Of a stretch of DNA of 64,000 bases, positions 1 to 64,000 are shown piece by piece. The notes below the pieces were generated by a model. The model was not told the DNA's origin, did not search any database, and was given only the letters and a program-made list of their open reading frames with translations. This DNA comes from Pseudomonas hygromyciniae (lineage in GTDB: Bacteria > Pseudomonadota > Gammaproteobacteria > Pseudomonadales > Pseudomonadaceae): positions 5,206,501-5,270,500 of the forward strand of contig NZ_CP070506.1 of the NCBI RefSeq assembly GCF_016925675.1, in the 5' to 3' direction. Made by a program: the position numbers and the translations under genes. Position 1 is the first letter of the stretch. Each line of letters starts with the position of its first letter.

Positions 1-1
1 C

Positions 2-889
2 CTGGTGCTCACCGATGGCACGGTGCAGGCCGGGACCTGGGCCAACGGCCTGCGCGTACGCGATGCCGACGGCAAGCTGCTGCCCGATGCCCTGGAGGTC
101 GGGGTACTGGCCCAGGGCCGCTTGCTCGACGACGCCCTCGCCGCCGTGCCGGCGTCCACCCCGGCGGTCGAGCTGTACACCCTGGTGGTGGCCGGCGACG
201 GCAAGCAAAGCGTGTTCTTGCGCGAGGCCGACTATGTCAGCAACCTGCTGGCCAGCCGTTTCGGCGCCCGCGGGCAGATCCGCCTGGTCAACCACCGCGA
301 CCATATCGCCGACCGCCCGATGGCGACCCGCGAAAGCCTGCGCCGCGCCGTGCAGACCCTGGCCGAGCGCACCGGCCCCGAAGACCTGGTGTTTATCTAC
401 CTGACCAGCCACGGCACCCACGAACACCAACTGGTGCTCGACCAACCCCGCATGGAGCTGGCCGACCTGCCGAGCGACGAACTGGCAGCGGTGATGGCGC
501 CGCTGAAAAACCGTGACAAGGTCATCGTGATCTCAGCGTGTTACTCCGGTGGATTCATCCCGGCACTCAAGGATGATCACACCCTGATCATGACCGCCTC
601 CCGCGCCGATCGTGTGTCGTTTGGCTGCTCGGAAGAAGCCGACTTCACCTACTTTGGCGATGCCTTGTTCGCCCAGGCCCTGACCCAGACCGACGATTTG
701 CAACACGCCTTCAAGCTGGCCCAACGGCATGTGACCGAACGCGAAATGGCTGACAACTTCGAAGCCTCCGAACCACAGATCTGGGCCCCCAAGAGCGTCA
801 TCGCCCGCTGGCAATTATTACGCAAACAGCAGGCACGAAAGGCGCTGGAAAGCGTCTCTATCAATAGCAAGGAAGCAAAGAGCAACTAA
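2..889 (+). CDS. C13-family (legumain/caspase-like) peptidase, C-terminal part, 5' truncated by window edge
   Basis: The frame is open from the first base, so the true start lies outside the window. The visible 295 residues contain a caspase-like/C13 peptidase domain. A His follows a beta strand in YLTSHGTHEH (about residue 136 counted from base 5), and a Cys sits in VISACYSGGF (about residue 179). These are the expected catalytic dyad of clan CD peptidases. The first 20 residues (GTVQAGTWANG) look like the tail of a MORN-type repeat, which fits full-length Pseudomonas members with N-terminal repeats (inference). Substrate and role are unknown. The next gene starts 29 bp downstream on the same strand. 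Confidence 0.8.
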   Translation: MVLTDGTVQAGTWANGLRVRDADGKLLPDALEVGVLAQGRLLDDALAAVPASTPAVELYTLVVAGDGKQSVFLREADYVSNLLASRFGARGQIRLVNHRDHIADRPMATRESLRRAVQTLAERTGPEDLVFIYLTSHGTHEHQLVLDQPRMELADLPSDELAAVMAPLKNRDKVIVISACYSGGFIPALKDDHTLIMTASRADRVSFGCSEEADFTYFGDALFAQALTQTDDLQHAFKLAQRHVTEREMADNFEASEPQIWAPKSVIARWQLLRKQQARKALESVSINSKEAKSN

Positions 890-918
890 GCTGAAACTGT
901 ATCAAGGGGGGAAACACC

Positions 919-1560
919 ATGTACTTGACGCCTCAGCATATATTGCTTGCCGGAGCCTCTGGCTTGACCGGGGAACATCTGCTGGACCGCCTGCTCAACG
1001 AGCCCACCGTCACCCGCGTATTGGCGCCCAGCCGCCGCCCGCTGGCCGAACACCCGCACCTGGAAAACCCGGTCGGCGACCCTAGCATATTGCTGCCACA
1101 ACTGAGCGGCCGGGTGGACCTGGCCTTCTGCTGCCTGGGCACCACTCTCAAGCAAGCAGGTTCCGAACAGGCGTTCCGCGCCGTTGACCTGGACCTGGTC
1201 GTCGCATTCTCCAAGCGTGCCCGGGAAATGGGGGCGCGGCACCTGATCGTGATCAGCGCAATTGGCGCCGACCCGAAATCCTCGGTGTTCTACAACCGGG
1301 TCAAGGGTGAGATGGAGCAGGCCTTGCAGGCCCAGGACTGGCCGCAACTGACCATCGTGCGGCCCTCGCTGCTGCTGGGCGAACGCCTGGAAACACGCCT
1401 GGCAGAAAAGCTCGTGGGGCCATTGTCGCGGCTGATTCCCGGCAAGTATCGTGGCATTGAAGTGTGTGAACTGGCCCGGGCCATGTGGCGCCTGGCGCTG
1501 GAAGAGCAGGATGGAGTGCGGATCGTCGAGTCGGATGAGTTGCGCAAGCTCGGCAAGTGA
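919..1560 (+). CDS. NAD(P)-binding oxidoreductase, HTATIP2/TIP30-like SDR family
   Basis: 213-residue atypical short-chain dehydrogenase. The N-terminal [15 protein letters not shown] carries the Rossmann GxxGxxG dinucleotide-binding motif. [12 protein letters not shown] and the later [13 protein letters not shown] (YxxxK-like) fit the TIP30/NAD(P)H-binding family. Such proteins are usually cytoplasmic reductases of unknown substrate. The ATG follows a good ribosome site (AAGGGGGGAAA). The gene is followed by a strong palindrome and no other plus-strand gene, so it is probably the end of its transcription unit. Confidence 0.85.
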
Positions 1561-1588
1561 GTCTGTTCAACAGTTTTGCACCGCCCCA

Positions 1589-1680
1589 ATGTGGGAGCGG
1601 GCTTGCTCGCGAAGGCGCAGTGTCAGTCAATGGATCAGGTGACTGACACTGCGCCTTCGCGAGCAAGCCCGCTCCCACAT
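1589..1680. repeat. REP-pair (REPIN-like) perfect inverted repeat
   Basis: Two 41-nt arms (1589-1629 and 1640-1680) are perfect reverse complements separated by 10 nt. Each arm carries the GTGGGAGCGGGCTTGCTCGC core typical of Pseudomonas fluorescens REP sequences. It lies between convergent genes, where it may also act as a bidirectional transcript-end structure. Confidence 0.9.
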
Positions 1681-1710
1681 TTCAGGTCGGTGTTAAACCT
1701 TGGCTCAGCG

Positions 1711-1998
1711 TTACAACCCACCCGTCGCATTAAACCCAACCCCCAGCACCGTCAACGCCGACAGCGGCAACAGCAGCGTGTCGAGCAATGCACTGGCTGG
1801 CAGATCAAGGCCCGGATAACTCGGCGCTTGCGCGCCGAAGCGATCCATGGCGCAACAACCACCTTGCATCGCATACAAGTCCAGGCGTGTCCCCGCATAC
1901 ACCACCGGCGCCCCAGGTTTCGCCGCATCGAGGGTGCGCACCGTGGCGCAGCCTGTCAGGTGCAGCGCCAGCAGCATCAGCAAGATTTTATTCATCAC
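1711..1998 (-). CDS. YceK/YidQ-like small lipoprotein
   Basis: 95 residues. The N terminus [19 protein letters not shown] is a lipoprotein signal with lipobox LTGC, so the mature protein is predicted to be membrane-anchored through the Cys. The rest contains [13 protein letters not shown] and a C-terminal hydrophobic [12 protein letters not shown], as in YceK/YidQ proteins of unknown function. The first codons overlap the 3' end of ubiX by 11 bp, so it is probably translated from the mpl-ubiX transcript. Two adjacent Met codons make the exact start uncertain by one residue. Confidence 0.8.
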
Positions 1999-2617
1999 TG
2001 CTCAAATGATGCTCGCCCCAACGCGGCAACATGTCCTGGGGGATATTCAGCAGATTGAGAATCCGCGCCACCACGAAATCCACCAAGTCATCAATGGTCT
2101 GTGGCTGGTGATAGAAACCCGGCGATGCAGGCAGGATGGTCACGCCCATATTCGACAACTTGAGCATATGCTCCAGGTGAATGCTCGAGTAAGGCGCCTC
2201 ACGCGGCACCAGGATCAACTGGCGGCGTTCCTTCAAGGTCACGTCCGCCGCGCGCTCGATCAGGTTATTGCAAGCGCCGGTGGCGATCGCCGACAACGTG
2301 CCGGTGGAACACGGCACCACCACCATCGCCGCAGGCGCACCGGAACCGGAGGCCACCGGTGACATCCAGTCTTCCTTGCCATAGACCTTGATCTGCCCCG
2401 CCGCCGCACCGGTGTATTCGGTGAGGAACGCCTGCATCATCTGCACCTTGGGCGGCAGCGAGACGTCAGTCTCAGTAGCCATCACCAATTGCGCAGCCTT
2501 GGATATCAGGAAATGCACTTCGCGGTCTTCACGCACCAAACAGTCCAGCAAACGCAACCCGTAAGGCGCGCCGGACGCGCCGGTCATCGCCAGGGTAATG
2601 CGCTCCGGCCCACTCAT
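1988..2617 (-). CDS. ubiX: Flavin prenyltransferase UbiX
   Basis: 209 residues, the usual length. UbiX makes the prenylated FMN cofactor used by UbiD decarboxylases, for example in ubiquinone synthesis. The N-terminal [19 protein letters not shown] is the flavoprotein signature. [16 protein letters not shown] and the [17 protein letters not shown] stretch are the FMN and dimethylallyl-phosphate site motifs. The ATG at 2615-2617 overlaps the mpl stop as ATGA, showing translational coupling. A longer in-frame extension (to 2812) exists but lies inside mpl and lacks family similarity. Confidence 0.95.
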
Positions 2618-3963
2618 TGCAGCGCCTCGGCCAGTTTGCCGTGCAAGCCGCCGAAGCCGCCATTGCTCATGATCACCACGTGGGTACCGGGTTTGGCCTG
2701 GCTCTTGACCCGCTCGATGATGCCTTCCAGGGAATCGCTGACAATCGACGGCACGCTGCAGAGTTCGGCCACCGCCGCCAGATCCCAGCCCAGGTTGGCC
2801 GGCGCGTACCACACCACCTGATCGGCATCGTTGACACTTTCAGGCAGGCCGTCGCGGTGTGCTCCGAGCTTCATGGAGTTGGAGCGTGGCTCGATAACGG
2901 CGATTATCGGCGCCTCGCCAACGCGTTTGCGCAGGCCGTCGAGGGTGGTGGCAATCGCCGTAGGGTGGTGGGCAAAGTCGTCATAGATGGTAATCCCATT
3001 TACTTCAGCGACCTTTTCCATCCGCCGCTTGACGCTCTTGAACGCACTCAGCGCCGCAATGCCCATGGCCGGCACCACGCCAACATGGCGTGCAGCCGCC
3101 AGGGTCACCAAAGCGTTGGCGACGTTATGCTGGCCCGTCATATCCCAGTCAACGATGCCTTGGGCCTCGCCCTCGAACAGCACTTCAAACCGGGACCCAT
3201 CCTCACGGAGCAATTTGACCTGCCACTGCCCGCCCGCGCCGGTGGTTTGTACCGGGGTCCAGCAGCCCATCTCGATCACGCGCTGCAAGGCAGGTTCGGT
3301 GGTCGGATGGATCACCAGGCCTTCGCTGGGAATGGTACGCACCAGGTGATGGAACTGCCGCTCGATGGCTGGCAGATCGGGGAAGATGTCTGCGTGATCG
3401 AACTCCAGGTTGTTCAGAATCGCCGTGCGTGGGCGGTAGTGAACAAACTTGGAGCGCTTATCAAAGAAGGCACTGTCGTATTCATCAGCTTCAATTACGA
3501 AGAACGGTGTATCGCCCAGGCGGGCCGACACCGAGAAGTTCTGCGGTACGCCGCCGATCAGGAAGCCGGGGCTCATGCCCGCGTGCTCCAGGACCCAGGC
3601 CAGCATGCTGCTGGTGGTGGTCTTGCCGTGCGTACCGGCAACTGCCAGTACCCAGCGCCCTTGCAACACATGATCGGCCAACCATTGCGGGCCGGAGACA
3701 TAGGGCAGGCCTTTGTTCAGCACGTATTCCACGGCAGGGTTGCCACGGGACATGGCATTGCCGATCACCACCAGGTCCGGGACCGGGTCGAATTGTGCCG
3801 GGTCGTAGCCTTGGGTCAACTCGATGCCCTGGGCCTGCAATTGCGTGCTCATGGGCGGATAGACGTTGGCGTCGGAACCGGTGACATGATGGCCCAGCTC
3901 CTTGGCCAGGACCGCCATCGAACCCATGAAAGTGCCGCAAATACCGAGAATATGAATGTGCAT
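2614..3963 (-). CDS. mpl: UDP-N-acetylmuramate:L-alanyl-gamma-D-glutamyl-meso-diaminopimelate ligase
   Basis: 449 residues, standard for Mpl, the cytoplasmic murein-recycling ligase that rejoins the L-Ala-D-Glu-mDAP tripeptide to UDP-MurNAc. An N-terminal Mur-ligase fold starts [14 protein letters not shown]. The ATP-binding P-loop [11 protein letters not shown] is at about residues 109-118. [16 protein letters not shown] and the C-terminal [10 protein letters not shown] match the Mur ligase and Mpl subgroup. I chose the ATG at 3961-3963 because upstream in-frame residues do not resemble the family. It heads an mpl-ubiX-yceK-like unit. Confidence 0.95.
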
Positions 3964-4224
3964 AGTGGACCTCGTAAAACTTCGAGGCAGGTTAGCGTAG
4001 GGTGGGAAAATTCGCACTCTTTTAGCGATTAGCGTGCAATTTTTTCCGCCAGCGAGCGTCGCCATCATTGATAAACCGCTGGCTTTTTCTACTCTTTATG
4101 CAATTTCACAAACTGAGATCAAGCCTGGCATTTAGGCAGAGTTGCGCAACACCAGGCCTGATAGCCGCCACTCAAAAAGTATACAAGCACTCAAACTACC
4201 AAACCAAAAACAGACAGGCTTTTA

Positions 4225-5331
4225 TCACGCAGTATCTTCCTTCCCTTTTGCTTCCACATCCCGAATGGCAATCATCCTCGCAATAAAGTTATTGGCTGCC
4301 TCATGCCTTTTATCAAGTGCATCCAGGCGAGCGGCAACAGTTTTAGGCTCGCTTGCGGCGTCCCCTTTATAAGGTTTGAAAACAAAATCGTTTTCCGTTG
4401 CAATTGCCTGCATATTTTTCTCTTCCGCATCGTACAACTTCTCAATATTACTGAGACGTTCATTTGTCTCGGTCGGCCAGGTCGGACTTTTGCCAAGGGC
4501 CTTTGCCTCCCCGCCCTCAACCAGCAGTTGAGTCGTGTTAGCCAAATATAGAAATTTTGTCTCGGTATTATCCATACGCAACTTAATCATTTCGGCGTTT
4601 TGCTCGCCTGTATTAGTTGCTGTTGTTGCGACTCCATTCGCTTGCTGACTTGGGGCCGGCAGGTGGGCCGGGGGCAACAATGGGGTATTGGGAGTAAAGT
4701 TACCCTTGATGGTTTCACCGGTCCAAACAGATCCCGCATAAGTACCAATACTCAACGGTGTGCTAACGAGCCCATTTACCGACGCCCCTATAAAAGCATC
4801 ACGCACGACGGTCTTCAAAGGCGTGTCGGTTTTGAATACACCGGCTTTGACCAGGCGATCAGCCGCAATTAGATTGTAGGCCATATCGCCAAATGTCTTG
4901 GGTTTGGCAACTACAGGCTTAACTGGACCAATGATTGACGCGCCGGGGTTCAGAGTTCTGTGTACCAACGCCCTGAAATTAGTTATCCCTGGGCTATTCG
5001 TCGGACTAACGGACCCACGAGGACCGAGAGGGGAAGTCGGTCTGTAATGACCCTGTGTCCCACTGATAACCGGCGAAATCGTCGGCCTTCTTGAAGGAAA
5101 AATTCTGGGAAATCCAAGAGACTTAAACCCCCGCTTAGTACGTACAGAACCGTTATCCAGCTTTTCACCAGCGATACTTTCCTCGCTGTACAACTGGTTC
5201 TGCTGGTTGTCCGCTGATTTCTCCATACCAGACACAACTTTTGTATCGCCGACTGCCTGCTGACTCGGCGAGCCCGCCTCCACATCTTTCACCTGCAAAG
5301 GAACAAAAACAGGAAACCCTGTAATACTCAT
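4225..5331 (-). CDS. Unrecognised 368-aa protein, candidate type III-secreted protein
   Basis: I do not recognise a family. The N terminus (MSITGFPVFVPLQVK) has an aliphatic residue at position 3, no acidic residue in the first 12, and a Ser/Gln/Val-rich stretch after it, as described for Pseudomonas type III secretion signals. There is no Sec signal peptide. Residues 70-130 are Pro/Ser/Gly-rich. The C-terminal third is mostly predicted helix rich in Glu, Lys and Ala. Base composition is visibly more AT-rich than its neighbours, the gene stands alone, and a HrpL-box-like sequence lies about 100 bp upstream. No chaperone gene is adjacent, so the effector idea is an inference. Confidence 0.6.
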   Translation of the reverse strand: MSITGFPVFVPLQVKDVEAGSPSQQAVGDTKVVSGMEKSADNQQNQLYSEESIAGEKLDNGSVRTKRGFKSLGFPRIFPSRRPTISPVISGTQGHYRPTSPLGPRGSVSPTNSPGITNFRALVHRTLNPGASIIGPVKPVVAKPKTFGDMAYNLIAADRLVKAGVFKTDTPLKTVVRDAFIGASVNGLVSTPLSIGTYAGSVWTGETIKGNFTPNTPLLPPAHLPAPSQQANGVATTATNTGEQNAEMIKLRMDNTETKFLYLANTTQLLVEGGEAKALGKSPTWPTETNERLSNIEKLYDAEEKNMQAIATENDFVFKPYKGDAASEPKTVAARLDALDKRHEAANNFIARMIAIRDVEAKGKEDTA

Positions 5332-5728
5332 ATCTTCACCTATAGAGTAAAAACACGTACATGACGCGTCACCAAACTTATTTATCCTTGCTTCCCAAAA
5401 AGCAAAAACAGTGAATCATCCTTTCCCTATGAGTACAAAAAACACACATTCGGTTCCATAAACCACAGAATTAAAATCCCCCCCTCTTTCCACACGCAAC
5501 CTTTCTTAACACCGACATACCGCGCAACGATTACAGACAACGGGCAGATTAAATAGCCACTTTACAAACCCTCTTCTGAAAGTTAACGCACAGCCTGACA
5601 ACCACAACAAATACAAATATGTACTACCAGATTTTAACGACACTCCCACCCACACCTTAAAAAAAGCAAAGGCGTGAGTGAGTTATTCAGGAACGGAGTA
5701 ATAAACCAAAAGCAGCCTTTTACGTCAC
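5332..5728. other. AT-rich intergenic region
   Basis: About 400 bp between two minus-strand genes. It holds the HrpL-box-like element of the 368-aa gene. I see no credible ORF, RNA gene or clear intrinsic terminator for the regulator gene that reads into it. Confidence 0.5.
5430..5457 (-). promoter_or_regulatory. HrpL-box-like promoter element
   Basis: On the minus strand GGAACC is followed by 15 nt and then GTACTCA. The HrpL consensus is GGAACC-N15/16-CCACNNA, so the -35-like half is exact and the -10-like half keeps the A, C and last A but not the leading CC. It lies about 100 bp upstream of the 368-residue candidate secreted protein, in the correct orientation. It is an imperfect match, so confidence is limited. 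Confidence 0.4.
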
Positions 5729-7651
5729 TCAGAGCGCTGAGCGCAGGGCGATGCCATGCTTGCGTAATTTTCGGTACAGCGTATTACGACTGACACCCAA
5801 TTGCTCCGCGACAAGGGTCATATGCCAGCGCTGCTGCTCCAGCGTGGTAAGCAACGCCAAGCGCTCGGCATCCTCCAAAGGTTGCTTGCCCCGCGGTACA
5901 GTGATCTGAGTCTGGGAGGGCGTCTGGCGAATGACCGCCGGCAAGTCGTCCAACCTTACCCGCCCACCCTCACACAGTGCGGCCAATGTACGCAGCACCG
6001 TACGCAGCTGTCGGACGTTACCCGGCCAGGAGAAATCCAGCAGCGCCCGGCGAGCATCAAGCTCAAGTGTTATCGACTGCCCCTGCGCCTCTTGTGCCAG
6101 GAGAAAATCCAGTAACTGCGACTTGTCACTGCGCTCACGCAAGGGCGACAAGGCGATTTCCAGACCATTGAGCCGGTAATACAAATCCTCGCGGAAGCTG
6201 GCGTCTTGCACCCGTTCCAGCAGGTTGCGGTGGGTCGCGCTGATCACTCGGACATCCACAGCTTGCGGCTCCCCACCAATGGGCACCACCAGCCGATCCT
6301 CCAGCACCCTTAACAGCCGGGTTTGCAGGGCCAGGGGCATGTCGCCGATTTCATCGAGAAACAACGTGCCACCGTCGGCCTGTTGCAGCTTGCCCTGCAT
6401 GCCTTCCTTGCGGGCACCGGTGAAACTGCCGCCGCGATAACCGAACAACTCGCTTTCGATCAGGCTTTCAGGGATGGCTGCGCAGTTCAGGGCCACGAAG
6501 GCTTTGTCGCCACGCTGGCTGGCGTGATGGACGGCCTTGGCAAAGGCCTCCTTGCCGGAGCCGGTTTCGCCATTGATCAGCAGCGGCACATCACGTTCGA
6601 AGACCCGCAAGGCTTTGCGAAAGTCGCTTTGCAGCGCCTCGTCCCCCATGCAAATCCCCGGCAAGCGGGGCCGCTCAACCTTGGGCGGTGCTTGCACCTG
6701 CGGGCTTGGCGCCCGGCGGGCCTCGCCGCGCAGCACCGCAAACACGCTACGTCCGTCGCGGGTGCGCAACGGCCAACTGGCGCTGGCATTGGCACTGGCA
6801 CGACCGAGCAATTGATCCAGGGTGCAATCGAAGAACATCTCTACCGGCAGGCCCAGCAGACGCCCACGCGGCTGGCCCAGCAGGTTCTGTGCACTTTGAT
6901 TGAGCGCACAGATCCGTCCTTCGCCATCGAATGCCAGCAGCCCTTCGCTGAACAGGCCCACGGACTCAGCCTGCAAGTGGAAACGCAGCAACCAATGATT
7001 CTCGAAGTGCCGCAGGAAATAGCAGCTCTCGATCATCTTGGCCGAGAGGTTGACCAGTGCCATGGTGTGGAACTGGCTCTGGCGTGAAACCGCTTCGCGG
7101 GCCGACGACACGTCGAGCACCGCCAGCAGTTCGCCATGGGGATCAAAGACCGGGCTCGCCGAGCACGTCAGCCCGGTATGACGCCCGCGAAAATGTTCGT
7201 CGCGATGAATGGTCAGGGCCTGGCGCTCCACCAGGCAGGTGCCGATGCCGTTGGTGCCTTCGCAGGCTTCGCTCCAGTCGGCGCCGAGCCACAGGCCGGC
7301 ATGCTCGAACACCTTGCGCTCGGTGGGCGCGGTGACGCAATTGAGGATCACCCCGCGCGCATCGGTCAGCAGCACCGCGTGGCCGGCGCCGGAAAGTTGT
7401 TGATGCAAATTGTTCATTTCATTGCCGGCGATGTGCAGCACTTGTTGCAAGCGCTCGCGGCTTTCCAGCAGGCGATCATGCTCCAGTACCGTGGGGGCAA
7501 TGGTCAGCGCCGGATCGAGGTGGTAATCCTCCACGCAACGCAGCCAGGAGCGAGCAATCGACGGATCGCTACCGGGACCGTGCAGTGGATCTTGGCCACG
7601 GGCGACCGTCAGGACTTGGCGGGCATGGCGACTGAAATGATCGTTATGCAT
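5729..7651 (-). CDS. eatR: Sigma-54-dependent activator, AcoR/EatR type (ethanolamine catabolism)
   Basis: 640 residues. There is an N-terminal GAF-like sensor region (about 60-220). A PAS-like segment spans about 240-300. The AAA+ domain has Walker A NGETGSGKEAF, the sigma-54 contact loop GSFTGA (GAFTGA variant) and Walker B GGTLFLDEIGD. A Fis-type helix-turn-helix lies at the end (VAEQLGVSRNTLYRKL). I chose the ATG at 7649-7651 because AGGAGA lies just upstream; the longer frame has no support. It is divergent from exaC, whose upstream region has a near-perfect sigma-54 promoter. By context it activates exaC-eat-eutBC, probably in response to ethanolamine or its product acetaldehyde (inference). 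Confidence 0.85.
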   Translation of the reverse strand: MHNDHFSRHARQVLTVARGQDPLHGPGSDPSIARSWLRCVEDYHLDPALTIAPTVLEHDRLLESRERLQQVLHIAGNEMNNLHQQLSGAGHAVLLTDARGVILNCVTAPTERKVFEHAGLWLGADWSEACEGTNGIGTCLVERQALTIHRDEHFRGRHTGLTCSASPVFDPHGELLAVLDVSSAREAVSRQSQFHTMALVNLSAKMIESCYFLRHFENHWLLRFHLQAESVGLFSEGLLAFDGEGRICALNQSAQNLLGQPRGRLLGLPVEMFFDCTLDQLLGRASANASASWPLRTRDGRSVFAVLRGEARRAPSPQVQAPPKVERPRLPGICMGDEALQSDFRKALRVFERDVPLLINGETGSGKEAFAKAVHHASQRGDKAFVALNCAAIPESLIESELFGYRGGSFTGARKEGMQGKLQQADGGTLFLDEIGDMPLALQTRLLRVLEDRLVVPIGGEPQAVDVRVISATHRNLLERVQDASFREDLYYRLNGLEIALSPLRERSDKSQLLDFLLAQEAQGQSITLELDARRALLDFSWPGNVRQLRTVLRTLAALCEGGRVRLDDLPAVIRQTPSQTQITVPRGKQPLEDAERLALLTTLEQQRWHMTLVAEQLGVSRNTLYRKLRKHGIALRSAL

Positions 7652-7777
7652 ATTCTTATTGTTCTCCTGTTGCGCGAAACACACCGCGGACCGGGACGCC
7701 CAGCATCCTCCAGGCCTGGGCGCATTGCAATCCCGGGGCGACCCATGGGTCACGACCTGTATCGCTTATGGCACAAA

Positions 7778-7807
7778 GTGTCACCCTGACTGTACCAACT
7801 GTGTCAC
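7778..7807. promoter_or_regulatory. Candidate upstream activator sites (GTGTCAC direct repeats)
   Basis: GTGTCAC occurs at 7778-7784 and 7801-7807, 23 bp apart, about two helical turns. A related GGTCAC lies just upstream near 7748. The pair is 55-85 bp upstream of the sigma-54 promoter of exaC, where an enhancer-binding activator would sit. The link to the divergent EatR-like regulator is an inference. Confidence 0.4.
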
Positions 7808-7861
7808 AGCAACGCCTTGCAACAAACCTCAAGCCCTTGATTTACCTGGGCTGCAAGGCAC

Positions 7862-7877
7862 TGGCCCGACCTTTGCT
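7862..7877 (+). promoter_or_regulatory. Sigma-54 (-24/-12) promoter of exaC
   Basis: TGGCCCGACCTTTGCT matches the RpoN consensus TGGCACR-N4-TTGCW at every defined position except one, with exact GG to GC spacing. It is 65 bp upstream of the exaC start and downstream of the proposed activator sites. Confidence 0.85.
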
Positions 7878-7941
7878 CTAGGCTTATCAAGCGCAGCAAT
7901 GCTGCACTCCAATAAACATAAGAAGTCAGGAGATACCCACC

Positions 7942-9462
7942 ATGCGTTACGCACACCCCGGTACTGAAGGCGCTATCGTTTCGTTCAAGGCCAAGTACGG
8001 CAACTACATCGGTGGCGAATTTGTGGCACCGGTCGATGGCAATTACTTCACCAATACTTCGCCGGTGAACGGCAAGCCCATCGCCGACTTCCCGCGCTCC
8101 ACAGCCAAGGATATCGACAAGGCGCTGGATGCCGCCCACGCCGCCGCTGACGCCTGGGGCAAGACCTCGGCCCAGGACCGTTCGCTGGTGCTGCTCAAGA
8201 TTGCCGACCGTATCGAACAGAACCTCGAACTGCTGGCCATCACCGAAACCTGGGACAACGGCAAGGCCGTACGCGAAACCCTCAACGCCGATATCCCCCT
8301 GGCCGCTGACCACTTCCGCTACTTCGCCGGTTGCATCCGCGCCCAGGAAGGCAGCAGCGCCGAAATCAACGAACACACCGCCGCCTACCACTTCCACGAA
8401 CCCCTGGGCGTGGTCGGCCAGATCATCCCTTGGAACTTCCCCCTGCTGATGGCCGCCTGGAAACTCGCGCCAGCCCTGGCCGCCGGTAACTGTGTGGTGC
8501 TCAAGCCCGCCGAGCAGACTCCACTGGGCATCAACGTGCTGATGGAAGTGATCGGTGACCTGCTGCCACCGGGCGTGCTGAACGTGGTCCACGGTTTCGG
8601 CAAGGAGGCAGGCGAAGCCCTGGCCACCAGCAAGCGCATCGCCAAGATCGCCTTCACCGGCTCCACTCCGGTGGGCTCGCACATCATGCATTGCGCGGCC
8701 GAGAACATTATCCCGTCCACTGTTGAGCTGGGCGGCAAGTCGCCGAACATCTTCTTCGCCGACATCATGAAAGCCGAACCGCAATTTATCGAAAAGGCCG
8801 CCGAAGGCCTGGTGCTGGCGTTCTTCAACCAGGGCGAAGTGTGCACCTGCCCATCCCGTGCGCTGGTGGAAGAGTCGATCTACGACGACTTCATGAAAGT
8901 GGTGATGAAAAAGGTCGAGTCGATCAAACGTGGCGACCCGCTGGACACCGACACCATGGTCGGCGCCCAGGCGTCCGAGCAGCAGTTCGACAAGATCCTG
9001 TCGTACCTGGAAATCGCCAAGGGCGAAGGCGCCGAGCTGCTGACCGGCGGCAAGGTGGAGAAACTGACCGGCGACCTGGCCACCGGTTATTACATCCAGC
9101 CGACCCTGCTCAAGGGCACCAACAAGATGCGCGTGTTCCAGGAAGAAATCTTTGGCCCGGTGGTGAGCATCACCACCTTCAAGGATGAAGCCGAAGCGCT
9201 GGCGATTGCCAACGACACCGAGTTTGGCCTGGGTGCCGGCTTGTGGACCCGCGATATCAACCGCGCCTACCGCATGGGCCGGGCGATCAAGGCTGGGCGT
9301 GTGTGGACCAACTGCTATCACCTCTACCCCGCGCATGCGGCGTTTGGTGGTTACAAGAAGTCCGGTGTGGGTCGCGAGACGCACAAGATGATGTTGGATC
9401 ACTATCAGCAGACCAAGAACCTGCTGGTGAGCTACGACATCAATCCACTGGGTTTCTTCTAA
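7942..9462 (+). CDS. exaC: NAD-dependent aldehyde (acetaldehyde) dehydrogenase ExaC
   Basis: 506 residues, typical for ExaC/AcoD-type enzymes. It oxidises acetaldehyde to acetate in the cytoplasm. Visible motifs are the cofactor-binding [14 protein letters not shown] and FTGSTPVG, the general base in [10 protein letters not shown] (about Glu262) and the catalytic Cys in [13 protein letters not shown] (about Cys301). The start ATG follows AAGTCAGGAGATACCC. It is the first gene after the sigma-54 promoter. With eat and eutBC downstream it would remove the acetaldehyde released by ethanolamine ammonia-lyase. Confidence 0.95.
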
Positions 9463-9481
9463 CCCGCTAACAGACAACCGA

Positions 9482-9597
9482 CTCCCACATTTGAAATACC
9501 TTCAAATGTGGGAGCTGGCTTGCCTGCGATGAGGCCAGCACAGCCAATACTCATGTTGAATGTGAAGCCGCTATCGCTGGCAAGCCAGCTCCCACAC
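9482..9597. repeat. REP-pair (REPIN-like) palindrome
   Basis: Arms 9507-9530 and 9573-9596 are inverted copies with one mismatch, with core TGTGGGAGCTGGCTTGCC. A smaller palindrome (CTCCCACATTTGAA against TTCAAATGTGGGAG, 9482-9514) is nested at the left. It sits between exaC and eat and may uncouple their expression. Confidence 0.85.
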
Positions 9598-9676
9598 TGA
9601 ATCGTCATAAATACTCGGCATCTCATCCGGCTCAAGTCAGTCGGGATAAAACAATAAGAACCAAAGGTACTTCCCC

Positions 9677-11110
9677 ATGCCTAGCGAACCGACAGGATCC
9701 TCCGTCGACTTCGAAAAAGTCGACTCCGAATATTTCCAACAACGCGAACTGAAAAAAGGCGCTGCCGGCTGGGTGCTATTAGTCGGTCTCGGCGTCGCCT
9801 ATGTCATTTCCGGCGACTACGCCGGCTGGAACTTCGGCCTGGCCCAAGGCGGCTGGGGCGGGATGTTCCTCGCCACATTGCTGATGGCCACCATGTACTT
9901 GTGCATGTGCTTTTCCCTCGCCGAGCTGTCATCCATGATCCCCACCGCCGGCGGTGGCTACGGGTTTGCCCGCAGTGCGTTCGGGCCCTGGGGTGGATTC
10001 CTCACCGGCACGGCGATCCTCATCGAATACGCCATCGCCCCCGCCGCCATCGCAGTGTTTATCGGCGCCTATTGCGAGTCGCTGTTCGGCATTGGCGGCT
10101 GGATGATCTACCTGGCGTTCTACATCATCTTTATCGGCATCCACATCTTTGGTGTCGGTGAAGCGCTGAAGCTGATGTTTGTGATCACCGCCATCGCCGC
10201 GATTGCCCTGGGCGTGTTCCTGGTGGCGATGGTGCCGCACTTCAACGTCGCCAACCTACTGGACATTCCCGTGACCGAGGCCAAGGGCGCCAGCAGCTTC
10301 CTGCCGTTTGGCTATGTGGGTGTGTGGGCGGCAATTCCTTATGCCATCTGGTTCTTCCTCGCCGTCGAAGGCGTGCCCCTGGCCGCCGAAGAAACCAAGA
10401 ACCCGAAACGCGACCTGCCCCGCGGCCTGATCGGCGCGATTGTGGTGCTGACCAGTTTCGCCCTGCTGATCCTGGTAATCGCACCGGGCGGCGCCGGCAC
10501 TCTGGCGCTGGTCAAGTCCGGCAACCCGTTGGTGGAATCCCTGGCCCTGGCCTACGGCGGTTCGACCTGGATGGGCAGCTTCGTCAACCTGGTGGGCCTG
10601 GCCGGGCTGATCGCGAGTTTCTTCTCGATCATCTATGCCTACTCCCGGCAGATCTTCGCCCTGTCCCGCGCCGGCTACTTGCCGCGCAAGTTGTCGCAAA
10701 CCAATAAAAGCAAAGCACCGGTGCTGGCCCTGGTCATCCCCGGGATCATCGGGTTTGGCCTGTCGCTGACCGGCCAGGGCGACCTGCTCATCCTGGTGGC
10801 GGTGTTTGGCGCGACCATTTCCTACGTGTTGATGATGGCCGCGCATATCACCCTGCGCATCCGTCGCCCCAAAATGGAGCGGCCATACCGCACCCCGGGC
10901 GGCATCTTCACTTCGGGCCTGGCCTTGATACTGGCCTGCATCGCCGTAGTGGCGGGTTTCCTGGTGGATCCACGCGTGGTGATTGGCGCGGCGATCATCT
11001 ATGGAGTATTAATTGCTTACTTTGCTTTCTACAGTCGGCATCACTTGGTAGCAGGCACGCCGGAAGAAGAATTCGCGGCGATCCAGGCCGCAGAGGCCGC
11101 CTTGCACTAA
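9677..11110 (+). CDS. eat: Ethanolamine permease, APC superfamily
   Basis: 477 residues with about 12 hydrophobic segments. The amino acid/polyamine/organocation family signature is visible: the early GWVLLVGLGVAYVISGDYAGWNFGLA and the FFLAVEGVPLAAEETKNPKRDLPRG loop typical of ethanolamine/amino acid permeases. The N-terminal 30 residues are cytoplasmic and charged. The ATG at 9677 is preceded by an AAAGG-like site. Lying between exaC and eutBC, it would import ethanolamine across the inner membrane. Confidence 0.92.
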   Translation: MPSEPTGSSVDFEKVDSEYFQQRELKKGAAGWVLLVGLGVAYVISGDYAGWNFGLAQGGWGGMFLATLLMATMYLCMCFSLAELSSMIPTAGGGYGFARSAFGPWGGFLTGTAILIEYAIAPAAIAVFIGAYCESLFGIGGWMIYLAFYIIFIGIHIFGVGEALKLMFVITAIAAIALGVFLVAMVPHFNVANLLDIPVTEAKGASSFLPFGYVGVWAAIPYAIWFFLAVEGVPLAAEETKNPKRDLPRGLIGAIVVLTSFALLILVIAPGGAGTLALVKSGNPLVESLALAYGGSTWMGSFVNLVGLAGLIASFFSIIYAYSRQIFALSRAGYLPRKLSQTNKSKAPVLALVIPGIIGFGLSLTGQGDLLILVAVFGATISYVLMMAAHITLRIRRPKMERPYRTPGGIFTSGLALILACIAVVAGFLVDPRVVIGAAIIYGVLIAYFAFYSRHHLVAGTPEEEFAAIQAAEAALH

Positions 11111-11122
11111 ACGCCGTAAACC

Positions 11123-11148
11123 ACGACGCGGGCCAGCGCCCGCGTCGT
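11123..11148 (+). promoter_or_regulatory. Perfect 11-bp stem-loop between eat and eutB
   Basis: ACGACGCGGGC (11123-11133) pairs perfectly with GCCCGCGTCGT (11138-11148) around a CAGC loop. There is no T tract, so it is not a classic terminator. It ends 14 bp before the eutB start and partly precedes the ribosome site, so it could affect mRNA stability or eutB translation. Confidence 0.6.
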
Positions 11149-11162
11149 CATGGAGAGTCTGT

Positions 11163-12557
11163 ATGGCAAGTTTTTCCCACTCGGTCGGTGCATTGACCTA
11201 CCGTTTCGACAGCCTCAAGGACGTGATGGCCAAGGCCAGTCCCGCCCGCTCCGGGGACTTTCTCGCAGGCGTCGCCGCGCAGAACGATGGCGAACGGGTT
11301 GCGGCGCAAATGGCCCTGGCCAATATCCCGCTCAAGCACTTCCTTGAAGAAGCGTTGATCCCTTACGAAAGCGATGAAGTCACCCGGCTGATCATCGACA
11401 CCCACGACCAGCAGGCCTTTGCGGTGGTCAGCCACCTGACCGTCGGCGGCCTGCGCGACTGGCTGCTCAGCGATGCGGCCGACGAACACAGCCTGCGTGC
11501 GCTGGCGCCGGGGCTAACCCCGGAAATGGCCGCGGCTGTGTCGAAGATCATGCGCGTGCAAGACCTGGTGCTGGTGGCGCAGAAGATCCGCGTCGTCACC
11601 CAGTTTCGCGGCACCCTGGGCCTGCGCGGGCGGTTGTCCACGCGCCTGCAACCCAACCACCCCACGGATGAACCGGCGGGCATCGCCGCGAGCATCCTCG
11701 ACGGGTTGCTGTACGGCAACGGCGACGCCATGATCGGCATCAACCCGGCCACCGACAGCATCGCCTCGATCTGCGCCATGCTGGAGATGCTCGACGCGAT
11801 CATCCAGCGCTACGAGATTCCGACCCAGGCCTGCGTGCTGACCCACGTCACCACCTCCATTGAAGCCATCAACCGTGGCGTGCCCCTGGACCTGGTGTTT
11901 CAGTCGATTGCCGGCACCGAGGCGGCCAACGCCAGCTTCGGGATCAATCTGAATGTGCTGCAGGAAGGCTACGAGGCGGGCTTGAGCCTGAATCGCGGGA
12001 CCCTGGGGCAAAACCTGATGTATTTCGAAACCGGGCAAGGCAGCGCCCTGTCGGCCAACGCGCACTTTGGCATCGACCAGCAAACCTGCGAAACCCGCGC
12101 CTATGCCGTGGCGCGGCATTTCAAGCCGTTTTTGGTCAACACCGTGGTCGGTTTTATCGGCCCTGAGTACCTGTATAACGGCAAGCAGATCATCCGCGCC
12201 GGCCTCGAAGACCATTTCTGCGGCAAGCTGCTGGGCGTGCCCATGGGTTGCGACATCTGCTACACCAACCACGCCGAAGCCGACCAAGACGATATGGACA
12301 CCCTGCTGACCCTGCTAGGGGTGGCCGGAATCAACTTCATCATGGGCATCCCGGGCTCAGACGACATCATGCTCAACTACCAGACCACGTCCTTTCACGA
12401 CGCGCTCTATGCCCGGCAGACCCTGGGCTTGAAGCCCGCGCCGGAATTTGAACAGTGGCTGGCGAAAATGGGCATCTTCACGCAAGCCGATGGCAAGGTG
12501 CAGTTTGGCAACAACCTGCCCCCGGCCTTCCGCCATGCCTTGGCGCAATTGGGATGA
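11163..12557 (+). CDS. eutB: Ethanolamine ammonia-lyase large subunit
   Basis: 464 residues, family length. EutB with EutC is an adenosylcobalamin enzyme that splits ethanolamine into acetaldehyde and ammonia. Recognisable stretches include [17 protein letters not shown], the substrate region [17 protein letters not shown] and [25 protein letters not shown] site precedes the ATG. Its stop overlaps an in-frame eutC ATG. No microcompartment shell genes are present, as in other pseudomonads. Confidence 0.96.
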
Positions 12558-12571
12558 AGAAGGAGCCTGAA

Positions 12572-13396
12572 GTGCAGCTTGATACCCCAGAAAACGACAA
12601 CCCATGGCTGGAACTGCGGCGCCTGACACCGGCGCGGATTGCCCTGGGCCGCACCGGCACCAGCATCCCCACCGGCGCGCAACTGGACTTCCAGTTCGCC
12701 CACGCCCAGGCCCGCGACGCGGTACACCTACCGTTCGACCATGCCGGCCTGAGCAGCCAGATGGCCGAGCGCGGCCGCGACAGCCTGTTGCTACACAGCG
12801 CCGCCCCCGACCGCCACAGCTACCTGCAACGCCCGGACCTGGGGCGACGCCTGAGCGATGAATCGGCACAGACCCTGCGCGACTATGCCCTGGCCAACCC
12901 GGGCGGTGTGGACCTGGCGGTGGTGGTGGCCGATGGTTTATCGGCGCTGGCGGTGCATAAACACACCGTGCCGTTTCTGACACGCATGGAAGAACAGACC
13001 CACGCCGAAGGCTGGTCGTTGTCGCCGGTGATTCTGGTGGAACAAGGCCGGGTGGCGGTCGCCGATGAAATCGGCCAATTGCTCGGCGCCAAAATGGTGG
13101 TGATCCTGATCGGTGAACGGCCGGGACTCAGTTCGCCGGACAGCCTGGGGTTGTATTTCACCTACAACCCCAAGGTTGGCCTGACCGATGCCTACCGCAA
13201 CTGTATTTCCAATGTGCGCCTGGAAGGCCTGAGCTACGGCATGGCGGCGCACCGTTTGCTGTACTTGATGCGCGAGGCCTGTCGACGGCAGTTGTCGGGG
13301 GTCAACCTCAAGGATGAGGCGCAGGTTCAGACCCTCGAATCGGATGATCCGGACTTGATGAAAGGCAACTTCCTGCTCAGTCCGCCCAAGGAGTGA
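12572..13396 (+). CDS. eutC: Ethanolamine ammonia-lyase small subunit
   Basis: 274 residues from the GTG at 12572, which has a strong AAGGAG site 6 bp upstream. An ATG at 12554 overlapping the eutB stop is the alternative start and adds six residues. The [15 protein letters not shown] start, [20 protein letters not shown] and the C-terminal [20 protein letters not shown] are characteristic of EutC, which helps bind B12 at the subunit interface. It is the last gene of the ethanolamine operon. Confidence 0.95.
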
Positions 13397-13501
13397 TACC
13401 AGCACGATTGCGATTTTTCACCGCTTTAGGCAGCATCAAGCAGCGGGCGCCCGAGTAAAGGACCGTTTGCCGTCGTATTCCTATAGAAGTTGAGGCCTAG
13501 C

Positions 13502-13960
13502 ATGCGGATCACTCAAGCGACTCTGGAACACCTGGACCTGTTGACCCCATTATTCGTCAAGTACCGCGAGTTCTATGGCGCGCTGCCCTTTCCCGACTCA
13601 TCCCGAGCCTTTCTGGAAAAGCGTCTGCGACGCAAAGAGTCGGTGATCTACCTGGCCCTGTCAGATGACGACGACAGCAAGCTGCTGGGCTTTTGTCAGC
13701 TGTATCCGAGCTTTTCCTCGCTGTCGTTGAAACGGGTGTGGATCCTCAATGACATCTACGTCGCCGAGGACGCTCGCCGCCAACTGGTGGCCGACAACCT
13801 CATGCGCACCGCAAAAAAGATGGCCAAGGAAACCAATGCCGTGCGTTTGCGCGTGTCGACCAGCAGCGACAACGCCGTGGCGCAAAAGACCTATGAATCC
13901 ATGGGCTTTCGTGAAGACACCGAGTTCAAGAACTACACCTTGCCGATCAGCGAAGAGTGA
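13502..13960 (+). CDS. GNAT-family N-acetyltransferase
   Basis: 152 residues from the ATG at 13502 (an in-frame TTG at 13490 is less likely). One GNAT domain is visible: the central beta strand VWILNDIYVAEDARRQLVADNLM holds the acetyl-CoA pyrophosphate loop region, and the C-terminal SDNAVAQKTYESMGF is the usual motif B/terminal strand. Substrate cannot be told from sequence. It stands alone between eutC and a REP palindrome. Confidence 0.85.
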   Translation: MRITQATLEHLDLLTPLFVKYREFYGALPFPDSSRAFLEKRLRRKESVIYLALSDDDDSKLLGFCQLYPSFSSLSLKRVWILNDIYVAEDARRQLVADNLMRTAKKMAKETNAVRLRVSTSSDNAVAQKTYESMGFREDTEFKNYTLPISEE

Positions 13961-13974
13961 AACACCGCAAAAAA

Positions 13975-14063
13975 ATGTGGGAGCTGGCTTGCCTGCGATG
14001 CAGGCACCTCGGTGTGTCAGTCAGACCTCGGTGATGCTATCGCAGGCAAGCCAGCTCCCACAT
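13975..14063. repeat. REP-pair (REPIN-like) palindrome
   Basis: Perfect 25-nt arms at 13975-13999 and 14039-14063 share the same core as the element at 9482-9597. Inside is a partial second symmetry (GCACCTCGGTG against CCTCGGTGATGC). It lies just after the acetyltransferase stop and could end its transcript. Confidence 0.9.
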
Positions 14064-14248
14064 TTGGATCAGCGCGAGCCAGAATAGCTGCGACATCCCC
14101 CGCTACAAAACCAACACGCTTTTCATCATTCAATACGTATAATGCCGACCTTTTAGGACTGTAAGAAAACCGGCATACGCCTGTAGCCTTATTGCCCGAA
14201 GCTTCCGCACAGGCCCGCTGAGTTGGGCCATTCACACAGGTGCCATCC

Positions 14249-14905
14249 ATGGATTTCAACCCGCTCGACCTTATCCTGCATCTCGACGTGTACCTCGACT
14301 TGCTGGTAACCAATTACGGTCCGTGGATCTACGCCATCCTGTTCCTGGTGATTTTTTGCGAAACCGGCCTGGTGGTCATGCCGTTCCTGCCGGGCGATTC
14401 GCTGCTGTTCATTGCCGGCGCCGTAGCTGCAGGTGGCGGCATGGACCCGGTCCTGCTGGGCGGCCTGCTGATGCTAGCGGCGATCATGGGTGACAGTACC
14501 AACTACGTGATCGGCCGAACCGCCGGGGAACGCTTGTTCAGCAACCCCAACTCGAAAATCTTCCGTCGCGACTACCTGCAAAAAACCCACGACTTCTACG
14601 ACAAACACGGCGGCAAAACCGTGACCCTGGCGCGCTTCCTGCCGATCCTGCGTACCTTCGCGCCGTTCGTCGCCGGTGTTGCCAGAATGCCTTACCCGCG
14701 GTTCTTCGGCTTCAGCGTGCTGGGCACCATCCTCTGGGTCGGCGGCCTGGTCACCCTCGGCTACTTCTTCGGCAACGTACCGTTCATCAAGAAAAACCTG
14801 TCGCTGCTGGTGGTGTTCATCATCCTGCTCTCGCTGGTGCCGATGATCATTGGCGTGGTCCGCAGCCGTTTTGGCCGCACCTCATCCGAAGCCAAGCCGC
14901 ACTGA
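14249..14905 (+). CDS. DedA/SNARE-associated family inner-membrane protein
   Basis: 218 residues from the ATG at 14249; an in-frame GTG at 14240 is an alternative. Four to five hydrophobic segments. The DedA core FCETGLVVMPFLPGDSLLFIAG is at about residues 37-58, and the second motif ARFLPILRTFAPFVAGVARMPY follows at mid-protein. The family includes lipid scramblase-like transporters for undecaprenyl phosphate and phosphatidylethanolamine. A TATAAT-like -10 lies near 14138. The MtfA-like gene follows after 6 bp, so the two are likely co-transcribed. Confidence 0.9.
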   Translation: MDFNPLDLILHLDVYLDLLVTNYGPWIYAILFLVIFCETGLVVMPFLPGDSLLFIAGAVAAGGGMDPVLLGGLLMLAAIMGDSTNYVIGRTAGERLFSNPNSKIFRRDYLQKTHDFYDKHGGKTVTLARFLPILRTFAPFVAGVARMPYPRFFGFSVLGTILWVGGLVTLGYFFGNVPFIKKNLSLLVVFIILLSLVPMIIGVVRSRFGRTSSEAKPH

Positions 14906-14911
14906 CCGGCC

Positions 14912-15724
14912 ATGTGGTCCCTCAGCGCCTGGCGTCGCCGGCGCCTTCTGGCCAAGCATCCCGTTGCCGATGAAATCTGGCAGCGGGTGCGCCATCACCT
15001 GAACTTCCTCGACGGCATCAGCGCCGAACAGGACCAATGGTTGCGTGAAGCCAGCGTGCTGTTCCTTGCCGAAAAACACCTCACTGCCCTGCCCGGCGTC
15101 GAACTGCACCAGGAACAACGCCTGCTGCTCGCCGCCCAGGCGCAACTGCCACTGATGAACCTGGGCGAGCTGGATTGGTACCAGGGCTTCCACGAAATCA
15201 TCCTCTACCCCGATGACTTCCGCAGCCCCCAGCGCCATCGCGACGCCAGCGGTGTGGAACATGAGTGGGATGGCGAACACAGCGGCGAAGCCTGGCAGCA
15301 AGGCCCGGTGATCCTCGCCTGGCCGGGCGTGCTGGCCAGTGGCAATTGGGAAGGCTACAACCTGGTAATCCACGAACTGGCGCACAAGCTCGACATGCTC
15401 AATGGCGACGCCAATGGCCTGCCCCCCCTGCACCACGACATGCGCGTCCAGGCGTGGGCAAGCGTGATGCAGAGCGCTTATGACGACCTCAACCACCAGC
15501 TCGACCTCAACCCCGACGCCGAAACCGCCATCGACCCGTATGCGGCAGAAAACCCGGCAGAATTCTTTGCCGTCACCAGCGAATATTTTTTCAGCGCCCC
15601 GGATTTGCTCATCGACAGTTATCCACAGGTCTACGAGCAACTGAGCCTTTTTTACCGCCAGGATCCACTGGCCCGCCTGAAACATCTGCAAGCCAGCGAC
15701 CCGCGCTATCAGACTGAAGGCTAA
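14912..15724 (+). CDS. mtfA: MtfA-like zinc peptidase (M90 family)
   Basis: 270 residues. The gluzincin-like motif HELAHKLD sits at about residues 154-161 and supplies two zinc ligands and the catalytic Glu. A downstream NPAEFFAVTSEYFF stretch supplies the conserved Glu region of the M90 family. In E. coli MtfA is a cytosolic peptidase that also binds the glucose repressor Mlc; whether that holds in Pseudomonas is not shown here. It starts 6 bp after the dedA stop. Confidence 0.88.
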   Translation: MWSLSAWRRRRLLAKHPVADEIWQRVRHHLNFLDGISAEQDQWLREASVLFLAEKHLTALPGVELHQEQRLLLAAQAQLPLMNLGELDWYQGFHEIILYPDDFRSPQRHRDASGVEHEWDGEHSGEAWQQGPVILAWPGVLASGNWEGYNLVIHELAHKLDMLNGDANGLPPLHHDMRVQAWASVMQSAYDDLNHQLDLNPDAETAIDPYAAENPAEFFAVTSEYFFSAPDLLIDSYPQVYEQLSLFYRQDPLARLKHLQASDPRYQTEG

Positions 15725-15746
15725 GTACCGTACGACGTCTGGCGCG

Positions 15747-15775
15747 TGGCATCGGCGCAGGAATATGCCTATAAT
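15747..15775 (+). promoter_or_regulatory. Candidate sigma-70 promoter of ppa
   Basis: An exact TATAAT (15770-15775) lies 17 bp after TGGCAT (15747-15752), a weak -35. It is about 60 bp upstream of the ppa start in the only gap large enough for a promoter. Confidence 0.5.
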
Positions 15776-15835
15776 CGCCGCCACTTTTAGGCCAATCCGG
15801 CCAATTCACTTGGCCAACAACGGGGGCAACGCCCA

Positions 15836-16363
15836 ATGAGCTACAGCAAGATTCCGGCTGGCAAAGACCTGCCGAACGACATCTACGTCGCCATCGAGAT
15901 TCCGGCCAACCACGCGCCGATCAAATACGAAATCGACAAAGACAGCGACTGCCTGTTCGTTGACCGTTTCATGGCTACCCCGATGTTCTATCCGGCCAAC
16001 TACGGTTTCATCCCCAACACCCTGGCTGACGACGGTGATCCCCTCGACGTGCTGGTGGTGACTCCTTACCCGGTCACCCCAGGTTCGGTTATCCGCGCCC
16101 GTCCAGTCGGCATCCTGAACATGACCGACGACGGTGGTGGCGATGCCAAAGTCATCGCCGTGCCACACGACAAGCTGTCCCAGCTGTACGTCGATGTGAA
16201 GGAATACACCGACCTGCCGCCACTGCTGCTGGAGCAGATCAAGCACTTCTTCGAGAACTACAAAGACCTCGAAAAAGGCAAATGGGTGAAGATCGACGGT
16301 TGGGGCAACGCAGACGCCGCCCGTGCCGAGATCATGAAGTCGGTAGCCGCCTACAAAGGCTGA
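15836..16363 (+). CDS. ppa: Inorganic pyrophosphatase
   Basis: 175 residues, the length of family I soluble pyrophosphatases, which hydrolyse PPi to phosphate and drive biosynthetic reactions in the cytoplasm. The metal-binding signature [11 protein letters not shown] is at about residues 63-73. [12 protein letters not shown] and [11 protein letters not shown] are also conserved. An upstream GGGGGCAA may serve as ribosome site. An IS3-family element now separates the gene from its terminator. Confidence 0.96.
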
Positions 16364-16385
16364 TACCCGCTACTCATTGCCACGG

Positions 16386-17699
16386 TGTCTAGTCCTGAAA
16401 TAGGTTTACACCTGTTTCAGTCTCAAAACGCCCGATGCACCGCATCGGGCGTTTTGTATTTCAGGGACAGGTGTGGCCGTTCCCCGTTGTAGATCAGCAC
16501 CGATTCATCCACCATTTTCACTGCTTCCGCCAGGTTTTTAGGGCGGCACAGCAAAAGCTCGGTCTTCAAGATCCCGTTTATCCTTTCTGCCAGAGCATTC
16601 TGGTAGCAGTCATATCCGTCGGTCATTGAGCATCTAACGTTATGGCTAGCGTGCAAGCGCTGGTAAAGCTCGGAGCAGTATTGGGCGCCACGGTCTGAGT
16701 GATGGATCAGTGGCAGCTTGCTTCGACGTTTGCTAATTGCTTTTTCCATCGCTTTGATCACCGACTCGGTATGCAAGCTCTCATGCACATGATGGCCTAC
16801 GATCTTGCGCGAGTAAGCGTCTGTCACGAGGCTCACGTAGGCGACGCTTTCCTGTGTCGGCAGGTAGGTTATATCTGCGACCCAGACATGCTCGGGCCTG
16901 CTGGCAACGATTTGTCCTGGACCCTCTTTGAGCAAATTCGGATGGCGGCGAAAACGGTGATGGCTGTCCGTCGTTTTGTGGTAAGCCCGTTTGCGCACCA
17001 CCAGTTCTCGAGCGTTGCGCAAGATGCTAAACAGGCGGTCTCTACCGACCCGCACTGGCGCGCCAACTTCGACGCTCATCAGGTAATGCAGCTTGCGCGT
17101 GCCTATCCTGGGCTGGCGGCGGCGCTTTTCAAGAACAAAGTCCATGACCTCTTGATCTTGACGAGTCCTTGCGTCAAAAGCTCGATTACGTTGGTAATAC
17201 GCTTGGCGCGAAATGCCCATGAACAGGCAAGCCCTGGTGATGCTCAGGTCTTGGATTTGCCCTTGCGAGAGGACTTGCCGGGTCGCTTTTTTTACGACGC
17301 AAACACCGTAGTCATTCTTCAGAACATTCACGACGGCTTCGAAGAATTGCGCCTTCTGATTGCTTAGCGCCAGCTGTTCTTCGAGCTCTTTGATCCGCTG
17401 CTCGGGTGTCAGCGGGAGGGTTTGCTCGGTCATGGACCTGCTCCTCGGCTCTCGAATTGAGGCGCCTTGGCTCCAGTCCTGCCGGCCATGCTTGCGTAGC
17501 CAGACCAGTACCGTGGACCGGCCCTGAATGCCGTAGCGCCGTTGAGCCTCTTTATAACTCAACTCGCCCTTTTCGACCTGGTCTACGACCGATAATTTAA
17601 AGGCTAGCGTGTAGTCACGCTGGCTCCGCCTTTTGCCCGAATCCATTGGTTCCTCCTGAAGATAGGTCAGAAGGTGTAAACCTTATTCAGGACGGGACA
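16386..17699 (-). mobile_element. IS3-family insertion sequence, complete
   Basis: 1314 bp. The left end (TGTCTAGTCCTGAAATAGG) and the reverse complement of the right end (TGTCCCGTCCTGAATAAGG) form imperfect terminal inverted repeats continuing into GTTTACACCT. A 3-bp CGG is repeated directly outside both ends (16383-16385 and 17700-17702), as expected for an IS3 target duplication. It carries one intact transposase gene on the minus strand. Joining the flanks restores one short sequence between ppa and its terminator. Confidence 0.9.
16423..17646 (-). CDS. IS3-family transposase (OrfA and OrfB regions in one frame)
   Basis: 407 residues. An N-terminal helix-turn-helix (YTLAFKLSVVDQVEKGELS and following) is the OrfA part. 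A leucine-zipper-like coiled coil follows (RIKELEEQLALSNQKAQFFEAVV). The rve integrase domain has DDE residues at about Asp258 (VWVADITYLP), Asp318 (HHSDRG) and Glu354 (ALAERINGILK), with 35 residues between the last two. Most IS3 elements need a -1 frameshift to join OrfA and OrfB; here the frame is continuous. No disruption is visible, so it may be active. Confidence 0.93.
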   Translation of the reverse strand: MDSGKRRSQRDYTLAFKLSVVDQVEKGELSYKEAQRRYGIQGRSTVLVWLRKHGRQDWSQGASIREPRSRSMTEQTLPLTPEQRIKELEEQLALSNQKAQFFEAVVNVLKNDYGVCVVKKATRQVLSQGQIQDLSITRACLFMGISRQAYYQRNRAFDARTRQDQEVMDFVLEKRRRQPRIGTRKLHYLMSVEVGAPVRVGRDRLFSILRNARELVVRKRAYHKTTDSHHRFRRHPNLLKEGPGQIVASRPEHVWVADITYLPTQESVAYVSLVTDAYSRKIVGHHVHESLHTESVIKAMEKAISKRRSKLPLIHHSDRGAQYCSELYQRLHASHNVRCSMTDGYDCYQNALAERINGILKTELLLCRPKNLAEAVKMVDESVLIYNGERPHLSLKYKTPDAVHRAF

Positions 17700-17707
17700 C
17701 GGCAATC

Positions 17708-17737
17708 AAAAAGCCCCGATCATTTGGGGCTTTTTTG
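17708..17737 (+). terminator. Rho-independent terminator, originally of ppa
   Basis: AAAAAGCCCC and GGGGCTTTTTT form a stem around a short AT-rich loop followed by a T run. It is placed right after the IS element, so it would have ended the ppa transcript before insertion. Confidence 0.85.
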
Positions 17738-17904
17738 TGGGAAAAAAATAAACAACAAGTTCAATCAAGTAAACAAAACAGCAACTAGCGTTTAACTCGT
17801 TATAACTCAAACAGGATTTCACTTGCTTTAAGGAAACACCTACATACACCAACTCAACGCATGGTTTATTTGATCTAATTTTCCGGCCAGTAAACTCTGC
17901 GTTT

Positions 17905-18686
17905 ATGAATACATCAGGTGATCGCTTAAGAATGTTACTTCGGGAAGTTCATCTTTCCGCTTCCGACTTCGCCAAGAATCGCGACGTCACGCCCCAGCAC
18001 GTGAACAACTGGTTCAAGCGTGGCGTGCCCATGGCCCGGCTCGACGAAATAGCAGAACTGCTGTGTGTCACCAGCCGCTGGCTGCGTACCGGCGAAGGCC
18101 CCAAACACCTGCCGACCAACTACCAACAGGAAGGCTCCAACTCCGCAAACAACGCGCCTGCACGCGAAGACTGCGGCCACTACCTCTGCGGGCCCAGCAG
18201 CGACCCGAAAAATCGACGTGGAAATCCCCTCCACGCCTCCTTCAACTCCCAGGAAAACCTACGCCTCTCCCTGAGCACCCTGGAACAACTCAACGTCACC
18301 GCCGGACGCGCCTTGGGGGCCTATATGGTCGGCAACAGCATGATCGACATCATCCAGGACGGCGCCATCCTGGCCATCGATCGCGGCTGCACGCAAATCA
18401 TCGACGGCGAGATCTACGCCCTCGAACACGACGGCATGCTGCGCATCGCACCTCTACAACCGGCCTGGCGGCGGCCTGCGCATCCGCAGCCACAATAGCA
18501 ACGAACACCCTGACGAACTCCTGACCTACGACCAGCGCTTCGAGCAAAACGTACATATCCTGGGCTGGGTGTTCTGGTGGTCCACCTCAACAAACGCCGC
18601 CTCCCGTCCTGCTGGACGACCATCTGATCGGCCACGACAGCTCTAAATCAGACCAGACGCTGGGAAAACGAGAGAAATGTGAGTAA
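17905..18686 (+). pseudogene. S24/CI-like repressor (HTH plus LexA-type peptidase), frameshifted
   Basis: The N terminus MNTSGDRLRMLLREV and the TPQHVNNWFKRGVPMARL stretch form a Cro/CI-type helix-turn-helix. The second half is a LexA/S24 self-cleaving domain with the catalytic Ser in YMVGNSMIDII. The first 90 or so codons read cleanly. Then the frame breaks near 18180-18230 (KIDVEIP lies in another frame) and again near 18448. The C terminus (LRIRSHN, LLTYDQRFEQNVHILGWVFWW) continues in a second frame to a stop near 18686. Such regulators repress prophage or SOS-linked genes; no prophage genes are adjacent. Confidence 0.7.
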
Positions 18687-18701
18687 CATGCGCGCACATT
18701 T

Positions 18702-18734
18702 GGCAGGGTCGGCGTAAAGCCCACACACCCTGCC
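18702..18734 (+). ncRNA. Candidate structured RNA (stem-loop start of 18.70-18.87 kb region)
   Basis: GGCAGGGT (18702-18709) pairs with ACCCTGCC (18727-18734). Further GC-rich stems follow before a strong terminator at 18842-18866, with no ORF between. The arrangement resembles a small RNA gene or a long 3' UTR of the repressor. I do not recognise a known Pseudomonas RNA, so this is tentative. Confidence 0.3.
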
Positions 18735-18841
18735 CGGCGACGCGGAGGAGTTCCCGCCGATGCCCCCTCATTGAGCGAGAGCTGGGGTGAACGATTGAAG
18801 GCTGGTGAGGTTTACCAAAAATAGACTTAACCAGTCCCGAG

Positions 18842-18866
18842 AAGCCGGCCACAAGCCGGCTTTTTA
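18842..18866 (+). terminator. Rho-independent terminator
   Basis: AAGCCGGC pairs with GCCGGCTT around a short CACAA-type loop and runs into TTTTT. It ends the transcript of the repressor or of the putative RNA upstream. Confidence 0.85.
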
Positions 18867-19266
18867 ATTGTCCGAAATAATCCTATCCCATCCAAGAATC
18901 TTCCTGATAGCTTCGCTATTCCGGGCGTTTCAGGCATTCCTCTGTCCGAGGGTTTTCAACATAGGTTCTTATAGAAAGTCGGCCTGTAAAAGTACACGTC
19001 ATTGGGAGCCCGCATCTATTTACCCATGACGTGAAGACTTCAATAGGCCAAAGTGCATTCCTGGTTTTTATAAAACCAACTACAAATATAACCCTACACT
19101 TAAAACAACAAGCCCCCTGCACAAATACAAGAATATTCTTGATCACATCAAGATCCGCCCCGTAGCCCCCTGACTTCCGAACCTAAAATGACCCGGCCCA
19201 GGCACTCTAACCTGAGCTGAGGTCGCGCAAGTCATGTTTGTTTGAACGTGAGAACTTCTAAAACAA
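18867..19266. other. AT-richer leader region of the pilin operon, no gene
   Basis: About 400 bp with only short, unconvincing ORFs. It contains the perfect 14-bp palindrome at 19128-19141 and a degenerate version (CAAGAATCTTCCTG) at 18893-18906. I interpret it as the regulatory region of the major pilin gene. Confidence 0.5.
19128..19141. promoter_or_regulatory. Perfect palindrome CAAGAATATTCTTG upstream of pilin operon
   Basis: The 14-mer is its own reverse complement and lies about 170 bp before the major pilin start. The identical 14-mer occurs upstream of the response regulator gene (34133) and a one-base variant upstream of the A2/B2 module (33515). It is probably an operator for the LuxR-type regulator encoded in the island (inference). 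Confidence 0.55.
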
Positions 19267-19801
19267 ATGGACTTGTCGCGCTGTGATCCATCCCACTTGA
19301 AGGGTTTCTCAACGTTTATCCGTAAAACCATGTTGGCTGTCGTAGTTGCTGTTGGTTCGATGTCGCTTGCCCACGCTGCAGACCAAGGTCACGGCAAGAT
19401 CACGTTCAAGGGCACGATCAACGATGCTCCTTGCTCTATTTCTGCAGACACTGTCGACCAGACTGTTGAGTTGGGCACTGTGTCCAACAAAACCTTGAAG
19501 GATGGCGGTAAGTTCAGCCACAAACCTTCCAACTCAATCTGGAAGGTTGTGTATTGGAGACAGACAAGAACCTCGTAACCGCGACATTCTCAGGCACCGC
19601 ATCGACTGGTAACACCAAGTGCTGGGCATCGCCGGCTCGGCGAAGGGTGCCAGTATCGCTATCACCGACGGTACCGGCAATCTGATTGAGTTGGGCACCG
19701 CATCGTCCAAACTTACACTTCAAGATGGCAATAACACCATGCTGTTCGCGGCGTACTTGCAAGGCGACGTGAAAGGTAGTGAGAAGGAGCAAAGCCAGTA
19801 A
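19267..19801 (+). pseudogene. Major fimbrial subunit (type 1-like pilin), frameshifted
   Basis: A signal peptide (MLAVVVAVGSMSLAHA) is followed by a FimA-type pilin start ITFKGTINDAPCSI. The second conserved Cys lies in LEGCVLETDKN in another frame. The C-terminal half (MLGIAGSAKGASIAIT to DVKGSEKEQSQ) lies in a third segment. Two frame breaks, near 19528 and 19618, split about 178 codons. The true start may be the TTG/ATG at about 19300 rather than 19267. Its stop is followed by a hairpin that would let pilin mRNA exceed usher mRNA, as in other chaperone-usher operons. Confidence 0.75.
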
Positions 19802-19874
19802 TTATTATTCCAGGTGAGTTCACTTCGATTGCCGACTTCACCTCGCTTACCAGTAAGCGTTAGCCCCGCTACAA

Positions 19875-19914
19875 CCCAGGTCACGCAATATATATCGCGC
19901 GACCTGGTTTTTTA
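19875..19914 (+). terminator. Hairpin terminator after pilin gene
   Basis: CCAGGTC (19876-19882) pairs with GACCTGG (19901-19907), followed by TTTTTT. It sits between the major pilin and the usher, so partial termination here would set pilin expression above that of the assembly genes. Confidence 0.8.
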
Positions 19915-20055
19915 TCGGAGCACCTTCATATTCACCCCTATTCAAATAGAGAATCGCGCAACCGTTAAGGTGCCGACTTTTTAGCTGGTCAACCCAGACA
20001 CTGGGTGAATAGATAACGATGGCCGTTCATCCGCACCCGCCCAGTTCAAGAGTAT

Positions 20056-22513
20056 TTGAATGTGAACCTGAAAATAGTATTGGCAAGTTGCATCCTGTTA
20101 TTACCGGTTTGCTTCACCTACGCGGCTGAAGAATTCCAATTCAACTCGGACGTGTTGAGCCTTGAAGACAGTCTGAACATTGACCTGAGCGTGTTTTCCA
20201 AGGGCAGTTTTATAATGCCAGGCACTTACAGCCTTGCAGTCCACGTCAACAAACATCAACTTCCGAACAGGCGATAGTATTCACTGCCCCGGATGACGCA
20301 CCGCAAGACAGTGCTGCCTGCATTTCGCCTGCATTGGTCGAGCAATTTGGCCTCAAGAACAGCGCCAAAGACCAGTTACGCTGGTGGCATGACAACCAGT
20401 GCATGGACCTCCGGAGCCTTGAAGGCACCGAGATGCGCATTGACCTGAGTACCTCGACGCTCTACCTGAATATCCCCAGGCTTGGCTCGAATACAGTTCA
20501 CCCGACTGGGACCCTCCCTCCCGCTGGGACGAAGGCGTCTCCGGGCCGTTGTTCGATTACGACGTCAACGGCCAAAGTAACGCTATAAAAGTCAGCGCAG
20601 CGACTCGCTGGGCCTCACTGGCACCCTGGGCGCGAACGCCTGGCGGATTCGCGCCGACATGCAGGGGCGTACCGAACGCAGTACCGGGCAGGCGACACAG
20701 CGCGCCTTCACCTGGAACCGCTATTACGCTTACCGCGCCATCGCCCCGTTGCGTTCACGCCCGACCGTGGGTGAGGACTACCTGAGCTCGAGCCTGTTCG
20801 ACAGCTTCAGCTACGCCGGTGTCAATCGCCTCAGACGACAATATGCTGCCGCCCAACCTGCGTGGTTATGCCCCGGAAGTCACCGGGGTCGCGAACAACA
20901 ACGCACGGGTCACCGTCAGCCAGCAAGGCCGTCTGCTTTATGAAACCCGGGTAGCCGCTGGCCCTTCCGCATCCAGGACATCAACAACGCCGTCAACGGC
21001 AAACTGGATGTGCGGATCGAGGAACTTGATGGCAGCGTTCAGGAGTACCAGATGGACACGGCCAACATTCCATACCTGACACGCCCCGGCAGCGTGCGCT
21101 ACAAGTTGACCGCCGGCCGCCCTTCGGATGCTGAGCACAACATCGACGGGCCGCTATTTGCCGCCGGTGAGTTCTCCTGGGGGTCAGCAATGGCTGGTCA
21201 TTGTACGGTGGTGGCATCGGCTCCCAGGGCTACAACTCCCTGGCACTGGGCGCTGGGCGCGACTTGAGTGCACTCGGGGCCATTTCTGTGGACGTTACCC
21301 AATCCAACGCAACGCTGCCCCAAGGCAGTTTCAGCGGCAAGTCCTACCGTGTGAGCTACTCCAAGCGTTTCGATGAATATGACAGCCAAATTACCTTTGC
21401 CGGTTATCGCTTCTCCCAGGAGAACTTTATGAGCATGAGGAGTTCCTTCAGTCGCGCGATCAAAAGAGCGTATAACAAAGCCAAGGAAATGTACACCGTC
21501 ACCCTCAATAAACAGTTTCGCGATCTGGGCGTGACGGTATACGCAAACTACAGCCATCAAACCTACTGGGACGCCCCCGCCGCCAACCGCCAAAGCGTTT
21601 CGCCTGCGCGGTATTTCGATGTCGGGCGTTTCAAAACCTGAACCTGTCATTGACCGCGTACAACAACCAATCCGGCACCACCTCTGATCGCGGCGGCTAC
21701 CTCTCACTATCATTACCTTTGGGTGATGGTTCGTTCAACCACAGCACGTCGATGAACAGCACCAATACTACCCACAACGCCAGCTATTCCAGCCGCGTCA
21801 ATGACAAGACTAACTACCAGATCGGCGCTGGTTCCTCGCGCACGGGACAATCAGTCAATGGCTTTCAACCATGAGGGCGACAGCACGCGGCTTACCGCCA
21901 ACGCCAGCTACCAGCCTGGAGAATACAGCGCCATCGGCGGCTCGCCTCAAGGCGGCGCAACACTGATTGCCCACGGCGGCGCCCTGCACCGCTCAAACAT
22001 CAATGGCGGCACCTGCCTGCTGCTCGACACCGACGGTGTCAGCGACGTGCCAGTCAGAGGCCGGGGCCCAACCACCCGTACCAACTACTTTGGCAAAGCG
22101 GTGGTCAGCGACATCAGCCCTTACTATCGCGACGAGGCGAGCATCGATCTGGACAAGCTGGGAGACAACGTCGAGGCCACCCGTTCGATAACCCAGGCCA
22201 CCCTGACCGAGGGCGCAATTGGCTATCGCAAGTTCGAGGTGATTTCCGGTAGCAAGGCCATGGCGTTTATCACCCTGCCCCATGGGCCCACCCGCCATTC
22301 CGTGCGACGGTGCATAACCTGCGCGGGCAGGAAACCGGCATCGTAATGGATGCAGGCGGCGTTTACCTCACGGGCATCAAGGCCAACGAGGTGATGACTG
22401 TGCGCTGGGACAGCAAGGATCAATGCAACGTGAAATTACCGGAAACACTGCCATCGGACGGCGTCGAGCTAGAACTACTGTGTCGCGAAGACCTGACCCT
22501 GAAAGCCGCTTAA
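20056..22513 (+). pseudogene. Fimbrial outer-membrane usher (FimD/PapC family), frameshifted
   Basis: The reconstructed span of about 819 codons matches usher length. A signal peptide (MNVNLKIVLASCILLLPVCFTYA) leads into the N-terminal domain (EFQFNSDVLSLEDSLNIDLSVFSKG). The plug/barrel part follows (RADMQGRTERSTGQ, SSSLFDSFSYAGV, LYGGGIGSQGYNSLALGAGRDLSALGAISVDVTQ, YRVSYSKRF). The C-terminal domain is GQETGIVMDAGGVYLTGIKAN. At least eight frame changes (for example near 20270, 20570, 20830, 20960, 21190, 21630, 21840 and 22300) break it. Ushers export and polymerise pilin-chaperone complexes. Confidence 0.8.
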
Positions 22514-22549
22514 CGGTGCTTTCCCATAATGAGTGAGAGAAACAATCCG

Positions 22550-23244
22550 ATGAATACCTCTACAGTAAAAACTTAAGCGCCGCACTGCTGGTCTGCACTC
22601 GGTACAACACAGGCCCACGCCGCCATCGCGCTGGACCGTACCCGCGTGATCTACAGCGCCGCTGATAAATCCGTAAGCCTGAGTATCACCAATCAAAACA
22701 CCAAACTTCCCTACCTGGCCCAGGGCTGGCTTGAAGATGAAGCGGGCAAAAAATCACCTCACCGCTGATCGTTCTGCCTCCCATCCAGCGCCTGGAGCCG
22801 GGTGCCAGTAGCCAAGAGAAAATTCAGGGACTGCCTGCGGCCTCGACCTTGCCCCAGGATCAGGAAAGCCTCTTCTACTTCAACCTGCGGGAAATCCCAC
22901 CGCGCAGTGATAAAGCCAATACTCTGCAAATCGCTCTGCAAACTCGGATCAAACTGTTCTACCGCCCGAAGCCATAAGGTCCCAACAAGGCGGCACCGAT
23001 GTTCCGTCCCAGAACAGATCACCCTTACCCTCCAGGGCGACCGCTATATGGTGAATAACCTGACGCCTTACTACGTGACCCTGGTAGATGCTCAAAGCGC
23101 CCCAAAAGCGAATCTGCCAAAGGGTTTGAGCCCTTTATGGTCGCCCCCAAGGCCAAGGGCGTTCTGAGCGTAGACGCCAAGGCGCTTGGCCAGGCACCAA
23201 TACTCACCTACATCAACGATTTCGGCGCTCGCCCGCAATTGTAA
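22550..23244 (+). pseudogene. Periplasmic fimbrial chaperone (PapD/FimC family), frameshifted
   Basis: About 230 codons. After a signal region comes the PapD-type start IALDRTRVIYSAADKSVSLSITNQN. LPYLAQGWLEDE is the conserved strand region. FYFNLREIPPRSDKANTLQIALQTRIKLFYRPKA is the family signature (NxREIPP, RxKLFYRP). The second Ig domain (LTLQGDRYMVNNLTPYYVTL) follows. Frame breaks fall near 22575, 22750, 22980 and 23110. Such proteins cap pilin subunits in the periplasm before delivery to the usher. Confidence 0.8.
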
Positions 23245-23305
23245 TTTCAATGCGCAGGCAATAACTGCACCGTCAACCCACAGGCCAGGGCGCAATAACC
23301 TGCCC

Positions 23306-23841
23306 ATGAAAATTCGGACCAACGCTCCTCGATTAGCTGTCCGTATCCTTGGGTGCCTTTTCAGCCATCGAGCAGTCCCCAGATACGCGTGCGTCCTGGC
23401 ATTAGGGACAGTTGCACCGACCCAGGCCGATAATATTTTCTTCAGGGCAACCTGATAAAAGCCCCAACTGCACCATCAATGAGGGCCAGGTCATCGACGT
23501 GGCCTTTGGTCAGAACATCGCAGTACGTAAAGTCAACGGGGTCAACTATCGGCAAACCGTAGACTATGGGATCCGTTGTGACGCCAGCCCCTACGAATGG
23601 GTCATGATTCTGAAAATCACGGGGCAAGTCACTTCATTCAACCCAGCAGCCTTGCAAACCAGCGTCGGTGGCCTGGGGATCGAAATACGCCAGAACGGCG
23701 AACCGCTGATCCTTGGAAAGCCCTGTTGATTGACCCTAGCACCCGCCGACACTCCAGGCCGTGCCGGTGAAAGACCCGGACGTCGAACTGGTGGCCGATG
23801 CTTTCAACGTTACGGCCACCTTGACGGCCGAGTATCAATAA
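23306..23841 (+). pseudogene. Minor fimbrial subunit, frameshifted
   Basis: The pilin-like core NCTINEGQVIDVAFGQNIAVRKVNGVNY, a second Cys in GIRCDASPYEWVM and the C-terminal VADAFNVTATLTAEYQ identify a minor pilin or tip adaptor. An N-terminal hydrophobic signal runs to TQA. Two breaks (near 23450 and 23725) interrupt about 177 codons. It lies directly after the chaperone, in the usual operon order. Confidence 0.7.
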
Positions 23842-23850
23842 GAGGTGTGC

Positions 23851-24387
23851 ATGGGCACTTGTAAACAACACACGCGATGGCTAACTCTGCTTGCGGTCAT
23901 ACTTTCCAACCCGGTGCCGGCAGAACCCTACAAGACCCCCAATATGTACTTTCACGGCGCCTTGGTCACTGAGCCCTGCACCTCAAGCCTGGTGACGAAG
24001 CCATTGAGTTGCAGTTCGGCCTCGTTACAGACAAGTACCTCTACAAAAACCAACGCACATTGGGCCGGCCCATTAAATTGCATTTGCAAGACTGTGATAT
24101 CAGCCAAGACATCGCGGTAAAAGTGCTCTTCAGCGGCGCGGAGAGTCTTACGCTGCCTGGTTTTGTAGCCCTCAATGGCAGCACTCAAGGTTTTGCCATT
24201 GGCCTGAACACCTGACGGACGCCCCATACTGCTCAACAAACAGAGCGAGGCCTGGAAGTCGAGTAAAACCGAGACCGTTATTTCACTCAACGCCTTTTTA
24301 CAAATAGAACCCGACGCGCTTGCCCAGAGGAATATCACCCGAGGTGAATTCGAAGTGATGATGGTATTTAAGCTGGAGTACGAGTAA
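23851..24387 (+). pseudogene. Minor fimbrial subunit, frameshifted
   Basis: A hydrophobic leader (WLTLLAVILSNPVPA) precedes MYFHGALVTEPCT, a pilin N-terminal strand with its Cys. ELQFGLVTDKYLYKNQRT, then a second Cys (LHLQDCDIS) and the C-terminal beta-zipper ITRGEFEVMMVFKLEYE follow. Frame breaks fall near 23990 and 24215. The start follows AAGAGGTG. This is the last gene of the plus-strand fimbrial operon. Confidence 0.7.
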
Positions 24388-25193
24388 GCCGGGTATCAAA
24401 TACAAAGTAGACGTTACCTAGCACTCACACTTACAAGAAACGCAAGCGTCCGCACTCAATGGCTGCGCAATCATCATTCTGCAGCCACAGCCATTCAAAC
24501 CGATGCAAAATCTAAAATCAGGCAGTCACTGACTATTAGAAATAACAAGAGTGGATAACACTTAAAACCTGAGTGACAGCCGCCACTCGCAGTTGGCCTA
24601 CGTAAGCAACCTGCACTAAATGTATGACTGCACCGAGCACCGCCTAATCCCTGTTTCAGAGTCAACTCGGCATCGCTGCACACCTACGCCTCCTCGTCTA
24701 CCAGCAACAATAGACCTGCGTTACTTTTTCTATATTCGCCGCCATACAACCAAGCCGGACGTTAGACCAATGTATACCGCACGACCACCTTCACTCTGCG
24801 GATAATACGTTTTGCTCAAAGCAATCAGGACCTCCCCATCACCATAAGCAGGCGCTCGCGATCGATCTGCTTAAGCTTGCCAGCTTACATCTGTTTTATC
24901 GGAGTTTGGCTGTTCGGAGAGTGTAGAGTGAGTGCTTCAAAGGTCGGGGATCTTTCCAAACCCTAAAACAATTGACATTTCTGATAGCTACAAGTAATGC
25001 AAAACTACGCAGCTGACTTTTTTATTTATCTGAACAGCAGGACAACCACACCCGCATCCACGCAACACTAAAGCGCAGCGACCCTCGAATTAGCCGAAAC
25101 CAAGTTAATAAAAACAGAAAAACAACTCATCGCCATTTTTCTGTTTCAGTATCGACACAACATCAAACAAGAACAGTACGACTTACACCAATA
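24388..25193. other. 806-bp region without a recognisable gene
   Basis: The region lies between the plus-strand fimbrial operon and the convergent minus-strand pilins. ORFs here are short, lack ribosome sites and resemble nothing I know. I see no clear terminator or RNA gene, though several short AT-rich inverted stretches are present. Confidence 0.4.
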
Positions 25194-25704
25194 CTATTTA
25201 ATATCAAATATCAGCGTACCACTTGCCTTAAAGGTGCCTCCTGCCACATTTTCATTAAGCTTAATCGGATAAGCCCAAATACTAGGTAAGAACGCTAGAT
25301 CTTTAACAAGAAAAGGGCTATTAACCTCCAACACCCTGCCACCTTGATCTTTTAACAGAATTCCCAGACCAGCATTATTGGTACTCAAAGCTTGAGCATT
25401 ACCAACCGCTGGGGTACCTTGAAAAATCAGATTAACCGTAAACTTCGAAGCGTCTTGGGTATTTGTACACTTCGGATCATACCACACCCGAACCTGATCG
25501 TAATTACCACCGGCCGTGGTTAACTTTGCGATATCAAGATCACCGAACTCAACAATTACATCGGACGTGCTCAGCGTACACTTAGGCGCCGAAATTAACG
25601 TCCCGGAAAACTGCATATCCACCGCACCAGCAGATTGCGCCCCCTACGAGCAATGCAAGCAAGCTTAATCGAGCATACTTTAAAAGCACATTTCTTTTGC
25701 ACAT
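25194..25704 (-). pseudogene. Fimbrial subunit-like protein, one frameshift in the signal peptide
   Basis: The mature part reads intact for 142 residues: MDMQFSGTLISAPKCTL (pilin strand with first Cys), VWYDPKCTNTQ (second Cys), GLGILLKDQGGRVLEVNSPF and the C-terminal FKASGTLIFDIK. An upstream signal peptide (MCKRNVLLKYARLSLLALL) starts at the ATG 25702-25704 after a GAGGT site but joins in another frame near 25645. It is preceded on the same strand by a similar gene and by the A1/B1 pair. Confidence 0.7.
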
Positions 25705-25799
25705 AAATGACCTCACCCCATATAAATCTGCAGAAAAAACACCAACCCACCTTGTCATACATGACCGCGGAGGAACTTCAATAATTAATAACTTATGAC

Positions 25800-26314
25800 T
25801 TACATATACGCAACCACCATGACTGCCCTGACCAGAAAAAACTTACTAGGCAGACTGCATCCAGTGCTTTGACAGGCACTACCTCCACGGCAGGCAAACT
25901 AAGGTAGTTCACATTGAACCATTGATTAACTGAGATCGGAGAGCCGTCGACTGTCAACGCCAACCCCAGACCTGGTACAGTAGTCTGCAGCGCGCCGGGG
26001 TAAAATCGGATTCTTGGCCCATAATCTGAAGCTTGACAGTGTTGCCTGGTATATTTTTACAAGAAATAGAAAACGGCACCTGCTCCTTATAATTTTTACC
26101 GTCAATCTTTGCGACATCAATCCTGCCCGTCGCACCGCCAATGAGTACGGAAATTATATAGTCACCGTTCAGCACACAACTTGGTGCGGCGCGAATAGTG
26201 CCTGAAATATTCACTACTGTAGCGGCAAACCGAACCGGCAGCCAACAGCCAGCCTATAAACAACAGGTAAACAAACGACCTTTTGTATGGCAGGCCTCTA
26301 AATAGGCTCCACAT
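25800..26314 (-). pseudogene. Fimbrial subunit-like protein, frameshifted
   Basis: The ATG at 26312-26314 follows GAGGGG. The signal peptide MWSLFRGLPYKRSFVYLLFI breaks near 26240 into the pilin core NISGTIRAAPSCVLNGD. The second Cys lies in PFSISCKNIPGNTVKLQIMG. After a break near 25995 it continues as TTVPGLGLALTVDGSPISVN. The layout matches the neighbouring pilin, suggesting a duplicated pair. It begins only 20 bp after the B1 stop, so the pilins and A1/B1 probably share a transcript. Confidence 0.65.
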
Positions 26315-26333
26315 GCCATCCCCCTCGTCTTGA

Positions 26334-27250
26334 TCAGCTCTCTGGCCGGCAGGTTGCGGGTCGCCCCAAGTTCACCGTTTCATTAAAACTTTTGACGATG
26401 GCGCTGAACCGGTCTTTGGCACTTTGAGCTGCTTCAGATTGTCATTCAGCTCTTGCCCTCTGCGATCTAGTTCACTTCACGCTTCTGCAACTGCGCCAAC
26501 CGCGTACGCAACAGGGTCGAGAGTTCATCTGTGCGGGTATTTTCTTGTTGTAACAGCTCCGCACGGCGGGCACTGGCGCGCTCACGGGCTTCAAGACTTT
26601 CCGCCAGTTGTTGCAGGGTGGCACTGCGTTCGGCAATCACTTGGGCGTTGCTTTCAGCCTCTTGCTCCAACAGGTTGCGATCGTGCAAGAGCTGCTTGTG
26701 CAGTTGGCGCAAGTCTTCCTTTTTCACTCAACAACTGCTTTTCCTGCAGCGAGGTCGCGGCCATGCAGCACTTTCTGTTGTTTGAAGGTGTCTTTCTTCT
26801 GCTCGGCCAGCCGATTGGCCATGCTGCTCAGTGAACCCAAGGTGTCTTGCACATCTTGGAGCAGGTATTCCGTGTCATGGCTGACATTGCTGGCAATCAG
26901 CCGCTCGAAATCGTCCTGGCTTGACGAAAGGGCGATCCCGGCTCGATATCGCTTGGCTCCGTTTCGGCACCGCAGCAGCCTCGACCAGCGCAGGCGGTGA
27001 AACCTCGTTCCGGCACTTCGCTATCGCCAGAGTCATCCAACGCCTGCGGCAGGCTCTGTTGCAAATCAGCCACCGCCGCAGTTTTTGTTAGCAAGCCGAA
27101 GGGATGCACGGCTTGGCTGGTAATCGCACTCATCAGTTGGGTTTTGTCCATTCCCAACGATTGATGAGCATCGACGGAACCGGGGAAAAACGACTGATCT
27201 TCCAGGTTAATCAAGTGATATGTCGTACGCTCGGTTTTAGTCGAATTCAT
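26334..27250 (-). pseudogene. B1: coiled-coil protein of unknown function, frameshifted
   Basis: Not a family I recognise. The N terminus is TTYHLINLEDQSFFPG and onward. A Glu/Gln/Arg-rich coiled coil covers LHKQLLHDRNLLEQEAESNAQV to LLRTRLAQLQKREVN. The C terminus has RFSAIVKSF-like residues. B2 at 32138-32908 has the same plan, including FSGIVKS near its end, so the two are paralogues. The start ATG overlaps the A1 stop (ATGA). Frame breaks fall near 26960, 26860, 26725 and 26440. It may be a structural or docking component of the adjacent export system (inference). Confidence 0.5.
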
Positions 27251-27512
27251 GGTGATTCAGTCCTCACTATCTGTTTGAGTGCCTGCAGCGCAAACACATG
27301 ATCCCGGTCAGTTTCCAGTGCGCCCAGGCTGTAGGTCTCGCCTTGTTTATAGAGTGCTGCCAGATACACCCGAATACGCCCAGCGCGGACTCCTCATTAA
27401 ATGTATAAACCAGAAAGTTCTTAATGATTAATGGCACCGCGAAACCAAACAACAGAACCGCATTGATCACGTCACCGCTTGAGTCGGCGAAAGTAATACT
27501 TCGAAAACGCAT
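27247..27512 (-). pseudogene. A1: small protein of unknown function, frameshifted
   Basis: About 88 codons. MRFRSITFADSS is followed by INAVLLFGFAVPLIIKNFLVYTFNEE. In another frame come LAALYKQGETYSLGALETDRDHVFALQALKQIV and a stop that overlaps the B1 start. The NAVLLxxFAVP, [FY]L[AV]Y[ST][LF]NE and AAL motifs recur in A2 (32909-33153). Function unknown. Confidence 0.45.
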
Positions 27513-27775
27513 GTTTGATGACTCCAAGACAACAAGACGGACAGTTCATTGCCACTCCCTTTAACTTTACACCTGCACGCCAGTCCAATAATCCAGGACA
27601 CGACCGGAGTTGCTGAGACCATTCTTGGATATTGAGCGTCTTTTCTGGCCTGAAAATAATGTCTATTAAAACGGTTATTCTTTTATGGATAGAAACTTCT
27701 GTATCACGTCTATTTGCAGCCCTCCCACCAAGGTTGTGGCAGCGACCCTTTTACCCGGAGATAACTATTTGCGCC

Positions 27776-28684
27776 ATGATCGAGGCTAACCAACTGACCC
27801 GGCATCTGGTGGGGAGAACAGTGGTCGACAACCCGTCTTTCCAGGTTAAGCAGGGCGAGGTGCTGGGCTCGCTCGGCCCCAATGGGGCGAAACCACGACA
27901 CTGAAAATGCTCGCCAGCTTTCTGCCGCCCACCCATGGCAGCGCCAGCATCCTGGGCGTGACATCACCACCCAGCGACGCGAGGCCCAGCAATTGATTGG
28001 CTACCTACCAGAAAACTCGCCCTTTTATGGCGAGATGACAGTGCGGGGTTTCTCGAATTTATCGCCGCTGTGCGCAATTACCGAGGTGCGCAAAAACGCA
28101 GCCGGATTGCTCGGGCCATTGAGCGCTTTGATTTGAGGCGGGCCGATGGCCCATCGAAACCTGTCCAAGGGATTTAAACGTCGGTGGGTCTGGTCAAGCG
28201 ATGCTTCACGAACCCAGCGTATTGATCCTCGATGAACCCACCGATGGCCTCGACCCTCATCAGCAGCAACGGATACTCGAGATGATTAAAGACTTGGCTC
28301 AGGACAAACGGGTGATCATCTCGACCCATCAACTCAAGGATGCACAGGCGCTCTGCACCCATGTATTGCTTATCAAGGCAGGACGCTCGTGGCCAGTTGC
28401 ACGCCACTGGAGCTGGCCAGCCACTCTCGACTGCACAATGCCGTCCATCTGGCGCCTATGCAGGCGGTCGACCCTGGCGTTAGTCATGCTGCCGGGGTGG
28501 CCGGCATCGAGAGAACCAGTAACACCCTCGACGCAGTGACTGTGCTGGCAAAACCGGGCCCGGTGATTTTGCCGCTGATCCGTCGCCTCGTCGCCGAGCG
28601 CCAATGGCCGGTTGAACGCCTGAAGCAGAGCCCGACTGTTTTGAATCGGTGTACCGCCAACCGATGAGCGAGGCACCTCAATGA
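27776..28684 (+). pseudogene. ABC transporter ATPase, GldA-like, frameshifted
   Basis: The start MIEANQLTRHLVGRTVVDN and SLGPNGA then KTTTLKML form the P-loop, but about 4 nt are missing inside Walker A, so the invariant Gly before Lys is lost and the frame shifts. GYLPENSPFYGEMTV is the Q-loop region. LSKGFKRRVGL is the ABC signature across another break. VLILDEPTDGLDP is Walker B and IISTHQL the switch His. About 302 codons. Its stop overlaps the permease start. With the next three genes it forms a GldA/F/G-like export ATPase set. Confidence 0.75.
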
Positions 28685-29409
28685 AACTGTTGGTGATCGT
28701 GTGGCGCGAGCTGGCAAGTTACTCGAAAGCCCCACTGACCTACGTGTTCCTCATGGCCTTTGTCGCGCTGTCGGGCATCCTGACCTTCTATCCAGGGGAT
28801 TTCTACGCGCGCAACCAGGCTGATCTTATGCCGTTCTTCAACATCCAGCCCTGGCTCTATCTGTTTCTGCTGTCGGCCCTGGCCATGCGCCTGTGGGCAC
28901 AAGAACGCCAGAACGGTTTCATCGAGCTGCTGATGACCCTGCCGCTGGGTGACTTCGCCAGAGTCACCGGCAAATTCATCGCCGCCTGGATCATTGCCGG
29001 CCTAGCGTTGGCGCTGACCTTCCCCTAGTACTCACCGTCAACTATCTAGGCTCGCCAGATAACCTGGCGATCCCGTCGGCTACCTGGGCAGTTGGTTGCT
29101 GGCGGGGGCTTATCTGGCCATCGGCTCATGCATGTCGGCGCTGGCCAAGCAACAGATGGTCGCCTTCGTACTGACCTTGCTGGTGTGCCTGCTATTTATG
29201 GGCAGTGGCTTGGCCCCTGTGCGTGACACGCTGCTGCACTGGGCACCGATGTGGCTGGTGGATGGAGTAGCGGGGTTGAGTTTGCTGGAGCGTTATCAAG
29301 CCATCAGCAAGGGGCTGGTTGACGCCGGCGATGTGCTCTATTTCATCAGCTTGATCGTGGCTTGGTTGTCCGCGACGCGGTCGTCATCGACCCGAACAAA
29401 GCCCAGTGA
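28681..29409 (+). pseudogene. ABC-2 type permease, GldF-like, frameshifted
   Basis: About 242 codons with six hydrophobic segments (LTYVFLMAFVALSGILTF, PWLYLFLLSALAMRLWA, FIAAWIIAGLALALTF, LLAGAYLAIGSCMSAL, MVAFVLTLLVCLLFMGS and a last one). The motif RLWAQERQNGFIELLMTLPL is typical of GldF/ABC-2 permeases. Frame breaks fall near 29027, 29075 and 29370. ATGA overlap with the ATPase gene indicates coupled translation. Confidence 0.75.
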
Positions 29410-29418
29410 GGTTCCCGC

Positions 29419-31211
29419 ATGAAACGCCTGTTGTTCTCCGGGCTGGGCCTGGTACTGATCGCTGTGTCTTTTTGGCCTTCAATAGCCTGACCAGCCTGGT
29501 CCTGCGCGAGGCTCGACTCGACCTCACCGAGCATCAGCTCTACACCATCAGCCCTGGCACCCGGCAACTGCTCGCCAATCTGAAGGAGCCGATCAATCTG
29601 TCTCTGTATTTTTCCGACAGCCAGGCCCAGGAGCTACCGCCGCTGCGCAATTACGCCAAACGCATTGATGCATTGCTGCGCAGTTACGAGCGTGAAGCCT
29701 CCGGCAAACTGAAATTACAGGTCATCGACCCTGCGCCTTTTCTACGAGCGAAGAGCAGGCGGCACGCTCTTCGGGTTGCAGGGTGTACGCTGCAACAGGG
29801 AGGCGCACTGCTCTATCTGGGGCTGGCGGCGACCAATACCCTGGTGACACCCAAATCATTTCACTGTTTTCACCCAGTGAGGAGCGCTTGCTGGAGTACG
29901 ACATCAGCCGCCTGCTTCACGCCCTGAACACGCCACAACGACCGATCATCGGCGTGATGTCGACCCTGCCTGTCGGTGGCGATGCGGACAAACCGCCGTG
30001 GGCACTGTTTGAGGAAACCTCTCGCCAGTTTGAGGTGCGCTACCTCAAACCAGGCCACGCTGATACCCGCCGACCTGTCGGTATTGATGCTGGTGCATCC
30101 CAGGAGCTGGACGAGGTGACCTCTATGCCATCGACCAGTTCGTGCTCGGTGGCGGCAAGTTGCTGGTGTTTGTCGACCCTCCCAGCCAGGTCGACAACGA
30201 CGCCCAAGGTCACAACAACTTCGACCTACCAAGACTGTTCAACGCCTGGGGCATGCAATTACTGGCGGGTAAAGTGGTCGCCGACCAGCGTTACGCAATG
30301 ACTGCCCCAGGCGCCGGGCAACGCCCACAGCGCCAGATGACCTGGCTGAATCTACCACCCGAATCCCTCAATGCCGATGATCGAGCACCACTGACCCGCA
30401 ACGTATGACCCTGGCCAGTGCTGGCGTCCTTCAGCCCTCCCCCAACGCCAGCACGATCTTTGTGCCACCGATCCAAAGCTCCACATCGGCCGTGCTGTTT
30501 GACGCCGAGAGTTTTGGGCTGCTCGATGAGCTGGGCGATCAACTGCGTCAGCTTAAACCTGAAGGCCAGCGCTATAGCCTCGCCGCACGTATCTATGGCC
30601 CTGCCCACACCGCGTTCCCCAAGGCATTACCGGCAAGAAAACGGCCTCAAAGAGGCGGCCAATATTAACGTCATTGCGGTGGCCGATACCGATTTGCTCA
30701 CCGACCGACTTTGGCTACAAGAACAGCAACGCTCGGGACATTCACTGCTGCGCCCATGGGCCGATAACGATGCATTTGTCATCAACTCCTTGGATTATCT
30801 GAGCGGATCCGAAGCCCTGGTCAGCCTACGCGCGCGAGGCCGCTTCAGCCGCCTGTTCAGCGTGGTGGACGAGTTGCAACGCCAGGCCCAGATTCGCTTC
30901 CAGAGCACTTACCGCCAGCTCTCACAGAGCCTCGCCGAGACCGATCGGGCCTCAAAAGCTGCGCAGCAATCCTGATCCTCACGCGGCGCAGCTGCCGGCT
31001 GAACAGATCGATGAATTGGCTCAGCGCGAACGCCAATAACACCAACTGCGTGAGCAACTGCGCAGCCTTCAATATCAGTTGAACAACGACGTCGATGCCC
31101 TGGGTCGAACCGAAGTGGCTCAACATCGGCCTGGTCCTGCTGCTGCTCACCTTGCTGGCGCTGTTGATCATGGCGATTCGGCGCCTGCGTTCCGGAAAAG
31201 GAGACCAGGCC
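29419..31211 (+). pseudogene. GldG-like ABC-associated membrane protein, frameshifted
   Basis: The N-terminal membrane helix (MKRLLFSGLGLVLIAV) leads into DLTEHQLYTISPGTRQLLANLKEPINLSLYFS, the typical GldG/Gldg_ABC substrate-binding-like domain. LEYDISRLLHALNTPQRPIIGVMSTLPVGGD and QFVLGGGKLLVFVDPPS continue it. The C terminus returns to a membrane helix (NIGLVLLLLTLLALLIMAI). About 600 codons with many breaks (near 29470, 29740, 29790, 30050, 30110, 30405, 30620, 30970 and 31100). The end coordinate is approximate because the final frame runs into the next gene. Confidence 0.7.
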
Positions 31212-32141
31212 ATGCGTGGAATCACCCTGTTGGGTTTGACCGTTACCTGCGCGGTACTAATAGGCGCCTCGGTCAACTGGGCCCCGAAACCAAAAATCGA
31301 ACCTATGGTCGAGTCGCTGTGGTTGCCGGAACTGGATATCAGCCAGGTCAACGCCCTGACCCCGAGCCGCCGCAATCAGCCAGATATCCGTGTCGAGCGC
31401 CGCGACGGATTATGGGTAGTTACCTCTGGTAGATTTCCCTGCTGCGCCCGGCGGCATCGTCATCCCGCGGGCGCTGACCACCGTACGCAAGGTCGAAGCC
31501 CAAAGTCCCCAGCCACAAAATCGTGCTGCCCTTGGCCTGGACGAGCAGGCCATACGCCTGACACTCGAACGCCAGGAGCAGACCCCGCTCACGCTATTAC
31601 TTGGCAAACAGGTCCGCCAAGGCGGCGGGTGAGCCAGCCTGATAGTGAGGTGACCTGGCTACTCAATGAAAATCTGCCGCTGCCGCAAAGCCCTTTGGCG
31701 TGGATCGACCGACGCCTGACGCGGATTCCCTTTGAACACATACGCCAGCTATCGCTGACCTACCCCAACGGCGCGCGACTGAGAATCCTCCGCGAGTCAT
31801 CTGACGCAACGAGCTTGAAACTGCGCCAATACCCCAGCACGCCAAAGGTCGCGGATGAGGCCAAGGCCACTAGCCTGCTGCGATTGTTTGGCCAACTCAA
31901 CATTGCCGACATTGCGATCGAGGCCGATGAGCAGCAGATGGCAAAGCCGGACTTGAGCTTTGAGCTACTGACCTTCTCAGGCGGAAAACTCGCCGGCCAG
32001 ATCCGCCAACGCGATAACCAATACTGGCTGAAACTGAAGACTATAGAGGGCTTTGATACGGAGTCTGTTCAGCCACGAATGGGCTGGGTCATGCGGGTGG
32101 ATGCATTGCTGCCTCGACCTGGTGCAACCCCGAGTCCTTAG
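31212..32141 (+). pseudogene. DUF4340-domain protein of the Gld-like ABC operon, frameshifted
   Basis: The ATG at 31212 follows AAAAGGAGA. The N-terminal hydrophobic MRGITLLGLTVTCAVLIGA is an anchor. VERRDGLWVVTS and the later LSLTYPNGARLRILR, LLRLFGQLNIADIAIEAD and LKTIEGFDT repeats are typical of DUF4340 proteins found next to GldG. The middle segment lies in another frame (PGGIVIPRALTTVRKVEAQ), showing two compensating indels near 31430 and 31630. The predicted periplasmic role in the exporter is unknown. Confidence 0.7.
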
Positions 32142-32908
32142 GAATGGCTTGCCGGCGTCAGGCGATCGAAGGGGGGCGATCTAAATGAAAGATTGCCCCC
32201 GCAGCACTGGGTCAAAGCAGGCACTCTGAGCCGTGCTTTCAGTCGGTTGGTGGTTACGCTGCAAGCGCCTTCAAGTGTTGAGGCCAGTGCCTTTAAGTTG
32301 TACAGCCGCATTAAACTTTTGACGATACCGCTGAATCTCGCCCGGTTAGCCAACAGCTTCTGCTGACCCAATGCCAATTCCTCACTGCGGACTTTGAGCG
32401 CCGCTTCACGCTCATTCAACAGTTGCAAACGGGTTTGCAGGCTAGCCGCTCGAGCCTCTGCGTCCCGTAGGGCCGCGTAACGCTTGCCAGATCTTTCACC
32501 TTGCTGTTGAGCTCGCGCTCCTTTTCCAGCATTTGGCTTTGACGCTCTTCCAGTTGCCGGTGTTGTTGGGTCGAGGCTGTGGCGCTGTTCCAGTTCCTGG
32601 GCCAGCGCCACAAGGCTGCTCAAGCTTTCCTGAACCTCATCTAGCTCTTCCTCCTGCCCATCCAGCTGCTCCGCGGGCTGCGACGTCTCTTGCACTGCGT
32701 CTGCCGCTTCGTTCACAGTTTCGTTGCGGTATGTGCTCGCAACAGGGGCATACTCAATCGCCTGGCCCACCTCCACTGCATCCGGCCGCAGGAGCAAGCC
32801 CATGACCAAGGCTTTATTGAGCTTGACGCTGGCGTGCTCTTCGCAAAGGGCCACGGGGAGAGGTTGTTGCCCGATGTCGATGTAGTGCCACCTAGCGTCT
32901 TGAGCCAT
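32138..32908 (-). pseudogene. B2: coiled-coil protein, paralogue of B1
   Basis: The start MAQDARWHYIDIGQQPLPVAL parallels B1. A long coiled coil (QLDGQEEELDEVQESLSSLV, AALRDAEARAASLQTRLQLLNEREAALKVRSEELALGQQKLLANRARF) ends with FSGIVKSLM as in B1. At least two indels disturb the middle (near 32560 and 32480). The end overlaps the convergent DUF4340 gene by 4 bp. A2 and B2 read as one open frame here, which probably reflects an indel. Confidence 0.5.
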
Positions 32909-33153
32909 TTGGCCCTGATCGACTATCTGACTGAACGCCTGCTGCCAAGCGTGATCGGCTACCGACATAGCAAGACGATATCGGCCCTGCTCGAACTGGA
33001 GCGCAGCGATGTAAACACGCACATCCTGATCACCAATACTTTCGTTAAGGCTATAGGCCAGGTAGTTCATGCCTGCTGCGGAACGGCGAAGCTGCATAGC
33101 AACACCGCATTGAGGGTCTCTTGTTGGGGCGTACAGACAGCGATGGTTCGCAT
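32909..33153 (-). pseudogene. A2: small protein, paralogue of A1
   Basis: MRTIAVCTPQQETLNAVLLCSFAVPQQA, then after a 1-nt break near 33068 MNYLAYSLNESIGDQDVRVYIAALQFEQGRYRLA and WQQAFSQIVDQG. NAVLLxxFAVP and the YSLNE/YTFNE and AAL motifs align with A1. The start could be one of three adjacent Met codons, or further upstream (to 33333). Function unknown. The repeated A-B order at both sides of the ABC operon suggests a functional module. Confidence 0.45.
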
Positions 33154-33697
33154 CATCATTTCAGTGCTTGCTCGGTGCTGCACATCTGCCTGGTTATCTC
33201 GCTCAACCAGAGTCACAGCGCGGGAGGACAGCGGCGGGCCTGCCACAGCCCCGGCACGAGGGGCTGTTCGTTGCTGCTTGACATAACGCCGGATGACCCC
33301 AGGCGCTTCCAGCCAAAGTAGCTCTTCATACACGTCTTTTGCCCCAAAAACCTTAAATAGCAGCCACTGCTACTCACCCCACCACTGCGCACGCCATCGT
33401 CGATAGCCAGTACTGGTCGAGGCATAACGCTTCAGGTCTAGCCATGAGACAGGGTGTTTGAGTTCAAGCATTGCCGCGTTCATAAATAGCGCCGAACTCT
33501 AGCAAACAAACCATCAAGAATTTTCTTGAGTAAGCTCCCTCTTGCTCACTGCGGTCGCGAGCGACAAGTTTAAGACTGCGGACGTCAAAACCTATCTTCC
33601 ACGATCGAGATATGGCTCGCACCAGGCCCAAGTCGCCAAGCAACTGGACACCTTCGCCTGCACGCACCATCAGCGCGAAGAAGAATAGGCCCAGACG
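33154..33697. other. Unassigned region with gene fragments
   Basis: Minus-strand fragments (for example ELKHPVSWLDLKRYASTSTGYRRW and GLVRAISRSWKIGFDVRSLKL) read in several frames and probably come from one or two broken genes upstream of A2. I do not recognise them. The variant palindrome at 33515-33528 lies inside. Confidence 0.3.
33515..33528. promoter_or_regulatory. Near-palindrome CAAGAATTTTCTTG, variant of the island operator
   Basis: Differs in one central base from the exact 14-mers at 19128 and 34133. It lies 180-360 bp upstream of A2, depending on its start, on the side expected for control of A2/B2. Confidence 0.45.
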
Positions 33698-33961
33698 TTA
33701 AGTGGCAACAGTCGACGCGCTCACAAGAAGCCACCTCACTTGATATTTAGTGCAAGTACTTGCCTTGTAAAAAATCTTCCTGCTTTTTTGCAAGCGGCTT
33801 ATTTCATCATAAAAGCATCTGTATTCCTCTCCCATATCATCCAAAACACTTTGCAGCCGCCTAATGACTTCTTCATGAATACAAAGGTCTCCTGCTACTT
33901 CCCAGGAGAGCGGTACAGAAAGGCTTAACTCCAGAGACAAGTTCAACTTTTTAAATTTCAT
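33698..33961 (-). CDS. Hypothetical small protein
   Basis: 87 residues from the ATG at 33961 (a TTG at 33976 is the alternative). AT-rich. The central HEEVIRRLQSVLDDMGEEYRCFYDEISRLQ is probably helical and coiled-coil-prone. There is no recognised domain and no clear ribosome site. It may be real because the frame stays open in an area with many stops, but support is weak. Confidence 0.3.
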   Translation of the reverse strand: MKFKKLNLSLELSLSVPLSWEVAGDLCIHEEVIRRLQSVLDDMGEEYRCFYDEISRLQKSRKIFYKASTCTKYQVRWLLVSASTVAT

Positions 33962-34044
33962 AAATTTAGCGTTCAACGTCAGTTAAAATAGCGACTGAGC
34001 TTAGTTCTAGCACCCGATGAATTCATCAAGACCAATCTCGACCC

Positions 34045-34070
34045 CAAGACACTGTGTCTTGATTTTTTTA
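34045..34070 (+). terminator. Hairpin with T tract
   Basis: CAAGACA pairs with TGTCTTG around CTG, followed by ATTTTTTTA. It looks like an intrinsic terminator in plus orientation, although no intact plus-strand gene precedes it. It may insulate the regulator promoter downstream. Confidence 0.5.
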
Positions 34071-34132
34071 GAATCAGCCTACAGCAAGCCTCTGTCTTCT
34101 CCTGCGCCGGCCGCAACGACGAAAGTCAGGAC

Positions 34133-34146
34133 CAAGAATATTCTTG
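34133..34146. promoter_or_regulatory. Perfect palindrome CAAGAATATTCTTG upstream of response regulator
   Basis: Identical 14-mer to the one upstream of the major pilin gene. It is about 207 bp before the response regulator start, which would fit autoregulation of a Bvg/Evg-like system. Confidence 0.55.
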
Positions 34147-34352
34147 AATTATCATAGAGACGTCCCAAGAAAGCCGGGCATCTGAAAAATTCATCTACTA
34201 TGTATGCAAGCCTTCGCATCGCAGCGCTTATCACACACCATCCAGAGCTGAAACAGACCGCCCCAACGCCGAAGTACTGATTACACAAGTCTGATACGCT
34301 TGCTTGGCGAGTCTGCTGAGACGCCCACTTAGGCCTTTCCTTGAGATCCTCC

Positions 34353-34977
34353 ATGAATAAACGTGTACTCATTGTGGATGACCATCCAATCATCTGTGTT
34401 GCCGCCAAAACCGTCCTTGAAGAGAACGGTTACGAAGCCGTCGCCACCTGTTCAGATGGCTTCGAGGCATTGTCTCTGATCCAGTCCTTGGCCCCGGAAT
34501 ACCTGCTGCTGGATATCGGCATCAATAGCCTGGACGGCTTGTCGCTGTGCAACGTATTGTGGCGGACGAGATTAGATCAAGACATTGGTATTCACCTCAC
34601 ACTTGGCCAGTACCTATGCTGTTCGCTGCATGCAGGCGGGCGCACAAGGTTTTATCAATAAGAACGCCGACCTCAAAGAGTTGATCAAAGGCTTTAACGC
34701 CCTATCGGATGGTTACCTGTACTTCCCGGAAGGAGGTGTTGACGCTGTACCGCGACGCCACCAAGAACAACAACAGCGGAACCTTTGAAACCTGACCAAC
34801 AAAGAAATCATCATTCTTCAGCAATTGGCCAAAGGCTTCAGCAACCAGGAAATTGCCGCAAAACTCAACCTGAGCAACAAGACCATCAGCGGTCATAAAG
34901 TCAACCTCCTGAAGAAGCTCGGCGTGCGTACCTCGATTGAGCTCGCCAGCATCGCCAAAGAGCGTGGCTTGCTCTGA
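34353..34977 (+). pseudogene. NarL/LuxR-family response regulator (BvgA/FimZ/EvgA-like), frameshifted
   Basis: The receiver domain starts MNKRVLIVDDHPIICVAAKTVLEENGYE. The phosphoacceptor Asp lies in YLLLDIGINSLDG and the conserved Lys region in AGAQGFINKNADLKEL. The LuxR-type helix-turn-helix (LTNKEIIILQQLAKGFSNQEIAAKLNLSNKTISGHK) ends the protein. Breaks fall near 34585 and 34740-34795. About 208 codons, the usual size. It is followed after 10 bp by the hybrid kinase. I infer it controls the fimbrial and exporter genes. Confidence 0.8.
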
Positions 34978-34987
34978 GTAATCGAGT

Positions 34988-37900
34988 ATGAAATCTTTTT
35001 CGCCTGTTGTTCTGCACACTGTTCGTAACGATCGTTACCGCCTGCTGCTGATGCCGAACTTGACCCCGACTGTCCGAGCTGACTCGGGTCATCCCCATGT
35101 CACCTGAACTCGATGAGCAGGCAGTTGCCCGGCTTAAGGCGAAAAAAGTGCTGACGGTGGGGTACACCACCCAAGCCATCCGCCCTTCAGCTTTATTGAT
35201 TCCAATCAGCAGTTGCAAGGCATCACGGCCGAGTACCTGAATGGGCTGAAAAAGGCGTTGTCGATAGAGATCAGCGTTCGCTATTTTGCCAGCCGAGCTG
35301 GGGCATTTGCCGCGCTTCGCGAAGGCACCATCGACCTGATAGAGACCAGTACTGAGGCTGAGGTCAAAGTACTCGGCGGCGATGACAGACGCCTACACTT
35401 TTACCCGAATAGGGCTCTATTCCAAGACAGGCACCCTGCTTGATGTCGACCTGAGTAATCCCAAATCAAAGATTTCCAACGTCCAGGGAGGCTTGGTCAA
35501 CGACGCGATCCTGGATACCTTTCGTGGCGCGACGATTGTGAAGTACAACACCCCCTGGAGGCCATTGCCGCAGTAGTGCATGGAGACTCGCAAGCGTATC
35601 TGGCGATACCGTGAGCACCAGTTACCCGGTAAGCGAAAGCTTCAGTAACCTGCTCGTCACCAACGTGACTGCGCAGAACATTGACGAAGCCATAGGCTTT
35701 GCCCTCAGACCCGACGATATTCAACTCAAGACGATCCTCAATCGGGCCTTCAACACCCGTAGCACCTGTCAAAGAATCCAAGCCATAAACTGGTGGGTTG
35801 CCACGATCAAATGCACAGAGGGGGATTTTCAACAGCAATTGAGCCCGGAAGAAAAACAACTACTGCAAAGTAACCACACTTTCCGGATTTCAATCAGTGA
35901 AGACCTGGCACCCTTCGCCTTCTTCGATACCACAGGCCAATTCAGTGGTTCCATGTCCGACATCCTCGAATTGGTGCGATTGGAATCAGGCCTGAAATTC
36001 AAGGTCGTTCGCTCACGCTCTATCGCTACCTCCATCCGTGAACTCGATAACCAAGAGGTGGACCTGAACGTAATGGGGGAAACCGAGACGCGTAAACGTC
36101 AGTACCTGATGAGCAAACCGATTTTCAGCTCCCTTACACCTTGATTACACGCTTAGCCAACACGTCGACTTCGGCCCCGATGCCACCAGTACCATCGCGC
36201 TGCCACAATCGGACGGATTGATTCCCTATTTAAAAGAGCATTACCCGCACAGCAAACTACAACTGACCGACACCTTTGCCGACTCCTGAACAGTGTGTGC
36301 GATGGTGGCGCAGACCTGACCATCGCATCGATCAATCAAGCCCGCTATTTCCTGGCCTATAAGTACGAAGACAGCCTGAAGATCGACGGCATCCTCGCCC
36401 CCTCACGGCCAACTTGAGCATTGCGGCAAATCGGACAAGGCCACGCTGATTTCGATTATCGAAAAAGCGTTGCTGAAAATTTCCCCAGCGAAACAGCGAC
36501 GATAAGCGGCCGCTGGCGAGCCAACACCGCCACCGACGCTCTGTACCGGGAGGGCATCAGCCTGCGTACTTACCAAATGTTGAGCGCCCTGTTTGCACTG
36601 CTATTAGTGACAGGGGTGTGGATCGTATTTCTGCGAAAACTGATATTCAAACGCACCGTCGAACGGAAAGACCTGCAGTCACGACTGAGCCTGATGCAAA
36701 ACATGGTGAACAGCATCCCCCACCCGATTTATCTCAGAGATCGCAAGGGCGCACTGCTGTTGTTTAACACCTCCTACGCCCGGTCATTTGATGCAACGGC
36801 TGACACTGTCATCAACGGCACCGTACTCGACGAGCAGGTTGACCCAGCCATTCTTCAACAGTGGCAAACCCATTACTCTCAGGTGCTGCAAACCGGTACG
36901 GCGATTGCGTTTGACCAGACGCTTCCAACCCAAACGGAAGCATTGATATCTATCACTGGATCGAGCCCTGCGTGATGAAGATGAACACTTCATCGGTGTT
37001 GTCTGCGGCTGGCTGGACATCAGTGATCGTCTACAGATTCTTGAACAACTGCGTCAAGCCAAGGCCTGCGCCGACAACGCGAACAACAGTAAGTCGATTT
37101 TCCTGGCGACCATGAGCCATGAAATCAGAACACCGATGAACGCCATTATTGGCATGCTGGAGCTGGTACTGACACGCGATCAAAACAGCACAAGAAACCT
37201 TAATGCCATTAGCGTTGCCTATAGTGCTGCGCTCAGCTTGCTTGAGTTGTTGGGGAGTATTCTGGATGTCTCTAGTATCGAGTCGGGAGAGACCCGCTTG
37301 ACGCTCGAAGAGACAACGTGGCGGGAAGCAATAGAACCGGTGGTCAACATCTTCCTGGGGCCCGCCAAGCATAAAGCCTGGCCATCCATCTGGATCTGGG
37401 GATTACGCTGACCTAGGCGTGTCCATCGACAAGCTGAAGATCAAACAAGTGTTGTCTAACCTGTTGAGCAACGCGATCAAGTTCACCAGTGCCGGGGCTA
37501 TTAGCGTAAGACTTGAAGGCTGCCTAATGGGTGAGGCCATGCAGTTCAAGCTGAGGGTCCAAGACACCGGCAGCGGAATTAATGACGCCGAAAAAGCCAA
37601 CCTCTTTACCCCTTTTCGCCGCAACACCATCACCCCAAACAGCGGCGCCGGATTGGGCCTATCCATTTGCCAGTCGCTGAGTCAGATCATAGGGGCAACC
37701 TGGCCGTCGAGAGCACTGAAGGCCAAGGCACCTGCGTGACTCTGAGCCTGACAGCCCAACCTTGCGAGCTCAAAACCAGCACGGAGATTCAGGCCCACGC
37801 CGCGGCAGAAGGTTCAACCCCACTCAGAATCTTGGTCGCTGAAGATCATCTACCCAGCCTCCACCTACTTAAAGAACAGCTGGAACTGCTGGGGCACATC

Positions 37901-38538
37901 CCAATCCTGACCCAAAATGGCCTGGAGGCTCTGTTCCAATGGGAAGACACCGAGATCGACCTGCTGATCACAGATTGCAATATGCCTGAGTTGAGTGGGA
38001 TGGCATTGACTCGGGAGATCCGTCACGGGAAATAGCACTGCGCGTGCGGCCCTGCACCATCATCGGGATGACCGCCAGCGCCCGCAAGGAGGAAATCAGT
38101 AAGTGCATGGACGCTGGTATGAATCAGTGCCTAATCAAACCTGTCAGCATCGCGCAACTGACACGCTACGTCCCTGATTTACGGGAGCGCGCTCAACACG
38201 GAAAAACGGTCGTTGAGCAAACCGAATATACGTTTTTGTCCAACCTGCCAGACGCTAAGAGGTTCGACTTAATCCACGAATTGATTGCCACTAACGAAAC
38301 CGATTACCAGGAACTGGAAACAGCGCTGGAAGCAGGAAACTTCAAGAGCATGCAAAACACCCTGCATCGCTTGAAAGGATCGGCGCGAATCATCGGTTCT
38401 GACGATCTCTGGACACAGTGTGAAGCCCTCGAAGCGGCAGTGATGAGTGCCAACGTCAATAGGATCCCACTGATCCAACCTCTGACTGAGCTAAAGAAAC
38501 TGTTGCTTAATATTCATCAAATGCTGTCGAAGCGATAA
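34988..38538 (+). pseudogene. BvgS/EvgS-like hybrid sensor histidine kinase, frameshifted
   Basis: About 1183 codons. Two periplasmic Venus-flytrap (SBP_bac_3) domains come first (KKVLTVGYTTQAIRPF, then HTFRISISEDLAPFAFFDTTGQFSG). Then a membrane helix (MLSALFALLLVTGVWIVFL), a PAS domain (VNSIPHPIYLRDRKGALLL), HisKA with MSHEIRTPMNAIIG, and HATPase_c (LLSNAIKFTSAG, GAGLGLSICQSL). A receiver (LRILVAEDHLPS, Asp in LLITDCNMPELSG) and an HPt domain (LHRLKGSARIIG) complete a four-step phosphorelay. Breaks include those near 35080, 35400, 35560, 36140, 36290, 36410, 36960, 37390, 37690 and 38035. Confidence 0.85.
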
Positions 38539-38568
38539 ACAATGGTTTCCGTTCCACCTTCAAGAGCG

Positions 38569-39270
38569 CTAAAAGGTAGCCTTCGAGTTAATCGTGTGCG
38601 TGCGAACGCCGTCGTCATTGACCACGGAAAATTTTACATCCACCCGTCGCACGCCCAATTGGTGGCCAACGAGTAGCCCTGAGTTGACTTGGGCGGCAAC
38701 ATTTGCAGCTTTCCAAGCTCAAAACCTTGTGGTTACTCACCACTTTCAGGCTCGAAAACATCACGTAATAGGCACTGGAGTTAGTGACCTGCAGTCGATG
38801 CTCGCCCGCTTCCTCGACCAGTTGCCAATGCAGTGCGCTCCGGCATCCACGGCTTTGCCAGAGAGGCTCTCGGACGATAAAACAGCTCAATGCGCTCCGT
38901 AGCGGCGACTGTTGAGGGGTTATCACGGTTCTTTTGATCGTGCGAAACTTTCTGCACATTTAGATAAAATACGGACTCGCGATCCTCTGGCAATTTACCG
39001 GGGTTTTCATCACCCGAAGTACTTGCTCTGCTCTGGAAGGCACACTGAATAGTGCTGGCATGACAATAAACGGCGCAATTACTGGACCGTCCGCCTGACG
39101 ATCAGTCACCCATACCCGCACTGCAAAATCCTGCTCACTATCATTGCTAAGCAATAGGGAAGCACTATGCTCCTGGGCATTAAATATTAACCTAGCCACA
39201 CTTAACATTGACCCGCCGTGGCGTTTGGCGCCTGCAAAATACTTATAGAACAAAAAGCCAACACAACCAT
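38569..39270 (-). pseudogene. Second periplasmic fimbrial chaperone (PapD-like), frameshifted
   Basis: About 234 codons. The signal peptide (MVVLAFCSISILQAPNATA) breaks into MLSVARLIFNAQEHSASLLLSNDS. FAVRVWVTDRQADGP and SVFYLNVQKVSHD then RIELFYRPRAS form the chaperone signature. The C-terminal domain is HWQLVEEAGEHRLQVTNSSAYYVMFSSLKV and ends VNDDGVRTHTINSKATF. Breaks fall near 39220, 38995, 38890 and 38680. It lies downstream of the DsbA-like gene on the same strand, but no usher is adjacent. Confidence 0.75.
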
Positions 39271-39415
39271 TTCAGTTCAATACGACGTCGGTAAAACGCC
39301 AGCACTCCATCCATCTGATGTCCCCTGAGCATGAGTCACAATACAAAATGAAAGACTGTTTAGCGGAGTAAGCGTTCGTTATTGGTCAATCGTTCAGCAC
39401 GCTGCAACATTGACT

Positions 39416-39969
39416 TCACGCCACCACACGAAGATCAAGGCAATGCTTGCCATTGACCACCATCGCTGGTAAAGCACCGACTTCAAACAATTTGGTTTTC
39501 TCCTTAGCCTCTATGACTTTTGCTTGCACCACAGGTGAGTGATAAGTGGCAATGAACAGGTCTTTATCGACGCCGACTGTTGCTAGGAAATCAGCCATCT
39601 CCTCAGCGCTGGTCAATTTCTGACGTTTACGCACCGCTTCAAATACGGCGTGATGCACAGAATAATCAACGGCCATGACTTTCAACGTTAAAAACAACTG
39701 GCCTTGTACATCCCATCGCCCACCGAACATCGCCGGTAGTCGATTAAAATAGACATCGGTCGGCAGCGCCCTGATCCATGGGTCAAGGACTTCCTCCAAA
39801 TTGAAACACTGTCGACAGCCGTAGGAAAAAACTCGATCACTTCGATGGTTTCATGGGGATTAACTGCGACCGCCGACTCCGGCAACTCTTCATGTTGCGA
39901 TGCTGACAGCGGAGTAGAACCCATACTCGCGATGACAATACAGACCAGCCCCATAAACACACGAAACAT
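39416..39969 (-). pseudogene. DsbA-like thiol:disulfide oxidoreductase with CRQC motif, one frameshift
   Basis: Signal peptide MFRVFMGLVCIVIASMGSTPLSA. The thioredoxin fold begins ETIEVIEFF, continues after a 1-nt break near 39815 as SYGCRQCFNLEEVLDPW, and keeps the cis-Pro loop (VGALPAMVVNGKH). The insertion region LPAMFGGRWDVQGQLFLTLK is typical of DsbA. The active site reads Cys-Arg-Gln-Cys rather than Cys-Pro-His-Cys. About 184 codons. Its position beside a fimbrial chaperone suggests it forms disulfides in pilins. Confidence 0.8.
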
Positions 39970-40008
39970 ATAAACTCCAGAGCATGACTGTTCAACAGGA
40001 CAACAACT

Positions 40009-41202
40009 TCAGCCTGATCTATCCTCCCCCAATAAAACCTTCATCAATGAAGCAGCGCTCATTGGCGGATGGAAAAAGTAACCTTGGGCAGAGTCGACGC
40101 CTAGCTCCTTTAAATGTAAAAATTGCTGTTCGCTTTCCACGCCCTCCGCAACAAGCTCCATCCCAAGCAACAAGAAAACTTGATAAAAACCGATAATCCG
40201 GGTCTGTTTTTCATCCAGCGCTCAAGCGATAAAGTGGAGTCGAGTTTGATCTGGCTAAAGGGGAGCTGCGTCAGCCGTTCTAGTGAAGAAAAACCGGTAC
40301 CAAAATCATCCAGCGACAGACCGATTCCGCCTTGAATTAACAACGTGATGTTCTCGATCGCGGCTATCTGCAAATCCAGAGCTTGGTTTCGGTGACTTCC
40401 AAGGTCACCAGATTCGGCGAAATACCCGCTTGCTGGATACGTTCACTTACCGCGGAGGCAAACCCCTCCTCCTGTAGCTGGGTTGTTTCTATGTTGTATG
40501 AAAATATCAGCGTCTCGCCCATGAGCAACAATGTCTTGTGTACCTGCATGGCTTGCTCAAGCATGCAGTCGAACACGGCCCCTGTAGGTGAAGCTCATCA
40601 ACCATTGGCAAAGATATACTAGGCGGCAGAAGTCCTTTTTCTGGGTGCCGCCAACGCGCAAGTATCTCGACGCGAGAATGCGCTCGGTTTTCAAACACAA
40701 CTTGGGTGGTAATAAGGCACACTCTGACGCTGCGCTAAAATACCAAGCACCTGCGCCCTGGAAAGCATTGGAGGTGGAGAAACAGGCGATGCAGGTGCCC
40801 GTCCCCGCTCTGGTCTTCTTCGCTTGCGCAGCATTGCCATTGCTACTGCGCGAGAGATTTGTATCGCAGGCAATCCTGCGTAGCGCCCCACACAGGTCTT
40901 TTTACCGCGAGCCGTTAAGCGGTTGATCCCCCATGCCGTATGAGCTTCAAGTTCATCGTTCTCGTAGGTTTCGAAGTGCTCAGTCTGCTCACATAGCCTG
41001 CGAAACAATGAGATTTCTGTGCTAGAGAAAACGAATCACAGATAACCAAGCCAATATCAAGAGCCAATGCATTGGAGGGCTCTCCCCTTGCACGCCCTGA
41101 GATCACTTCGATACGCCCAACTTCTGCGAGCTCTAGAGACTTAACAATATGTTTAACACGAATGGCGCTCGAACAGAAGACAACAACATCCAAAGAGCGC
41201 AT
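40009..41202 (-). pseudogene. REC-EAL protein, c-di-GMP phosphodiesterase type, frameshifted
   Basis: About 398 codons. The N-terminal receiver-like part (MRSLDVVVFCSSAIRVKHIVKSLEL, LVICDSFSL) is followed by an EAL domain. Its signature reads VEILARWRHPEKG. ETLIFSYNIETTQL, LVTLEVTET, the catalytic loop LSLDDFGTGFSSLERL, FSQIKLDS and the C-terminal ELGVDSAQGYFFHPP follow. Breaks fall near 40980, 40700, 40580, 40380 and 40190. Such proteins degrade c-di-GMP. The adhesin gene is divergent from it, which fits control of surface attachment. Confidence 0.75.
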
Positions 41203-41792
41203 AAAAATAGGCCTGAGCAGTTAAAGCGAGGTAGATCACTTTATCAAAATTAAAACCAGGAAAATTCCTGAATACTTTCGGTAATCTCTCGAAACCAAGC
41301 CCTCCGGCTCAACCCCTACCGAGAATAGGAAAAGAGGCACTGACCCTTGCATGATTCTTGACCAGAAGAGCCCAATGCACTTATTCATAAAGGCTCATAA
41401 ACCCCGGCAAACGCCCTTCACAATAGACGGCCCTCAAATAACCAAACGTAGCATGCGACCGAATAAGCACCGATCAAAAACGGTCGACATGCACGACAGC
41501 ACTCAGCCGATAGCACTGCGAGCACCTCCTTCATTCGCTCAGTTTTTCCTGAGAACATAGGAATAGCAGAGCGAATAACCTCGACGCGAACTTCGTCAGG
41601 TATCAAAATCATAATAGACACCTCTGTATTTTTGGTTAACACAAACTGCACAGCAAGCACCAAGCCATACTCAAGAACTGGCTTGGCTCGCGCAAGCTTT
41701 TTCTTGAACATTAATTGACATTTCCTTAACCGACCTCGCTCGGGCAGAAAACTGTATCATCGCAAAGCTCAGGGCACTCAAGAAAACCAAAC
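41203..41792. other. 590-bp divergent intergenic region
   Basis: It lies between the REC-EAL gene (minus) and the adhesin-like gene (plus). A minus-strand ORF (41418-41711) has no recognisable domain and overlaps the proposed operator pair, so I do not call it. The region also holds a palindrome CAGGAAAATTCCTG at 41257-41270, near the REC-EAL start. Confidence 0.4.
41672..41706. promoter_or_regulatory. Two CAAG-N6-CTTG sites upstream of adhesin-like gene
   Basis: CAAGAACTGGCTTG at 41672-41685 and CAAGCTTTTTCTTG at 41693-41706 share the outer halves of the 14-bp island palindrome. Their starts are 21 bp apart, two helical turns. They lie 87-121 bp before the adhesin start, a normal activator distance. 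Confidence 0.45.
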
Positions 41793-42650
41793 ATGCACTC
41801 ATCCGAGAAACTCCATACCACAACGCAACTTAATACTCAGCGTGCGCCACTCAAAACGCTTTACAGACTCTTAACAATATTGTGTTTAATTATGGCACCC
41901 ACTTATTGCCTGGCGTTCCCACAGCTGGACAATTTACGTGTACTTAAAGACAAATGGAATACAATTGCCCATACAAAATTGTATGGCCCACGGAGCAAAA
42001 CACAAATAGTGTATTAACTCAGCCTCATACTGCAACTTTGGACCCTGCTAAGGAGGGGATTAGCAGTAGGAGGGAGTATATGGCATGGACATGGATGGCA
42101 CTTACGTAGAGATCCCTAACGGCACTACCATGATACAAGCAAGACAACTATGGATAAATAAATACGGAACCATAAGCAGAGACATTAGATTCAATCGAGC
42201 CGATTCAGGATCAGGATCAGCAGACGCACAGTGCATAATATTTCAGACAGGCTTCTCAAGCCTCATACCTATACCGGGAATGCAATGCTATCCGCTTCCT
42301 CCAGTAAACGTTACCTGCTCCATAGCCGATCAATTAAATATCTCATACAACACATTAACGGCTGACAAAGTCAATAACGCCGAGGCTTACGGCACTCTCA
42401 ATATTTTGTGTGATGCTTGGACCAGTGTCAAACTACAGTTAGTGGGACCGGTGAAATTGACTTAGGAAGAGCAGGTACATTAACTGCCAGCCTGCATACT
42501 CAAGGTAAAGATCTGGCTAATGGTTATTCATTCCAAGGCTGGGGACAAACAACCTCACTAACAGTCACTTCGATTCTACACTCCAGCCGACAAGAAGCTG
42601 AAGCAGGAAATTTTCAAGGCCAGGGCATCATCATAATGCAAATATATTAG
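41793..42650 (+). pseudogene. Fimbrial adhesin-like protein (MrpH-type two-domain), frameshifted
   Basis: A hydrophobic leader (LLTILCLIMAPTYCLAF) starts a secreted protein. After a break near 42010-42085 the central part (MIQARQLWINKYGTISRDI, DAQCIIFQTGF) leads to a C-terminal pilin-like domain: CSIADQLNISYNTLTAD, GTLNILCDAWTSVKLQL, LTASLHTQGKDLANGYSFQGWG and the beta-zipper end GNFQGQGIIIMQIY. About 285 codons, consistent with tip adhesins that have a receptor-binding N-terminal and a pilin C-terminal domain. AT-rich. Receptor unknown. Confidence 0.6.
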
Positions 42651-42743
42651 TAAACATCCAAAGCGACCCTAGATCTCTATTACAAACGTTCTTGAAATAT
42701 CAGAGTATGTAAACCCTTCAGCCATTAATAGCAGGCCACCACG

Positions 42744-43082
42744 ATGACCAAGCAGCATGAACTTCCTGATGCAGCCTGGGGTGCTGATAGGTTCACTGAA
42801 ACCCGCCGTCGCGGGATGCCAGCGAGCGGATGATCGCCTTATGCTCAACGACGTGTTCTGCGCTCGCGCTGTTTGGGGCGATATGCCTCAGCTTCGGCCC
42901 TGGCCCGGGTGTATCAACGGCTTCGCAACTGGCGTAATTGCGGCGTTTTCAATCAGATGCTTATGCACCTTCATGTCCGATTGAACGTGCAAAGTTTGAT
43001 CGATCTGGAAACGTGGATGATCGATCACACTTCCGCTCATGCAGCCCAAACCCACATGCCCCGCCCTCCAGCACCGAATTAA
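42744..43082 (+). mobile_element. IS5-family transposase remnant
   Basis: The start MTKQHELPDAAWGADRF, then DDRLMLNDVFCA in another frame, and VYQRLRNWRNCGVFNQMLMHLHVRL to LIDLETWMIDHTS match the N-terminal half of IS5-type transposases. Frame breaks and loss of the C-terminal half show decay. No terminal inverted repeats were found. Confidence 0.65.
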
Positions 43083-43164
43083 AAGACCTTGGCGATCAAA
43101 GTCTTTTTTCGCCTGCAAAAAGTGAGGATCGCCGCCCGATCACCACAGCAGAGGACACCGCTCC

Positions 43165-43284
43165 ATGGAATCGACGCTGGAAACCGTTGCGCTATTTGCC
43201 CTCAAGCTGGCCCATGAGACGGACGATGCAAGCCCAGTCTTGCGCGATGAGCCCGCCCTCAACACAGCTCTCCCGCCTAATTAA
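43165..43284 (+). CDS. Possible 39-aa small protein
   Basis: MESTLETVALFALKLAHET and onward, with an AGAGGA site 8 bp upstream of the ATG. No family recognised. It ends 12 bp before the convergent DUF1329 stop and could be the start of a longer gene cut by an indel. Confidence 0.25.
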   Translation: MESTLETVALFALKLAHETDDASPVLRDEPALNTALPPN

Positions 43285-43295
43285 CAACGACAGCC

Positions 43296-44656
43296 CTATC
43301 GAGTCCCGCGCAAGCGCAACGCCGACGGCATAAAGTACGAGTCCTCCGGAATCGGCTGTGCAAAGTCCACCGTCTGCGGCTCTTCGTTATCCAGGTTTTG
43401 CACGTAGTACCGTCGCGCCTGCAGGTCATGGAACATATCCAATGCACTCCAGGTAGTCGGCAAATCGTAGAAGTTTTTCAGATAGGCCATCGACACCCGC
43501 CACAGTTCGCCACGGCCGTCGTACTGGTCGACCACTGCTGCACCCCAGCTGTCTTCGTCGAGGTAGAGCACGCGTTTGGAGTACAGGTGCCGCGCCGTTG
43601 CTTTCAGGGTGCCTTCGACCACCCACACGCGGTGTAGCTCGTAGCGGGCGTATTGCGGGTTGAGGTGGCCGACCTTGAGCAGGTCGGCGTATTTCACGTC
43701 GGCGCTGGCGAGTTTGTATTTGCTGTAGGGGATGTAATTTCCTTCTTGCCCAGCAGTTTCCAGTCGTAACGATCCGGTGAGCCGTTGAACATGTCGGTGT
43801 CGTCCGCCGTGCGCAGGCCATCGGAGGATGAGATCGGTGTGTCGTAGGCCAGGTTTGGTGCGCGGCGTACGCGGCGTTGGCCGGCGTCGTAGATCCAGGC
43901 TTGGCGGGCGTCTTTGATCTGGTCGAGGGTCTCGTGCACCAGGGTCGCGCCACCGGCCAGGCGGGCCGGGCTTTTTACGAAGGTCAGGTAGTAGAACAGG
44001 ATGTTTTTCAGGTCGGCGTATTGCCCGCCCTGGCGGTAGTAGGTGAACAGCCCTTCCTGCTGCGCCGTGACCAGAGCGAAGCTGCCGGTGCGTGCACGGG
44101 CGCCTCCGAAGCACGGCGCACGATGTAGGTGCCGCGATGCGGGTGATGTGGTTCCACAGTGCTTCCACACCGTTCTGCGGAATGGGGAACGGCACGCCAC
44201 CAAAGGCGTCGGCGAAGCCGGTGCCGCCGTCCAGCAGTTTGGCGCTGGTGGCGTTCTTGAAGGTGTTGTCATACACCCACTGCGGCGCCGAGCCGGAGCG
44301 TCGGCTCGATAGATGGGCATCTGGAAGCTGTCGGGGTAGCTGTTGAACAAGGCGATCTGACCTGCCGTCAGGCTGGCCTTGATTTGCTCCAGGTTGGCCT
44401 TGGTGATGGTGAACAGCGGTTTGTCGCCGGCAAAGGGTCGAGGTGGTGCTTGCCCTTTTCATAGCCCTTGGGTGCGATGCCGCCCCCCAGGTGGGGATGG
44501 TACCGGCGGCATTGCCTGCGCGCTCGGCGCCGAAGGGAGTGAGCTGGGTCTTGAGCTGCTGCGCGTCTTGGGGCGAGAGCGCCGCAGGGCATTGCCAGCG
44601 GCCAGGCCAAGGGCCAAGGCCAGGCTGGCGGTGAGCATTCGAGGTGCGTGGAACAT
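43296..44656 (-). pseudogene. DUF1329-domain outer-membrane-associated protein, frameshifted
   Basis: Signal peptide MLTASLALALGLAAGNALA, then LSPQDAQQLKTQLTPFGAERAGNAAGTIPTW, characteristic of DUF1329 (LolB/LppX-like fold) proteins. Conserved later stretches are LTAGQIALFNSYPDSFQMPIY, RRVRRAPNLAYDTP and YLDEDSWGAAVVDQYDGRGELWRV. About 453 codons, normal length. Breaks fall near 44480, 44440, 44305, 44120 and 43745. DUF1329 genes almost always pair with DUF1302 genes, as here, and are linked to uptake or handling of hydrophobic compounds. Confidence 0.85.
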
Positions 44657-44714
44657 GGCGAATTTCCAAAGAACGAGGGCGGGCAGCCGCCTCGCGACGC
44701 AGCATGGCTGCGGC

Positions 44715-46683
44715 TTACAGGAAGTACTTGAGGTTGAAACCAATGTTGTCGCGGTCGCGGATCACGTTGTTCTGGCCGCCACCAAAGAACTCGGTGTACT
44801 GCAGTTCGGCTTCCAACTTGTTCTGGTAGTTGGCCTTGAGCCCCAGGGTGTAACCTTGCGTCCCTCGATGTAGTTACTGGCCTGGTAGGAGTTGCCTTTG
44901 AAGTCGTCCTTGTAGACCACGTAGGGCGACAGGTTGACCCCGGCGTACACGTCGTTCCAGGTACTGCTGAACATCACCGTGTAGCTGTAGGAGTCACGGC
45001 TGACCTGGTCATCACGATCACCACCCGACACATAGGAAGCGTTGCTGCCGCCCGCGTAGTAACGGGTGCTGCCATCGTAGGCCTGGTACTTCAGGCCACT
45101 GCCGCGCAAGTGCTCGGAGGCCAGTTCGAAGACGCCGAACAACGAGTCGAAGCTCAGGCCCGGGCCGAAGTTGTAGATGCTGCCCACTGAGGTGTTGAAA
45201 GCCTCCACGCGCTCGGAGTTGTCGATCTGGCTGTCGAGGCTGACCATCTGCCCGCCGACATTGATGAACTGCCCACTCGCTGCCGCGCCGGCACCATTGG
45301 CCAGGTCGCCGATCAGGTCGTTGCTGGCGGCGACGCCGATGGGCAGGTTCGGCCGGCAGGCCAGCTCGCCAAACACCGAGGCCTTGCCCAGGGTGGTGTG
45401 AAGCTGAAGCCGTACATGCGGATATCTTCAGCGTAGCGGCGGTGCGCCTGGATGTTGCCCATCACGTCCACCGTCGCCAGGCCATGGGCCAAGGCCGCCG
45501 CCTGGCTGCCAGCCACCGACGACAGCATGCTGGTCAGGGCCGCCATGTCGATGCCTTTGTAGCCCGCCAGGTCAGCGGCGATGGTCGGTTCCTTAGCGTG
45601 GTAGCTGACCAGGTACAGGCCGAACTCGGTGCTGTTGAGCTCCTCGGCGATGTAACGGAAGGCGAAGCCGAACTGGCCATCGTTGCGCGCGTTGTGTCCT
45701 GGCCGATCGACGCCACTTTGAGGGTGGTGCCGTAGGCCGGGGTCATGCCGTTGGCGTAGAGCCCGGGATGCGCAGCATGCCCCCGAGCATCGGGTTGTTG
45801 CCCAGGGCGTCGTATAGCCCGATGACGTTGCCGCCGATGGGCGTCAGGGTATCGAGGGCGCTGCCGGTGAAATTGTTGTAGCCGGTGCGGCCGCCATCGG
45901 CGAACAGGTCGCTCTGGGAGTAGAAAGTGCCGACTGGATCGATGCGTGTCTCCTTCCAGTTCCACTGGTAGAAACTCTCCATCGACAGGTTGTCGCTCGC
46001 GATGTTGAAGCTGAGGCCTCCACCGGCATCAGCACTTCCTTGACCTCGGCGCCCGGCAGGCGGTTTGCCGCGTCCACCGGGCTGGTGGTGTTGACCCCGC
46101 CGCGATAAAGATGCCCTCGCCCCAGCTGAATACCTGGCGCCCCAGGCGCGCGGTCAGGGCATCTGGCCAACGTCCCAGATGCATAGATGTAGGAGTCGAG
46201 AATCTCCAGCGGCTTCCGGCAATGTCCCGGGTCTGGTCGGTGAAGCGGTCGTCCCGCGGATGGTTCTGGCTGGGTTGCGACGGGTTGTTGTTGCGGTAGT
46301 AGTCGTTGCGCTTGTCCATGATCTGAGTGTCATAGAACCCCGTGCCCGCACGAACAGACCGTAGTTCTGATAGTTGGCTTCCAGCTCCGACGTGATCTTG
46401 TACACCTGGAAACCAGCCCGGTATCGAAGCTGCGATTGCCGTCGTTGGTGTTGACGTCGTCGTTGCCCTTGTCCCGCCCCTGGACCCGCCACAAACGCCC
46501 ATACGACAGGGTGCTGCCGAACGAGCCGGTGACCTGGTTGTCCAGCACGCTGAACTCCATGGCCTGCACGTTCCTGCCGCTGCACAGTTGCAGCAGGCCC
46601 GCCAGGCCAACGCCAGCCCCAGTGGATGTGATGGACCATTTACCCTCGGATCCCGAGTCTTGCGCGCGCACTGTGGTGCTCAT
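44715..46683 (-). pseudogene. DUF1302-domain outer-membrane porin-like protein, frameshifted
   Basis: About 656 codons. AMEFSVLDNQVTGSFGSTLSYGRLWRVQGRD is the usual start after the signal region. NDGNRSFDTGLVFQVYKITSELE, FYDTQIMDKRNDYYRNN, the LGRQVFSWGEG strand, FYQWNWKETRIDPVGTFYS and the C-terminal NNVIRDRDNIGFNLKYFL (ending in aromatic residues) fit an outer-membrane beta barrel. At least eight breaks. The ATG at 46681-46683 follows GGGAGAG. It is co-transcribed with the DUF1329 and phospholipase-like genes. Confidence 0.82.
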
Positions 46684-46736
46684 TGCCGTCTCTCCCCTGC
46701 AACCTTTTGTTGTTTTGCACTGCGATGTCTGTTGTT

Positions 46737-48022
46737 TCACCGCGCCGGGCGATCGAGGCCGGCCCGACGTAGTGGACTGTGGGCGCCAAAGTGGCGCAGC
46801 AACTGCACCAACCGTTCGTTGAGCCGGGCATGGTCGTAGCGCCGGCGGGCAACTGGCTGCCTGTACTGAAACTCTGGGTCGCCCCGGCGTCGCCACCGGC
46901 CGATGGCCTCGCCGAACGCCACCGCCTGGGCATCCGCCTCGGCGCTGACCACCTGGCGCAGGTAGTCCGTCGAATAGCCGGGATAGTCGGTGTCCACTGG
47001 TGTCGGCGTAGGCCGCCAGCATCGGTTGCTCGCCCCGTCAGCGGCAGGTGGCGCAGCCAGGCGAACTGATAGCGTTCCACCTCGTTGTGGCGCGTGGCGA
47101 CACGTTCGATCGCCGCCCGCTTGTCGCTGTCGTAGCCGGCCAGGGCCTTGCCTTCCATCAGCAGCATGATGGTCAAATCGTCGCCCGGCAGCGTGGTGGC
47201 GTGATAGGCTGGGCCGGGTCCAGCAGGTAGTGCATGCCCCAGCCGAGGAAGCGATAACCCCAGTAGGGATGGCCATTGGCGAAGGCAAAACGCGCCAGGC
47301 CGAAGTACTGGTAGGCCCGCCAGTCCGGCCAGTTGCGCAGCAGAAACGCGCGCGACATAGACCACCGCGCTCTCGTGAAAGAAACCCATATGGAACGGCG
47401 CCTGGGAGCTGTACTGGAAACGCGCATCGCCAAACGACTGCACGCCAAAGCCATACAAGGCGCCGACGGCCCCGGGTTATCGCTGAACAGGTTGATATCG
47501 TGGCCGTAGTCCGGCTCATCCGCAGCGGTCGCCAGCACCGCCAGCGGCGCGACCTTCTGCCCCGGCTGCACTTGGATAAAGCGCTGGCGATTCCACGGTG
47601 AGAGGGTTTGTCCGACCATCACGCCGGCCGCCTTGAGCTGCGGGCGCCCCGCCAGGTCCTCACCGGGCATGGGCTGGATCACCTGGGCCAGGTGGATCTG
47701 TGGATTGACCCGCAGGGCCATAGGAAGTCGCGGCGCAGATCGGCGATGGGCTGGGGCGCCAGGCGCAGGTTATCGGGGCGCGGCGGATAGTCGGGAAAGT
47801 GGCTGCGGGCGAAGTGTTCCTGCTCGTCCAACAAGGCCACCAGGCCAGGGTATTGCTGGGAGATAAACCGCTCGAGGGTCTCGACCTGCACCTGGGGCGC
47901 CTCGCGCAATGCGGGCAAATCTTGCAGGGCCAGGTAGCTGCCCACGCTGTGATTGGACCATGCACCGACCCCAGGCGACAGACTCCATAGCCCCAGGCAC
48001 AGCAGCAACGACGCAACTTCAT
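46737..48022 (-). pseudogene. Phospholipase C/P1 nuclease-like zinc protein, frameshifted
   Basis: An exported start (WSLSPGVGAWSNHSVGSYLALQDLPAL) has the N-terminal Trp/His pair seen after processing in zinc-dependent phospholipases C. Other His-rich motifs are EPDYGHDINLFSD, FHMGFFHES and GMHYLLDPAQPYHATTLPGDD, the last being very similar to the PLC/P1 nuclease zinc motif. About 428 codons, with breaks near 48005, 47715, 47480, 47360, 47205 and 47000. I infer that it releases diacyl- or alkyl-glycerol or phosphorylated head groups for the enzymes encoded upstream. Confidence 0.6.
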
Positions 48023-48136
48023 GGCTTTACGCTCTTGTTGTAGATGCGTTCAGCCTAACAATCCGGGTATGCCCCGACACTGTCCGATCTTGCCAAAACG
48101 ACTCACCAATAGCGCCACGCACGATCGGGACCATCG

Positions 48137-48232
48137 GGAGGAGCGAGTTGCTCGCGAAGAACTTGAGAGCGCCGCGTTTATCCTGCAGGCACGCGTTATC
48201 GTTGACGTTCTTCGCGAGCAAGCCGCTCCTAC
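48137..48232. repeat. REP-pair (REPIN-like) palindrome
   Basis: The arms 48137-48162 and 48207-48232 are inverted copies with the core GCTTGCTCGCGAAGAAC (one mismatch in the first arm). They are related to the TTGCTCGCGAA family of 1589-1680 rather than to the two GGCTTGCC-type elements. It sits between the kinase and phospholipase-like genes of the operon. Confidence 0.85.
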
Positions 48233-48238
48233 AGTGGG

Positions 48239-49805
48239 TCACGCCGGGTAGCCGGTGATCTCGCGGATGCTCTGGTACAGCGGCTTGAGTTGGCGATACA
48301 TGCGCAGGTAAACCTCGCGGTACAAACGGTCGTACATCTGTTGTGCCTCGGGTTGAGGCATGAAGACCGGCGGTGCAGGTCATGGCGGCGATGGCGGTAT
48401 CGAAATCCGGGTACAGCCCAAGCCCCACGGCACAGGCAATCCCAGCCCCCAACCCGGACGCCCCATACACATGGGGACGCTCGGCGCGCAGGCCAAAGAT
48501 ATCGGCAGTCAATTGCATCGCCGCGTCGCTCTGGGCTGCCACTGGCCACGCGCAAGCGCGTGATCGACGTTTCGAACGGCGCTCGATTCGCTCCTTGCCC
48601 TGGCGCAATGCATAGGCCAGGCCTCAGAATCGCCCGGTAGATATGGGCCGGAGTATGCACATCGCCAAAGCCGATCATCGCCCCCTGGCCTCCACTCCCG
48701 GTTCGCGGATACCCGGCGACCAATAGGGTTGCAGGGTCAGGCCCATGGAGCCGGGCGGTACTGCGTGACCAGCGCATCAAACAGCTGCTCCGGTTCCAGG
48801 CCCTGCTCACGGGCCTGCTGCATTTCCCGCAGGCCGAACTCGTTCTTGAACCAACTGACCATCCAGTAGCCGCGATAGATCATCACTTCGCAGTTGTAGT
48901 GATCGGGGATTGCCGCCGGGTAAGGCGGGATCAGCGGGACAATCTCCAGATAGCGCGAGCGAGTGGTGGTGATGGTCGCCGGAATGCCGTAGGACAGGCA
49001 CGCGGTCGTCGCTTCCACCACGCCGGAACCGAGCACCTCGCAGGCCTTGTCGGAGCCGGCGGCAATCGTGGCAACCCCTCCGGGATGCCGGTATGGCGGC
49101 TGGCCTCGGCGGTGATGCGGCCCAGCTCTTCCCCGGTTTGTACAGGGTCGGCAGTTGCTCCGCACGCACCGCCAGGGCCTGCATTTCCAGTCCCGGGGGC
49201 GGCCCAGCGCAGATGCTTGAGTCGAAGGGCAAATAGCCCACGCAACAGCCCACCGAGTCGACAAAACGCCCGGTCAGGCGATGGCTGAGAAACCCGAGAG
49301 CAGCAGGAACTTGTCAGTGGCAGCCCAGATATCCGGCTGATGTTGGGCAATCCAGTTAGCCTCGGCCTGGGCACGAAAGTAGTCCACCGTGGCCTCAGCG
49401 CCCACCAGCTTGAACAGCCAACCCCAGGGCCCTTGATCCGCCCTCTGGCTGGCACTGGCGTTGGTCGAGCCAGAGGATGGCTGGCCGCAACGCCTGCCCC
49501 GGGCATCGACATTGATCACAGTGCCGCGCTGGGTGGTCAGGGATACGCCACGGATCAAACTGCGGTCGATACCGGTCTGCGCCCACAACGCTGGCAGGCT
49601 TCCCCAGCTTGCGCCAGTAATAATCCGGGTCCTGCTCGGCCCAGCCGGGCTGGCTGGAGTAATAGGCCTGCAACTCGACCTTGCCTTTGCCAACAGGTTG
49701 CCCGACAGGTCGAACAACAGCGCACGGACACTCTGGGTGCCGTTGTCGATCGCCAGCACATAGTCTTTGCCGGGGTGTTGTTATCCACGAAGCTCGCTTT
49801 TTCAT
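48239..49805 (-). pseudogene. FGGY-family carbohydrate kinase, frameshifted
   Basis: About 522 codons. MKKASFVDNNTP leads to the phosphate-1 loop VLAIDNGTQSVRALLFD. SLIRGVSLTTQRGTVINVD, FLLLSGF, TIAAGSDKACEVLGSG and the C-terminal VAGGSQSDAAMQLTADIFGL with RPHVYGASGLGAGI are FGGY kinase landmarks. The start ATG overlaps the dehydrogenase stop. Breaks fall near 49770, 49700, 49600, 49500, 49280, 49200, 49140, 48750 and 48550. Paired with a GlpD-like enzyme, glycerol or a related triol/ketose is a likely substrate (inference). Confidence 0.8.
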
Positions 49806-51391
49806 GAGGCACTCTTCAGATCGAGGCGCTGGGTACGCTGCGATGGCGTTGCCACAGTGCAGGTAGCGCTGCTGTTCCTGTTCCCAGCGCGCGTCGTCCC
49901 AGCCCAGGCGCGGCTGACAAAGCCGGCGGATATCTGCCAGGTAATGCGCAGCGCCTTCGGGCAGTAGCAGGCCGAGGCGCGTGCGCCGCAGTAACAGGTC
50001 GTCCAGGTGCAGGACCATTTCGGTCTCGGCGGCAAAGGCCAGCTCCGCCCACAGGGTATCGCTGGCCCCGACACAGTCGCTGCCCAGGCTGCTTATCAGG
50101 CTGGCCAGGCGCGGCAGATCGCGGCCATGGCGCCCGGCCAGGCGGCGCAGGCCGGCACCGCTCAGCCGGGAATCGCCTGCAGCGCCAAGGCCTGGAACAC
50201 GGCGCCCAGTCATCCTCCAGGGTTTTGCCAAGCATCCCGGCACAGGCCCGCAACACTTCGATGGCCTGGGGCCGGAAGGTGGTCAGCTTGCCCCCGCCAG
50301 GTCACACAGCGGGTTCCTGCCACAGCACATGCTCGCGGGTTTCATTGATGGCTTGGCCTGGGAGTCGGCGGCGCCCACCACCGGACGCACCCCGGACCAG
50401 GTGCACAACACGTCCGCCGCCGTCACCTCGGCCTGGGGAAATGGTTGGGCGCAAGCCTCCAGCAGGTAGTCGAGTTCTTCACGGGTGATGCTCGCACGAA
50501 GGTCCAGATCCTCGCGGTGATCCAGGTCGGTGGTGCCCACCACCGTGGCTCCCTCCCAGGGAAAGACGAACACCGGGCGCCGTCGCGCCGGTGCATGAAA
50601 CTGAAGGCATGGGCCACCGGCAAGCGCCAGCCCGGCAACAACAGATGGCTGCCGCGCAAGGGCCGCAACTGGCGCTGCCCACCGCCCGGTTGCAGGCGCT
50701 CAGCCCAGGCACCGGTGGCCACGGCCAGCACTGCGCAGCGCACTTGCATGACCGCGCTGCCTTCAGCGTCCTCGACCTCGACCCCACACACACGCTCGCC
50801 GTCGCGCAATACCTGACGCACCCGCAGGCCATTGAGTGCCCAGGCGCCATCGGCACGGGCCTCGGCCAGCACGCGCATGACCAGCCGCGCATCGTCGGTC
50901 AGTGCATCGCGAACCTGCGAACCCCAGCAACCCCTGCGCCAGGGCCCCGGTGCCAGATGGCGCAGTTGTTCAGGCTTATGGAACCGCCGGCTACGACAAC
51001 CGGCCAGGGCGTCATACAGGCGCAGCAAACCACCGAATACCCGCGGTCCAGGAACCCACCGCGATAGTGCGGCATCAGGACACATGGGCTCCACCAGCCC
51101 CGGTGCTTCGCCCATCAAACGTTGGCGCTCGTGCACTGAATCACGGGCCAGGCGCCATTGGCCCTTGGCGATATAACGCAGCCCGCCATGGACCATTTTC
51201 GACGAGCGGCTGGAGGTGCCCCAGGCAAAATCCCGTTGCTCCAGCAGCAGGCAGCGCCAGCCGCGCCGAGCCGCCTCGCGCAGGATCCCGGCGCCGCTGA
51301 TGCCGCCGCCGATCACGATCAGGTCCCAGGTTTCACTCGCCAGTTGTGGCAGCGCGGCCTCGCGCCATTGGGCATTCCAGTCATTGCTCAG
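49802..51391 (-). pseudogene. GlpD-like FAD-dependent glycerol-3-phosphate dehydrogenase, frameshifted
   Basis: About 530 codons. The FAD-binding motif LIVIGGGISGAGILREAARRG and the GlpD signature SSRSSKMVHGGLRYI are at the N terminus. PVFVFPWEGATVVGTTDLDHREDLD, TAADVLCTWSGVRPVV and GGKLTTFRPQAIEVL follow, then a C-terminal domain (LAELAFAAETEMVLHLDDLLLRRTRLGLLL). Breaks fall near 51300, 50960, 50590, 50290 and 50170. The start codon is unclear: the frame opens with CTG near 51391 beside the upstream stop. Reaction: sn-glycerol-3-phosphate to dihydroxyacetone phosphate at the membrane. Confidence 0.8.
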
Positions 51392-51394
51392 GGC

Positions 51395-52977
51395 CTAGTC
51401 TTCCAGCAGCGTGCCGGGGTTGAGGCGCCCGGCCGGATCGAAATGCCGGCGGTGCAGCGCAGCCATCGCCAATTCGCCCTTCTCCTCGGCAGGTAAGGCG
51501 CGTGGTCCTTGCCCACGCCGTGCTGGTGGCTGATGGTGCCGTGGTTTTCGACGATGGTGCGGCTGGCCGCCCGCTTCAGGGCCTTCCAGCGTTCGAGGGT
51601 GGCCGGGTAGTCCGCCGCCGGGCGGAACACATAGCTGGTGTAGATGCTCGAACCTTCGCCATACACATGGGACAGATGGGTGAACACATGGACCAGCTCG
51701 CCCTCGGCCGCCAGGCAGTCGCGCAGGCTGGCCTCGATAGCGTGCAGCAAGGTATCGACATGGCACCAGTCGGTCGCGGTCTCCAGGGTGTCGACCACGT
51801 AGCCGGCCTGCCAGAGGTTCTCCCGCAGGTAGGGGAAGCGAAAGCGGTTCTGTTGCCATTTCTTGCCCAACAGGGTGCCGGTAAACACGCCGCCAAAGGC
51901 CTTGAGATGCTGGCGGGCCTGGCGCAACGACAGGGCATTCTGCCGACGATTGCCAGTGACACCGAAAGTCAGCAGGCACTTGCCCTCACCCGTGCCACGC
52001 AGTGCCAGGTGCCTCCAGCCAGGCGATTTGATTGGGATGGCCAGCCAGCGCCAGCTGAGTCTGGGTTTCCAGGGCATTGGACAGGCGCAGCATCGACGGC
52101 GGTACCCGGGCCTGCACCAGTTGCCGAATGGCCTGCAGGGCTCGGGGCCAGTCCGGCAGGAACACACCATAGAAACGCTCGTCCTCGGGCAAGGCACTGA
52201 CCCGCACCTTGACCTGGGAAATGATGCCGAAGCGCCCTTCACTGCCCAGCACCACTTCCCGCAGGTCGGGGCCGGCGGCCGACGCCGGGCCTCGGGATTC
52301 TCCAGGGGCCCGGCGAATGTCTCCAGGGTGCCGCCGGCGAACAGTTGCTCGATCCGCCCATAGCGCAGCGATTGCTGGCCGCTGGAGCGGCTGGCGACCC
52401 AGCCGCCCAGGGTCGACAGCTCCCAGGACTGCGGGAAGTGCCCCAGGGTGTAGCCTTTGGCGCGTAGCTGGCTCTTCACCTGAGGCCCGCTGGCGCCGGG
52501 GCCGAAGGTGGCGATCAGACTTTGCTCGTCGAGGCCGAGCAGGCGATTCATGTGGGCCAGGGACACCGTCAGTCCCAGGCGCGTGGACGCCGGCGGGTTG
52601 ATATGCCCGGCCACGGAGGTGCCACCACCATAGGGAATCAGACACAGGTCGGCACTGTCGGCCAGGGCCAACAACTGGCGGATCTGCTCGACACTTTCCG
52701 GTAGGGCCACGGCATCCGGGTAGCGGCCCAGTACACCTTCACGCAGGGCCAGCCACTCCGGCAGGCTCTGGCCTCGGGCATGCATCAGGCGGTCCCTGGG
52801 TTCAATACTGTAGAGCGGATGGGGCGCCAGGCGCGATGCGGAACCCCGGCCAGGGCGCTGTCCAGGCTGGCATCGGGCAGGGTGTGCCCATCGCCCAGTC
52901 GCTCGCGCAGAAACGCCGCCCCATGAGCAGGCATCTCCATCTGCGTGGTTTCTTCCCCAGCCGTTCCAGCGTCGCAT
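51395..52977 (-). pseudogene. FAD-binding oxidase, alkyl-DHAP synthase (AGPS)-like, frameshifted
   Basis: About 527 codons, like bacterial AGPS-type proteins. The N terminus MRRWNGWG then GHTLPDASL. The PCMH-type FAD site is DLCLIPYGGGTSVAGHINPP and GLTVSLAHMNRLLGLDEQSLIATFGPGASG. LGHFPQSWELSTLGGWVASRSSGQQSLRYG is the AGPS family signature. The C terminus has HGTISHQHGVGKDHAPYL with the active-site-like His cluster. Breaks fall near 52950, 52280, 52010 and 51490. It is the first gene of the operon. AGPS exchanges acyl for alkyl on DHAP; the bacterial homologue may act in the ether-lipid direction or its reverse. Confidence 0.8.
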
Positions 52978-53207
52978 GCCTGTTTCTCCCAGCAGATCGT
53001 GTGATTTTCAGTGCCCCCATACTAGTCAGCCGGCGCAAGCTGTCACGGTCGCATCGAGACAGATGGAGTAGCCAATTGGGCCGATCGGTCCATTTCCCGA
53101 TGTCGCCACGGGAGCATTTACTTTAGTCATGGTTTCAAATTACCTTGCCAGCCATCGACGCGCGCAACAGTACTGCCGCCAACAACACCCCCGCCAGGAA
53201 CCCGATC

Positions 53208-54220
53208 ATGCAGACAACCGGCTCGACCTCAGTCCCCTCTGCTGAAATACCTGCGCCATGCCGAACAGCTCGGCGTGGCGACCACACCGCCCTGGCGGCA
53301 GCCGGAATCACTGCCGGCCAACTCGACGACAACAGCCTGCGCCTGCCCGTGAAGGCCCACGAACGCCTGCTGGAGTGTTTCTGCGAACATTCCGGGGACC
53401 TGCTGTTCGGGCTCAATTCGGCGCGTTTCGTGCTGCCAGATTCGTGGAGCGTGCTGGGCTACATCACCATGAACTGCGCGCCCTGGGCGAGGCGATGAAC
53501 CGCATCATGCCGTTCGAAAGCTGGTGGGCGACATGGGCACCAGCCGCGCGGAGATAGTCGATGGGCAGGTGCGGCTGATCTGGAACTGCCGCCACCAGCA
53601 GCCGCGGATCCGCCGGCATATGGTGGAGAACGTGCTGGCATCCTGGCTGGTGTATGCACGCTGGATCGCCGACACCGAAGTCGCCCAGCCAGGTACTGCT
53701 CGAACACCCACTGCCGGACGGCGCGCAACTGAGCCAATATGGGGACTTCTTCGGTTGCCCGGTGTTATTCGAGCAGCCCTGCTCGGCCCTGGTGGCGCCG
53801 TTGGGTTACCTGCAAACGCCCCTGCGCCAGGCTGATGCGCAATTGCTGCGGACCCTGGAGGAACACGCCCTGGCCCTGATGGCCTCGCTGGACGATTCGA
53901 CCCTCGCGCTGCGGGTGAAAAACGCCCTGCGCCAGTTGCTCAAGGAAGGCCTGCCGCGCAAGGAACAAGTGGCCGAGCAGTTCGCCATGTCGGTGCGCAC
54001 CCTGCAACGCCAATTGCAGCAGGCGGGTACGTCCTACCAGCAGATCCTCGACGACCTGCGTCAGGAACTGGCCGAGCACTACCTGCTGCACAGCGACCTG
54101 CCGATCCAGGACATCGCCCAATACCTGGGTTTCACCGAACCGCGCTCATTCCACCGCACCTTCAAGAGCCGCACCGGCATGCCGCCGGGCGAGTATCGGC
54201 AGACCCACCGGGCCAGTTGA
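53208..54220 (+). pseudogene. AraC-family regulator (OruR/ArgR-like N-terminal domain), frameshifted
   Basis: About 337 codons. The N-terminal ligand domain (LAAAGITAGQLDDNSLRLPVKAHERLLECFCEHSGDLLFGL) and the C-terminal AraC helix-turn-helix pair (VAEQFAMSVRTLQRQLQQAGTSYQQILDDLR, IQDIAQYLGFTEPRSFHRTFKSRTGMPPGEYR) are clear. Breaks occur in the N-terminal half (near 53245, 53480, 53520 and 53690), while the DNA-binding half is intact. It is divergent from the AGPS-GlpD-kinase operon, which it probably activates. Confidence 0.8.
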
Positions 54221-54258
54221 AGCGCGCAAATTACAGGCGGTCGAGCCCCAACCCTCAA

Positions 54259-55292
54259 TCAAATCCTCCCCGGCCTCATCCGCCCGCCACCGCCGACTGG
54301 ATATGCGCATGGTGTATCGCCGCTGATACTCGGAAGGTGTAAGCCCGTAGTGCGCAAAAAAGGCGTCGAAACGACTGGCATCCTGATAACCGCAGTACTC
54401 CATGACTTCCGTCAGATCGATCAAGGTCACTTCCAGCAATTGCTTGGCCCGTTCAACCCGCAGGCGATGCAGGTAGTCCAGAGGGGTCATGCCTCCACCT
54501 CCTTGAAGTGACGCAGCAAAGTCCGCGGGCTGGCGGTCGCGGCCTGGGCTACCGCGTCCAGGCTGTAGGGCATCTGAATATGCTGCTGCAGCCATTGCTT
54601 GGCGCGGAACACCACGCTGTCGCGGGTTTTTACCGAGATGCCGGGGAAGTTCAGGCTGGAATGCTCAAAACGCATCGGGTGGTACAGCAGGCCGTTGGTG
54701 GCGATCTGGGCCATTTCTTCGCCGGCGAAGTGACGGATCAACTCCACCATCAGGTCGCAGACCGCCGCAGGGCTCCGGCGGTGAAGACCGGGCCGTCGAC
54801 CACCACCGGGCCTTCCATCGCCAATTGCACCTTGGGAAAGGTGGACGCGAACCAACTGGCAATCATCCAGGTGCGGTTGCGCGCCGACCATCCAGTACCC
54901 CTGCACGGGCAAGCAGCACGGCGCCATTGAAGCTGGCAGCCACCACACGCCCTTGGGCGTGATAACGCGCAAGCAGTTCAGTTCGTCGGCGCATTGAGCA
55001 AGAACCTGGTTCAGGTCCGGCACGTTTTTCATTTGCACGCCAGGAACAAACAGGACCGTCTGCGAGGGCCGCAGGGTTTTACGGCCTGGGCTGGGCGGGC
55101 GCATTTCCGACAGCCAGTCCGGAAGCGCCAGTTCATTGCCCGCCGCATCGATCAAGCGCCAGTGAAAAACGCCCCGCGCTTGTCCGTGCGCAACTGCCAG
55201 AGGTTGTTGAAGGTGCGCAGCATGTCGATCACGCTAAACAGCGTGCCGGCAAGATTATGCGGGCCATGCAATAAATCGACGCGGACATTCAT
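54259..55292 (-). pseudogene. GATase1/DJ-1-type AraC-family regulator, frameshifted
   Basis: The start MNVRVDLLHGPHNLAGTLFSVIDMLRTF is a DJ-1/PfpI-like N-terminal domain, as in GbdR/CdhR-type regulators. MIDAAGNELALPDWL and TVLFVPGVQMKNVPDL continue it. The C terminus has an AraC DNA-binding domain (YSLDAVAQAATASPRTLLRHFKEVE, then TPLDYLHRLRVERAKQLLEVT and VMEYCGYQDASRFDAFFAHYGLTPSEYQRRY). Breaks fall near 55165, 54870, 54770 and 54490; the exact end is uncertain. It is divergent from the DUF1302-MFS-DUF2817 genes, with repeated operator-like sites between. Confidence 0.78.
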
Positions 55293-55301
55293 GGGCTTAC
55301 C

Positions 55302-55434
55302 TGGCGATATTGATTTATTGTTGGCGATATTAGCCCTATCACCTTTAAACACCAGCCCGCTCACTGCATGACTTGTGCGGACTAGCTTGCCTCACTACAG
55401 GTCAGTAGAACCTGGGTTTTTACTTGGCGATATT
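55302..55434. promoter_or_regulatory. Repeated TGGCGATATT sites in the divergent promoter region
   Basis: TGGCGATATT occurs at 55302-55311, 55322-55331 and 55425-55434. The first two are exactly 20 bp apart. A degenerate fourth (TGTCGGTATT) follows near 55446. The spacing of two helical turns suits an AraC-type regulator. The sites overlap the start region of the DJ-1/AraC gene and precede the DUF1302 gene. Confidence 0.5.
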
Positions 55435-55534
55435 GGCTTTATTGCTGTCGGTATTCGCCGTATTACCGCAATCACTTCGACGCTAGACTGAAAAACACCT
55501 GGCCTCAGCAAGAAAAAAACAAGGGTATCAGTCG

Positions 55535-57369
55535 GTGAAAACAACAATAAGAAACGCCTGGGGAAGTACCGGCAAGCCAGTGGTTGCAGGGTTGGCCACG
55601 ACCTTGCTCAGTGCGGTATCAGCGCTCCAGTCAGCGCAGGGGAGTTGGTGTTCAGTGACCTCAAGTCAGGGCTGGGTAACGGCATGCAATGGCAACATGA
55701 GGACACGCGCCTGCTGGTCAAAGGCGCCCTGGCCCTGGGCACGGTACGACGCATGGACGACCCCAGCCACGCCTGACCAGCGCCGAATACGGTATGAACC
55801 TGTTCAACGACGGCAACCTCAACTACAAGCGCGGCGATGCGGTTTCTACGTCGGCCGAAACCTACCTGCAAGCAGATTTGAGCCACCGCAACCTCGGGGT
55901 TTTCGTCAGCGCAAAGGGTTGGTACGACTACACCCAAAAGCATCAGGACGTCGACCATGGCAGCGTACCCACGGTATCGCTCGGGAGAGCCGCTCAGTGA
56001 TTCGGGGTTCGACTCCCTGGCGCGGTTCTCCAATGCGGTGTTCAACGACGCCTACGTCTGCGGCAACTTCCAGCCTGCCGGGCATGACCTGCTGGTGCGC
56101 CTGGGCGACCAGGCGATCCCCTGGGTCACACCGACCACCATCAGCGGTGGCCTGCAGGCGGTAAACGCGTTTGACTGGGCCGCCGCACGTCGAGCCACCT
56201 CGATTGCCGAAGCCCGCACCGTGCCAATGCCGACCCTGTACGCCAAGCTGGCGCTGACCGAGAACCTGTCGCTGGATGCGTTCAATCAGTTTGAATTGCG
56301 CCCCAGTGCCTACTCTGGCTGCGGCACTTTCTGTCGACCAGCGACTACGCACAACCGGGCTGCAACCAATTCATCCTCAACGGCAGCGTGATGAGCGCCA
56401 TAGCGGGACAGCCGATCTACACCACCGATGGCCAGGCCCTCAACAACCCCATCGACCATGTGGCACGCGGCCCGGACCATCGCCCTGGCAACAATCAGTT
56501 CAGCGCCAGCCTGCAGTATTTATGGAAGGACGTGGGGTTGTTCGGCTTCTATTTCACTGACTACAGTAGCCGCGAAGCGCTGCCAGGTGGTGCGCACCGG
56601 CCCCGGCGTGCTGACGCCACCGGCTGCGGACGTGGGGCAGGCAATGCCCACCTATCAGCGCGCCTATCCAACCCGCATTCGCCTGTATGCCCTCAACTTC
56701 AAGACGCGGCTACCGGGCGGCACCGGGATTTATGCCGAATACGGTTACCGGCCCAATCAACCGATTGCGTGGAACAGTGCCGACTTTATCGCCGGGCTGC
56801 TCGCCGGCAGCGGGCCCATGGGCTACCTGTCCAAAACCCCGACGGGCTACCTGGCAGCGGCTACGACCGCTTCCACGTCAGCCAATTGAATCTGGGCGCC
56901 AGCCATCCTTTTGGCCAGGTGTTGGGCGGCGCGATGAAGCTATCGGCAGAAGCCGGGTTGAAATACGTACACGACCTGCCCGACACCGACCAGATCCGTT
57001 ATGGCCGCCCCGGTTTCGGCAGCGCGCCCTACGGCAAGGCCGCCAAGTGCACAGGCCCGGCGGCCAAATGCGCAGATGACGGATTTGTCACCCCGTTTGC
57101 CTGGGGCACCCGCGTCAAAGGAGAAATCAACTACAGGAATGTATTGCCCGGGCTGACGTGACGCCGTCGCTGACACTCGTCTACGACATCAAGGGTCACG
57201 CCTATGACGGGTATTTTCCGAAGGCCGCTACGCGCAAATACTCGGCGTGCGAAGAGATTACAAAAGCACCTACACCTTCGATCTCAGCTACCGGAACACC
57301 GGTGGCGGCGATTACAACCTGGTGGCAGATCACCGCCTGTTAGAAGCCAGTGTAGGCATTCGCTTTTAG
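55535..57369 (+). pseudogene. Second DUF1302-domain porin-like protein, frameshifted
   Basis: GTG start after an AAGGG site. Signal region GLATTLLSAVSA. AEYGMNLFNDGNLNYKRGDAVSTSAETYLQADLSHRNLGVFVSAKGWYDY is a typical DUF1302 start. QYLWKDVGLFGFYFTDYSS, RLYALNFKTRLPGGTGIYAEYGY, WGTRVKGEINYRNVLPGLT and the terminal EASVGIRF fit barrel strands. About 611 codons with breaks near 55645, 55775, 55975, 56325, 56590, 56860, 57160 and 57225. It is first in a unit with an MFS transporter and a DUF2817 protein, suggesting uptake across the outer membrane. Confidence 0.8.
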
Positions 57370-57393
57370 CCCCCTTAAAACAAGGCCATTTCC

Positions 57394-58676
57394 ATGCGTT
57401 CACTGACCGATAGCCGACGCCCGCTCGTAGTTGCCCTGCTGATGACAGTGGTGATTATCAGCGTGCTGGACAAGACCATTTTCGCCTTCGCCGGCCCGCA
57501 GATCATTGATGAGTTAAAGCTCACGCCAGCGCAGTTCGGTTTTATCAGCAGCTCGTTCTTTTTCTCTATTCGGTCTCGGGCGTGCTGGTGGCTTTTCTCG
57601 CCAGCCGCATGCCGAGCCGCTGGATTCTCTCCGGCATGGCCCTGGTGTGGATGACCGCCCAATTGCTCTCGGCCCTGTCCACCGTTTCTATACCCCGCTG
57701 GCCAGCCGCGTCCTGCTCAGCGCCGGTTGTAGCCCGGGCGCGGCGGTGACTCAGCACCCCTGTTTCAAGAGGTACACCAGCCGCGAGCGAGTGCTGCCAC
57801 AGCGCTGATCCAGGTATCAATCATGCTCGGTGCGATTGCCGGCGCGGTGGCCCGGCCCAAGCTGATCGAGCAGGCGGGCTGGCGCACGGGCTGCGTGCTG
57901 CTGGCCGGTGTCAGCCTGGTGTGGCTGCTGCTGTGGCAACGTTATGGCCGCGAAGCCCAGCGTGACGATACAGGGCACCCAGGGCGACCTGCTGCCCACG
58001 TTGCCCTACAAGCGCCTGTTGCTCAACCGCACGTTTGTCTGCATTACCTTGGCTGCGTTCTGCAGCTACCTGCCCAATGCCTTGCTCTACGGTTGGTTAC
58101 CCACCTACCTGCAAAGAGGCCTGGGCATGACGCCGATGCAATCGGTCTACCTGCTGCTGACCACCACTCTGGGGGTGATCTTTATCAACCTGATGGCTTC
58201 CAGCCTGGCGCAACGCGCATGAAACGCAACGCCAGCATCCGCAAGGCGATGATCGTGCCGCCGCTTCTCGCTTGCCTGATCGCAGCCGCGACTTACATCC
58301 TGATGGGTTTTACAACACCAGCTTGACCGTGACCCTGGGGTTTTTCCTGCCCGGCAGCATTCTCGCAATCTGCTGTCGGCCTTCGGTTTCCGCATCGTTG
58401 CCCACATCGCCCCGGCCCGCCAACGCGGGAGCATGCTGGCGATCCATATCCACCGCTGACCACCGCCGGCATGCTCGCCCCGTGCTGGACGGACTGGCCA
58501 TCGGCTGGCACAACGGCGACCTGGTGACCGGCTTCGGACTGGCCATCGGCATGTTCGGCATTGCCCTATTGGTGTTCAGCCTGCTCGGGCTGGTGCTGAT
58601 CGACCCTGAACGCAGTCGCCGCGAACTCACGGCCAGCACTCACGGCGCCAGTTCTGCCGCCACCAGCCCGGCATAA
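57394..58676 (+). pseudogene. MFS transporter (anion:cation symporter-like), frameshifted
   Basis: About 427 codons with 12 predicted helices. The first helix region VVALLMTVVIISVLDKTIFAFAGPQI and PAQFGFISSSFF match the ACS/phthalate-type family. SIMLGAIAGAVA, TFVCITLAAFCSYLPNALLYGWLPTYLQRGLGMTP and FGLAIGMFGIALLVFSLLGLVLI are further helices. Breaks fall near 57570, 57690, 57770, 57960, 58220, 58310 and 58440. It follows the DUF1302 gene by 24 bp and would move the substrate over the inner membrane. Confidence 0.78.
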
Positions 58677-58750
58677 ACCTCGCGGCGGCGGCTCCCCCAC
58701 CTCGATCGCAGCACGCGGTGCCCAGCACGACTGCCAATAGGGAACGCCCG

Positions 58751-59825
58751 ATGGACTTATCCTGCTGCAAAGCTACGCAGCTCGGCAAAAATTCCTCCAG
58801 GCCTGCGCCAGCTTCGGCCTGTAGGTCAACCATCCTCACCCGTTACCGGCAGCGATGGCGAGGAACTGGCCCTGGACGTGGCGCTTGCAGGCTCGCCCAC
58901 GGCCACCAACCTGCTGGTCTGGAGCAGCGGGTTCAGGCGTGGAAAGCTTCTGCGGCTCGCAGTCCAGGTTGATCACCTGCGCAACCGCGAGTGGGTGCAA
59001 CACTGCCAGCGCCAAGACCTGGCGGTGCTGTATCTGCATGCGATCAACCCGTGCGGCTTCTCCTGGCTGCGTCGGGTCAGCGAAGACAATGTCGACCTCA
59101 ACCGTAACTTCATTGACTTCGCGCAACCGGTGCCCGACAACCCCGACTACCGTATCCTCGCCCCACCGCTGCTGCCGCGACGGCAACCACCCACCCTGTT
59201 CAGCACGTTGGGCCTGGCCGAATACGCCCTGCGCCATGGCCGCAAACCCCCGCAGTCAGCCATTACCCTCGGCCAACACAGCCACCCCGAAGGTTTGTTT
59301 TTCGCGGGCACGGCACCTGCCTGGAGCAACCTGCAACTGCGCCAGATTATCCGGCGCCTGGGCAACCACAGCCGGCGTATCGGCTGGATCGATGTGCATA
59401 CAGGGCCAGGACCGTGTGGCGTGGGTGAGCGGATCTACGAGGGGCTCAATCACCCCAGCGATATTGCACGGGCGCGCAGCTGGTGGGGCCCGCAGGTCAC
59501 GACCAACGTAGACGGCACCTCCTCGTCGGCCATGCTCGACGGCACCCTGGACCTGGCGGTGATGGAGGAATGCCCACACGCGCAGTACAACGGTTTGACC
59601 CTGGAGTACGGCACACAGCCGGGGCCACGAGTGCTTGAGGCCCTACGCGCCGATCACTGGCTGCACACCCATCCACAGACAGCACAAGCCCGGCGCGTGC
59701 AGATCAAGCGCCAGTTGCGCGATGCGTTCCACATCGAAACCGAGGGCTGGAAACGCCCGGTACTGGAGCGGGCACGCGAAGTGACTGCGCTGAGCCTGCG
59801 CAGTCTTGCCACGCGCTTGGAATGA
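58751..59825 (+). pseudogene. DUF2817 (M14-like zinc carboxypeptidase fold) protein, frameshifted N-terminus
   Basis: About 358 codons. From 59000 to the stop one frame is intact: NLNRNF-like DLNRNFIDFAQPVPDN (metal-site region), HSHPEGLFFAGTAPAWSNLQL, IGWIDVHTGPGPCGVGERIYEG (second His) and TLEYGTQPGPRVLEALRADHWLH (catalytic Glu region). The SSGSHGVESFCGSA motif expected near 58930 lacks its His codon and has further indels, as does the start. DUF2817 proteins are predicted amidases or carboxypeptidases. It is last in the DUF1302-MFS unit. Confidence 0.75.
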
Positions 59826-59877
59826 CAAAAATGCCCCCTATCAGGTGGGGTACACACTCAAACCACAGAGGATGTTC

Positions 59878-61512
59878 ATGATGAGTGCATATTTGGCACA
59901 GGCTTTAAGAGAGGTCATGCAAAAGATCCAGGCCCGTCGCGACCAGCATCAGGATGAGGTCGTCGCCACACTCAACCGGGTAGCGACTGGCGAACTGAAG
60001 ATGACCGAACGCTCAGCCCCAAGGAACAGGAAGACGCACAGGCGCTGTTTGGCTGGGTGGCCCAGGAGGGCCCGCAAAAGGTGTTTGCCGCGATCCAGCC
60101 GATCTTGGCCGACCCGGCCAAGTTGAGCACGGGCATCCCCTTCGATGAAATCATCAACGGCCCGCCGTTCTGGATCATCCCCCTGCTCTCAAGCACATCG
60201 ACCTGCGCGGCCTGACCCGACTCGCGGTCCTGCTGGCCAACTACATTTTCTATGAGCAATTCCACTACCCGCAGCCAGAAACCGGGGTGTACGACATCTC
60301 TGGCAAGCCCTTCCAGAAACTCAAGTGGCTCTACCGCAACTGGTTCAATCATCTTGAAGTGGCCGAGAAAGGCTCCGGGCTGGAGGAGCTGTTTGAATCC
60401 CAGGCGTTCAACTTCTTCAACCTGAATCAATCACCGACGGACCCAGGCTTCAGCTACCTGCCGTTGCGCTCGGTCTCGGTGTCATGTGCCGGAGACCTGC
60501 TGGCGGTCGATGTCCTGACCCCGGAAACACCCCGCAACTGTTCGATGACATCACGGACTTCTACAGCACCGCAAACATCGTCAGCGCCAGCCTGGAATCG
60601 ACCGTTGACCGGCACAGAAAACCGGAACGCCATCAGACAAGGGGCAACCGGCCCAGATGAACACATCCGAGGCGATGTTCCGCAAGTTCCGTGATGAGGC
60701 GAACATCAACTTCTTCAGTACCGCGACCAACCACGCCATGGACTGGGGTGAACAAGGCGTACTCGCCACCCTCGATGTACTGAAAACCGGGCGCCTACTA
60801 TGCCGGCACTGCCGCCAGCCAGGCCGAGCAGGATGATGTGGTGGTGGTGGAGAAAAACGGCATCAGGGTGCCCTGCTGGCCTATACCTTTGACCTCAACG
60901 GCCGCGACCCATCGCCTGACAAGGCTTACCTGGTCAACGTGGTGCGCTTCAACGATGTAAACCCGGCGCCCGACTACTCACTGATCGAAGAACAGGTCGC
61001 CCGCGCCAAGCCAAGGGGGCGGACTGGATCATCGCCTACTGCCACTGGGGCTGGGAGTTCGAGATGTACCCCCACGTCAATATCGTGGAAGCCGCGCGCA
61101 AGGTGATTGCCTGTGGTGTAGACACGATCCTCGGCAACCATGCCCATGTCAGCCAGCCCGCAGAACTTATCCCGCGCCCTGGCAAACAGGATGCGCTGGT
61201 GATCTACGCGTTCGGCGACTTCGTCAGTTATCATCCCGAAAGCCGCAACTCAAAACTGGCCTACACCCTCAAATTCAGCATCGGCAAATTCCTGGGGTTA
61301 CTCGCCTGTTCAACGTCAAGGCACTGCCTATCTACATCGTTAACGAAAGATTGGATGGCGAGCGTTTCAACTGCCGCATCGTCAAGTTTTTCGATGTGCT
61401 GGAGAACCCGGATGGCTACGGGCTGACCGAGTTGGAGAAGAGCCAACTGCCCCATCTGCAGGACAAGGTGTGGAACGATATTCTGTCGCCACTTTCCAGC
61501 CTCCCGGACTGA
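59878..61512 (+). pseudogene. CapA-family protein (poly-gamma-glutamate synthesis-type metallophosphatase fold), frameshifted
   Basis: About 545 codons. The first part (MMSAYLAQALREVMQKIQARRDQHQDEV) is a helical extension. The CapA domain begins VSVSCAGDLL and continues FRDEANINFFSTATNHAMDWGEQGVLATLDVL. GADWIIAYCHWGWEFEMYPH supplies the conserved His. GVDTILGNHAHVSQPAELI is the GNHPH-like motif, and YAFGDFVSY the family end signature. Breaks fall near 60020, 60190, 60500, 60650, 60790, 60870, 61010 and 61300. No cap operon genes are near, so its role is not polyglutamate capsule in any obvious way. Confidence 0.75.
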
Positions 61513-61528
61513 TGTAAGCAACAGCACC

Positions 61529-61555
61529 AAGCCTGCCTTGAACCGCAGGCTTTTG
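61529..61555 (+). terminator. Rho-independent terminator
   Basis: AAGCCTGC pairs with GCAGGCTT around CTTGAACC and runs into a T stretch. It follows the CapA-family gene by 16 bp. Confidence 0.85.
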
Positions 61556-61626
61556 TCACACTGGCCTTGACTCTCCCCTATACGGCAGACCCTACGCTGA
61601 ATGCCATTTCTCTCAGGACATTCCCC

Positions 61627-62191
61627 GTGGTTCAGCGCACCCTGATCATCCTTAGCCACTCCTCCAGCACCAGCTTCTGTTCGGCACTCGCCGAGACCAC
61701 CTGCAGTCAGCCAGAAACGCCGGCCATGAGGTACGCATCCTGCGCCTTGGCGAGCTGGTTTTCGACCCGATCCTGCACCACGCCTATCACCAGGCCCAAC
61801 CTCTTGAGCCCGACTTGCTCGGCGCCCAATCCACATTCTGTGGGCGACACATGTGGCGTTCGTGTTCCCCATCTGGTGGGGCGGCGTTCCGGCATTGTTG
61901 AAGGGATTTATCGATCGGATTTTCCTCCCGGTTTTGCCTTCAAATACCGCAAGGGCAAGGCGTTCCCGACAAGCTCCTGAAGGGCCGAACCGCCCACCTG
62001 CTGGTGGCCCTGGATACGCCGCCGTGGTATTACCGATGGTTCTACCGCATGCCCGGCGTGCACCAGATGCGCAAGACCACCCTCGAGTTTTGCGGCATCA
62101 AGCCGATCAAGACCGTGATGTTCGGGCCTGTACTGGGCTCTACCGCGGCGCAGCGCGAAAAGTGGCTGAAAAGGCCGGCACACTCTTTTGA
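61627..62191 (+). pseudogene. NAD(P)H-dependent quinone/flavin oxidoreductase (flavodoxin-like fold), frameshifted
   Basis: GTG start, MVQRTLIILSHSSSTSF. The HVAFVFPIWWGGVPALLKGFIDRIFLPGFAF stretch is the signature of KefF/MdaB/NQO-type reductases (FPxWWxxxPAxLKGfxDR). A later HQMRKTTLEFCGIKPIKTVMFGPV and ends AGTLF. About 188 codons. Breaks fall near 61690, 61830, 61935 and 61965. The MerR gene starts 10 bp downstream, so they form a small redox-responsive unit. Confidence 0.75.
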
Positions 62192-62201
62192 AAGGATCTG
62201 C

Positions 62202-62596
62202 ATGTACATCGGTAAAGCCGCGCAGCTGTCGGGCACGACAATCAAAGCCATTCGTCACTATGAGGACATCGGCTTGTTGCCACTGCCGCATCGCGAGGGG
62301 CGCTATCGGGTTTACTCGGCGCAGAGCGTGGAGCTGCTGACGTTTACGTGTGCGCAGCAACCGGGTTTCAAGCTCAAGGAGTTGCAGGAGATTCTGCACG
62401 GGCACCATGGCGATGAGTTGCCGTGGCAGCGCGCCAACCAGGCGATAGCGCAAAAGAAACTCGAGTTGATGACGAAATCCAAGCCCTGCAACAGGTGCAT
62501 GCAGGGCTGGTGGCGTTTGAGGGCAGCCTGGAGCAGGCCCAGGGTCAGTGCCAGTTTGCACGGTTGGTGGAAACCGGCACTGCGCGCAACAGCTAG
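62202..62596 (+). pseudogene. MerR-family transcriptional regulator, one frameshift
   Basis: MYIGKAAQLSGTTIKAIRHYEDIGLLPLPHREGRYRVYS is the MerR DNA-binding domain. CAQQPGFKLKELQEILHGHHGDELPW follows, then the coiled-coil dimer helix NQAIAQKKLEL breaks near 62475 and resumes as IQALQQVHAGLVAFEGSLEQAQ. About 131 codons. A site AAAGGA precedes the ATG. It probably regulates the upstream oxidoreductase. No clear Cys cluster for metal sensing is seen. Confidence 0.8.
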
Positions 62597-62927
62597 TTCA
62601 GCAGATCGCCCCATTTGTTTTGCAGGGCGCGTTCTTCGGCCAGATTTCCCGCGTCATGGCGTCAACCCAGCGCTGGGCAAAACCATTGGCTGGACCCCAA
62701 ACCCGAGGCCCAGCAGATTGTGGTGAAAAACCTGCAGGAGCTGAGCCTTGGCTTTATGACTAAAAGCGACTTTCAATCCAGCAGCATCGCCGTTTCATGT
62801 GGGCATAAGCGGCGATCCCACCTAGTAAATTCTGCCTGCACGTAAGCCCATTCTGATTTAACAGACCACACCTCCAACCGCCCTTTTCCTGCGGCATTCT
62901 CCGACGCCTTTCTTTTGCAGAGACGTC
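62597..62927. other. Region with possible degraded small gene
   Basis: Fragments such as QLVQQIAPFVLQGAFFGQISRVM and QQIVVKNLQELSLGFMTKSDF lie in different frames after the MerR stop. They look like coding sequence, but I do not recognise a family. No terminator is obvious. Confidence 0.3.
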
Positions 62928-64000
62928 ATGGATGCCAGCTCCTGCCCCTGATTCATCCCCTCGACCTGATCGAATACGAGCTGAACGGCTTTCACCAGAG
63001 CCTGGCGGTGTATCGCCAGCAGGTAACCAGCTGGTACGCGCAAGCCCTGGACAAGGCCAGCCATGCCACGGATTTGCCGTCGTTGCTGGGCATGGAGCGA
63101 GTGCTGCGGGTCGGCGACTCCAAGTGTCGGTGAGCATGACCGACAGCGACTTTGCTTCCAGTGTTGCCGTGTGCCCGGCAGGCGGTGAGCTGAAGATCCA
63201 GAGCAAGTTCGAGTCGGTGATGACGTGCCGCTGGGCAATCTCCAGGTGCAGGTGCTTGGCCTGGATGACGGCAGTTCCACGTTTATCCAACTGGATGAAC
63301 AGGGTCAGGCCTCCCATCACCGCGCGGCCGGCGGGCGCTATCAGGTGCGTGTGCAGGGCGGGGTGTCGCCGGCGCAGGTGGAGGCGCTGTTTGCGTCCTA
63401 CGACGGTTTGACCGTTGAGCTGCAAGCCCGGCTGCGCAAGGAGTGGAGTGGGTTCAAACCGCACTGGCAGGCCTCCACGGCGAGCGCCATTGGCAGTGGG
63501 ATATTGGCCGGGACCTGGTCAGCCATTTCCGGGGTGTGGGACAGCGTGTCGCTGGTGCAGGACATCCTCGAGACCCGGCCCAGCACATCGAACGCCTCGG
63601 CACCCAGGCCGCCGAGCTGCCCTGGCGCGTGAAGCGCCCCAAGCGATGGAACAGGCGATGCTGCTGGCCAGCGACGAGGCGGCGCTGTACCTGATGTTGC
63701 GCACGGCGATGATCTGGCTGTCGGCGTTGCTGCCCAGCCAGGTGGCGGGGAAAACCGCCGAGGTGATTACCGGGCTTGCCGTGTCGCTGCTCATTGATTT
63801 GCTGATTGCGCTGGTGTTGACCATTGCCCTGCAAGGCGCCGGGATCGCGTATCTGGGGCTGCGGCTGGCGAAGTATGGATCGCAGGTGGTTGAGCTTGCG
63901 GTGGGCTTCGTCAAAGGCGTGTTCGACATCCTCAAGCGTTTTACGGCGGCGGTGGATCGCTACAAGGCGGTGGCCGTGCGCGGCGTCGTCGGCGGCTTAC
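62928..64000 (+). pseudogene. N-terminal part of a large toxin-like protein, frameshifted and cut by window edge
   Basis: MDASSC then PLIHPLDLIEYELNGFHQSLAVYRQQVTSWYAQALD. A beta-rich middle follows (LQVQVLGLDDGSSTFIQLDEQGQASHHRAAGGRYQVRVQGG). Then GILAGTWSAISGVWDSVSLVQDIL and a strongly hydrophobic MLRTAMIWLSALLPSQVAGKTAEVITGLAVSLLIDLLIALVLTIALQG. Breaks fall near 62948, 63122, 63225, 63580 and 63640. The architecture resembles N-terminal regions of Pseudomonas polymorphic or RHS-type toxins that precede a variable C-terminal toxin domain, but the deciding part is outside the window. Confidence 0.5.

Follow-up and report, generated by a model that had tools for sequence, protein, structure and literature searches.

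In many species of the Pseudomonas fluorescens group, a gene set pairs a coiled-coil protein, here called AB, with a Gld-type ABC operon, a combination of which our literature searches turned up no description, in line with the original prediction. The window, a stretch of 64,000 nt of P. hygromyciniae DNA, holds such an operon and two AB genes. We put it at about an even chance that these represent a frame-broken copy of the AB and Gld-type ABC system acting by the mechanism proposed below, which is our best overall explanation of the locus.

The window locus and its frame breaks

The operon occupies the plus strand at about 27776-32141, in the order ATPase, permease, GldG and DUF4340, and is bordered, as predicted, by two related minus-strand modules (about 26334-27512 and 32274-33159), of which AB1 is divergent from the operon and AB2 convergent with it. 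Both AB genes and all four operon genes switch frame in the window, a feature that the original prediction had not noted. For the ATPase (27776..28676, end approximate), the translated frames show the signature LSKGF, the Walker B motif LILDEPTDGLD and the switch ISTH. The permease (28681..29405, end likewise approximate) scores 27.1 bits with CcmB, above the cut-off, and 24.4 bits with ABC2_membrane_4, below it; two long pieces of it are 60-63% identical to the permease of genome G014, and in a tree of the pieces no well-supported set contained them. The GldG-like auxiliary subunit (29419..31111) is broken at at least three places and scores 69.1 bits with DUF7088, above the cut-off. The DUF4340 gene (31212..32141) has an internal frame break, intact orthologues of 312 aa being known; its broken ORF reaches 19.5 bits with PF14238 against a cut-off of 25, and the protein database assigns this family both to it and to the intact orthologues.

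AB1 (26334..27512) was placed in pieces, at 27378-27512, 27250-27372, 27005-27250, 26727-26924, 26470-26721 and 26337-26411. A tblastn search using the intact AB protein of Pseudomonas sp. MF4836 gave 49% identity over 41 N-terminal residues and 47-51% over stretches of 45 and 85 residues in the coil. AB2 (32274..33159) is broken too; its intact orthologues (368-401 aa) have an N-terminal extension, traces of which reach up to about 33445.

The operon and the AB genes lie within a cluster of chaperone-usher fimbrial genes that also has a Roc/BvgAS-like regulatory set and contains fragments of usher, PapD chaperone and Fimbrial-domain pilin. Usher fragments (20474..22459, plus strand; tblastn with the usher of genome G645) and a chaperone fragment (22762..22971, plus) precede two minus-strand pilin-like genes, one with a Fimbrial domain (25194..25622; PF00419, E 4e-17) and the other broken and matching PF00419 weakly (25859..26314; 15.1 bits against a cut-off of 25.6). 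The prediction that AB1 runs into these two genes holds, with the AB1 end at 26334 and the pilin start at 26314, except that the gap is 19 bases and not 20. On the far side of AB2 follow a broken RocA/BvgA-like regulator of LuxR type (34341..34971, plus; PF00072) and a broken BvgS/RocS-like hybrid sensor kinase (35159..38526, plus; SBP_bac_3 and PAS, with Hpt at the end), then, on the minus strand, a second, broken fimbrial chaperone (38684..39253; PapD_N), a DsbA-like fragment (39416..39799; 24.2 bits, slightly under the cut-off of 25.6) and fragments of an EAL-domain protein (40024..40671), homologous to the EAL protein adjoining the G017 sensor kinase, of which the piece at 40233-40379 scores 40.1 bits with PF00563, above the cut-off. 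Searches with the interval gave no match among plasmids and no relative among viral contigs.

Frame breaks also affect the fimbrial and regulator genes that were mapped on either side of the interval, and the block at about 18-43 kb contains 2 of the 43 ORFs of at least 200 aa in the window (overlapping ORFs counted), both flanks being normal. With this breakage and the intact flanks in its favour, we give nearly even odds to the copy in the window being a true pseudogene island, functionless in this strain, with the greB-linked copy at 2.05 Mb working instead. Against this, AB2 differs from its intact relatives by at least five frame changes and about 8 clear residue differences, and DUF4340 by at least two frame changes and 2 residue differences (segment ends running beyond a frame change excluded). 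Frame changes are thus nearly as frequent as residue differences, a pattern more easily explained by uncorrected indels or very recent breakage than by slow decay, though it proves neither. Since AB2 and DUF4340 each have almost identical counterparts elsewhere that are intact, the breaks in the window may be uncorrected sequencing indels.

AB, its partner operon and known relatives

A and B had been described as separate proteins, a candidate ruled out by the intact relatives, which are single ORFs; in module 2, moreover, the end of A and the whole of B lie in one frame. By this comparison, AB is one protein, composed of a small beta-rich N-terminal domain and a long coiled coil. When the frame changes are allowed for, the modules do align, as foreseen, to one family: a profile built from intact AB proteins recovers the N-terminal domain in module 1 (5233884-5234012, E 4e-8) and module 2 (5239570-5239659, E 6e-5; 5239241-5239579, E 8e-18; all E-values for one genome), and the proposed shared C-terminal motif is found as RFSxIVKKF in 5/5 close relatives. 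The structure model has five strands plus helices followed by a helix of about 140 residues, with pLDDT mostly >90. Fimbrial-type AB has no hydrophobic segments; in greB-type AB two short stretches exceed the hydropathy threshold, which, on the basis of the model, we read as domain core rather than membrane spans.

No searched library names this protein. Searches of four AB proteins against Pfam and NCBIfam gave nothing above cut-off, the sub-threshold matches lying mostly in the coil, and lent no support to the idea of a DUF1292-like domain in AB. A defence system was likewise rejected: PADLOC returned one weak coil match for AB and only generic ATPase-domain matches for the ATPase. A PDB sequence search matched the coil only, and PDB fold searches with the N-terminal domain gave no clear match, SAS-6 and HIT protein appearing at noise level. 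HmpF is a cytoplasmic coiled-coil protein tied to pili. Three of the four AB proteins match this cyanobacterial pilus-motility protein (NF038350), in the coil only and at 15.6-20.8 bits against a cut-off of 200. Among 120 of the 356 AB relatives, those with names are almost all "hypothetical protein". The whole-protein profile matched in 8/293 genomes of the order, four of them Pseudomonas and the others (three of another genus of the family, one of another family) in the coil only, and the N-terminal profile matched in 1/369 genomes of the class, the source genome itself; AB therefore appears to be restricted to Pseudomonas as far as sampled.

The predicted co-occurrence of AB with the operon was borne out in two samples. 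ATPase, permease and GldG adjoin AB in 65/65 loci from named genomes, and in 398 sampled Pseudomonas genomes all 73 places with AB (in 66 genomes) have GldG within 10 kb; AB without the ABC operon, which would have spoken against the association, was found in neither sample. AB is divergent from the operon in all 65 named-genome loci, 62 of which are greB-linked. In the greB-linked loci having all control genes (59/61), the distance between the AB and ATPase starts is 185-321 bp, and in 58 of these 59 the ATPase gene overlaps the permease gene by 4 bp. The four genes of the greB-linked form have dN/dS of 0.11-0.23 wherever dS could be estimated, and by this measure are under purifying selection. 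DUF4340, in turn, had been counted as a member of the system and proved not to be a general one, occurring in 0/65 AB loci.

The operon shares its plan of ATPase, ABC-2 permease and GldG-like subunit with the GldA/GldF/GldG gliding complex of Flavobacterium (TIGR03522, TIGR03521), and in NCBIfam it is Gld families that the ATPases and the G017 GldG match best. The Pseudomonas proteins nevertheless score far under the equivalog cut-offs: 275.3 bits for the fimbria-linked G017 ATPase and 152.8 for one greB-linked ATPase against 402.6 (TIGR03522), and 63.2 for the G017 GldG against 389.85 (TIGR03521). Three intact GldG-like proteins score above the Pfam cut-offs for ABC_transp_aux (PF09822; 165-241 bits) and DUF7088 (PF23357; 56-100 bits), two GldG proteins have their hydrophobic segments at the two termini and nowhere else, and the permease matches ABC-2 export families. 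To our knowledge, Pseudomonas does not glide by the Flavobacterium Gld machinery, and we know of no Gld counterpart of AB.

The nearest relatives of the window operon, compared by pieces, are operons of genomes G008, G012, G013 and G014 in which no AB gene was found; they have the same three core genes, for ATPase, permease and GldG, and keep canonical motifs. DUF4340 joins them in G008, G012 and G013 (PF14238 scores of 66.1 bits in G008 and 57.3 in G012), with no match in G014. Their neighbours differ: G013, for example, has a PlsB-type acyltransferase there, and G012 a Crp-like regulator. A PlsB-type acyltransferase also lies beside the AB-less operon of G030, a genome of another family. PA3672-PA3669 of P. 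aeruginosa may be another AB-less Gld-type operon; a literature search on PA3672 as an ABC transporter returned nothing. GldG occurs without AB in 54 further genomes of the 398, and such a complex can therefore work without AB.

Fimbrial linkage and ATPase motifs

The proposed tie to fimbriae recurs in other species, with six AB-Gld loci of other genomes adjoining fimbrial genes. Pilin, chaperone and usher genes stand alongside in G017, together with a regulator and a hybrid kinase, and in G645, together with adhesin-like genes; in these two the chaperone-usher trio (usher, PapD chaperone, Fimbrial-domain pilin) is complete. The loci of P. edaphica, P. paralactis, P. khavaziana and G111, tested for Fimbrial-domain genes alone, have adhesin-like genes with this domain beside AB-Gld. 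A role of the fimbria-linked forms together with fimbriae is, in our judgement, rather likely. A second G645 locus, L170, is without fimbrial genes, and none were found between GreB and DoxX in 10 greB-linked loci with genes listed, the rest being similarly spaced; fimbriae are therefore not obligatory.

The G017 kinase contains SBP_bac_3, PAS, HisKA, HATPase, REC and Hpt and its regulator is a REC-GerE protein, the domain make-up of the Roc/BvgAS type, and the window fragments align along most of both proteins. A BvgS-like hybrid kinase and a LuxR-type regulator are shared with the Roc system (RocS-RocA-RocR) of P. aeruginosa Cup fimbriae, as is an EAL-domain neighbour beside chaperone-usher genes (PMC12051241), a likeness in domain make-up and gene neighbourhood. 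The main text of that paper contains no word starting with "ABC", "gliding" or "coiled", and relative to this text the AB-Gld module is an addition.

An ATPase was counted as hydrolysing when Walker A, the LSxG signature, the Walker B Asp-Glu and the switch His were all present. The fimbria-linked ATPases L017, L117, L118 and L119 carry all four (L171 and L172 were left out of the alignment), and GPNGAGKST, LSKGF, DEPTDGLD and ISTH are kept in these and in the AB-less G008, G012, G013 and G014. Against our expectation, all four were intact in 0/61 greB-linked loci, where Walker A was kept in 35/61, the signature in 23/61, Walker B in 56/61 and the switch His in 0/61, the Walker A lysine being retained in 61/61; for example, the greB-linked ATPase L114 of MF4836 is without the switch His, unlike the fimbria-linked kind.

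A conventional Gld-type exporter of polysaccharide, lipid or peptide, with AB serving as a regulator or as an adaptor for the substrate and joint regulation of adhesion traits explaining the link to fimbriae, would account for the canonical ATPases and for the resemblance of the permease to ABC-2 export families. We consider it possible, if on balance improbable: the greB-linked genes are under selection despite having lost the switch His throughout and the full motif set in every locus, and inspection by eye of the genes from GreB to DoxX in 10 of these loci revealed no set of biosynthetic enzymes. The export or anchoring of a surface component that was first suggested is a candidate role, and a simple ATP-driven exporter is hard to reconcile with ATPases as degenerate as those at the most common locus. 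Some ABC exporters, such as TM287/288 and TAP, are heterodimers in which one site is degenerate, and with this precedent and the universal Walker A lysine the greB-locus ATPase might be active by pairing with a second, canonical ATPase encoded elsewhere, which we regard as distinctly unlikely, each greB-linked operon having a single ATPase gene (10 loci with genes listed).

A probable functional unit and its possible mechanism

Using the first 170 aa of AB, protein distances of AB correlated with those of ATPase, permease and GldG after removal of the signal of the flanking FtsX-like protein (partial r 0.56-0.67), as compared with a partial r of 0.02 for GreB. By this comparison AB and the operon diverge together more than the species signal explains, and they very probably form one functional unit. 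Neighbourhood and co-divergence can also arise from co-inheritance of the block; yet that AB and the operon are merely co-inherited neighbours, AB having an unrelated cytoplasmic role, is very improbable, for although neighbourhood alone proves no interaction and GldG-type operons lack AB in those 54 genomes, the pairing holds at unrelated locations (the greB locus, fimbrial clusters and L170) and co-divergence is stronger than with GreB, which lies just as close.

AB and the ABC proteins probably form a dedicated envelope complex rather than a plain pump. Such a complex would consist of one cytoplasmic coiled-coil AB with ATPase, permease and GldG, DUF4340 being additional in the window; GldG would have a hydrophobic segment at each end and a body predicted to be periplasmic. 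AB may oligomerise through its coil and dock on the ATPase and permease, coupling the cytoplasm to the GldG side. At fimbrial loci with a canonical ATPase, ATP hydrolysis would power a GldG-side step that serves the deployment or anchoring of fibres, or else an accessory surface product. At the greB locus, with hydrolysis motifs degraded and the P-loop lysine kept, the complex could be an ATP-binding switch or scaffold, a mechanism that we advance tentatively. Rather unlikely, and offered as speculation, is the broader picture of a trans-envelope device in which the fluorescens-group ABC complex has turned into a switch that binds ATP without hydrolysing it, with cytoplasmic AB controlling the state of the core and GldG relaying that state to the periplasm to place or release fibres, the canonical fimbrial clusters being the powered form and the greB copies a pseudo-ABC derivative.

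Gld-type ABC complexes are widespread, and we know of no settled substrate or mechanism for them. The system described here is compact, has an obligate-looking partner without a name in the searched libraries, is linked to chaperone-usher fimbriae at repeated loci and offers ATPases that range naturally from canonical to degenerate and are nevertheless maintained by selection. The unnamed partner, the fimbrial link and the graded ATPases together therefore make the question of pump or switch directly testable.

AB proteins and their partner operon

The four-gene operon of the original prediction, placed between opposite-strand modules, was backed by Pfam and tblastn assignments: an ABC ATPase (27776-28676), an ABC-2 permease (28681-29405), a GldG-like subunit (29419-31111) and a DUF4340 protein (31212-32141; its broken ORF scores under the Pfam cut-off), all on the plus strand. 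The flanking minus-strand modules, AB1 (26334-27512) and AB2 (32274-33159), had each been divided into two proteins, A and B, a division that we abandon, as intact relatives are single ORFs in which both parts form one coiled-coil protein, AB. Five near relatives of AB2 are single ORFs of 368-401 aa, at 84 to 58% identity. When aligned, 33 AB proteins show FLVYSL.E in an N-terminal block, then a second block around D.....H and finally the coiled coil; the AlphaFold2 model comprises five strands with helices, a linker of low confidence and a ~140-residue helix (pTM of 0.79 for the N-terminal domain modelled alone). AB had no match among the curated families of the Pfam and NCBIfam libraries, and no clear fold match among solved structures. 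At 27247-27250 of the AB1 copy, the end of the N-terminal part overlaps the next start as ATGA, which would also allow this copy to be taken for a pair of coupled ORFs; the family evidence says one protein.

When each species was represented by one genome and searched with two peptide patterns drawn from the AB alignment, 65 AB loci were confirmed, every one in Pseudomonas. The proposed co-occurrence of A-B with the Gld operon was borne out, with the ATPase, permease and GldG genes adjoining AB, and divergent to it, in 65/65 loci; DUF4340 was detected in 0/65. Most loci (62/65) adjoin greB, with GreB, DoxX and an FtsX-like neighbour confirmed by Pfam in one of them, and the other three occur in fimbrial clusters (P. 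edaphica, P. paralactis and P. khavaziana). In the host genome itself (6.29 Mb, 99.8% complete, with the window at 5,206,501-5,270,500 of its 6.04-Mb contig), a further copy, intact and greB-linked, lies at 2.05 Mb. In a separate sample of 398 Pseudomonas genomes, AB was found in 66 and GldG in 120, and GldG lay no more than 10 kb from AB in all 73 AB places. A conserved unit of AB plus a Gld-type ABC complex is well supported.

AB was not found in the other 54 GldG-bearing genomes of this sample, whose GldG shows 39-41% identity to the greB-linked query; the surroundings of the AB-less operon were read in four of them (G008, G012, G013 and G014). Among the 398, the AB-linked set was never found in the same genome as a separate GldG operon lacking AB, in a survey that scored at most three candidates per genome and may miss second copies, and the two look exclusive between lineages.

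Fimbrial neighbours

In the window, the surroundings of 26334-33153 include, as fragments, an usher and two chaperones, together with two pilin-like genes, a LuxR-type regulator and a BvgS-like hybrid kinase, and fragments of a DsbA-like and an EAL-domain protein are also nearby. The predicted tie to fimbriae is not a one-off, because fimbrial genes adjoin AB-Gld in several other genomes. In genome G017, AB and the Gld operon are followed by short-chain and aldehyde dehydrogenase genes, pilin, chaperone, usher, regulator, hybrid kinase and EAL protein; in G645, adhesin-like genes, usher, chaperone and pilin lead into a Gld operon beside AB. Fimbrial-domain adhesin-like genes adjoin AB or GldG in P. 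edaphica, P. paralactis, P. khavaziana and G111, and the regulator lies next to AB-Gld also in P. edaphica, P. khavaziana and Pseudomonas sp. MF4836. The tie is not universal, as no fimbrial genes were found at greB-linked loci (between GreB and DoxX in the ten whose genes were listed) or at one G645 locus. P. paralactis has two AB genes in one cluster, both on the same side of the operon; those of the window flank it.

Several further arrangements were observed. Short-chain and aldehyde dehydrogenase genes recur by the Gld operon of fimbria-linked loci (L117, L118, L119, L172 and L017); in the first four, the two are separated by an AraC-type regulator gene (domains tested in L117 only). G645 carries two diverged AB-Gld loci (L170 and L171), one fimbria-linked and the other not. 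At the greB locus of Pseudomonas sp. MF4836 (L114/L043), AB contains a long insertion and reaches 633 aa, and a regulator gene adjoins GldG; this arrangement may be a transitional one, linking the greB type to the fimbria-linked type.

Broken reading frames

Frame changes occur in all genes of the 26334-33153 interval. The surrounding 25-kb block (18000-43000) has hardly any long ORF: of 43 ORFs of at least 200 aa in the window (overlapping ORFs counted), it holds two, and its flanks are normal. Intact AB2-type and DUF4340 proteins occur elsewhere. Aligned to these, AB2 falls into six in-frame segments (against P0122) and DUF4340 into four (against P0128, from Pseudomonas sp. SDM007_2); 6/10 segments have 98.6-100% identity and 4/10 have 86-94%, three of the latter partly because the ungapped segment overruns a frame change. 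With overrun ends excluded, AB2 shows ~8 residue differences and at least five frame changes, and DUF4340 two residue differences and at least two frame changes; another DUF4340 relative, P0129, is more divergent, with 17 mismatches over 315 residues when overruns are counted. Because such close intact relatives exist, the comparison leans away from slow decay; sequencing indels left uncorrected in an accessory region would fit better, as would breakage in the very recent past, and the same is suggested for the whole block as a strain-specific region. The longest contigs given for P0125 and P0131 are equal in length, as are those for P0126 and P0132, so that AB and DUF4340 are probably linked in these sources also.

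Divergence and ATPase motifs

When the host's own greB-linked copy was compared with seven relatives, dN/dS was 0.17-0.23 for AB, 0.12-0.22 for the ATPase, 0.16-0.23 for GldG and 0.11-0.22 for the permease (3/7 pairs saturated), against 0.02-0.07 for the controls GreB and DoxX; distant pairs, with dS >1, are rough. The AB-Gld set diverges at least 5-fold more than its neighbours (mean distances 0.24-0.59 vs 0.04-0.05). Across 59 of 61 greB-linked loci, AB distances (first 170 aa) correlated, with species signal removed, with those of the ATPase (partial r = 0.63), permease (0.56) and GldG (0.67), and showed no correlation beyond species signal with those of GreB (0.02).

Among the ATPases of the 61 greB-linked loci (L114 was excluded as different), the Walker A lysine is retained in all, a canonical Walker A in 35, the LSxG signature in 23 and the Walker B Asp-Glu in 56, and none combines all four catalytic motifs. 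The switch histidine is absent from all 61 (arginine in 60, asparagine in one) and from L114, and is kept by the fimbria-linked, AB-less and other-family ATPases of the same alignment. Loss of this histidine generally abolishes hydrolysis, and from its motifs the greB-linked ATPase seems unable to hydrolyse ATP. Despite these losses, the greB-locus ATPase, that of the host (L049:9850-10776, at ~2.05 Mb) included, is maintained by purifying selection in those pairs that were compared. The window ATPase is broken, but its signature, Walker B and switch motifs can be read in the frame translations and are canonical.

GldA and GldG of NCBIfam are nearest to the ATPases and to the G017 GldG, yet these fall far under equivalog scores. 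In line with the original prediction, which knew of no described function for the combination in Pseudomonas, no paper among the matches listed by our open-access literature searches described AB with Gld, and in the main text of the Roc paper (PMC12051241) words beginning 'ABC', 'gliding' or 'coiled' are absent.

Because selection retains a form whose ATPase seemingly does not hydrolyse, the AB-Gld complex probably does more than pump. The favoured reading is a trans-envelope complex gated by ATP, in which AB would be the cytoplasmic partner and the fimbria-linked form the powered one.
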